DNA of 34,991 nucleotides from positions 1 to 34,991 of the forward strand of contig JANQHE010000036.1 of assembly GCA_028282785.1 (NCBI GenBank). The letters run 5' to 3'. Both the position numbers and the translations under genes were made by a program. Below the pieces are notes generated by a model. That model saw only the letters and a program-made list of their open reading frames with translations, did no database searches and had not been told where the DNA came from. This stretch comes from Bacteroidales bacterium. Lineage in GTDB: Bacteria > Bacteroidota > Bacteroidia > Bacteroidales > UBA12077. Each line of letters opens with the position of its first letter. Within the stretch, counting starts at the first letter, position 1. Shown in pieces: positions 1 through 34,991 of this stretch.

Positions 1-1042
1 TAAACCGGATCACAGATTTAACATTTCCTCTGAGCCCATGATTTTTATTAAAATAACTATAAGGAGAAGGAATTTCAATTCTGCTGATTCCCTGATCATG
101 CAAAGCCCATAAGTTTCCTTGCTGATCTGAAAAAAGTTCATTTATTGATGAATTAAATAATCCGCTATTTTCGTTTATTATGGAGATAACTTTTCCTTGT
201 TTGTTAATTACAATAATTCCATCCAAAGCGGTCCCAATCGCATAATTACCATTACTAAGTTCTTCTGCTGAGGTATATATCGATTTATATAAAAAGTTAT
301 CTGCTTCTGATGAAAAATGACTAACTGAAAAATTATCAAAAAGATAAAAACCTTTTTCTTTTGCTGTTTTAATTAATAATTGCCCATTATAAGGAAGAAT
401 ACCTACAATATCTTTTTCGTTAAAATCCTTACTGCCTGGGAGTAATTGAAATTCATTTCCAACTAGTTGAAAAAGACCCACGTCATATTTTTCTAAATAA
501 ATCTGTTCATTTACTTTAAATAGTTGAAGTTTATTTCCGGTATCGATTTTTTTAATCTTATTTTCTTTACACCAGAATACCGCTTTACCGTTACAAAAAT
601 AAATTTCATCCAGAATTGAATACACCTGGCTAATCTGATTAAAAGATAAATTTTCAGATTTAACAGAATCCTTTAAAGATATAAAGGTTGGTGCCTTTGA
701 AGGCTGATTTGATATATACCCAAAATCATTGTTTCCGCCAACATATATAATTCCTTTGCTGTTAATGTCCATATGAGGAATTCCCGGTACTTTTACAATT
801 TCCCAATTGCTTCCATCATATTGAATTATACCATTCGTATTACCAATGTAAATTATATCATTAAAATCCTGAATTATAGAAAAGTTATTATTGCTGAAGC
901 CATAATTGTTTAAAACAACTCTTTGAATATAAGGGCTACCAATATTGTTCTCAAAACTTTTTAAAGATGAAAAGACTATAAAAAGTGCAATAAATAGGGA
1001 AAAAAAAATGGTATTTTTACCGAAATTTATTTTAAAATACAT
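1..1042 (-). CDS. Secreted two-component-regulator-type beta-propeller protein (3' part outside window)
   Basis: Reading the minus strand from an ATG at 1042 gives 347 open codons up to the window edge, so the C-terminus is missing. The N-terminus (MYFKINFGKNTIFFSLFIAL) is a membrane-export signal, followed by short propeller blades with repeated patterns such as DFNDIIYIGNTNGIIQYDG and DQQGNLWALHDQGISRIEI. These are the blades of the sensor propellers found in Bacteroidota one-component or hybrid regulators, which usually continue into a Y_Y_Y domain, a membrane segment and a kinase, cyclase or LuxR-type output. The output domain is not visible, so only an extracytoplasmic sensing propeller can be asserted. 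The gene is divergent from the stress protein at 1142, with 99 bases between them. The start is the only ATG that gives a full signal peptide. Confidence 0.82.
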   Translation of the reverse strand, partial: MYFKINFGKNTIFFSLFIALFIVFSSLKSFENNIGSPYIQRVVLNNYGFSNNNFSIIQDFNDIIYIGNTNGIIQYDGSNWEIVKVPGIPHMDINSKGIIYVGGNNDFGYISNQPSKAPTFISLKDSVKSENLSFNQISQVYSILDEIYFCNGKAVFWCKENKIKKIDTGNKLQLFKVNEQIYLEKYDVGLFQLVGNEFQLLPGSKDFNEKDIVGILPYNGQLLIKTAKEKGFYLFDNFSVSHFSSEADNFLYKSIYTSAEELSNGNYAIGTALDGIIVINKQGKVISIINENSGLFNSSINELFSDQQGNLWALHDQGISRIEIPSPYSYFNKNHGLRGNVKSVIRF

Positions 1043-1081
1043 AACTTGGTTTTTTGGAAATAATGCGCCCTTTTTAATACG

Positions 1082-1111
1082 TTGTAATTTAGCAAATTTT
1101 TTGTATTTAAG
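1082..1111 (+). promoter_or_regulatory. Possible promoter of the universal stress protein gene
   Basis: TTG at 1082-1084 is followed by exactly 19 bases and then TATTTAAG at 1104-1111, a partial match to the Bacteroidota -7 element TAnnTTTG. It ends 30 bases before the ATG at 1142. The spacing is right but the -7 box is imperfect, so this is a moderate to weak call. Confidence 0.35.
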
Positions 1112-1141
1112 AACGTTGATTTATAATAAATCGAACTGTTT

Positions 1142-1972
1142 ATGAAAAACGAAAACCATATAATCCTAATTCCTTGGGACTTTACACCAGTTGCAGAATA
1201 TGCATTACAACACGGATTTAAATTTGCGGAAAAAGCAAAAAGTAAAAAAATATCGCTAATTCATATCATAAAACATGATAAAGAATATGACGAGGCTTTC
1301 GAAAGATTAAACCAGGTTGCCAGAGATAATCAGGGAAAGAATGGTATCGAAGTTGAACCTGTTGTTAGAAAAGGAAGTATTTTTACTACTATAGGAGAAG
1401 TTGCTTCTGAAATTGAATCAGAGTTGGTTATAATGGGAACCCATGGTTTGAGGGGAATGCAAAAACTAACAGGAAGTTGGGCTTTAAAGGTAATCGTAAG
1501 TTCAAAAGTACCCTTTGTCGTGGTTCAGGAGCCGCCTAATGAAACCGACATGAAAGACATTGTTTTACCGATCGATTTCAAAAAAGAAAACAAGGAAACA
1601 ATGAACTATGTGGGTTATTTACATAAGAACTTTACTCCAAAATTCCATATTATAAAACCTAATACTACTGATGTTGGTTTTATTAAAAGGATTAAAGCCA
1701 ACATTGCTTTTTCAAGAAAATTTATGGACGGAAAAGGAGTTGATTATGAAATTCATACTGCAGAGGGCAAAAAGAATTTTCCTTTGGAAATTATGGAATT
1801 TGGCAAGAGCATAAATGCAGATTTAATTCTGATTCTTTCAACAAAAAATATAGGTTTGGCTGATTACGTATTAGGGGCACAAGAGCAATATATTATTGCA
1901 AATAGTTCCAGAATTCCTGTTATGGTTGTTAATCCAAGAGATGATCTTACCAAATGGGAAGGATTTAATTAG
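1142..1972 (+). CDS. Universal stress protein, two tandem UspA domains
   Basis: A 276-residue protein with two UspA-like halves. The first (about residues 5-130) opens with IILIPWDFTPVAEYAL and contains GTHGLRGMQKLTGS (about 98-111), close to the family's nucleotide-binding pattern G-2x-G-9x-G-S/T, followed by the usual VPFVVV strand. The second half (about 138-270) opens with DIVLPIDF and ends with SRIPVMVVNP, but its glycine loop is degenerate, so probably only the N-terminal domain binds ATP. Tandem Usp proteins are cytosolic stress and dormancy factors; the specific signal cannot be read. The gene stands alone: a divergent gene lies upstream and a strong hairpin directly follows its stop. 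Confidence 0.9.
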   Translation: MKNENHIILIPWDFTPVAEYALQHGFKFAEKAKSKKISLIHIIKHDKEYDEAFERLNQVARDNQGKNGIEVEPVVRKGSIFTTIGEVASEIESELVIMGTHGLRGMQKLTGSWALKVIVSSKVPFVVVQEPPNETDMKDIVLPIDFKKENKETMNYVGYLHKNFTPKFHIIKPNTTDVGFIKRIKANIAFSRKFMDGKGVDYEIHTAEGKKNFPLEIMEFGKSINADLILILSTKNIGLADYVLGAQEQYIIANSSRIPVMVVNPRDDLTKWEGFN

Positions 1973-1999
1973 TAAATAAAATTGTTTTAATGATATAAT

Positions 2000-2029
2000 G
2001 GATGACATTATTTGTCATCCTATTTTTTT
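2000..2029 (+). terminator. Rho-independent terminator after the Usp gene, abutting rdgB
   Basis: An 8-bp perfect stem (GGATGACA at 2000-2007 with TGTCATCC at 2013-2020) has a 5-base loop and a T-rich tract at 2021-2029. It sits 27 bases after the Usp stop and only 8 bases before the rdgB ATG. Confidence 0.8.
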
Positions 2030-2037
2030 AAAAATTT

Positions 2038-2613
2038 ATGGAATTAGTATTTGCAACAAACAATAAACATAAGTTAGAAGAAGTTCAAAAACTACTTGGT
2101 AATAACTTTAATTTATTGAGTTTAAAAGATATTTCTTTTGAAGGAGAGATACCCGAAGATTATGAAACTCTTAGGGAGAATGCACTACAGAAGGCACGAT
2201 ATATTCATGACAGGTTTAAAACAAATTGTTTTGCTGATGATACCGGGTTAGAAATAGATTTTCTTAAAGGAGCACCGGGAGTATATTCTGCACGTTATGC
2301 AGGGCCGGGATGCACATTCGATGATAATATAAATAAAGTATTAAATGAAATGGGATATGCTGAAAATCGAAAAGCCCGTTTTAGAACAGTTATTGCATTA
2401 ATTCTGGATAAAAAAGAGTATTTTTTTGAGGGAGTTATTGATGGTAAAATCTTGAAAGAAAAACAAGGAAATGAAGGTTTTGGTTACGATCCGGTTTTTA
2501 GGCCTTTGGGATATGAACAGTCATTTGCGGAAATGATTCTGGAAGAGAAAAATAAAATTAGCCATCGCGGCAGAGCAACACAAAAACTAATAGAGTTCTT
2601 ATTAAAAAAATAA
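2038..2613 (+). CDS. rdgB: XTP/dITP diphosphatase (Ham1/RdgB family)
   Basis: A 191-residue enzyme of the usual family length. Ham1 enzymes hydrolyse XTP, ITP and dITP to the monophosphate and pyrophosphate, removing deaminated purines from the nucleotide pool in the cytosol. The family signature is complete: N-terminal FATNNKHK substrate loop (5-12), ADDTGLEI metal-binding segment (about 66-73), [11 protein letters not shown], the EGFGYDPVF motif (about 147-155) and the C-terminal KISHRGRA. The start is fixed by the canonical [12 protein letters not shown] beginning. The gene precedes the porZ-like gene by 50 bases and recO lies beyond, a plausible housekeeping operon. Its leader is odd because it contains the hairpin and T-tract at 2000-2029. 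Confidence 0.96.
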
Positions 2614-2663
2614 TTATAACAATATTTTTTATTAGAGTTGGTTCTATATAAAAATTTCGCTCT

Positions 2664-4964
2664 ATGAAAAAACTGAGCCTTATCTTATTCCTGCTAACTA
2701 TAGCTGTATTTTCGAAATCTCAAATAGGTGTTGGAGAATGGAGAGATCATTTACCTTTTACCTTTTCCGAATTAATTACCGAATCATCAACGAAAATTTA
2801 TGTAGCTTCTGAAAACGGTATTTTTTCTTATAATAAACAAGATAAAAATGTTGAAAAACTTACCAAAGTAAACTTGCTTTCGGATGTTGGTATTTCTTCG
2901 ATCAAGTATTCAGAAGAGAATCAGGTTTTAGCAGTTGGATATTCAAATGGAAATTTGGATTTAATATATAATGATGACACTTATAATCTATCAGATATAG
3001 AGCGTGAAATGATAAGCGGAAGCAAAGCAATAAATGATATTTTGTTTATAGATGAATATGCTTATCTATCATGTGGATTTGGGATTGTTGTGGTTAATAT
3101 TGACAAACAAGAAATTAAAGATACTTACTACATTGGAAATTTAGGAAGTTTGGTCCAGGTTAATCAAACCGTACTTGATGGAAATTATTTATATGCAGCA
3201 ACAAATGAAGGGATTTATGTTGCAGATTATACAAATCCAAATTTAATTGACTATTCTAATTGGCAAAGAATAACTGCTATACCAAATTATACTTCAGTTT
3301 TTAACACCATGTATGCCAAGAATGGGAATTTTTTAGTGAATCTGGCAGACGACTCATTTAATGATGTGATTTATTCTTATAAAAGCACAGAGGGAGTTTG
3401 GAATATTTTTAATAATGAATACTCAACAATCAGAAAAATAAAAAGCTTGGGATCATCAGTTTTAATTGTTAGCGATCAAAATGTGATTACATATAATGAG
3501 AACTTTGACTTTCAGGATTCTATAGGAAATAATAATATTGAGAAACTTGACCCTTACGATGTCATTGTAGGAAATAATACCTTTTATATTGCTGATCATG
3601 GACAAGGATTAATTATTCACAGTTCAAATAATACTGAAATTGTTTTACCAAACGCTCCTTATTTCCCTAATGCTTATTCTGTAGAATCAGATAATAACAG
3701 AGTTTTAGTAACCGCAGGAGCTTTAACACCAAACTGGAATAACTTTTTTTTGAATGGCGCAGTTTTTTCATTTGAGAACGAACGTTGGGAATCAATTGTT
3801 AATTTTTCAGCGGCAGATTATGTTTCTGTAAAAATTGACCCTTATAACAGTGATCATTTCTACATTGGTGCGTGGGGCAAGGGTGTTTTTGAATATAGAG
3901 ATGATGCTTTAGAGGAAAATTATCAAAGCAATAATAGTACTTTACAGTCAATAATCGAAGGAGAAAATTTATACCGAATAAAGGGATTGGATTTTGACAG
4001 TGATAATAATCTTTGGGTGACCAATTCGGAAGTTGAAAACCCGGTTTCAGTTAAGCAAAGTGGTTGTAGGGGTATTGATTGTTGGTATGGCTTTAATTTT
4101 GACGAAAAGATAAGTAATATAATAATCGGTGATATTATAGTTACTCAATCTAATCACAAATGGGTAATGTTGCCCTTTGGTGGAGGTTTATTTGTTTTTG
4201 ATGATAACGGCACTTTAGATAATGAGAACGACGATTTAACCAAGAAGTTTAGTATTGTTGATGAAAATGGCAAAGTAATTTCAAATAATGTATATGCATT
4301 TGCAGAAGATCTTGATGGAAATATTTGGGTTGGAACTGATCAGGGAATAGTGGTTTATTACTCGCCTGAGAATGTATTTGAATCATCTTTGTTTTATGCA
4401 CAAAGAATTGTACTGACCATTGGCGATGTAACACAATATTTACTTAATTCGGAAACCATAACATCAATAGCTGTTGATGGTGCCAATAGAAAATGGCTAG
4501 GAACACAAAGTTCTGGCGTTTACCTGGTTTCGGAAGATGGTACAGAGGAAATCAACCACTTTACAGAGGATAATAGCCCATTGCTTTCGGATAAGATTTA
4601 TGATGTTGGAATAAACCATGAAACCGGAGAGGTGTTTTTTGCTACGGACCAAGGTCTGATTTCATATAGAGGCTCTGCAACCATGGGGAGTGACGAATTT
4701 CGTGATGTTTATGTTTATCCGAATCCGGTTCGCGAAAACTACGATGGTAATGTTACCATACGAGGTTTAGTATCAGATGTAAATGTAAAAATAACTGATA
4801 TTAGCGGGAACATAGTTTATGAAACTACGGCAGAAGGTGGCCAGGCAACCTGGGATGGCAAGAATTTTTCAGGTCAACGTGTAAGTACAGGTGTTTACCT
4901 TGTATTTTGTTCTAACGATGATGGATCAAAAACTTATATAACCAAATTACTTTTTATTAAATAA
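2664..4964 (+). CDS. porZ: PorZ-like T9SS component: two-propeller protein with type A sorting domain
   Basis: A 766-residue exported protein. It has a signal peptide (1-20), then GVGEWRDHLPFTFSE and repeated propeller blades such as IYVASENGIFSYNKQDKNVE and GNIWVGTDQGIVVYY across roughly residues 25-670. The C-terminus (about 680-766) is a type A T9SS sorting domain: VYVYPNPV, then KITDISGNIVYET, GQRVSTGVYLVF and a terminal KLLFIK. Length, the opening GEWRDHLP, LSDVGIS and the architecture match PorZ, which in Porphyromonas gingivalis is a surface protein of the T9SS attachment complex that delivers anionic lipopolysaccharide to the sortase PorU. That role is inferred from family resemblance; other secreted propeller proteins share the two folds. 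It lies between rdgB and recO, 16 bases before the latter. Confidence 0.8.
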   Translation: MKKLSLILFLLTIAVFSKSQIGVGEWRDHLPFTFSELITESSTKIYVASENGIFSYNKQDKNVEKLTKVNLLSDVGISSIKYSEENQVLAVGYSNGNLDLIYNDDTYNLSDIEREMISGSKAINDILFIDEYAYLSCGFGIVVVNIDKQEIKDTYYIGNLGSLVQVNQTVLDGNYLYAATNEGIYVADYTNPNLIDYSNWQRITAIPNYTSVFNTMYAKNGNFLVNLADDSFNDVIYSYKSTEGVWNIFNNEYSTIRKIKSLGSSVLIVSDQNVITYNENFDFQDSIGNNNIEKLDPYDVIVGNNTFYIADHGQGLIIHSSNNTEIVLPNAPYFPNAYSVESDNNRVLVTAGALTPNWNNFFLNGAVFSFENERWESIVNFSAADYVSVKIDPYNSDHFYIGAWGKGVFEYRDDALEENYQSNNSTLQSIIEGENLYRIKGLDFDSDNNLWVTNSEVENPVSVKQSGCRGIDCWYGFNFDEKISNIIIGDIIVTQSNHKWVMLPFGGGLFVFDDNGTLDNENDDLTKKFSIVDENGKVISNNVYAFAEDLDGNIWVGTDQGIVVYYSPENVFESSLFYAQRIVLTIGDVTQYLLNSETITSIAVDGANRKWLGTQSSGVYLVSEDGTEEINHFTEDNSPLLSDKIYDVGINHETGEVFFATDQGLISYRGSATMGSDEFRDVYVYPNPVRENYDGNVTIRGLVSDVNVKITDISGNIVYETTAEGGQATWDGKNFSGQRVSTGVYLVFCSNDDGSKTYITKLLFIK

Positions 4965-4980
4965 AGTTACCTTTAATTCA

Positions 4981-5706
4981 ATGCTTCATAAAACAAGAGG
5001 TATAGTCCTAAATCATATAAAATACTCCGAATCAAGTCTGATCGTTACCATATACACCGAACTTTACGGTAGACAATCATATATTGTACAAGGAATCCGT
5101 GGCAAAAAGTCAAAAATTAAGGCAAATCTTTTTCAGCCTTTGTTCTTACTCGATATGGAAGTTTATCATAAACCAAAAAGGGATTTACAACGAGCAAAGG
5201 AAATCCAAAATGCATATATTTTTACCAGCCTACCTTATGACTTAAAGAAAAGCACTTTAGCCATATTTATAGCTGAAATATTATATAAGACCATCCAGGA
5301 GCATGAACCTAATACTGAATTATTTAATTATTTATTTAATTCAATTCAGTTACTCGATTTAAAGGAAAAAGGATTATCAAATTTCCACGTATACTTCCTA
5401 ATTCACCTAACAAAATATCTTGGGTTCTTCCCTAACAACAACTATTCGGATACCAAATGTTATTTTGATCTAAAAGCAGGAAGTTTTGTACGGATTAAAC
5501 CTATGCACTTTTCGGTACTTGAGCAAGAAACTAGTAAGATTCTAAGTCAAATGCTTTTATTTTCTGAACATCAGCATGAGGATTTAGTAATTAACTATAA
5601 AGAAAGAATTCAACTGTTAGAAAAAATAATAGAGTATTTTGCATTACATAATGAAGGGATTTCAGGTATTAAATCGTTAGAAGTTTTAAAAGAAGTGTTT
5701 CATTAA
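4981..5706 (+). CDS. recO: DNA repair protein RecO
   Basis: A 241-residue protein of the normal RecO length. The N-terminal OB fold (about 1-80) shows the typical KTRGIVLNHIKYSESSLIVTIYT opening and the GIRGKKSKIKANLFQPL segment; the rest is the helical domain. RecO mediates RecA loading with RecR and anneals SSB-coated single strands during recombinational gap repair. The C-terminal four-cysteine zinc site of many RecO proteins is absent: only a single cysteine, in TKCYFDL, remains in that position. The start codon is 16 bases after the porZ stop, so the two genes are probably co-transcribed. Confidence 0.93.
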   Translation: MLHKTRGIVLNHIKYSESSLIVTIYTELYGRQSYIVQGIRGKKSKIKANLFQPLFLLDMEVYHKPKRDLQRAKEIQNAYIFTSLPYDLKKSTLAIFIAEILYKTIQEHEPNTELFNYLFNSIQLLDLKEKGLSNFHVYFLIHLTKYLGFFPNNNYSDTKCYFDLKAGSFVRIKPMHFSVLEQETSKILSQMLLFSEHQHEDLVINYKERIQLLEKIIEYFALHNEGISGIKSLEVLKEVFH

Positions 5707-5878
5707 TCATAATAATATTAAGTTTAATATGTTGATTTTACATGTTAACCAAACTTAAAGTTTAAATTGATCTTCAATTAACCAAAACAATATAAATTTA
5801 CTTTATTAAAGCATTCAATTACAATTCAAATAATCATACTAAATGATTAAAAAAATCGTTAGTGCTGATTGAACACAC

Positions 5879-5908
5879 TTTTAAAATAAAGATATTTTTA
5901 TAAATTTG
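5879..5908 (+). promoter_or_regulatory. Promoter of the aminotransferase-like gene
   Basis: TAAATTTG at 5901-5908 is a full match to the Bacteroidota -7 element TAnnTTTG, 24 bases before the ATG. Nineteen bases upstream, at 5879-5881, is TTT where the -33 consensus has TTG. The 225-base gap after recO shows no gene. Confidence 0.6.
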
Positions 5909-5931
5909 CGTTCCATTTTGAGAAATGAATT

Positions 5932-7071
5932 ATGATAAAAGAGAAGTTGTCTATTATTGGGAAAGATATTTATACTGTTATTTCGGAACTGGTTCAGGAT
6001 ACGGAAATTATTAATTTAGCAAAGATTTCGCCTGATATACCATGCTCCACAAAACTTACAGATTTAGCCACAAAATATATTAAGAAGAAATCTACAGAAT
6101 ATTCTCATCCTGACGGATTAATAGAATTGCGAGAAGCTGTTGCTAATGACCTGGAAAAAAGATATGGCGTACAGATTAGCGCTCAGAACGAAATTACAAT
6201 AACAGCCGGAGCTACTCAGGCAATGTATACTGCTATAAGTAGTTTTGTTAAGGAAGGTGATGAGGTAGTTTTATTTGAACCTGCATTTAATAGTTATGTA
6301 CCAGCAATTCAAAGTAATGGTGGCCGGCCTGTTTTTGTTCATCGAAAAAGACCTGATTATTCAATTGATTGGGAAGCAGTTCAGAAATTAATTAATACAA
6401 GAACGAAATTAATCATTGTAAATACCCCGCATAATCCTACCGGTGCTATATTTACCGAAGAAGATATTGCTCGACTTAAGAAAATAACAAATGGTACCAA
6501 AATTAATGTGATTAGTGACGAGATATTTGAACATATGGTTTATGACGGAAGTAAGCATGTAAGTGTACTTTCAAATAAGCAATTAGCGGAACGAAGTGTG
6601 ATTATTTCTTCATTTGGAATTTCATTTAATGTTCCGGGATGGAAAATTGGGTATTGTGTAGCTTCTGAAGATTTAATGGCAAGAATTCGAAAAAATCAAC
6701 AATTTCAAGTAAATACTGTAAATACTCCGTTACAATATGCACTGGCCGATTATCTTAGGGAGTTGGTAAACTATGAAACCATAAGTAAGCAGTTCGAAGA
6801 AAAAAGAAATTTCGTTAATGATATTTTAAAAGATTCCCGGTTCGAGATTATTCCTTCAAAGGGAACATTTTATCAATTATTAGGTTATAGCCAAATAAGT
6901 GAAGAAAAAGACACTGAATTTGCTCGTAAAATTATGAATGAATATGGAGTGGCATTATTTCCATTATCTGTATTTTATCATGATTCCATTGATCATAAAA
7001 TCCTAGGGTTTAGCTTTGCTAGAGATGAGAAGGTTTTGTCAAAAGCAGCAAAGCAATTACTTAAAATTTAA
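5932..7071 (+). CDS. Class I aminotransferase homologue (methionine aminotransferase/YbdL type) lacking the PLP lysine
   Basis: A 379-residue fold-type I protein clearly related to YbdL/MtnE-like aminotransferases: ITAGATQAMYTAI (90-102), NTPHNPTG (164-171), SDEIFEHMVYDG (195-206) and GWKIGYCVAS (236-245) are all present. In the family the PLP Schiff-base lysine sits in SSFGKTYHxTGWKxGY. Here the same segment reads SSFGISFNVPGWKIGY, so residue 230 is isoleucine (ATT at 6619-6621). The arginine that normally binds the substrate carboxylate (IRFCFA) is also gone: ILGFSFA puts Gly359 there. The N-terminal QGFPDF loop has become AKISPDI. Asp196 and Asn168, which hold the cofactor ring, remain. 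An ordinary transaminase activity is therefore unlikely; a pseudoenzyme or changed function is inferred. Monocistronic, with its own promoter and terminator. Confidence 0.85.
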   Translation: MIKEKLSIIGKDIYTVISELVQDTEIINLAKISPDIPCSTKLTDLATKYIKKKSTEYSHPDGLIELREAVANDLEKRYGVQISAQNEITITAGATQAMYTAISSFVKEGDEVVLFEPAFNSYVPAIQSNGGRPVFVHRKRPDYSIDWEAVQKLINTRTKLIIVNTPHNPTGAIFTEEDIARLKKITNGTKINVISDEIFEHMVYDGSKHVSVLSNKQLAERSVIISSFGISFNVPGWKIGYCVASEDLMARIRKNQQFQVNTVNTPLQYALADYLRELVNYETISKQFEEKRNFVNDILKDSRFEIIPSKGTFYQLLGYSQISEEKDTEFARKIMNEYGVALFPLSVFYHDSIDHKILGFSFARDEKVLSKAAKQLLKI

Positions 7072-7114
7072 AAGAATTAAAGATTTCGTTGGGATTTTTT
7101 CCAGATTTATTATA

Positions 7115-7151
7115 AAAACCAAATATTGATTATATTTGGTTTTGTGTTTTT
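7115..7151 (+). terminator. Terminator after the aminotransferase-like gene
   Basis: An 11-bp perfect stem (7116-7126 with 7132-7142) with a 5-base loop; the arms are AT-rich around a central ACC/GGT. A T-rich stretch (7140-7151, interrupted by G) follows. Confidence 0.65.
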
Positions 7152-7179
7152 ATATGTCGTACCCTGAAGAATAATTCTA

Positions 7180-8697
7180 ATGCAAATTATAAATTCCATA
7201 GTTACCTGGCTTAATTTTAAACGATTATATCAAATCGATTTATTTAAGAAATTTCCTTTTGACGCACAACGAGAGGTGATTTTTGGATTAGTGGATAAAG
7301 CAAAAAAAACTAAATTTGGCGAAAAATATGATTTTAAATCTATCGATAGTATCCAGAAGTTTCAAGAGAGAATACCTGTCCATACTTACGAAGGGATCAA
7401 ACCATACATAGATCGTTTATTAAAGGGTGAACAGAACGTATTGTGGCCATCTGAAATTAAATGGTTTGCAAAATCATCAGGTACAACAAATGATAAAAGT
7501 AAATTTATTCCTGTTTCAAGAGAAACTTTGGAAGATGCTCATTTTCGTGGAGGGAAAGACATTTTAGCAATTTATACAAACAACTACCCTGAAACAAACT
7601 TGTTTAAAGGAAAGGGTTTGACTTTAGGAGGAAGTCATCAAATTAATAAAATAAACAATGAATCATTTTATGGCGATTTATCTGCAATTTTAATTGAAAA
7701 TTTACCTTTTTGGACTTATTTCATTAAAACACCAAGTCAGGAAATCGCATTGTTAAGTGAGTGGGAAGAAAAAATGGAAAAGATCACCAACGCTACTTTA
7801 AAAGAAAATGTTACGAGTTTGGCAGGCGTTCCTTCATGGATGCTAGTTTTAATTCGTTATATTCTTGAAAAAACAGGTAAGAATAATTTGTTAGAGGTAT
7901 GGCCCAACCTGGAACTTTTTACACATGGTGGAGTTAGTTTTGATCCGTATAGAGAACAATATCAAAAGTTGATTCCAACTGAAAAAATGAATTACCTTGA
8001 AACATACAACGCTTCCGAGGGGTTTTTCGCAATTCAGGACAAACCGGAAAGTAATGATATGCTTTTAATGCTGGATTATGGTATTTTCTATGAATTCATT
8101 CCAACGGTGGACATTGATAAGCCAAATCCAAAAATATTGCATATTGATGAGGTAGAATTAAACAAAAACTATGCTATGTTAATTACTACCAATTCAGGAT
8201 TATGGCGCTATTTGATCGGTGATACTGTAATTTTCACTTCATTGTATCCACATAAAATAAAAATAAGCGGTAGGACAAAGCATTTTATCAATGCTTTTGG
8301 CGAGGAGATAATTATTGATAACGCCGAAAGGGCACTGGCTGAGGCATGTAATCAAACAGGAGCTTTAATAAAAGATTATACTGCTGCACCTATTTTTATG
8401 GAGGAAGGTAAAAAGGGTGGACATCACTGGTTAATTGAATTTGACAAGTTACCTGATGACACAGAAAAATTTACTAACATTTTAGATGTAACTTTACAAA
8501 AAGTAAATTCTGACTACGAAGCAAAACGATATAAGGATATAACATTAGATAAACCTGAATTAACAGTTGCCAAAACAAACTTATTTTACAACTGGCTTAA
8601 ATCAAAAGGTAAAATCGGAGGGCAAAATAAAGTTCCTCGTCTTGCTAATAACAGGAAATATATCGATGAGTTGCTAGTTCTTAATAACAATCTGTAA
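7180..8697 (+). CDS. GH3 family acyl-acid amido synthetase-like protein
   Basis: A 505-residue member of the GH3 branch of adenylate-forming enzymes. In plants this family adenylates auxin or jasmonate and joins it to an amino acid; bacterial members are mostly uncharacterised. The three nucleotide motifs are visible: SSGTTNDKSKFIPVS (about 98-112), YNASEGFF (about 274-281) and LITTNSGLWRYLIGDT (about 333-348), followed by KISGRTKHFINAFGEE at the hinge to the mobile C-terminal domain. The substrate acid and amine cannot be deduced. It heads a compact four-gene run (gaps of 8, 11 and 3 bases to 10414), so the downstream genes are probably translated from the same message. Confidence 0.88.
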   Translation: MQIINSIVTWLNFKRLYQIDLFKKFPFDAQREVIFGLVDKAKKTKFGEKYDFKSIDSIQKFQERIPVHTYEGIKPYIDRLLKGEQNVLWPSEIKWFAKSSGTTNDKSKFIPVSRETLEDAHFRGGKDILAIYTNNYPETNLFKGKGLTLGGSHQINKINNESFYGDLSAILIENLPFWTYFIKTPSQEIALLSEWEEKMEKITNATLKENVTSLAGVPSWMLVLIRYILEKTGKNNLLEVWPNLELFTHGGVSFDPYREQYQKLIPTEKMNYLETYNASEGFFAIQDKPESNDMLLMLDYGIFYEFIPTVDIDKPNPKILHIDEVELNKNYAMLITTNSGLWRYLIGDTVIFTSLYPHKIKISGRTKHFINAFGEEIIIDNAERALAEACNQTGALIKDYTAAPIFMEEGKKGGHHWLIEFDKLPDDTEKFTNILDVTLQKVNSDYEAKRYKDITLDKPELTVAKTNLFYNWLKSKGKIGGQNKVPRLANNRKYIDELLVLNNNL

Positions 8698-8705
8698 TCT
8701 CACTT

Positions 8706-9512
8706 ATGCTCTTATCATTAATTCTGTCCATATTGATAAGTACTTTTTTTTCTGTTCAACAACAAGCAGAGATAAAATTACAACAAGAAATAAAAATTAA
8801 TGCTGAAAATTTCACCGTTGATCCATTGGGATACCTTTATCTCATAAATGGTACTGAATTAAAAAAAATCGAACTGAAAACGAATAAAGAAAGGAATTTT
8901 AGCACCATACTTTCAGGAGAAATATATTCAGTTGATGTTTCCGATCCTTTCAGAACATTACTTTTTTATAAAGATTTTAACAGGATTGAGTGGTTAGATA
9001 AAAATCTATCTTCAATTGTAAGTTCCATTTCACTGGATGATTTAGGATATTATCAGGTTGCAGCGGTTTGTCAGTCTGTTAACGGAGGATTTTGGTTATT
9101 TGATCAAAGTTTACATCAAATAGTTTATATAGATAAAAACCTGAAAACAGTTAATAAAAGTGCTCAATTATCGGAGATGATCGATCAAAATTCGGATACG
9201 TATCAGGTATATATGCTGGAAAAAAATGATTATATTTATCTGGGTATAAATAGTAAAGAGATATTATTGTTCGATAGTTATGGTACGTATATCAAGACTT
9301 TCCCATTAAATTATAAAGAGAAATTTCAGGTAAATAATGGAACCATAATTTATTACAATGGTGAGAGTTTGAATTTTTATAATACAAGTAGCTATACGGA
9401 AGAAAAAATAACATTACAGGAACAAAATACAGAACAGGTAATATTTGAGAATAAGAGAATCTTTATACAAACGAAAGAAAAAATTACTATTTATCAACCG
9501 ATTAATTTTTAA
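8706..9512 (+). CDS. Exported beta-propeller-like protein of unknown function
   Basis: A 268-residue protein starting with a hydrophobic export signal (MLLSLILSILISTFFS) 8 bases after the GH3 stop. The mature part is a series of short beta blades, for example VDPLGYLYLINGTELKKIEL, DFNRIEWLDKNLSSI, NGGFWLFDQSLHQIVYIDKN and YIYLGINSKEILLFDSYG, spaced like an NHL or six-blade propeller. No catalytic motif or lipobox is evident. Tight coupling to the GH3 gene suggests they are co-expressed, but I know of no defined function for this family. Confidence 0.7.
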   Translation: MLLSLILSILISTFFSVQQQAEIKLQQEIKINAENFTVDPLGYLYLINGTELKKIELKTNKERNFSTILSGEIYSVDVSDPFRTLLFYKDFNRIEWLDKNLSSIVSSISLDDLGYYQVAAVCQSVNGGFWLFDQSLHQIVYIDKNLKTVNKSAQLSEMIDQNSDTYQVYMLEKNDYIYLGINSKEILLFDSYGTYIKTFPLNYKEKFQVNNGTIIYYNGESLNFYNTSSYTEEKITLQEQNTEQVIFENKRIFIQTKEKITIYQPINF

Positions 9513-9523
9513 AGAGTATAGTA

Positions 9524-9769
9524 GTGAAAAAGAGAATAGTTGAAAAGGATGAAAATTTAAAAAGGGTACATCGTAAATCTATTTTGTTTAATAAAAGGGA
9601 AATTCAGGCCATAGATCACTATTGCAAAAGATATAAAATAAGGAATAAATCGAAATTTATGCGTGAGATGATCATAACCTCTGTTCTAAAAAAGTTTGAT
9701 GAGGATTATCCGTCACTATTCGAGAAAAAACCTACTTTATTTAACCAGAATTTGAAAAGAAAAATTTAG
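9524..9769 (+). CDS. Small basic ribbon-helix-helix-like protein
   Basis: An 81-residue, lysine- and arginine-rich protein with a GTG start: it is the only in-frame start that keeps the conserved-looking beginning, as the next methionine is residue 46. The segment KSILFNKREIQAIDHYCKRY, then KSKFMREMIITSVLKKF, has the strand-helix-helix pattern of ribbon-helix-helix DNA-binding proteins (residues about 19-58). It lies 11 bases after the propeller gene and 3 bases before the kinase gene, so it could be an operon-internal regulator. The fold assignment rests on pattern only; no toxin partner is adjacent. Confidence 0.7.
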   Translation: MKKRIVEKDENLKRVHRKSILFNKREIQAIDHYCKRYKIRNKSKFMREMIITSVLKKFDEDYPSLFEKKPTLFNQNLKRKI

Positions 9770-9772
9770 CAT

Positions 9773-10414
9773 ATGACAAAAGATAACTCAAATGGAGCAA
9801 TGCATATTGCAATTGCTGGAAATATAGGCTCGGGAAAAACTACCCTGGCAGGATTGTTATCAAAACACTACAACTGGCAGGCGCATTTTGAAGATGTTGA
9901 TGATAATCCATATCTGAATGATTTTTACGAAGATATGCAGCGTTGGTCCTTTAATCTGCAGGTTTATTTTTTAAACAGTCGGTTAAATCAGATATTAAAA
10001 ATCAGAAAATCCGGGAAAACAGTAGTCCAGGATAGAACCATTTATGAGGATGCATACATATTTGCACCCAATTTACATTCCATGGGATTAATGTCAACTC
10101 GGGATTTTGAAAATTATTTTACTCTTTTCAATTTAATGACATCTCTTATTCAACCACCGGATCTGTTGATTTATTTAAGAGCTACGGTACCAACTTTAGT
10201 AAATCAAATTCAAAAAAGAGGACGTGAATATGAGAATTCTATCCGGTTAGATTATCTTAAAAGATTAAATGAAAGATACGAAGCCTGGATTGGAACTTAC
10301 AACTTAGGAAAATTATTAATAATAGACGTAGATAATTTGAACTTTACAGAAGTGAAAGAAGATTTAAGTAGCATTATTAGTAAAATAGATGCTGAAATAC
10401 ATGGCTTGTTTTAA
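9773..10414 (+). CDS. Deoxynucleoside kinase
   Basis: A 213-residue P-loop kinase. It phosphorylates deoxynucleosides (deoxyadenosine, deoxyguanosine or deoxycytidine depending on the member) to monophosphates in the salvage pathway. The Walker A loop GNIGSGKT is at 16-23, followed by FEDVDDNPYLNDFYED (substrate-contacting acidic region), the DRTIYEDAYIFA motif (about 87-98, the family's DRS/DRT motif) and an arginine-rich lid, KRGREYENSIRLDYLKRLNERY. The ATG at 9773 is 3 bases from the preceding stop; a second methionine (residue 10) directly before the first strand is an alternative start. It is the last gene of the GH3 operon and is followed by a strong terminator. Confidence 0.9.
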   Translation: MTKDNSNGAMHIAIAGNIGSGKTTLAGLLSKHYNWQAHFEDVDDNPYLNDFYEDMQRWSFNLQVYFLNSRLNQILKIRKSGKTVVQDRTIYEDAYIFAPNLHSMGLMSTRDFENYFTLFNLMTSLIQPPDLLIYLRATVPTLVNQIQKRGREYENSIRLDYLKRLNERYEAWIGTYNLGKLLIIDVDNLNFTEVKEDLSSIISKIDAEIHGLF

Positions 10415-10435
10415 ATATAAATATTTATATGTGTG

Positions 10436-10466
10436 AAAGGCCGGATAATTTCCGGCCTTTTGTATT
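10436..10466 (+). terminator. Strong GC-rich terminator between convergent genes
   Basis: A perfect 10-bp stem (AAAGGCCGGA at 10436-10445 with TCCGGCCTTT at 10451-10460) and a 5-base loop, then TTTGTATTTT. The T-tract favours the + strand; the minus-strand side has no T run, although the hairpin could also slow transcription coming from kbl. Confidence 0.85.
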
Positions 10467-10484
10467 TTAAGAATGATTGAAAAA

Positions 10485-11675
10485 TTATTTCAATACGCCT
10501 AATTCTTTACCTACCTTAGTAAATGCTGCAACTGCTTTATCCAAATGTTCCTTTTCGTGTCCGGCAGAAATCTGAACTCGGATGCGTGCCTGTTCTTTTG
10601 GAACAACAGGATAATAGAATCCAATTACATAAATTCCTTCTTCAAGAAGTTTTGCTGCAAAATCCTGAGACAACTTAGCATCATATAACATTACAGCTAA
10701 AATTGCGGATTCACTAGGTTTAATGTCAAAACCGGCAGCAATCATTTTTTCTTTAAAGTATTTAGTATTATCTACTAATTTATCATGTAAATCATTCGAT
10801 TCTTCAAGCATTTTAAATACTTCAATACCAGCAGAGGCTACAGAAGGAGGAATTGAATTTGAAAATAAATACGGACGAGAACGCTGGCGTAACATATCAA
10901 TGATTTCTTTACGCCCGGTTGTGAAACCACCGATTGCACCACCAAATGCTTTACCTAAAGTACCGGTAATGATATCAATTTTTCCTCTTAAATTATATAA
11001 CTCAGAAACACCTTTTCCTGTCTTTCCAACAACTCCGGCAGAGTGGCATTCGTCTACCATTACCAAAGCATCGTATTTTTCTGCCAGCTCACAAATTTTA
11101 TCCATTGGAGCAACGTGTCCGTCCATCGAGAAAACACCATCAGTTACGATTATTCTGTAACGATGTGTTTGAGCAACTTTTAATTGATCTTCAAGATCTT
11201 CCATGTCAGCCGATTCGTAACGGAAGCGATGAGCTTTACATAATCTTACACCATCAATTATTGAAGCATGATTAAGTGTATCTGAAATAATTGCATCCTC
11301 ACTGGTTAAAAGAGGCTCGAAAACACCACCATTTGCATCAAAACAAGCGGCATATAAAATCGTATCTTCTGTTCCAAAGTAATCTGCAATTCGTCTTTCA
11401 AGTTCCTTATGCAAGTCTTGGGTTCCACAAATAAATCGAACTGATGACATACCATAACCATGAGTGTCTAATGCATCTTTTGCCGCCTCAATTAATCTTG
11501 GATGGTTTGATAACCCCAGATAATTGTTTGCACAAAAGTTTAATACATCTTGGCCGGTATTTACTTTAATATCAGCTTTTTGGGGACTTACAATGATGCG
11601 CTCTTTTTTATACAGTCCGGCATTTTCAATAGCCTCCAATTCAGCTTTTAGGTGATCTTTAATTTTTCCGTACAT
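10485..11675 (-). CDS. kbl: Glycine C-acetyltransferase (2-amino-3-ketobutyrate CoA ligase)
   Basis: A 396-residue PLP enzyme of the alpha-oxoamine synthase family, the usual Kbl length. It interconverts glycine plus acetyl-CoA with 2-amino-3-ketobutyrate, normally the second step of threonine breakdown. Visible active-site elements are NYLGLSNHP, GYGMSSVRFICGTQD (74-87), AACFDANGG, NHASIIDGVRLC (135-146), VDECHSAG with Asp208 and His211, GTLGKAFGG with the PLP lysine Lys242, and ARIRVQISAGHE near the C-terminus. No threonine dehydrogenase gene is adjacent; the gene appears monocistronic. A TAnnTTTG box lies about 65 bases upstream. A second, divergent copy is at 16707-17954. Confidence 0.96.
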   Translation of the reverse strand: MYGKIKDHLKAELEAIENAGLYKKERIIVSPQKADIKVNTGQDVLNFCANNYLGLSNHPRLIEAAKDALDTHGYGMSSVRFICGTQDLHKELERRIADYFGTEDTILYAACFDANGGVFEPLLTSEDAIISDTLNHASIIDGVRLCKAHRFRYESADMEDLEDQLKVAQTHRYRIIVTDGVFSMDGHVAPMDKICELAEKYDALVMVDECHSAGVVGKTGKGVSELYNLRGKIDIITGTLGKAFGGAIGGFTTGRKEIIDMLRQRSRPYLFSNSIPPSVASAGIEVFKMLEESNDLHDKLVDNTKYFKEKMIAAGFDIKPSESAILAVMLYDAKLSQDFAAKLLEEGIYVIGFYYPVVPKEQARIRVQISAGHEKEHLDKAVAAFTKVGKELGVLK

Positions 11676-11741
11676 GATACCCTAATGTTTTTAGTTTTTT
11701 AAACAGATTATATATTGATTGTCTGTATGATCAAATCGGCG

Positions 11742-11749
11742 CAAATGTA
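11742..11749 (-). promoter_or_regulatory. -7 promoter element of kbl
   Basis: On the minus strand this reads TACATTTG, a full match to the Bacteroidota -7 consensus TAnnTTTG, followed by GCG. It lies 67 bases before the kbl ATG. No TTG is found at the 19-base spacing, so only the -7 element is claimed. The rest of the 267-base kbl-mqo gap is AT-rich without a gene. Confidence 0.5.
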
Positions 11750-11942
11750 ATGTAAAATTCAAGAATTCTTTAGGACATTTCTCATGTTTTAGATCATTAT
11801 TATTATTGCGTTTAAAGCCTCGTTTTAGTTGCTTATAATACAATTATTTATAGTATTTGTTTATTAAATATTTTAAGCTAATAGTATTAAATATTTAAAT
11901 ATTTAGATTTTTTTTATCTTAGTACAGCTAAAATATTTACCT

Positions 11943-13418
11943 ATGAAGACCCAAAACGATGTTACAATTATTGGTGCCGGCATAATGGGCGCCACTATGG
12001 GTATTATGATGAAGAAACTGATGCCCGAATCAAAAATTACTATTTATGAAAAGTTAAACAAAGTTGCTGCCGAAAGCTCCGATTCATGGAATAATGCGGG
12101 AACAGGTCATTCGGCATTCTGTGAGTTGAATTATACTCCTCAACAAAAAGATGGCTCAATTAACATTGACAAGGCTTTAACAATTGCTTCTTCTTTCGAA
12201 ATTTCCCGACAGTTCTGGGCCTATCTGAAAGAAGAGAATGTATTAACCGAACCTTTTATCAAAACAGTTCCTCATATGAGTTTCGTATGGGGAGAGGATA
12301 ATATTAATTTTCTTCGAAAACGTCATGAGGCCATGACTAAGTATGCTCTTTTTGAGGCCATGAAATATTCCGAGGATTTTGATGAAGTTGCAACTTGGGT
12401 TCCAATGATGATGAAAGGGAGAGATAGAAATGAGCGTATGGGAGTAACCCGGATGCAGGCAGGTACCGATGTTAACTTTGATGTAATTACAAAAGGAATG
12501 ATCGCTTTTCTTGAAAAAGCTGATGGAGTTGAAGTTTACTTAAATTATCAGGTTAAAAACTTGTATAAGCAAAAAGATGGAAGTTGGAACATCAAGGTAA
12601 AAGATAGAAATACCGGTAAAGTAAAAATTACTAATACAAAATTTGTATTTATTGGAGCTGGTGGTGGTTCATTACCATTATTGCAAAAATCAGGAATTAA
12701 AGAGGGGAAAGGATATGGAGGATTTCCGGTAAGTGGAAAGTTTATGAAATGTATGAATCCTGATGTAATTAAAGATCATAGAGCTAAGGTTTATGGTAAG
12801 GCTGCAGAAGGATCACCTCCAATGTCTATGCCTCATTTGGATGAACGAAGAATAAATGGAGAAGGTTCTTTATTGTTTGGGCCATATGCCGGAATGTCAA
12901 TGAAATTCTTGAAAACCGGTTCAGGATTGGATTTAACAAAATCATTGAGGTTTAATAATATTCGCCCGATGCTTGCTGTTGCAAAAAATGAATTTGGATT
13001 GATCAAATATCTTGTAGGACAAGTGATGCAATCAAAAACAGATCGATTTAAGTTCCTTAAATTGTATTTCCCTGAGGCTAAGGAAGAAGATTGGGAATTA
13101 TACACAGCTGGCCAAAGAGTACAAATCATGAAGAAGGATAAAGAAAAGGGTGGCGTATTAAAATTAGGTACTGAAATAATCAACAGCGCAGATGGCACTT
13201 TAGCTGCTTTGTTAGGGGCTTCGCCCGGAGCATCAACAGCTGTAACTACAATGTTTGAAGTGTTAGAGAAATGCTTTGCTGATGAAATGGCATCAGGAAA
13301 CTGGAAAGAAAAAATAGCAGAGATGATTCCAAGTTATGGAAAATCTTTAATCGATGATGCGGAGCTATGCAGAAAAACCAGAAAGGCAACAGCAAAGGTT
13401 TTGGAACTTGAAGAATAA
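11943..13418 (+). CDS. mqo: Malate:quinone oxidoreductase
   Basis: A 491-residue FAD enzyme. Mqo oxidises malate to oxaloacetate at the inner face of the membrane and passes electrons to the quinone pool, replacing or assisting NAD-malate dehydrogenase in the TCA cycle. The sequence opens with the FAD-binding loop VTIIGAGIMGATMG (7-20), then the family-typical SSDSWNNAGTGHSAFCELNYTP, and later VFIGAGGGSLPLLQKSGI, GYGGFPVSG, LLFGPYAGMS and LLGASPGASTAV near the C-terminus. All are characteristic of Mqo rather than other FAD dehydrogenases. It is divergent from kbl and followed by its own terminator, so it is monocistronic. A weak TATCTTAG box at 11915-11922 could be its -7 element. Confidence 0.96.
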   Translation: MKTQNDVTIIGAGIMGATMGIMMKKLMPESKITIYEKLNKVAAESSDSWNNAGTGHSAFCELNYTPQQKDGSINIDKALTIASSFEISRQFWAYLKEENVLTEPFIKTVPHMSFVWGEDNINFLRKRHEAMTKYALFEAMKYSEDFDEVATWVPMMMKGRDRNERMGVTRMQAGTDVNFDVITKGMIAFLEKADGVEVYLNYQVKNLYKQKDGSWNIKVKDRNTGKVKITNTKFVFIGAGGGSLPLLQKSGIKEGKGYGGFPVSGKFMKCMNPDVIKDHRAKVYGKAAEGSPPMSMPHLDERRINGEGSLLFGPYAGMSMKFLKTGSGLDLTKSLRFNNIRPMLAVAKNEFGLIKYLVGQVMQSKTDRFKFLKLYFPEAKEEDWELYTAGQRVQIMKKDKEKGGVLKLGTEIINSADGTLAALLGASPGASTAVTTMFEVLEKCFADEMASGNWKEKIAEMIPSYGKSLIDDAELCRKTRKATAKVLELEE

Positions 13419-13440
13419 TTTAAGATTATATTAAGCAGAA

Positions 13441-13468
13441 AGCGCAACTATTTAGTTGTGCTTTTTTC
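13441..13468 (+). terminator. Terminator of mqo
   Basis: A 9-bp stem with one G-T wobble (13441-13449 with 13454-13462), a 4-base loop and a T run at 13462-13467. It starts 22 bases after the mqo stop. Confidence 0.8.
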
Positions 13469-13839
13469 TTTAATTCAAAAAATATTTCAGTTGCTTCTGC
13501 AATAACGGAATCAAAGGATGTAGAGCAAAATGATCATTTCTTTGTACGATCTAACCGAAAAATGATCAAAATAAATTTTAATGAAATTAAATATATCGAA
13601 AGTCTTAGTGATTATATTAAAATTCTTTTAAAAGAAAAACAGTTTTAACACGCGAAACGATTTCAAATATTGAAGCAAAATTACCGCAGAAAAATTTCAT
13701 TAGAATACACCGGTCATATATAATCTCAATGGTTAATATTAACTCCTATACCAACAAAGGTGTTGAAATAGAAGGTAACGAAATTCCTATAAGCAGGAGT
13801 TATAAAGATAGTGTTTTAAAAAGGCTCCAAATGAAATAG
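13469..13839 (+). pseudogene. Remnant of a LytTR-type response regulator (DNA-binding domain only, frameshifted)
   Basis: The region between the mqo terminator and the carbonic anhydrase gene translates as a LytTR DNA-binding domain split over two frames. The first part (codons in phase with 13640) reads HFFVRSNRKMIKINFNEIKY and then IESLSDYIKILLKEKQF before a TAA at 13646. The second begins at 13642 with VLTRETISNIEAKLPQKNF, continues IRIHRSYIISMVN and ISRSYKDSVLKRLQMK, and ends at TAG 13837-13839. One deleted base near 13640 explains the shift. There is no receiver domain and no proper start upstream: the homology begins directly after the mqo terminator, so the 5' part is lost. A LytTR regulator would bind promoter repeats; this copy cannot make a full protein. 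Confidence 0.78.
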
Positions 13840-13850
13840 TAAAATTAAAT

Positions 13851-14384
13851 TTAAATAAAATAAAGTAAATTATCGTCAACATTATATAGCATTGGAGCAA
13901 TTTCTAGTTTAGGATATAGCACTTGTAAACGTTTAGTTTCCTGAATAATGAAATCCACTTCATTCCCAATTTCAGATTCTGCTGACTCTGTATTAAACTG
14001 TTTTTGAGCTTGTTGTATACTCCAGCCTGCATTTTTAACCAAACCTTGAATAAATTGATCTTTTCGTTCAATCAAGTTTGACATTCCACATTGGTTATGT
14101 CCTATTAAAGCCATATGTTGAATATTGCCTAGCGCAATAGCATATGAAATTTTAAATTCGTTATATTTCATATTTGCACCACCGGCACGAACAACAAAAG
14201 CAAATTTTCTTGGAATGCGCAATTGAATTCGATTATCTATACAAGTGCCAATTATTAATTCTGGTTTTTCGGAAATATCCAAAGTTTTTTGAAAGTTTTG
14301 ATATTCCATGAGTTTAGAGATGGGAGAGTTTTGGTATTTGGAAGGAATCTCTTTCACTGAATTTATGGTAGTTAACGGATCCAT
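13851..14384 (-). CDS. Small beta-class carbonic anhydrase-like protein
   Basis: A 177-residue protein from the ATG at 14384; a TTG six codons upstream (14402) would add MNCFFT but is less likely. The beta-carbonic anhydrase zinc signature is intact: C-x-D-x-R in GTCIDNR (Cys48, Asp50, Arg52) and H-x-x-C in GHNQCGM (His96, Cys99), with VVRAGGANM between them as in the family. The enzyme would interconvert CO2 and bicarbonate in the cytosol. It is shorter than typical beta-CA proteins (about 200-230), with a reduced N-terminal arm, and belongs to the divergent small group, so activity is inferred from the metal ligands. It may share a message with the phytase-like gene 94 bases upstream. Confidence 0.82.
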   Translation of the reverse strand: MDPLTTINSVKEIPSKYQNSPISKLMEYQNFQKTLDISEKPELIIGTCIDNRIQLRIPRKFAFVVRAGGANMKYNEFKISYAIALGNIQHMALIGHNQCGMSNLIERKDQFIQGLVKNAGWSIQQAQKQFNTESAESEIGNEVDFIIQETKRLQVLYPKLEIAPMLYNVDDNLLYFI

Positions 14385-14478
14385 AGTAAAAAAACAATTC
14401 AAATTAAAAACTTGTTTGTAAACATATTAAAAAAGAACGTAAAAAACACTCATTTAATTATTTGATTAACTCTGAAAT

Positions 14479-15477
14479 TTAGTTTTTATTAAGGTATAAT
14501 TCAAAATGAAATAGAAGAGTTTTTTGATTCTTATTCCGATCACCATTATCATCAGTGATTATTATTACATATTCTTTCCCATTAATAGAATATGAAGCTA
14601 TACCTTCAAAATTATCTAATAATTTCGATTCAGGTGTAGTGATTATTTCATCAGGTATAATAGTTCGAGAATTTAAGTCCTTCTTTTTAATTAGGCTTAA
14701 TCTAAATGTAGTTTCACCATTATATGTTTTTTCAAGAATTAGAATATCTCCGGATTGCAAGGTAGTTGCACCTTTGATATCTTCTAAACTGGCAATATAA
14801 TTCATTTTTTTAATTGAGCCTGTTTCAGGATTCAGCAGCCAGGCTTCTCTAGATTTTTGGCCTGTGTTTTTTTCATAAATTGCTAATAAATGATTCTCTT
14901 GGGTAAGAGTTAAAGCTTCTATACCGGCATTATGTCTTTTGGGGAAATTATCCAATTCGAAGGTGTCAATAGGAGTACATCGTTTTTCGCCGCTCTTTAT
15001 GCAACTTATATCATAGGAGAATAATTTATTATCTTCATCAAATGAAATATATAAAGTGTTATGATTCCAGGCTAATGATTCAATTTCACCTGAAATTACC
15101 TCTTTTTCAAAATCTAAGAACTGCCCTTTTTTATCTATGTCGGCATTTATTAAATTTTGATTTTCATCATAGAAAAGATCAAACTGAAACCACCGAGATC
15201 GATTTTCTATATTAAAATTTTGTTTGGAACTATAATCCGAAATAGCAACTAACCTTTTTCCATCATTAGATACCCAAAGAGCAGATAAGCCTCCAAATTT
15301 ATCTTTATCGCTGGTTTCAAGGACTAATCCTCCTTTGAAAGTAATCTGGGTATTGGATAGACCTTCATAAATGCTATTAGAGTTGTTTTCTATATTCCAT
15401 TTTGATGATTGGATGTTTTGACCGGATAGAGTAATTGTAAAAAAAAGAAAAAAAATTATTAGATCTACTTTTCTCAT
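14479..15477 (-). CDS. Secreted phytase-like esterase domain protein
   Basis: A 332-residue exported protein with a clear signal peptide (MRKVDLIIFFLFFTITLSG, cleavage near residue 20). The mature part matches the 'esterase-like activity of phytase' domain: FGGLSALWVSNDGKRLVAIS, GEIESLAWNHNTLYISFDED, NAGIEALTLTQENHLLAIYE and the C-terminal DNFEGIASYSINGKEYVIII followed by TDDNGDRNKNQ. These repeated SA/EAL plus acidic loops form a propeller with metal-binding carboxylates. The true substrate of the family is poorly defined; phosphate-ester hydrolysis in the periplasm is possible. The 234 bases upstream contain no other gene. Confidence 0.82.
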   Translation of the reverse strand: MRKVDLIIFFLFFTITLSGQNIQSSKWNIENNSNSIYEGLSNTQITFKGGLVLETSDKDKFGGLSALWVSNDGKRLVAISDYSSKQNFNIENRSRWFQFDLFYDENQNLINADIDKKGQFLDFEKEVISGEIESLAWNHNTLYISFDEDNKLFSYDISCIKSGEKRCTPIDTFELDNFPKRHNAGIEALTLTQENHLLAIYEKNTGQKSREAWLLNPETGSIKKMNYIASLEDIKGATTLQSGDILILEKTYNGETTFRLSLIKKKDLNSRTIIPDEIITTPESKLLDNFEGIASYSINGKEYVIIITDDNGDRNKNQKTLLFHFELYLNKN

Positions 15478-15711
15478 AATTCGAATTTTAGATTAATATT
15501 AAATACTATCCTAATTCGAAATCAAATATTTATAAGCCCTTGCTTGATTTACAAAAATTTAGGAAAGTGTACTATGAAATTACAAAATTACAGGATAAAG
15601 TCAATGGTTTGTATATTAAATAATTATGAATTTAAGATACTTTCTAAAAAAAAGTTAATTTTCTAACAGAATTAGTGAATGGAAAATTCGATTCTATCAT
15701 AACAAATCTTT

Positions 15712-16611
15712 TTAAGAAACATCTTTTCCGGTTGAGGCAGTATAAATCCTGAACCATTGTTCTAAAGTCATTTTAATATCTAAAGCATCAACTGCATTTT
15801 TAATGCGCTCAATACGCCTGGAGCCAACAATTGGTAAAATTCCAACAGGGTGATTTAATAACCAGGCATAAATTACTTTATCAACTGACTCAATATTTAG
15901 TTCTTCTACAATATCCAATAAAACTTTGTAAATTCGCTGTGATTTTTCATCCGGAGGATCTAATAGTTTTCCTCCAGACAAAGGTGACCAAGCCATTGGT
16001 TTAATACTTTCTTTTAAGAAGAAATCCATATTACCGTTTTCAAAATTATCTAAGCAATATGGTGATATTTCCACCTGGTTAGTTACTAAATCTTCATCTG
16101 TAAAAGAGTTCAACATTTCAAACTGTAAAGGACTGAAATTTGACACTCCACAGTGCAGAACTTTTCCACTTATTTTTAGATATGAAAATGCTCTTGCCAC
16201 TTCTTCCGGATCAAAAAAATGAGATGGACGATGCAATAATAATAAATCTATGTAGTCAGTTTTTAAGTTCTTCAATGATCTGTCAACGGATTCTACAATA
16301 TGTTCGTAGGAATAGTCGTAATGTTTTAACTTTCTTTCCGGGTATTTATTTGAGATCAACTTAATTCCGCATTTTGTAATGATCTGAATTTTCTTCCTTA
16401 ATTCTTTCTTTAGGTTCAAAGTATTACCAAATAATTCTTCACATGTGTAATCACCATAAATGTCGGCATGATCGAAACTAGTGATTCCAAGTTCCGTAAC
16501 CTGGTCTGTTAATTTTAGAAGCTCTTTTGAAGATAAATTCCATTCTGCTAAACGCCAGTGCCCATGAACAATACGAGAAAGTTCCAGTTCTTCGGTTAAT
16601 TTGGTTTTCAT
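15712..16611 (-). CDS. Aldo/keto reductase (YdhF-like)
   Basis: A 299-residue TIM-barrel oxidoreductase using NADPH. The catalytic tetrad is complete: Asp47 and Tyr52 in SFDHADIYGDY, Lys80 in IITKCGI and His127 in LLLLHRPS. The later FSPLQFEMLN, LVTNQVEISPYCL, AWSPLSGGKLL and PIVGSRRIERIKNA segments form the coenzyme site, and the overall sequence resembles E. coli YdhF. The carbonyl substrate cannot be inferred. It lies just downstream of the Kbl-like operon but is separated from it by a terminator (16654-16684), so it is probably expressed on its own. The 234-base stretch 15478-15711 beyond it shows nothing recognisable. Confidence 0.9.
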   Translation of the reverse strand: MKTKLTEELELSRIVHGHWRLAEWNLSSKELLKLTDQVTELGITSFDHADIYGDYTCEELFGNTLNLKKELRKKIQIITKCGIKLISNKYPERKLKHYDYSYEHIVESVDRSLKNLKTDYIDLLLLHRPSHFFDPEEVARAFSYLKISGKVLHCGVSNFSPLQFEMLNSFTDEDLVTNQVEISPYCLDNFENGNMDFFLKESIKPMAWSPLSGGKLLDPPDEKSQRIYKVLLDIVEELNIESVDKVIYAWLLNHPVGILPIVGSRRIERIKNAVDALDIKMTLEQWFRIYTASTGKDVS

Positions 16612-16653
16612 TTTTGATGGTTTAAAGAATAAATATACAAATTATGTATATAG

Positions 16654-16684
16654 AAAAAACAAAAGCTGCCCGATTTAAGCAGCT
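16654..16684 (-). terminator. Terminator of the acpS-acs-acp-kbl2 operon
   Basis: On the minus strand a perfect 6-bp stem, AGCTGC with GCAGCT (16679-16684 and 16664-16669), is followed by TTTTGTTTTTT. It lies 23 bases after the stop of the Kbl-like gene. Confidence 0.75.
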
Positions 16685-16706
16685 CTGTTTTATAATTTTA
16701 TTGGGA

Positions 16707-17954
16707 CTAACAGCCGTATCGGTCAATTATTTCCTGTTTTGTTTTTCCGAGAATCTCGTATTTTTTACCAACTTGAATAAAAGCGTCTAAAGCTTTTTCA
16801 AGATGATGCATTTCGTGTCCTGCAGAAATTTGTGTTCTTATTCTTGCGGCACCTTGCGGTACAACCGGGAAGAAGAATCCAATTGCATAAACACCTAAAT
16901 CAAATAAATCACGAGAAAAATCTTGTGATAGTTTTGCATTAAATAACATTACAGGCACTATTGGAGTATCTCCATCTTTTAATATAAATCCTGCTTCTGT
17001 TAATCCTTTGCGCCAAAACTTTGTGTTTTCTTCAAGTTTATCCCTGCGCTCGGTACTTTGAGATAAAATATCCAATACCCTCAATACTCCGCTTACAACA
17101 ACAGGGGCAATAGTATTTGAAAATAGGTAAGGACGAGCTTTTTGGCGGCACATTTCTACAATTTCTTTGCGTCCGGATACACAACCACCGGATGCTCCAC
17201 CAAGAGCTTTCCCAAATGTGGTTGTAATCACATCAATTTTGCCCATTACACCACATTTTTCGTGCGTGCCTCGCCCGGTTTTACCAATAAAACCGGAAGA
17301 ATGTGATTCATCAACAAATAATAAAGCGTCGTATTTTTCACATAGCGCTGCAATTTCGTCAAGTTTTGCAGTATCTCCATCCATTGAGTAAACTCCGTCA
17401 TTAATTACAATCTTTAGTCGCTTGTTTGCGTGTAATTGTAATTTTTTCTCGAGATGCTCCATATTGGAGTGTTTAAAGGTATCATGTTGCGCAGGGCACA
17501 AGCGCATTCCATCAATAATTGACGCATGCACCAGCCTATCTGAAATCATTACGTCTTCACTGGTTAAAATTGCTTCAAAAACACCTGCATTTGCATCCAT
17601 ACAAGAAGGGAATAAAATAGTATCTTCAGTACCAAGAAATTCTGATACTTTCTTTTCCAGTTCCCTGTGAATATCTTGAGTGCCACAAATGAAACGCACT
17701 GATGACATTCCATAACCTCTTGAATCTAAGCCTTCATGTGCTGCTTTTAAAACTTCAGGGTGGCTTGATAAGCCTAGGTAATTATTAGCGCAAACATTTA
17801 TTACTTTATTTAAAGATGAACCGACAGGAAATTCTACTTCAATATCGGCGGCTTGAGAAGAGTGTATGAATCTTTCCTGTTTAAATAACCCGGCATCCTG
17901 AATGGATTTAAGCTGGGATTGATATAATTCTTTTACTTTATCTGAATATGCCAT
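16707..17954 (-). CDS. Kbl-like alpha-oxoamine synthase in a carrier-protein operon
   Basis: A 415-residue PLP enzyme closely related to Kbl and to the copy at 10485-11675. Catalytic elements are intact: GYGMSSVRFICGTQD, HASIIDGMRLC (143-153), DESHSSG with Asp215 and His218, TTFGKALGG with the PLP lysine Lys249, and ARIRTQISAGHE. It differs by a short insertion (EFPVGSSLNK, about 41-50), NHASIIDG becoming VHASIIDG, and FPSCMDANAG in place of AACFDANGG. The family condenses an acyl thioester with an amino acid and loses CO2 or not. Because it is the last gene of an operon with a dedicated carrier protein, an acetyl-CoA-synthetase-like ligase and AcpS, I infer that it takes its acyl group from the carrier. 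Donor and amino acid are unproven; plain Kbl activity is the alternative. Confidence 0.88.
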   Translation of the reverse strand: MAYSDKVKELYQSQLKSIQDAGLFKQERFIHSSQAADIEVEFPVGSSLNKVINVCANNYLGLSSHPEVLKAAHEGLDSRGYGMSSVRFICGTQDIHRELEKKVSEFLGTEDTILFPSCMDANAGVFEAILTSEDVMISDRLVHASIIDGMRLCPAQHDTFKHSNMEHLEKKLQLHANKRLKIVINDGVYSMDGDTAKLDEIAALCEKYDALLFVDESHSSGFIGKTGRGTHEKCGVMGKIDVITTTFGKALGGASGGCVSGRKEIVEMCRQKARPYLFSNTIAPVVVSGVLRVLDILSQSTERRDKLEENTKFWRKGLTEAGFILKDGDTPIVPVMLFNAKLSQDFSRDLFDLGVYAIGFFFPVVPQGAARIRTQISAGHEMHHLEKALDAFIQVGKKYEILGKTKQEIIDRYGC

Positions 17955-17980
17955 AGTATTTTAGGTTTAAATGAAATGAA

Positions 17981-18000
17981 AGCCATCATAACCGATGGCT
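17981..18000 (-). other. Small hairpin between carrier protein and Kbl-like genes
   Basis: A perfect 7-bp inverted repeat (AGCCATC at 17981-17987, GATGGCT at 17994-18000) with a 6-base loop fills most of the 53-base gap. Minus-strand sequence after it is only moderately T-rich (TTTCATTTCATTT), so it may be a weak attenuator or an RNA-processing site that sets the ratio of the two products. Confidence 0.45.
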
Positions 18001-18007
18001 TAATATT

Positions 18008-18253
18008 TTATAGAAATCTTTTAACAAGTTCTTCGATACTATTTACTGTATCAAAAGCCTCAGGCGAAGCATCAGCATCAGGTATAGAAATTTTATACTT
18101 GTTTTCAAGAAACCTTTTAAGTGAAACCATTGAAAATGAGTCAACCAGTCCTCCCGAGATTAGAGGAGTGTCATACGTCACATCATCATCTTCTTCGTCA
18201 CAGTATTCTTCAATAACATATTCCAAAATAATGTCTTTCATATTTTCTTCCAT
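18008..18253 (-). CDS. Dedicated acyl carrier protein
   Basis: An 81-residue, strongly acidic four-helix carrier protein. The phosphopantetheine attachment motif is G-G-L-V-D-S-F-S, with the modified serine at Ser39 in the DSF context; the preceding EEDDD run and the following helix MVSLKRFLENKYKISIPD fit the ACP fold. It differs from the fatty-acid synthase ACP motif DSLD, as expected for a specialised carrier. Its serine would be loaded with 4'-phosphopantetheine by the AcpS gene of the same operon and with an acyl group by the adjacent ligase. The ATG at 18253 is used; a second ATG four codons later is possible. The leader contains two copies of the palindromic repeat. Confidence 0.92.
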   Translation of the reverse strand: MEENMKDIILEYVIEEYCDEEDDDVTYDTPLISGGLVDSFSMVSLKRFLENKYKISIPDADASPEAFDTVNSIEELVKRFL

Positions 18254-18260
18254 AACAGTA

Positions 18261-18300
18261 GTTTTTTTAACCTGCCAATTGGCAGGCTGGTTTGTAATTT
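18261..18300 (-). repeat. Palindromic leader repeat, short copy (unit A1)
   Basis: On the minus strand it reads AATTACAAACCAGCCTGCC then AATTGGCAGGTTAAAAAAAC, ending 7 bases before the carrier-protein ATG. It is the outer stem and flanks of the longer copies with the central GTTTATCCGCC...AGGAGGA part missing; the core CCTGCCAATTGGCAGG is a perfect palindrome. Confidence 0.8.
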
Positions 18301-18308
18301 ATTTGTTT

Positions 18309-18360
18309 TATCCTGCCTGTCCTCCTACGGCGGATAAACTGACAGGCATGTTTGTAATTT
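18309..18360 (-). repeat. Palindromic leader repeat, full copy (unit A2)
   Basis: On the minus strand it starts AAATTACAAACATGCCTGTC, runs through GTTTATCCGCC and AGGAGGACAGG, and ends GCAGGATAAAA. The outer arms pair as CCTGTC/GACAGG and the inner TCCgCC/GGaGGA can form a second hairpin. It fills the gap between the ligase stop and unit A1. Confidence 0.85.
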
Positions 18361-18380
18361 TAATTTATATAAGGAACTAA

Positions 18381-20084
18381 CTAATCGTCTTCTAAAGTAG
18401 AAATATCGCCAATTTCTTCGCCCCATTCTTCAGCATGCAATACACGTCTCATAATTTTTCCACTTCTGGTTTTTGGTAATGAATCGCGATACTCAATCTC
18501 CTGAGGCATAGCTAAAGGAGAAAGTTTTTTGCGAATAAAATTCATGATTTTTAGTTCCATGTCGTCGTCTGCAACAAATCCTGGTTTTAAAGTCACAAAT
18601 GCTTTAACAACTTCCATATTTACTTCGTCAGGTTTTGCAACAACTGCGGATTCAGCAACAGCTTCATGCTCTAATAAGGCTGATTCAACCTCAAATGGAC
18701 TTACCAAATGTCCACCGGTATTGATTACATCATCATCGCGGCCAATAAACCAATAATATCCATCGTTATCAATGTAAGCACGATCGCCGGGCAAATACCA
18801 TCCATTTTCGAATTTTTTTTGATACGTTTCTTCATTTCTCCAATAAGTACGCATCATAGCTGGCCATCCCGGTTTAAAACCGATTAGGCCGGGTTTTCCG
18901 GTTTCATTTATTGGTTCATATGTTTTTGTATCTAAAACAGTTGCAATAATTCCGGGAAATGGTTTGCCCATTGAGCCGGGTTTGATTTTCATTCCCGGAT
19001 AATTAGTTAGCATCATTGAACCTGTTTCGGTTTGCCAGTAAGTATCTAAGAAAGGTTTTCCAAATACTTTTTCTGACCAAATTACTGCTTCAGCATTTAG
19101 AGGTTCTCCAACACTTGCTAAATGGCGCAAAGATGACAGATCGAATTGTTTTACTGAATCTTCGCCTGCTTTCATCAAAGAACGAATAGCTGTAGGAGCA
19201 GAGTACCACATGGTGATTTTTCTTTTCTGAATGAATTTGTACCAGTTTTCGGCAGAAAATCCAGTATCAAGAACGCATTGAGTAATTCCGATGCTCCACG
19301 GCCCGATAATTCCATAGGAAGTTCCTGTAACCCAGCCCGGATCTGCGGTACACCAATAAATATCATCATCTTGTAGATCTAATACCCATTTAGTAGTTAA
19401 ATACTGTGATATCAAAGAATAATGCACATGCTTTACTCCTTTTGGTTGGCCGGTTGTTCCGGAGGTATAATGTAATACAGAATGTGATTCGGCTTTGGTT
19501 GGAGCAACTTCGAACTTTTCAACTTGTTCAGCTTCATCCATATTAAATGCAATTTCTCTTTCGCGAAGAGGCTTACTACCATCATAATCAACCAGGATAA
19601 TATGCTTTAAATACGGCATCTTATCTAATATTTTACGTACTTTCGAAACATGTTTGCGTTGAGTTATGATAGCTGTTGTTTCGGCATTATCTAAACGAAC
19701 ATGTAACGATTCATCGCCAAATGCAGAAAATAGGGGTTGGGCTACCGCACCTAATTTTAAAATTCCAAGAAAACCAATGTAGAGCTCAGGGATTTTATCC
19801 ATGAATAAGCATACACGATCGCCGGTTTGAATTCCCAAATCTTTTAAAAATGAGGCAATTGTGTTACTTCTTAAACGAACATCATTAAAGGTATATTGTT
19901 TTTCCTTTTCTCCCAAACCTTCCCAAATTAATGCAAGCTTATCTGCTTTTCCTAGTTGACATATCCTATCTGAACAGTACCAACCAATGTTGATATTGTC
20001 TCCATCTTTGTAGCCTAACTCCTTTTCGGCGATGGACCAATCGAAGTTTTTAAGACGTTCTTCGTAAGAACCAATGTTTGACAT
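18381..20084 (-). CDS. Acetyl-CoA-synthetase-like adenylate-forming ligase
   Basis: A 567-residue ANL enzyme of the acetyl-CoA synthetase type. Motifs: the AMP loop YTSGTTGQPKG (206-216), TADPGWVTG (246-254), YWQTETG (349-355), WYLPGDRAYIDNDGYYWFIG (429-448) and the catalytic lysine Lys543 in RSGKIMRR. Trp350 lies where acetyl-CoA synthetase has the tryptophan (Trp414 of the Salmonella enzyme) that closes the acyl pocket; medium-chain enzymes have glycine. A short acid such as acetate or propionate is therefore the likely substrate. In this operon it could load the adjacent carrier protein instead of CoA, which is inference. It lies between acpS (67-base gap, occupied by repeat A3) and the carrier gene. 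The ATG at 20084 gives the usual MSNIGSYEERLKNFDWSIAE opening. Confidence 0.9.
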   Translation of the reverse strand: MSNIGSYEERLKNFDWSIAEKELGYKDGDNINIGWYCSDRICQLGKADKLALIWEGLGEKEKQYTFNDVRLRSNTIASFLKDLGIQTGDRVCLFMDKIPELYIGFLGILKLGAVAQPLFSAFGDESLHVRLDNAETTAIITQRKHVSKVRKILDKMPYLKHIILVDYDGSKPLREREIAFNMDEAEQVEKFEVAPTKAESHSVLHYTSGTTGQPKGVKHVHYSLISQYLTTKWVLDLQDDDIYWCTADPGWVTGTSYGIIGPWSIGITQCVLDTGFSAENWYKFIQKRKITMWYSAPTAIRSLMKAGEDSVKQFDLSSLRHLASVGEPLNAEAVIWSEKVFGKPFLDTYWQTETGSMMLTNYPGMKIKPGSMGKPFPGIIATVLDTKTYEPINETGKPGLIGFKPGWPAMMRTYWRNEETYQKKFENGWYLPGDRAYIDNDGYYWFIGRDDDVINTGGHLVSPFEVESALLEHEAVAESAVVAKPDEVNMEVVKAFVTLKPGFVADDDMELKIMNFIRKKLSPLAMPQEIEYRDSLPKTRSGKIMRRVLHAEEWGEEIGDISTLEDD

Positions 20085-20152
20085 AGTAGTTTTAGTTTTT
20101 TAGCCTACCTGTCCTCCTAAGGCGGATAAACCGGCAGGCAAGTTTGTAATTT
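20085..20152 (-). repeat. Palindromic leader repeat, full copy (unit A3)
   Basis: The minus strand reads AAATTACAAACTTGCCTGCC, GGTTTATCCGCCTTAGGAGG, ACAGGTAGGCTAAAAAACTA and then AAACTACT before the ligase ATG. The repeat starts at the acpS stop codon and fills the whole intergenic gap. The AGGAGG lies 28 bases from the ATG, too far for a normal ribosome-binding site, and is paired in the inner hairpin. Confidence 0.88.
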
Positions 20153-20534
20153 ATGTTTGATCGTTATTTATAATTATAAAAGCAATTGCTAAATCTTTTG
20201 TATGGCTTAAGGAAATATGAACCGAATCTCCGTTTAGATTTTTCACGATTTCTTTGGCTTTTCCTGTTAATTTAATTTCCGGTTTACCTAATTCATCATT
20301 TAGTATTTCGATTTCATTAAATTTAATTCCGTTTCTCCAGCCTGTACCAATAGCCTTTAAAAAAGCTTCTTTTGCTGCATATCTTGCAGCAAAATGTTCT
20401 TCTTTATTTTTAAATTGATTACAATATTCGATTTCAGAAATAGTATATATACCATCAATAAATGATGGTTGTTGTTCAAGACGGCTTTTCATTCGTTGAA
20501 CCTCGAAGATATCAGTTCCAATACCTAATACCAA
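20151..20534 (-). CDS. acpS: Holo-[acyl-carrier-protein] synthase
   Basis: A 127-residue phosphopantetheinyl transferase of the AcpS type. It moves 4'-phosphopantetheine from CoA onto the serine of a carrier protein. The two hallmark motifs are present: GIGTDIFEVQR with Mg-binding Asp8 and FAARYAAKEAFLKAIGTG with Glu56, followed by LSHTKDLAIAF near the C-terminus. The start is TTG at 20534, the only start that gives the canonical MVLGIGTDI opening. It is the first gene of the operon; its natural partner is either the housekeeping ACP or the carrier encoded two genes downstream. If this is the genome's only AcpS, the operon is tied to an essential function. The leader carries repeat A4. Confidence 0.93.
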   Translation of the reverse strand: MVLGIGTDIFEVQRMKSRLEQQPSFIDGIYTISEIEYCNQFKNKEEHFAARYAAKEAFLKAIGTGWRNGIKFNEIEILNDELGKPEIKLTGKAKEIVKNLNGDSVHISLSHTKDLAIAFIIINNDQT

Positions 20535-20540
20535 TATTGT

Positions 20541-20599
20541 AGTTTTTTAGCCTGTCTTTTCTCCTTCAGTGGATAAACCGACAGGTAGATTTGTAATTC
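20541..20599 (-). repeat. Palindromic leader repeat, diverged copy (unit A4)
   Basis: The minus strand reads GGAATTACAAATCTACCTGT, CGGTTTATCCACTGAAGGAG, AAAAGACAGGCTAAAAAACT. It shares the ends and outer arms with A2 and A3 but the inner hairpin has decayed. The repeat ends just before the TTG start of acpS. Confidence 0.78.
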
Positions 20600-20866
20600 C
20601 TATCAAAATCCTTGGTTTGATAGAGTTAGTAAAATAAAATGTATTTTTTATATTAAACATGTTTTAAAACATTCCCAATTTTAAATTAACGGAGAGTACA
20701 AAATATAAGCTTTTCAGAATTCTGTTAATTAATTAACAGTTTATTTAAAATGATTTTATAAAAGCTTCATAAAGCTGGCTGAAATTTTGTTCTTTTATTT
20801 ATATTCAGTAATTCAGTACAATAAGGAATAAGATTAAAAAAAAGTGCATTTTTTTCTGAGAACTAT
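20600..20866. other. AT-rich intergenic region with an 18-bp palindrome
   Basis: No gene is visible between the acpS leader and the tRNA promoter. The region should hold the promoter of the minus-strand acpS operon, but I find no full TAnnTTTG on that strand. It contains a perfect 18-bp palindrome, CTGTTAATTAATTAACAG at 20722-20739, and directly before it the 10-bp palindrome CAGAATTCTG (20715-20724), either of which could be an operator. Confidence 0.45.
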
Positions 20867-20896
20867 TTGTTTATTAATAAAAAGCTTTTATTTTTG
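20867..20896 (+). promoter_or_regulatory. Promoter of the tRNA-Asn gene
   Basis: TTG at 20867-20869, exactly 19 bases, then TATTTTTG at 20889-20896. This matches both elements and the spacing of the Bacteroidota sigma-ABfr consensus and ends 31 bases before the mature tRNA. Confidence 0.82.
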
Positions 20897-20927
20897 CCAC
20901 GCAAAACACAAATAGTGTTAGAAAAAT

Positions 20928-21001
20928 TCCTCAGTAGCTCAGTTGGTTAGAGCACCTGACTGTTAATCAGGGAGTCGTAGGTTCAAGTCCTACCTGGGGA
21001 G
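20928..21001 (+). tRNA. tRNA-Asn (anticodon GTT)
   Basis: A complete cloverleaf of 74 bases including the discriminator G. The acceptor stem is TCCTCAG with CTGGGGA (one T-G wobble), the D-arm contains AGCTCAGTTGGTTAGAGC, the anticodon stem CTGAC...CAGG frames TGTTAAT with anticodon GTT, and the T-arm is GTAGG-TTCAAGT-CCTAC. The CCA end is not encoded (GCAAAA follows). A promoter and a terminator bracket it, so it is a single-gene unit. Confidence 0.97.
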
Positions 21002-21009
21002 CAAAAGAA

Positions 21010-21047
21010 AAGGCTACCTAATTTTCATTGGGTAGCCTTATTTGTTT
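21010..21047 (+). terminator. Terminator of the tRNA-Asn gene
   Basis: A 9-bp perfect stem (AAGGCTACC at 21010-21018 with GGTAGCCTT at 21031-21039) followed by ATTTGTTTT, starting 9 bases after the tRNA. Confidence 0.83.
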
Positions 21048-21079
21048 TATGAAAAGCCTTAATTAAAAATTAGTTTATA

Positions 21080-21523
21080 TTAAAAATCATATGGATAATG
21101 ATCATATATTGTGAGATAACCAGTTAAATCTTTAACAGAATGTAAAGAGTAATAATTACCATCTCCCATTGGATCTTCGCTTTCTCCTTCAACCGTAATT
21201 ATTAGGTTATCGCCACTAAATGTAAAACTATGTGAACGGCTTATTGGTTCCGACATTAAATTTTGTATAGTATAGCCAGTTATACTATAAGAATAATGAT
21301 CAAGCATACTAAACCTAACAACTTTATAGATTTTCAATCTTATTGTAACTGCAAAATGCTGATTACTAGCTCCAACAATTACATTATCATAGAAAGTATA
21401 ATTACTTGAACCACCTGGATGTTCTTTTGGAGGGAAAGGCTCAACTGGATTTGCAAATACATTTTGACAAGTCAAAACGAATAAAATACTTAATAATACC
21501 AAAACTTTTTTTTTCATAATCAT
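21080..21523 (-). CDS. Small secreted protein of unknown function
   Basis: A 147-residue protein with a standard signal peptide (MIMKKKVLVLLSILFVLTCQ, cleavage near NVFA-NP). The mature part begins with a proline-rich NPVEPFPPKEHPGGSSNYTF and continues as alternating beta segments (HFAVTIRLKIYKVVRF, HSFTFSGDNLIITVEGE, LTGYLTIYDHYPYDF), which suggests a small beta-sandwich. No known motif or cysteine pattern is apparent. Two ATG codons are close together (21523 and 21517). It is isolated: the tRNA unit lies on one side and the divergent amidase on the other. Confidence 0.68.
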   Translation of the reverse strand: MIMKKKVLVLLSILFVLTCQNVFANPVEPFPPKEHPGGSSNYTFYDNVIVGASNQHFAVTIRLKIYKVVRFSMLDHYSYSITGYTIQNLMSEPISRSHSFTFSGDNLIITVEGESEDPMGDGNYYSLHSVKDLTGYLTIYDHYPYDF

Positions 21524-21668
21524 TGATTTAAATTAATAATTTTCTGATCAGCAAGAAACAATTTTACCAACCAGGTAATAGTACAATAAAATAAAGAATT
21601 ATAATTAACAAGGCTTTTATAAAACTATTTGAATATAGTATTTTTTATCTTTTTTTCCAAGCACTTAA

Positions 21669-21676
21669 TATTTTTG
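21669..21676 (+). promoter_or_regulatory. -7 promoter element of the amidase gene
   Basis: TATTTTTG matches TAnnTTTG fully and lies 92 bases before the amidase ATG. No TTG occurs at the expected 19-base spacing. Confidence 0.5.
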
Positions 21677-21768
21677 TATTAAAATAAACCTGTTAGCCTT
21701 TTTATTTGCTTCATTGTTATTCATTCCTAATTTCATTAAATTTCAGGTTCATCAAAATAACAAGCAAA

Positions 21769-23418
21769 ATGAGAAGATTAATAATGCTTTTTTGTAGCTT
21801 AAGTATTCTTTTAACAAGTTGTAATAAGTCAAAAGAAATAAATAAAAACAATCTTAAATATGCTGAAAAGTTAGCAGGATTGGAATATTCTAATATGGAG
21901 AGAGATTCATTATTAAATGGATTGAATACTGCATTAGAAGATTATGAAAATAACAGAAAAATTCAACTTGAAAATAGTATTTCACCAAAAATATTCTTTG
22001 ATCCAAGGCCTATTAATTATAAAAATAATGAAAAACAGGTTGAAATCAACTGGAATATTCCGACTTATATTGAATTACCGGAAAATAGAAATGACTTAGC
22101 GTATTACTCCATTTCCAAACTTGCATCTTTAGTTCAGCAGAAAAAGATTTCCTCAGTTGAATTGACGAAATTTTTTATAAGCAGGTTAAAGAAATATGGA
22201 GATACTTTAGAATGTGTGGTTACAATTACAGAAGAGTTAGGTTTGAAACAGGCTCAAAAAGCAGATGAAGAAATAGCTAAAGGAATTTACAGAGGGCCTT
22301 TACATGGAATTCCTTATGGAGTTAAGGATTTATTTGCTGTAGCCGGTTATAAAACAACTTGGGGAGCTGCTCCTTTTAAAGATCAAGATATTGAATATAC
22401 AGCTGAGGTTGTGAAAAAATTGGAAGAGGCAGGCGGTATTTTGGTTGCAAAACTGACTCTGGGAGCTTTGGCAATGGGTGATGTTTGGTATGATGGTGTA
22501 ACTAAAAATCCCTGGGATTTAAATCAGGGTTCAAGTGGTTCAAGTGCCGGTTCCGCATCAGCAACTGCTGCGGGCCTGGTTCCATTTGCTATAGGAACTG
22601 AAACCTGGGGATCCATCGTCTCTCCTTCCACCAGGTGTGGTGTGACCGGTTTACGTCCAACATTTGGTCGTGTTACCAGAGATGGGGCGATGGCTTTAAG
22701 TTGGACCATGGATAAAATTGGGCCAATAGGAAGAAGCGCTAATGATTGTGCGTTGGTTTTCGATGCCATCAGAGGAAAAGATGAAAAGGATCAAACTACA
22801 ACTGATTATCCTTTTAATTATTATCAGAACATAAATTTGAATGATTTAAAAGTAGGTTATTTAAAAGATTTATTTAATAGAGAAGATTACAGAGGGAAAC
22901 AAAATGATTCTATTTCAATTGAAATTCTAAAATCTTTAGGAGTAAATTTTGAGGAAGTAAGTTTACCAACTGATATTGAAGTATATTCTTTGGCAATTAT
23001 ACTGGAAGCAGAAGCAGGTGCAGTATTTGATGAACTGACACGAAGCAATAAAGATGATGAGTTGGTTGCTCAACATGAACATGCATGGCCAAATATTTTC
23101 AGAAAATCAAGATTTATTCCGGCAGTTGAGTATATACAGGCAAATAGAATTAGGAGTATTTTAATTGAGGATTTTAATAAATTAATTAAGGATTATGATG
23201 TTATTGTATGCCCTACTTACGGAGGTGGACAATTGCTCATGACTAATTTAACCGGGCATCCATGTGTAGTTGTTCCAAATGGTTTTGATGATAAGAATCA
23301 TCCAACAAGTATAAGTTTTATTGGTAATTTATATGATGAGGCCACTATATTGGCTTTTGCAAAAAAATATCAGGAAAATACTGATTTTGAAGAATTACAT
23401 CCGGATTTATTCAAATAA
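21769..23418 (+). CDS. Amidase-signature family lipoprotein
   Basis: From the ATG at 21769 the protein has 549 residues and begins MRRLIMLFCSLSILLTSCNK, a lipoprotein signal with lipobox LTSC, so the mature protein is anchored by Cys18. An in-frame TTG at 21706 would bury this signal and is rejected. The amidase Ser-cisSer-Lys triad is complete: Lys186 in YGVKDLF, cis-Ser258 in GSSAGS and nucleophile Ser282 in TETWGSIVSPS, with the 24-residue spacing between the serines typical of the family. The usual GGS is WGS here. The family hydrolyses amide bonds; GatA-like tRNA amidation is excluded by the export signal. The substrate outside the cytoplasm is unknown. Confidence 0.88.
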   Translation: MRRLIMLFCSLSILLTSCNKSKEINKNNLKYAEKLAGLEYSNMERDSLLNGLNTALEDYENNRKIQLENSISPKIFFDPRPINYKNNEKQVEINWNIPTYIELPENRNDLAYYSISKLASLVQQKKISSVELTKFFISRLKKYGDTLECVVTITEELGLKQAQKADEEIAKGIYRGPLHGIPYGVKDLFAVAGYKTTWGAAPFKDQDIEYTAEVVKKLEEAGGILVAKLTLGALAMGDVWYDGVTKNPWDLNQGSSGSSAGSASATAAGLVPFAIGTETWGSIVSPSTRCGVTGLRPTFGRVTRDGAMALSWTMDKIGPIGRSANDCALVFDAIRGKDEKDQTTTDYPFNYYQNINLNDLKVGYLKDLFNREDYRGKQNDSISIEILKSLGVNFEEVSLPTDIEVYSLAIILEAEAGAVFDELTRSNKDDELVAQHEHAWPNIFRKSRFIPAVEYIQANRIRSILIEDFNKLIKDYDVIVCPTYGGGQLLMTNLTGHPCVVVPNGFDDKNHPTSISFIGNLYDEATILAFAKKYQENTDFEELHPDLFK

Positions 23419-23627
23419 AGAAACCCAATTAGGTAGTTTTGGCAGATAGATTAGCTAAAAGAGCCTCTGGAATAAATTTTAACAACTGATTAACTCCTAT
23501 TTTAGGATCTTTATGTATTAGTTAACATTCTGATTATCAGACATAAAGACAATAAAAACCATTCACAAATAATAATTTATTTACCTGACATTCAGATATT
23601 TATATCAACAAATGTTGTTGATAAGTA
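23419..23627. other. Intergenic region between convergent genes, with a small inverted repeat
   Basis: The 279-base gap between the amidase and the SiaC-like genes has no coding potential that I can support. A perfect 9-bp inverted repeat (TATCAACAA at 23603-23611, TTGTTGATA at 23615-23623, 3-base loop) lies in it without a T-tract. Confidence 0.4.
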
Positions 23628-23658
23628 TAAAAACGTCGGAAGAAAAAAATCTTCCGAC
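23628..23658 (-). terminator. Terminator of the minus-strand signalling operon
   Basis: Perfect 9-bp stem GTCGGAAGA/TCTTCCGAC (23635-23643 and 23650-23658) with a 6-base loop. On the minus strand GTTTTTA follows. It lies 40 bases past the stop of the last SiaC-like gene. Confidence 0.72.
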
Positions 23659-23697
23659 CACTCCTGCCATTTAGGAGGCTTTTTAAATTATTTATAT

Positions 23698-24084
23698 TTA
23701 ATAATCTTCTATAATTTTAAATTCAAATGGAATTTTAATCATTTCAGAATATTCCATCCCGGTATCTCTCATATCATCATCTTCTTCAAGATAGTTCCAA
23801 ATAATAGTAACTTTTTTTTCACTGTTTTCAACAATTCTTTCAAGTATGTAAAATATTTCCAATAACATGGTTGCAGTTGCAGAGTTGTAGTACTGCAAGC
23901 GAAATTCAAATCTGGTTTCGTTATTCGGGTCTTTAATATATTCTTCTAGCCATATTAGAACCGGATCGAAAAAGCGGCGGACCTCTTCAGGAAATGATTT
24001 GCCAAACATTAAGAATTTGCTTAAATCTTTATCAAGGTTTATTCCGGGAGATTCGTCGGTTGCTGCAATAGTTAACGGTTCCAT
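23698..24084 (-). CDS. SiaC-like regulatory phosphoprotein, copy 2 (DUF1987)
   Basis: A 128-residue protein of the DUF1987/SiaC family. In Pseudomonas aeruginosa SiaC is a switch protein phosphorylated on Thr68 by SiaB and dephosphorylated by the PP2C phosphatase SiaA. Here Ser68 in LQYYNSATATMLLEIF occupies that position, after the family pattern FLMFGKSFPEEVRRFFDPVL (25-44) and before VTIIWNYLEEDDDM. The gene is 19 bases downstream of a related copy and of the phosphatase. Likely role: a phosphorylation-controlled partner protein. Its target (a diguanylate cyclase in Pseudomonas) is not encoded here and could differ. Confidence 0.85.
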   Translation of the reverse strand: MEPLTIAATDESPGINLDKDLSKFLMFGKSFPEEVRRFFDPVLIWLEEYIKDPNNETRFEFRLQYYNSATATMLLEIFYILERIVENSEKKVTIIWNYLEEDDDMRDTGMEYSEMIKIPFEFKIIEDY

Positions 24085-24103
24085 TATATTTTTAAGATTT
24101 GTA

Positions 24104-24493
24104 TTAAAAATCAGCTTCTTCTAAAGCGTGATATTCGAAAGGTAAGCTTACTAATTCGGCGTATTCTTCTCCGGCATCTAACATATCTTCATCAATTTCC
24201 AAATAATTCCATGAGATGATAACTTTTTTACCTGTTTTATAAATACTGTCAAGAATGTTTAATATTTCCAAAATTATTAGGGAAGATGAAGAATTGAAAT
24301 ATTCCATTTTAAATTCAAATAATGTTTCCTCTTTGGGATCTTTAGCATAATTTTCGAGCCATTCCAAAACAGGGGCATAAAATGACCTGCTTTCTTCGGG
24401 GAATGATTTTCCCTTCATTTCGAATTTACCTGAGTTTTTATCTAAGTAAATTTGGGGAGTCGAATCCGTTTTATCGATTTTTAATTCTGTCAT
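24104..24493 (-). CDS. SiaC-like regulatory phosphoprotein, copy 1 (DUF1987)
   Basis: A 129-residue paralogue of the neighbouring gene: GKFEMKGKSFPEESRSFYAP, then EYFNSSSSLIILEIL and VIISWNYLEIDEDM. The serine at position 68 (N-S-S-S-S) lies where SiaC carries its phosphothreonine. The two copies differ over much of their length but share the SFPEE core, the phospho-site and the WNYLE strand, so they arose by duplication and have diverged. The gene starts 3 bases after the phosphatase stop, which implies coupled translation with it. Confidence 0.87.
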   Translation of the reverse strand: MTELKIDKTDSTPQIYLDKNSGKFEMKGKSFPEESRSFYAPVLEWLENYAKDPKEETLFEFKMEYFNSSSSLIILEILNILDSIYKTGKKVIISWNYLEIDEDMLDAGEEYAELVSLPFEYHALEEADF

Positions 24494-24496
24494 AAG

Positions 24497-26704
24497 TTAT
24501 GCTTTTAAATAAGAGTCTAATTTAGATAAAAAAAGTTTAAGCTTAATGGGTTTTAGTATAAAATCGTCGCAACCAACCTCCACAGAACGTTCTTTTGCAT
24601 CTTGCAAACTTAATGCAGTTTGGGCAATAACTGGTATATCAGGTTTAACTTCTTTTATTCTTTTTGTTGTTTCAAATCCATCTAACTTAGGCATATTAAT
24701 ATCCATTAAAATTAAATCAATTTGGGGGTTCTTATTGAAAATTTCAATAGCTTCTTCACCATCCTTAGCTCTTATAACATTTACTCTTGTTTGTTTTAAT
24801 GCTTCAACTAAAAAAAGGTAATTCATTTCAGTATCTTCAGCTATAAGAATGGTTTTTTTGCTCCAATCATACGTATCTTTCTTTTCTAATGATTTGGCTA
24901 CTTCTAATTTAATACCAATTACGAGAATATCATCTAACTGTATATTATCTCCTTTCCAGTCTTCAAAGGTTTTGTCAAGAATTTCCTTTTGAACATTCAT
25001 AGGTTTTTTATGAATCTCAAGTAACAATTTTTGAAAGTTCTTCGACATAAATTTAAAGTTTTTACTCCCTCCAATTTGGTCATAAAATCCATCAGAAAAC
25101 ATATAAATGATATCGTTTTCTTTATAATCAAATTCGTGATTGGTGAAAGGTTTATATGCATTTCGGTGAATGCTAACAGGCATTCGATCCGCTTTAATAA
25201 CTTCTAATTTGTTATTTTTTATAATATAAAGTGGATTATGAGCTCCTGCAAACTGGATTTTTTGTTTTTCCGAATCAATGATACATAAAGCCATATCAAT
25301 TCCATCTTTAGATTCTGTATTTTCTCCGGTTTGGTGTAACGAATCGATTATATAGTTTCGAAGTTGATTTAATATTTCATTAGCCTGTAATGAATATATG
25401 TGTTTATTTTCGATAATTTTAGTAACAATTTCGTTCAAGAAAGCAGTGCCTAACATACTCATAAAAGCACCTGGTACTCCATGACCAGTGCAGTCTGCTG
25501 CTGCAATAATGATTTTACCATCTTTATTCATCATCCAGTAAAAATCACCACTTACAATATCTCTCGGTTTATATAATATAAAGTGTTCAGGGAGATTTCT
25601 TTTTATAAAATTAAGAGGAGGTAAAAGAGCATTTTGAATTCGTTTAGCATATTCAATACTATCGGTAATATCCTTTTTTTGTTGATGGGCTAAATCTCTT
25701 TGCTGTTCAATTTTCTCTTTTTGTTCCTTAATCTGAATATTTTGGGATTCCAGTAATTGATTTGCTTTCTTTTTAGCTCTGTTTTGTCTTAAAACTAATA
25801 TTGAGAATATTAGAATTAATAAAAAGATAGAAGATGCACTTAATATAACTATTCTTTTATTCCTTTTCTCTGCTTGTATGGTTATTTCCTTTAACTCAAG
25901 CTCTAATTGTTGCTTTTGTTTAATGGCCTCAGTTTCTTCTAAAGTTTTTTGAGTTTCTTCGAGCTGATTCGTAGTTTCAGATAAGGTTTGTTCAGTTTTA
26001 ATTTTTTCGTTTTGAGCTTGCTGAACTTTTTCTTTTGATTTTTCCTCAATTTCTTTAATTTCCTGAGATTTAATATGTTTATCTAAAGAAGCAAATTGCT
26101 CAAAATATTTCATGGTATTTTCAGAATCGCCCAGTAGTTCATAATTTTCGGCAAGCATACCATAACATGTTCGTACCAGCTTTAAATTATTAAATTCCTG
26201 AGCATAGACGAGAGCTTCATTTATATGCTTTATGGCCTCTTGATACTGAGAAAGATTTTTTAATGCTGTGGCCTTATTCATTAACCCTGCATAAATACCA
26301 TCTTTTTGATTTAAATCTCTTGCAATTTGAAGACCTTTATCGAAGTTAATTAATGCATTTTGATAATCCTCTTTATCTGAGAGAATTAAGCCAATATTAT
26401 AATGTAAAGATTTTATTCCGTTTTGATTATTATTAGACTTATTAAGTTCCAGAGACAGGTTAAAGTAATCAATAGCATTATCGTAAAGTGCATTTTCCCA
26501 ATATAGATATGCAATTTCATTAATAGCTTCGGCCTGAAGAATAGAATTATTTTCCTTTTGGTATTTTTCTACATTATTTTTTAATGTATTTATCTTGCTT
26601 GTTGTTTGTAAATCAAGACCTTGTCCAAATGTAAATAAATGAACAAATAATGCAGAAATGGTAAATATTATAAATATCCTTTTACACATGAAAGATTCTT
26701 CCAT
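24497..26704 (-). CDS. Membrane TPR protein with PP2C/SpoIIE phosphatase and C-terminal receiver domain
   Basis: A 735-residue modular signalling protein. Signal or anchor (7-28), TPR repeats (about 35-215, e.g. IKSLHYNIGLILSDKEDYQNALINFDKGL), coiled coil (215-282), one membrane segment (285-305), a second coiled coil (310-350), then a SpoIIE-type PP2C domain (about 355-600) with metal aspartates in SGDFYW (Asp387), AADCTGHGVPGAF (Asp404), FSDGFYD (Asp538) and DDILVIG (591-592), and finally a receiver domain (617-735) with acidic pocket Glu623/Asp624, phospho-acceptor Asp668, Thr696 and Lys718. It should dephosphorylate the SiaC-like proteins encoded next, under control of the sensor part and the receiver. 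Start: ATG 26704, two bases after the preceding stop; ATG 26689 is an alternative. Confidence 0.9.
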   Translation of the reverse strand: MEESFMCKRIFIIFTISALFVHLFTFGQGLDLQTTSKINTLKNNVEKYQKENNSILQAEAINEIAYLYWENALYDNAIDYFNLSLELNKSNNNQNGIKSLHYNIGLILSDKEDYQNALINFDKGLQIARDLNQKDGIYAGLMNKATALKNLSQYQEAIKHINEALVYAQEFNNLKLVRTCYGMLAENYELLGDSENTMKYFEQFASLDKHIKSQEIKEIEEKSKEKVQQAQNEKIKTEQTLSETTNQLEETQKTLEETEAIKQKQQLELELKEITIQAEKRNKRIVILSASSIFLLILIFSILVLRQNRAKKKANQLLESQNIQIKEQKEKIEQQRDLAHQQKKDITDSIEYAKRIQNALLPPLNFIKRNLPEHFILYKPRDIVSGDFYWMMNKDGKIIIAAADCTGHGVPGAFMSMLGTAFLNEIVTKIIENKHIYSLQANEILNQLRNYIIDSLHQTGENTESKDGIDMALCIIDSEKQKIQFAGAHNPLYIIKNNKLEVIKADRMPVSIHRNAYKPFTNHEFDYKENDIIYMFSDGFYDQIGGSKNFKFMSKNFQKLLLEIHKKPMNVQKEILDKTFEDWKGDNIQLDDILVIGIKLEVAKSLEKKDTYDWSKKTILIAEDTEMNYLFLVEALKQTRVNVIRAKDGEEAIEIFNKNPQIDLILMDINMPKLDGFETTKRIKEVKPDIPVIAQTALSLQDAKERSVEVGCDDFILKPIKLKLFLSKLDSYLKA

Positions 26705-26706
26705 GA

Positions 26707-28443
26707 TTATTCAATAAAAAAATCTATGGTTTTCTGACTCTTATTACCTAGCTTATCTATTGCCGTAACGTTTATTGTATATAACTTTTCTTTCTGAAAT
26801 CCTTTAATCAAACTATTATATGGCCTGTTTGCCGATCCATTAATAGCATATAACATATTATCAAAACCTACTGATGTATCTGTTGAGGATAAAAATAAGA
26901 CTACATGATTTGGATATGCATCATAGCTTTTTCCATCAATATTCCGTTTCTTGTCAGAAATAATGCTAAATCTAAAAAAGATTTCAGGGCCTGTATTATC
27001 TTCAACGCATATAAAAGTATTAGTGCTAGAATTATCTACATTATCGTAACCAGTGTAAGTTACAGAGTGTTTTCCTTCCTGGTTAATACTAAATGCTTCC
27101 GTATATTGTTCTATTTCACTATTATTAATACTATATTCCGTTCTTTTATAACCAGAGGCATCATCTTTGGCAGCTAATATAATTTTAGTTTCTGCAGTTA
27201 TAAACGCTGTATCTTTTGAAATAAAGTTTGCTCCCTGGAATCGATGACCTAAAGTAGGACCTGACAGATCAACATAAGAAATGTTTGATTTATCAGTCAT
27301 TATAGTGTTTATTGCTTGATTATTAACATTATCAGTAACGAAAGTTTTAATTTTTAGTTTACCTGATTTTGAAAGATAAAATGGTCTTGAATATTCAATA
27401 AAATCACCGTCATTAATTGAGTACATTATTTGTTGTACACCTGCCTTATTGTCCATAGCAGTCAGTTTTACTTTACTGCGACCCGAAGAATATTCGCGTC
27501 CGTTGGCAATGAAAGTGTTACCGACTAATTCATCTACGATCATTGGAGCTGTTTTATCCAGGTAAAATTTGTATTCTTTTTTTTCTTCTTCATTTCCAGC
27601 ATTGTCAATAGAATAATATATAATTGTATGTTCTCCTTCTTTTAATCCTGAAATTATTATTGGATTGCGATAGTTATAAAATGTTCCCCTGTTTATGGAA
27701 AATACCGTTTTTTTAACTTTTGAATTTTTATCAGATGGATCAAGAAGGATCTTTGATCGGGGAGAAACTATATCATTATAAAGATCCGGGTCAACCGTTA
27801 ATTTAGTAACGGGCTTAGTTAAATCAAGTTTTATATAAATTAACTTAGGAGTTTCAGCATTTCCAACATTATCAACAGAATAATATTTAATCTTATATAT
27901 TTTCTCCTGATTTAATTCAACTGTTTCAGATAACTTTTTATATGGTTGTCCGTCAACTGAAACATATGTACTCTCTAAGCCAGAAGTTGCATCATAAGCA
28001 GAAAATGAAATAGCTAATTTTTCACCGAAATAATAAACCGAATCATTTTTGTAGTATTTTCTATCACTGAAATCAAATTTGGTGACAGGAGCTTTGCTAT
28101 CCGCATATAACTCAAAAATCACATCTGAAATAGGATAGATTACTTTTTTAGTTGTTGTATCTACTTTAGAAGGAGACCTAAATGTGTTGTATCCTTCCGT
28201 ATCCAAATACATAGGATTGGCATATTTTTTAGAGTCTTCACTTGGGACTAATAAATAAGATTCTGAGTCTGCCTGATCAGAGGTTCCCACTCTAAAAAAT
28301 AATGGTAAGTTTTTGTTAGTATAAAGTTTACCATCTTCAGACCTATACATCTTTTTTTTGTGCTTTAAGGGTTCTTGGGAGTGGCCAATTGAAACAATAA
28401 GAAATACGATTAATGCAGGTAAAATAATTTTTGATGATCTCAT
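26707..28443 (-). CDS. Exported OmpL47-like repeat protein
   Basis: A 578-residue exported protein (signal peptide MRSSKIILPALIVFLIVSIG, ending SHSQ). The mature part contains five to six repeated immunoglobulin-like units with the pattern Y-S-I-N/D-x-G-x-x-x-x-Y-x-x-P, then G-x-H-x-I-x-Y-x-S/T-x-D-N-A/V-G-N, for example YNYRNPIIISGLKEGEHTII and YSIDNAGNEEEKKEYKFYLD. This matches the OmpL47-type beta domain often found at bacterial surfaces. The stop is two bases before the start of the phosphatase gene, so the two products are probably made together, and this protein may act as an extracytoplasmic partner of the sensor. No enzymatic motif is seen. Confidence 0.8.
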   Translation of the reverse strand: MRSSKIILPALIVFLIVSIGHSQEPLKHKKKMYRSEDGKLYTNKNLPLFFRVGTSDQADSESYLLVPSEDSKKYANPMYLDTEGYNTFRSPSKVDTTTKKVIYPISDVIFELYADSKAPVTKFDFSDRKYYKNDSVYYFGEKLAISFSAYDATSGLESTYVSVDGQPYKKLSETVELNQEKIYKIKYYSVDNVGNAETPKLIYIKLDLTKPVTKLTVDPDLYNDIVSPRSKILLDPSDKNSKVKKTVFSINRGTFYNYRNPIIISGLKEGEHTIIYYSIDNAGNEEEKKEYKFYLDKTAPMIVDELVGNTFIANGREYSSGRSKVKLTAMDNKAGVQQIMYSINDGDFIEYSRPFYLSKSGKLKIKTFVTDNVNNQAINTIMTDKSNISYVDLSGPTLGHRFQGANFISKDTAFITAETKIILAAKDDASGYKRTEYSINNSEIEQYTEAFSINQEGKHSVTYTGYDNVDNSSTNTFICVEDNTGPEIFFRFSIISDKKRNIDGKSYDAYPNHVVLFLSSTDTSVGFDNMLYAINGSANRPYNSLIKGFQKEKLYTINVTAIDKLGNKSQKTIDFFIE

Positions 28444-28573
28444 GATATTTTTAGGTTTTCTAAGAGCAATAATATTCTTTTTATACGATAAAGTCTAAAA
28501 AGGTTGTATAAATTTAGAAATAAAACCTTCTTAATGCAATCAAATTCTTAAAAACAGTACTTTTATTCAATTA

Positions 28574-31500
28574 TTACCTCATTAATGTTACTGTTCCTGA
28601 AATTCGTTTAGCACCATTTTTTAGATTAATTATATAATAATAAGCATCCATTGGTAATTTTTTACCATTATACGTTCCATCCCACTGCTGATCTTGCTCA
28701 TATCCTTTAGAGTAGAATACTATTTTGCCCCAACGATCAAATACTTCAATTTCTACATCAGGATATAATCCTTGCATATCAATAACCCAAATATCATTTA
28801 CGCCATCATCATTTGGAGTAAATGCGGAAGGTATGTCAATACAATCATCAAAGGCACTCCTTACAATAAAGGTTGAGTCTGTTTCACAGGAGCTTGAATC
28901 CATAACTACAACTTCGTAAATACCGGATCTGATCTCATACAAGTTTTCTTCATTAAATCCGTCATCCCAATATATTGTATAAGGAGTTCTACCTCCTGAA
29001 ACATTTAACTCAATCGATCCATCACGAATATCTGGACATGTAGGCCTAATCACTGCTGGTGTTAATATTAACTTATCAGGTTCGTCAATCAATATATTAG
29101 TATCCACTTGACAATCATGAATATCTGATATATTAATTTGATATGTACCCGGAGGTAATTGATCCCCTGAATTTGTTGTAAGTCCATTTGACCAGTTATA
29201 AGTATAATCCGGAGTTCCACCAAACATGCTTAACGTGATATACCCATCATCAAAGCCATAACACGTAATATCTTCTTTTGTTGCTGTTAGTGTTAACGGA
29301 TCAGGTTGAGTAATTTCTACTGTAGATACCTCAAGACAGTTATTGTTATCAACAACAGAAATATTATAATTACCCGGATCAAGGTTAGTTGCTATACTAT
29401 CTGTAAATAAAGCAGAATGGCTCCATTGGTAAGTATATGGAGTTATTCCTCCTTGTGGTGTTATTATGATTTGTCCATTAGAATAACCAAAACAAGTAAT
29501 ATTTTCTGAATAGATGTTATTTGCAATTTCATCTGGTTCTGAAATAATAATTTCATCAGTTGCAACACAACCTTTAGAGTCCATTACGTTAACCTCATAT
29601 ACTCCTGATGATAATCCGGAAATTGAGTTTGTTGTTTGTCCGCCTGGATTCCAGCTAATAGAATATCCTCCGTTTCCTCCTGAAATATCAACACTTGCAG
29701 TTCCGTCTTCATAACCAAAACACGAAGAATTTTCACCAGTAATAATAGCTTCTAATAGTTCAGGTTCAAAAATTACTGCTGTATCATAAATTTCACAATC
29801 TTTTGCATCAGTTACAGTAACAAAATATTGCCCACCGGATAAGCCAGTTTGATCTTCTGAGACAGGATCTAAATTACTACTTGACGTACCTCCCCAATTG
29901 TATGTATACGGGCTTTCAGTATTACCGCCCGTTACAATTAAATCAATACTGCCATCACTATCGTCAAAACAAGTAACATCTGTAAATATGATTTCAGAAT
30001 AATATTCGAGAGGCTCGTTAATAATTGTAAATGAGTCAGTTTCACAACCTCGCCAGTCATTAACTGTTACGGTATATGTACCTCCGGATAATCCTGTTTG
30101 ATTTTGAATGCTATCCACTAATCCACTTCCATCGAGAGTTGACCAGTAAAAGTCATAAGGATCCGTAAATGGAATACCAATATAGAAGTCTTTGTCGTTT
30201 CCACCGGAAATATATAAATTAATGGTTCCATCTGCATCACCTTCACAAGATATATTAGTTGGCAATATTGAATCAATTTTTATAGGATCAGGTTCCATAA
30301 TTTCAACTGATTCTACTGCTTTACAACCTTCAACATTAGAAGCAGTAACCGTATAAATACCAGGAGAAAGGTTAGTAATTTGAGCTGTAGTTTCAAGTGT
30401 AGACCATTCATAATTTGTAAAACCAACAGCATCTGCTTCCGCTGTACCATCATTTTCTCCATAACAACTAACATGTACAGGGAATATATTTATAGCAGTT
30501 TGAGGAGGTTCTCCTACAATCATCGATGTGTCTTGTGCACAACCTTTCCAGTCGGTTACGGTGGCAAAATATTCTCCTCCATCCAGACCTCCAACCGAAT
30601 CTGTTGTTTGGCTTATTGTCCATGAATAGTCATAATTACCATTACCTCCTGTTGGTGTTAGAATTACGTAACCATCTCCAGCACCGTTACACGAAACATT
30701 TTTAACAGTATCTATAATTGGAACAAGCCTATCAGGTTGTTCGATTAAAACGGAATCCGTTTTAATACAACCTTGATTATCAGTTACCGTAACAGTATAC
30801 CATCCAATCGATAATACTGAATCTGTAGCAGACGTTTGATGATTATATGGGTCATTCCAGTTATATGAAAAATCATTAACTCCATTCTCAGCTATTACAT
30901 AAGCTCTTCCATTTGATTCTAAATAACAAACAACGCTATCTGCAAACATATCGGTATCAGCAGTTGGATGAACTGTGATAGAATCTACAACAGATGGACC
31001 GTCAGCACAACCAGTAGCAATGGATCTTGGTGTTATAGTATAACGAACTACCTGAGGTTTAGCAGGTCCTGCCGTAGAATTATGTAATGAATCAGTGATA
31101 ATATATGAATCAATAAGGTTTGTTTGAGACAGAGTATTTCCTGATAATCCAGCATCCGCAACAGAAACAAAATCGAACGTTACCTGGCCAAGAGTCATTA
31201 CATTAGGTGTTGTTAATGTAATATTTGTTCTTTCATCGTTACAGATGGTATCTTTAAGAACTGAAGTAAATACTCGTGGTGTAGGATCAATCCATATATC
31301 TACGGTAATTTCTTCTGCTGCATCAGTACATTCATTATTATTGCTGGCATTTATGCTCCATGGTGTAATCGTATATTGAATTAATTGCTTGCTGAAACTG
31401 GTATTTATTAAATTTTGAATTATTGCCGTACCAATATTTTGTCCACTACCGGAACTATTTGATTCTCCCGTTATATTTGGGTTATCTGTTACTGTCCACG

Positions 31501-33550
31501 TATATCTTATTCCGTTAGTAGTTGTATTTGGACTCGTTACTGTTATATTTGTTGCGCCACCGTCACAAAGGGTATCATTAAGTGCGGTGATTTGAATGGT
31601 AGGTTCCAGCCATATATCAATTGTAATTTCTTCGGTAACATCGGAACATTCATTATTACCACCGGCGTTTACAGTCCATGGCTTAATAACATATTGTACC
31701 AGCTGAGCCGTTAAACTTGTATTGCTTAAGTTTTGTATAATCGCAGTACCAATATTCTGTCCATTTCCTGTACTATTACTTTCACCACTAACATTCGGAT
31801 TATCAGTAACCGTCCATGTATATCTTATTCCATTGGTAGTTATGTTTGGACTGGTAACTACTATATTGGTTGATGTTCCATCGCAAATGGTATCATTTAC
31901 AGCATTAATCTCAACAGTAGGCTCTACCCAAATAATAACAGTATCAGCAGTACCTCCACAATATGTTGATGCAGGTCCGGTTGGGAAAATTCGATATACA
32001 ACAGAATCAGCGTATAGATTAGGATTTTGAAGAGTCTGTTCAATCGTGGTGTCACCAACAGCTAAGCTTGTAGAGGTACCTGTGATACCACCAGAATAAA
32101 GAACTTCTAAAGTAAATGTAGTTCCCGGAACATCGCTATTAAGATCAATAAATGTTGTTTCTCCGTCGCAAATAGTATCTTGTTGTGGTGTTGCCGTAAC
32201 AACAGGATTTGGATTAACCGTTAAGGTTGCTTGCGCATTACTACGCTTAACATTACCTAAACTGTCTGTTATAAATACGCGGTATTTATAACCATCCATT
32301 GTTAAATTTGTAGCTTTTAATAAGAGAGTATCGGTATTTGAATCTGCATAAATTGCGTTATCTACAATAGGTAACCATCCACTACCTCCTTCGTGAACTT
32401 CCCATCGGTAAGATAACCCTCCCCGTCCGGTTGCTACTACCGAGAATGTTGCACTAAATCCGTCACAGACTGCGGTATCAGCAGGTTGAGTTTGAATTCT
32501 AGGCCTTATCTTACCCCAACCAAAATGATGACCTGGCGTTGAATTAATTCCTCCGGTTAAAGTATTTCGATAAGCTACCGAATCGATGGCATCTATATGA
32601 TCCCCATCTAATGTCCAGTTACCATTAGGTGCCGTACGTTTGATTATTCGTGTTGCATTCTGATATGGTGTTTCAAATCCGTTACCGACCAAACTTAAAT
32701 CAAAATCAGAAGAAGCAAATGAGTTTTTGGCGGTTACACTCCAATAACCTGTACTATCCGCATCATAAACTTCAACACTATCTGCAGAATTTATATAGCC
32801 GGGATCAGATAACGGTAGGCCAATACTATCCGGATCACTGGCTACAAATTCAGATAATATAGAACCTGCAATAACATTATTAAAGGTTAAGTTCATAGGG
32901 TTGTAGTTATCTTCGGAACCTATTGGGAAAAGATAATTACTTGTTGTGTTTATTCCTCTTTCAAATTTACCTATAATACGGCTACCTGTTGTAGAAGAAT
33001 AAGTTAAAGAAGCCGTGGTTTGTTCAACGAGGTAAAGGATGTTTGCATTGGTCAGGATATTACCGGCAATTAGTTCTAACGAATCGGATACAGTAACATT
33101 ATCAGATAAAATCAGCCTGTTAGATACTCCTGTTCCGGTATTGTTTACAATAAAATGGAAGAAAGGGTCTCCATTACTTTGCACTAATTGAAAATTAGTA
33201 CCATTAAAACGAACAATACTATTTCCTGATGCAAAGGTACCTGTGTTGATCCAGTTTCCTTTTAAGTTGTAAATACCATTACCTTGTGTTGTTCCAACAT
33301 TTATGTAATGGCCATTTAATTGAATGGTACCATCATTTTCGATTGTACCTGCAGTATTTTCCAAAGTATCACCCTGAACAGCTGCACCACTGGTTACAGA
33401 TATTACCGCACCCTGGTTATTAATTACTTGTGCTTTAACTGAACCGTTTAGAATAAACATAATCATAAACCCGAAAACCACAAAGGTTTTCAGCATAATA
33501 CCGAGTATTTTGCTATGATTGATGCTTGTATGTTTATTCTTCCAATTCAC
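28574..33550 (-). CDS. Giant T9SS type B surface protein with PKD-like domains and nine SprB repeats
   Basis: A 1658-residue exported protein. A long N-terminal signal (start at 33550 or at Met19) is followed by a beta-rich head (about 45-345), an Ig-like domain (about 348-450, with TQPADTAVCDGFSATF), three to four PKD-like domains with C-D-G motifs (about 450-860), nine SprB repeats (about 862-1570; typical pattern CFGYEDGTASVDISGGNGGY, then GVYEVNVMDSKGC) and a type B gliding-associated C-terminal domain (IPSAFTPNDDGVNDIWVI, then DRWGKIVFYS, WDGTYNGKKLPMDAYYYII). The C-terminus directs export by T9SS and retention at the cell surface. SprB in Flavobacterium is a gliding adhesin, but SprB repeats also occur in non-gliding species, so adhesion is the safe inference. 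The FKBP gene lies 22 bases upstream. Confidence 0.92.
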   Translation of the reverse strand: MNWKNKHTSINHSKILGIMLKTFVVFGFMIMFILNGSVKAQVINNQGAVISVTSGAAVQGDTLENTAGTIENDGTIQLNGHYINVGTTQGNGIYNLKGNWINTGTFASGNSIVRFNGTNFQLVQSNGDPFFHFIVNNTGTGVSNRLILSDNVTVSDSLELIAGNILTNANILYLVEQTTASLTYSSTTGSRIIGKFERGINTTSNYLFPIGSEDNYNPMNLTFNNVIAGSILSEFVASDPDSIGLPLSDPGYINSADSVEVYDADSTGYWSVTAKNSFASSDFDLSLVGNGFETPYQNATRIIKRTAPNGNWTLDGDHIDAIDSVAYRNTLTGGINSTPGHHFGWGKIRPRIQTQPADTAVCDGFSATFSVVATGRGGLSYRWEVHEGGSGWLPIVDNAIYADSNTDTLLLKATNLTMDGYKYRVFITDSLGNVKRSNAQATLTVNPNPVVTATPQQDTICDGETTFIDLNSDVPGTTFTLEVLYSGGITGTSTSLAVGDTTIEQTLQNPNLYADSVVYRIFPTGPASTYCGGTADTVIIWVEPTVEINAVNDTICDGTSTNIVVTSPNITTNGIRYTWTVTDNPNVSGESNSTGNGQNIGTAIIQNLSNTSLTAQLVQYVIKPWTVNAGGNNECSDVTEEITIDIWLEPTIQITALNDTLCDGGATNITVTSPNTTTNGIRYTWTVTDNPNITGESNSSGSGQNIGTAIIQNLINTSFSKQLIQYTITPWSINASNNNECTDAAEEITVDIWIDPTPRVFTSVLKDTICNDERTNITLTTPNVMTLGQVTFDFVSVADAGLSGNTLSQTNLIDSYIITDSLHNSTAGPAKPQVVRYTITPRSIATGCADGPSVVDSITVHPTADTDMFADSVVCYLESNGRAYVIAENGVNDFSYNWNDPYNHQTSATDSVLSIGWYTVTVTDNQGCIKTDSVLIEQPDRLVPIIDTVKNVSCNGAGDGYVILTPTGGNGNYDYSWTISQTTDSVGGLDGGEYFATVTDWKGCAQDTSMIVGEPPQTAINIFPVHVSCYGENDGTAEADAVGFTNYEWSTLETTAQITNLSPGIYTVTASNVEGCKAVESVEIMEPDPIKIDSILPTNISCEGDADGTINLYISGGNDKDFYIGIPFTDPYDFYWSTLDGSGLVDSIQNQTGLSGGTYTVTVNDWRGCETDSFTIINEPLEYYSEIIFTDVTCFDDSDGSIDLIVTGGNTESPYTYNWGGTSSSNLDPVSEDQTGLSGGQYFVTVTDAKDCEIYDTAVIFEPELLEAIITGENSSCFGYEDGTASVDISGGNGGYSISWNPGGQTTNSISGLSSGVYEVNVMDSKGCVATDEIIISEPDEIANNIYSENITCFGYSNGQIIITPQGGITPYTYQWSHSALFTDSIATNLDPGNYNISVVDNNNCLEVSTVEITQPDPLTLTATKEDITCYGFDDGYITLSMFGGTPDYTYNWSNGLTTNSGDQLPPGTYQINISDIHDCQVDTNILIDEPDKLILTPAVIRPTCPDIRDGSIELNVSGGRTPYTIYWDDGFNEENLYEIRSGIYEVVVMDSSSCETDSTFIVRSAFDDCIDIPSAFTPNDDGVNDIWVIDMQGLYPDVEIEVFDRWGKIVFYSKGYEQDQQWDGTYNGKKLPMDAYYYIINLKNGAKRISGTVTLMR
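28855..30965 (-). repeat. SprB repeat array within the giant surface protein
   Basis: Nine consecutive units of about 70-90 residues. Each has an early cysteine followed by a small acidic DG turn, a GG-x-x-x-Y-x-x-W core, a G-x-Y-x-V-x-V-x-D strand and a second cysteine before E-P-D. The DNA is diverged between units, so this is an old expansion and not a recent slippage product. Confidence 0.85.
31281..31918 (-). repeat. Two near-duplicate PKD-like units of about 318 bp
   Basis: Two adjacent 106-residue units share long identical stretches (NGIRYTWTVTDNP, GQNIGTAIIQNL, NNEC) and similar DNA. One unit lies at about 31281-31599 and the other at about 31600-31918. They look like a recent in-frame tandem duplication inside the surface protein gene. 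Confidence 0.82.
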
Positions 33551-33572
33551 TATTTATTGTTACTTGCTCTTC

Positions 33573-34247
33573 TTACTCTTTAATTTCAATTAATTCTATA
33601 TCAAAGATTAATGCCATATATGGAGGCACTTTGCCTTGTATTCCGACAGAACCGTAAGCAAGTGCGGAGGGGATAAATATTCTCCACTTTGACCCAACTG
33701 GCATTAACTGGATAGCTTCATTTAATCCGGGAATAAGGTTCGATAAAACATTGGATACTGGTTGATTGTTTTGGTAAGAATCTTCAAATAGCGTCCCGTC
33801 TGGAAAAACACCTTTAACATGAAATGAAATAGAACTTGAACTGTTAGGGCGATTTCCCTGGCCATTTTCAATTACAATATAATGTACTCCACTTGGTAAA
33901 ACACCTACGCCTGTCTTTCCTCTTAGTGATGCAAACAATTGTTCTTCTAATAATTTACTTCGGTCAATTTGAGCCGATAATTGGTAAGCTGCAACAATAG
34001 GAGAAATGGTGGAATCCGCCACTGCTAATGGTTTATTATTAAGTGCGGCATCCATCCCGGTTAAAAATATATTGGCATTAGTTACCTTTAAATTATTTTT
34101 AACCATCCATTGCCCAATGAATGCACCTACCGCATATTGTAATGTATCTTCTTTCGTATTTAGTTTTAATTCATTTGACGTTTGTTCCTGGGCGAAACAC
34201 GAAATGATATTTAGTGAAATAATGATTATCAGACTTAATGTTTTCAT
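33573..34247 (-). CDS. Exported FKBP-type peptidyl-prolyl isomerase
   Basis: From the ATG at 34247 the protein has 224 residues and starts MKTLSLIIIISLNIISCFAQ, an export signal. Extending to an upstream ATG at 34343 would overlap the previous gene by 70 bases and hide the signal, so it is rejected. The N-terminal dimerisation helix region (TLQYAVGAFIGQWMVKNNL) precedes an FKBP domain (about 115-224) with VLPSGVHYIVIENGQG, SISFHVKGVFPDGTLFEDS, LIPGLNEAIQLMPVGSKWRI, IPSALAYGS and PPYMALIFDIELIEI. It resembles FkpA/Mip proteins, which fold exported proteins in the periplasm. Its position 22 bases before the giant surface protein suggests help in folding that cargo. Confidence 0.9.
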   Translation of the reverse strand: MKTLSLIIIISLNIISCFAQEQTSNELKLNTKEDTLQYAVGAFIGQWMVKNNLKVTNANIFLTGMDAALNNKPLAVADSTISPIVAAYQLSAQIDRSKLLEEQLFASLRGKTGVGVLPSGVHYIVIENGQGNRPNSSSSISFHVKGVFPDGTLFEDSYQNNQPVSNVLSNLIPGLNEAIQLMPVGSKWRIFIPSALAYGSVGIQGKVPPYMALIFDIELIEIKE

Positions 34248-34273
34248 AATTTGATTTTTTGTATTTAAAAGTA

Positions 34274-34991
34274 TTATTTGACTCTTTGTACGATAAGAGT
34301 TCTTGCATTTGTCATTGTACCTTGACCTGAGTTTACTTCCCAACGAACATCTATAGCTTCTCCGTCACCAAGACCTGTAATGTAGGCTATAAGAGAAACC
34401 GGATATACTTCGCTACTATTTTCATTACGATGTACAACTTCGGATTCTTGAATCTGTGTACCGTTATTGAAAATTGAGTATCTATTTACCGCACCATTCG
34501 TGTTATTATATCCGGAAGTTGTAAAGAAAACCAAATAATCTCCTGCTCCGGGAATAATAGACATGTCTGTTGCTAATACATAAGAAGTACTGGTTGTTGT
34601 AATTTGATTTGTTGCAGTAGCTTGACTTACCGGAATATTGTTTGAAATTGTTACAGAACCGGCTGCATTTGTAATGTCGATTCCATTACCAGCAGTAAGA
34701 TTTGCTTTAGTTAAAGTATTTCCTGTAGAATTTCCAATTAGAAGTTCTCCATCATTAAAGGTAGTTTGGCCTGTACCACCATTCGAAACAGCAATTGTAG
34801 TTCCGTTCCAGGTTCCAGTAGTTATGGTACCGAGTGTAGTAATATTTGTAGTTCCGTTCCAGGTAGACAATGCAGTATTTTCAACGTTTCCTAACCCTAA
34901 GCTTGTTCTGGCAGTAGCTCCTGATTCAGCGATGAAGTTAGTCCCGTCACCCACAATAATATTTCCGTCAGTAACAGCTAGCCCTGAGATG
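34274..34991 (-). CDS. Tail-fibre-like beta-repeat protein (5' part outside window)
   Basis: The minus-strand frame is open to the window edge: before the GTG at 34954 it continues as ISGLAVTDGNIIV, so the protein is longer than the visible 239 residues and the true start is outside. The N-terminal visible part is made of GTTNITTLGTITTGTWNGTT, TIAVSNGGTGQTTFNDGELL and SAGNGIDI-type repeats, as in phage tail-fibre-like trimeric proteins and Bacteroidota surface repeat proteins. The C-terminal 110 residues form a beta-sandwich-like head (YLVFFTTSGYNNTNGAVNRY ... ARTLIVQRVK). No other phage genes are present, so a surface protein is preferred over a prophage remnant. It lies 26 bases before the FKBP start. 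Confidence 0.78.
   Translation of the reverse strand, partial: ISGLAVTDGNIIVGDGTNFIAESGATARTSLGLGNVENTALSTWNGTTNITTLGTITTGTWNGTTIAVSNGGTGQTTFNDGELLIGNSTGNTLTKANLTAGNGIDITNAAGSVTISNNIPVSQATATNQITTTSTSYVLATDMSIIPGAGDYLVFFTTSGYNNTNGAVNRYSIFNNGTQIQESEVVHRNENSSEVYPVSLIAYITGLGDGEAIDVRWEVNSGQGTMTNARTLIVQRVK

Follow-up and report, generated by a model that had tools for sequence, protein, structure and literature searches.

The locus described here raises the question of why a Kbl-like alpha-oxoamine synthase should be encoded together with a holo-ACP synthase, an AMP-forming ligase and an acyl carrier protein (ACP) of its own. The window, by which we mean the whole stretch of DNA analysed (34,991 nucleotides of a contig from a Bacteroidales bacterium), carries these four genes on the minus strand, running in one direction as an earlier note on this DNA had reported, and all four open reading frames passed the cut-offs of their families. 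Our preferred answer, which is probably correct, is that the unit constitutes a carrier-protein glycine C-acetyltransferase, in which an acetate-loaded ACP would supply the Kbl-like enzyme and thereby glycine/threonine metabolism.

The first gene of the unit, acpS (20151..20534, TTG start), encodes a holo-ACP synthase (phosphopantetheinyl transferase) scoring 105 bits against TIGR00516 (cut-off 59.8). It is followed by acs (18381..20084), encoding an AMP-forming acetate-type ligase of the PRK04319/NF003313 group (NF003313, 759 bits; cut-off 729), by acp (18008..18253), encoding a carrier protein of 81 amino acids (Pfam PP-binding PF00550, 22.6; cut-off 20.8), and by kbl2 (16707..17954), whose product, KBL2, reached 570 bits against TIGR01822 (cut-off 493). 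The intergenic gaps acpS/acs, acs/acp and acp/kbl2 measure 66, 127 and 53 bp. The acpS product is one of three PPTase-family matches in the genome, and homologues of it were present in 46 of the 80 relatives' loci (the best 80 of 494 ACP relatives). Downstream of kbl2 on the same strand lies an aldo/keto reductase gene (15712..16611; PF00248), which adjoins KBL2 in one of these best 80 of 494 loci (L080, 72% identity) and is probably lineage-specific and outside the core unit. About 5 kb from the unit, also on the minus strand, there is an ordinary kbl (kbl1, 10485..11675), whose product is 54% identical to KBL2, outscores it against TIGR01822 (709 bits) and is a possible metabolic partner of it.

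The four genes are genuine and their adjacency is not due to chance. Among 149 genomes of the same order, KBL2 (81-100% identity) was found in all 13 that encode a close ACP, compared with a KBL2-like protein in one of the 136 ACP-negative genomes (G047, 76% identity), an association for which Fisher's test gave p ~1e-17, a value to be taken as a guide only since the species are related. In the 80 further loci, which are the best 80 of 494 ACP relatives and share ancestry, KBL2 followed the ACP in 77 and a ligase lay at most 2 kb upstream of the ACP in 74, with the ACP gene between the other two in most cases; given the common descent of the loci, binomial values for this linkage are likewise no more than indicative. 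These results agree with the proposal of the earlier note that the genes form a dedicated, conserved carrier-protein unit with an acetate-type ligase. The search range that it had suggested, Bacteroidota, does contain the unit and was nevertheless too narrow, given that the best 80 of 494 loci come from records with twelve phylum labels, nearly all of them metagenome-assembled. Exceptions exist in both directions and count against the preferred reading: on a complete chromosome (L130/G165), acs-acp and a threonine dehydrogenase gene occur without KBL2, while an orphan KBL2 sister without a close ACP (G047/L136) is encoded on a 10-kb contig lacking ACP, ligase and AcpS, in a genome whose ACP match is weak.

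The carrier protein itself is well conserved. Ser39, the modification site named earlier, is conserved within the motif GG[IL]VDSFSM in 13/13 aligned ACPs, and 41 of the 81 positions are invariant in these 13 sequences. The protein scored below cut-off for all 11 NCBIfam ACP families matched (at best 54 against 130 bits), the ornithine-lipid ACP family NF052616 being among those tested. Moreover, Lys46-Arg47 is present in 78 of the best 80 of 494 ACP relatives, and the ACPs with Val47 (L119 and L130) belong to two of the three loci in that set in which KBL2 does not follow the ACP.

For the ligase, the position of Trp350, which we take to be the small-acid pocket residue, is occupied by Trp in 68 of 73 linked enzymes and by Phe in five (L068, L087, L090, L107 and L127), after removal of three rows longer than 760 amino acids (L083 and L105, linked; L177, unlinked). 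Twenty-seven ligases from loci of the class without an ACP were 34-46% identical. Five residues of Salmonella Acs, R191, R194, S523, R526 and R584, are presumably CoA contacts. The position of R191 holds Arg in none of the 73 linked ligases (Lys in one) and Glu in 9g79, R194 is deleted in the linked ligases and likewise in short CoA-type relatives, S523 and R526 are replaced in 73/73, with Met for R526 also in two short relatives, and R584 is retained in 72/73. Loss of CoA-contact arginines was therefore rejected as proof of ACP use, since some of these changes also occur in the short CoA-type enzymes.

Phylogenetic analysis placed the 78 carrier-linked KBL2 rows in a clade of their own within Kbl (SH-aLRT 100; 145 of 156 rows after removal of identical ones), the outcome for which the earlier note had proposed a tree. 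Residues were counted in 78 KBL2 sequences, 8 tandem sister copies and 51 ordinary Kbls, and the orphan L136, the outgroups L046/L047 and the distant second Kbls L065, L071, L076, L096 and L098 were compared separately. The PLP lysine, Lys249, was correctly named at the outset and is invariant in KBL2 (78/78). Lys154 is found in 50/51 ordinary Kbls versus 7/78 KBL2 and Arg157 in 49/51 versus 3/78; by analogy to ALAS, both may be CoA contacts. Met119, Val142, Arg140, Asp158 and Thr159 occur in 78/78 KBL2, and Phe119 and Asn142 occupy their positions in 51/51 ordinary Kbls and 8/8 tandem sister copies. The nearest relatives outside the clade, the orphan sister among them, retain the residues of ordinary Kbls, and the combined changes are confined to carrier-linked KBL2 among the rows compared. 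Neither the loss of Lys154/Arg157 nor Val142 was accepted on its own as proof of carrier use, since the former is shared by an adjacent TIGR01825-type Kbl/BioF-type enzyme of Anaerolineales and the latter by L046, a distant synthase of the source genome. The glycine/2-amino-3-ketobutyrate (AKB) pocket described for CnKBL in the available text of PMC9814548, taken with the PLP lysine, is complete in 78/78 KBL2 (N57, V86, H143, H218, K249, L277, F278 and R373), and the accessible portion of PMC8892079 contains no statement that the ALAS lysine contacts CoA. KBL2 fell below the cut-offs of the serine palmitoyltransferase (SPT) profiles NF047599 (282 versus 500), NF047600 (308 versus 640) and NF047603 (228 versus 670). 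The solved folds closest to its AlphaFold model (mean pLDDT 78.9) are Kbls (7bxp, 7v58, 7bxq, 3tqx and 1fc4); the model has low-confidence stretches at 82-92, 220-227, 252-254, 277-282 and 362-364, pocket segments included, and is silent on carrier choice.

The neighbourhoods of the unit in relatives suggest that acetate and AKB are involved. Across the best 80 of 494 loci, genes for SDR threonine 3-dehydrogenase (tdh; 13/79 without the query genome L122), ordinary Kbl and acetate uptake transporters (10/80, or 9/79 without the SatP query genome L067) recur beside the unit, and the three SatP-type proteins tested were assigned to a family with the name acetate uptake transporter. In L066, L101, L102 and L128, tdh lies on the same strand 29-74 bp from the unit, and L101 and L128 have a contiguous tdh-acpS-acs-acp-kbl2 arrangement in genomes where no other Kbl was found at 42% identity or more; in the source genome the dehydrogenase is encoded elsewhere, away from the unit. 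A second Kbl was present in 30 of the best 80 of 494 loci, mostly within a few kb, and these copies represent separate lineages (Bacteroidota kbl, Delongbacteria-type tandem copies, Anaerolineales TIGR01825-type, and Aminicenantes/Acidobacteria kbl). In this same set of 80, extra families seen in 5-9 loci (SiaC-like, SiaA-like, kinase-like and amidase) were restricted to related genomes, and several large neighbour clusters consisted of opposite-strand ORFs. At genome level, tdh was found in 13/13 KBL2-positive genomes of the order but also in 13/19 KBL2-negative ones, and an SDR threonine dehydrogenase at E<=1e-50 was detected in 8 of 17 KBL2-positive genomes traced from the relatives' loci and not found in the other 9, a patchy occurrence beside its frequency in KBL2-negative genomes that counts against the preferred reading. 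A bypass of threonine auxotrophy, with the unit replacing ThrC, was rejected as a general reason for the unit on the counts of a weak ThrC (best match below 100 bits to TIGR00260), which was seen in 3/13 KBL2-positive genomes of the order, in 2/17 other KBL2-positive genomes and in 7/15 KBL2-negative genomes of the order, the last being hand-picked and the orphan G047 not counted.

From sequence and gene context, we infer that both the ligase and KBL2 use the carrier. AcpS would prime the ACP with 4'-phosphopantetheine at Ser39. The AMP-forming ligase would activate a small acid (acetate being the likeliest), which it would load onto the ACP instead of CoA, and KBL2, with PLP on Lys249, would catalyse the reversible conversion of acetyl-ACP and glycine to AKB and holo-ACP. 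Threonine 3-dehydrogenase would then interconvert AKB and L-threonine, and the unit would link free acetate to the glycine/threonine pair, bypassing acetyl-CoA. The tdh, ordinary kbl and acetate transporter neighbours, along with the unchanged glycine/AKB pocket, make AKB in threonine-glycine metabolism a likelier product or substrate than a secondary aminoketone. As to net direction, we lean slightly towards assimilation of acetate, given the AMP-forming type of the ligase and the uptake-type transporters that some relatives encode nearby.

Carrier-bound acyl donors serve SxtA4 of saxitoxin biosynthesis, with a short acyl group, and PigH-type synthases, which unlike the present unit belong to secondary metabolism and are multidomain or otherwise clustered. 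Another alpha-oxoamine synthase, BioF, accepts pimeloyl-ACP with alanine as acceptor in the biotin pathway, and the title of entry 8dle names a BioF-acyl carrier crosslink. The unit is best read as analogous to the AcpR/AasR/SPT system of Rhodobacteria, in which, according to the available part of PMC9386255, a dedicated ACP and ligase provide SPT with the long acyl chains that go into sphingolipids. Both combine a dedicated ACP, a dedicated ligase and an alpha-oxoamine synthase in co-occurring genes, loading and use being presumed here, whereas our unit has a Kbl and an acetate-type ligase, often acpS, and threonine/acetate neighbours. SulA of Alistipes finegoldii, a cysteate acyl-ACP transferase preferring acyl-ACP over acyl-CoA in the accessible text of PMC9304779, is likewise a Bacteroidota alpha-oxoamine synthase, its acyl-ACP use being observed and that of KBL2 predicted; unlike KBL2, it is SPT-type and was assayed with 16:0-ACP, and that portion of the article names no dedicated ligase/ACP operon. 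In fold, PLP lysine, glycine/AKB pocket and the tdh of some neighbourhoods, KBL2 resembles ordinary Kbl, from which it differs in its linked carrier and ligase and in the replacement of Phe119, Asn142 and mostly of Lys154 and Arg157. In full-text searches of an open-access library, no account of this acpS-acs-acp-kbl2 unit was found.

The same enzymes might run catabolically, from threonine through AKB to glycine and acetyl-ACP, with the ligase reversed at the expense of AMP and pyrophosphate to give acetate, which is exported, and ATP. This is a serious possibility, albeit short of an even chance: the four closely spaced same-strand tdh genes agree with it, tdh-kbl operons are otherwise interpreted as catabolic (PMC9814548, in the part available), and the accessible portion of PMC4992975 reports a reverse AMP-forming acetyl-CoA synthetase for Syntrophus aciditrophicus, but an ordinary CoA-type Kbl is usually available for the same job (12/13 KBL2-positive genomes of the order), and the SatP-type neighbours tested belong to an uptake family, even if transport may be two-way. 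The frequency of second Kbls from several separate lineages would also suit an arrangement in which KBL2 makes AKB from acetyl-ACP and a CoA-type Kbl cleaves it to acetyl-CoA, glycine acting as catalyst of acetyl transfer between carrier and CoA, or in which the two form a heterodimer. We consider this unlikely, as the net reaction appears wasteful and a second Kbl of at least 42% identity was not found in 6 of 17 KBL2-positive draft genomes.

The earlier note had favoured a new short aminoketone as the product, a view that the recurring threonine and acetate genes and the unchanged glycine/AKB pocket do not uphold. Biosynthesis of aminoacetone or its propionyl analogue as an end product is distinctly unlikely; AKB does decarboxylate to aminoacetone (PMC9814548, same portion) and a reductase adjoins KBL2 in the window and in L080, but no tailoring gene recurring across lineages was found within 7.5 kb in the best 80 of 494 loci, 1/80 of which has the reductase. 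We give similarly little credit to the ordinary annotation, which would make the ligase an acetyl-CoA synthetase, KBL2 a CoA-dependent Kbl and the ACP a neighbour with another role. That both enzymes exceed the cut-offs of CoA-using families counts for it and against a carrier-protein glycine C-acetyltransferase, and the acs-acp pair of L130 without KBL2 also fits it, but the ACP lies between both genes in most loci, is 68-78% conserved across the order versus 77-85% for the ligase, and accompanies residue changes whose combination is confined to carrier-linked KBL2 among the rows compared.

If the carrier-protein reading is true, an enzyme of primary metabolism known from textbooks as CoA-dependent also exists in a carrier-protein form, and a dedicated protein can hold acetyl groups in a context other than the synthesis of fatty acids or natural products. 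Current annotation would hide this form, given that the enzymes pass CoA-family cut-offs and the ACP passes that of no named family. A broader proposal, which we regard as rather doubtful, is that many uncultured lineages maintain a carrier-bound acetate pool apart from acetyl-CoA, that a dedicated synthetase for acetyl-ACP and a glycine C-acetyltransferase specific for ACP channel free acetate into glycine/threonine metabolism, and that, in genomes where a CoA-type Kbl is paired with them, glycine moves acetyl groups between the carrier and CoA pools. The three proteins make up a system that is easy to assay, for which kbl1, some 5 kb from the unit, can serve as a natural control, as can the orphan and the tandem sister copies.

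Additionally, a hairpin-forming repeat of 67 nt occurs three times in the unit, upstream of acp (copy 1, 18294..18360), immediately upstream of acs (copy 2, 20086..20152, 84%) and immediately upstream of acpS (copy 3, 20533..20599, 70%), and the exact core pattern matched copies 1 and 2 only in the whole genome.

The four-gene carrier-protein unit proposed in the earlier note was confirmed, since its members are minus-strand ORFs in the window and the same partners recur across genomes of the order and at wider loci. AcpS (20151-20534), the ligase Acs (18381-20084) and the Kbl-like KBL2 (16707-17954) passed the NCBIfam cut-offs for the AcpS family, acetate--CoA ligase (NF003313) and glycine C-acetyltransferase (TIGR01822), respectively, while the PP-binding ACP (18008-18253) passed a Pfam cut-off only. 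An ordinary kbl at 10485-11675 within the window scored 709 bits against 570 for KBL2. The 5.5-Mb assembly of this genome encodes two further, more distant alpha-oxoamine synthases, and its threonine dehydrogenase lies on another contig than the unit.

The ACP and KBL2 were each searched for in 149 genomes of the order. ACP matches at E 1.2e-29 or better came from 13 genomes, own included, followed by G124 (E 1.3e-20, 43% identity) and a remainder weaker than 1e-8. KBL2 matched 14 genomes at 76-100% identity before dropping to 60% or less, and these were all 13 ACP-positive genomes (81-100%) and genome G047 (76%). The genes therefore occur together more often than by chance, KBL2 being present in 13/13 ACP-positive genomes and adjoining the ACP in all 12 besides the own one (81-87% identity). 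Of these 12 loci, all but L031 have the ligase within the stretch fetched, nine have AcpS and seven an ordinary kbl upstream; 12 of the 13 ACP-positive genomes, with G140 as the exception, also carry an ordinary Kbl. Among 198 genomes of the class, five carry a ligase above the NF003313 cut-off, namely the own genome, G305 and G336, the latter two with ACP and KBL2 alongside, and G287 and G318, which lack them there. At one locus (L035, also fetched as L077; 2063-6935) the ligase is 5 kb away and two genes for secreted-type proteins with PKD, SBBP and Por_Secre_tail domains sit between acs and acp, and in one MAG (L033, 10302-11955) the ligase ORF is in two frames, through a frameshift or an assembly error. 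The distant ACP of G124 (L043, 4231-4623) lies beside an MBOAT acyltransferase, and KBL2 was not found on the 14-kb stretch around it.

An ACP alignment run against a named-genome collection of 84,980 species recovered 494 relatives, and the counts that follow cover the best 80 of these 494. KBL2 came after the ACP in 77 loci and a ligase within 2 kb before it in 74, with AcpS in 46, a second Kbl in 30, an SDR threonine dehydrogenase in 14 and a SatP acetate transporter in 10. KBL2 was missing after the ACP in L119 and L123, where 512 and 68 bp of contig remained, and in L130, whose genome on searching lacked KBL2 altogether. L130 (CP070707.1, 7015-9258) holds acs and acp in a chromosome-level genome with an SDR threonine dehydrogenase. 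The closest KBL2 among the fetched loci was that of a Salinivirgaceae MAG (L061, 96%). The carrier-linked Kbl is a real and widely conserved variant.

In a tree of 145 Kbls (quick search, SH-aLRT support, without bootstrap), the 78 carrier-linked KBL2 formed one group with a support of 100. Its sister was the G047 copy (83), and next came the second copies that stand in tandem at eight Delongbacteria-type loci (100). Different phylum names were intermingled among the KBL2 rows, which suggests transfer, with the reservation that MAG labels can be wrong. The tandem Kbls (L082, L085, L089, L099, L108, L112, L113 and L118) are about 61% identical to KBL2 and directly follow it; these loci are mostly labelled Delongbacteria, and seven of the eight have a large serine/threonine kinase-like gene nearby, as judged by eye.

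Comparison of the 78 KBL2 with 51 ordinary Kbls revealed Met119 and Val142 in 78/78 of the former, against Phe and Asn in 51/51 of the latter. Arg140, Asp158, Thr159, His167 and Cys269 were each present in 78/78 KBL2 and Pro116 in 77/78, whereas Lys154 and Arg157 were almost gone; position 157 may correspond to an ALAS lysine that contacts CoA. Phe119, Asn142 and Lys154 are retained, and position 157 is still basic, in the eight tandem copies and the G047 copy. The latter (L136, contig 450, 4367-5656), 74-76% identical to KBL2 and with ordinary-Kbl residues, serves as a natural control because ACP, ligase and AcpS were not found on its 10-kb contig and the ACP search of its genome gave a weak match only (E 9e-4). 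The pocket residues given for Cupriavidus KBL (N52, V81, H138, H215, L274, F275 and R370; PMC9814548), together with the PLP lysine, were identical in 78/78 KBL2. From these alignments, we read KBL2 as an enzyme that would share its amino acid and product with Kbl and whose carrier side would have been redesigned, with the reservation that Anaerolineales second Kbls also lack the basic 154/157 pair and that Val142 occurs too in L046, one of the own genome's distant synthases.

The most likely chemistry links acetate, glycine and 2-amino-3-ketobutyrate. Of 73 linked ligases, 68 keep the acetate-pocket Trp and five have Phe instead; at the CoA-contact positions of Salmonella Acs, the linked ligases gave a mixed picture. 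An NF038013 acetate uptake transporter lies beside the unit in L067, L068 and L118, all over the cut-off, and an ActP/MctC-like transporter in L090, below it. In L066, L101, L102 and L128, a same-strand threonine dehydrogenase gene (tdh) precedes acpS or acs by 29-74 bp, the order in L128 being tdh-acpS-acs-acp-kbl2, an unassigned 253-aa protein and a VC_2705-family sodium/solute symporter; the genomes of L101 and L128 have KBL2 as their sole Kbl at 42% or more. Among mostly draft genomes, an SDR threonine dehydrogenase occurred in 5/6 whose only Kbl is KBL2 and in 3/11 with another Kbl; within the order it was present in 13/13 KBL2-positive genomes, yet also in 13/19 KBL2-negative ones. Second Kbls beside KBL2 belong to several separate Kbl lineages, which suggests repeated recruitment.

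Helix II of the ACP (DSFSMVSLKRFLE) did not vary in the 13 order sequences and was exact in 74 of the best 80 of 494 relatives. Its Lys46-Arg47 pair sets it apart from AcpP and AcpR, for which an acidic recognition helix has been described (PMC9386255). The pair was found in 78 of these 80 ACPs, and the only two with Val47 (L119, 9001-9255; L130, 9010-9258) are both from the group of three loci in which no KBL2 follows the ACP. Their ligases are 75% identical and not mutual closest, that of L119 being 81% identical to the ligase of L125, where KBL2 is present. This hints that Arg47 may contact KBL2, from two cases only, one on a contig (L119) ending 512 bp on.

The unit would follow the carrier logic of AcpR/AasR/SPT systems, and SulA favours acyl-ACP (PMC9304779). 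A description of a carrier-linked Kbl was not found in the open-access full-text literature, subscription papers and preprints being outside this scope, and the variant appears undescribed there as far as searched.

In the window, a hairpin-forming repeat of 67 nt directly precedes acp (18294-18360, RNA fold z -1.4), acs (20086-20152, z -3.3) and acpS (20533-20599, z -2.7). Its exact core pattern occurs in the whole genome only at the first two places, and the fetched loci outside this genome held only an 18-27-nt trace (L060). Many ORFs of 1000-2900 aa on contigs 29, 35, 51, 52 and 70 of the own genome gave weak NF003313 matches, which suggests NRPS-type clusters. The window encodes a plus-strand tRNA-Asn (20928-21002) upstream of acpS, and at 23698-26704 a SiaC-like phosphoprotein and a SiaA-like phosphatase (below cut-off) with a receiver domain; at nine loci, close relatives too have a SiaC-like gene in the vicinity of the unit. 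Beyond them, a large secreted protein with SprB and CHU_C domains is encoded at 28574-33550.
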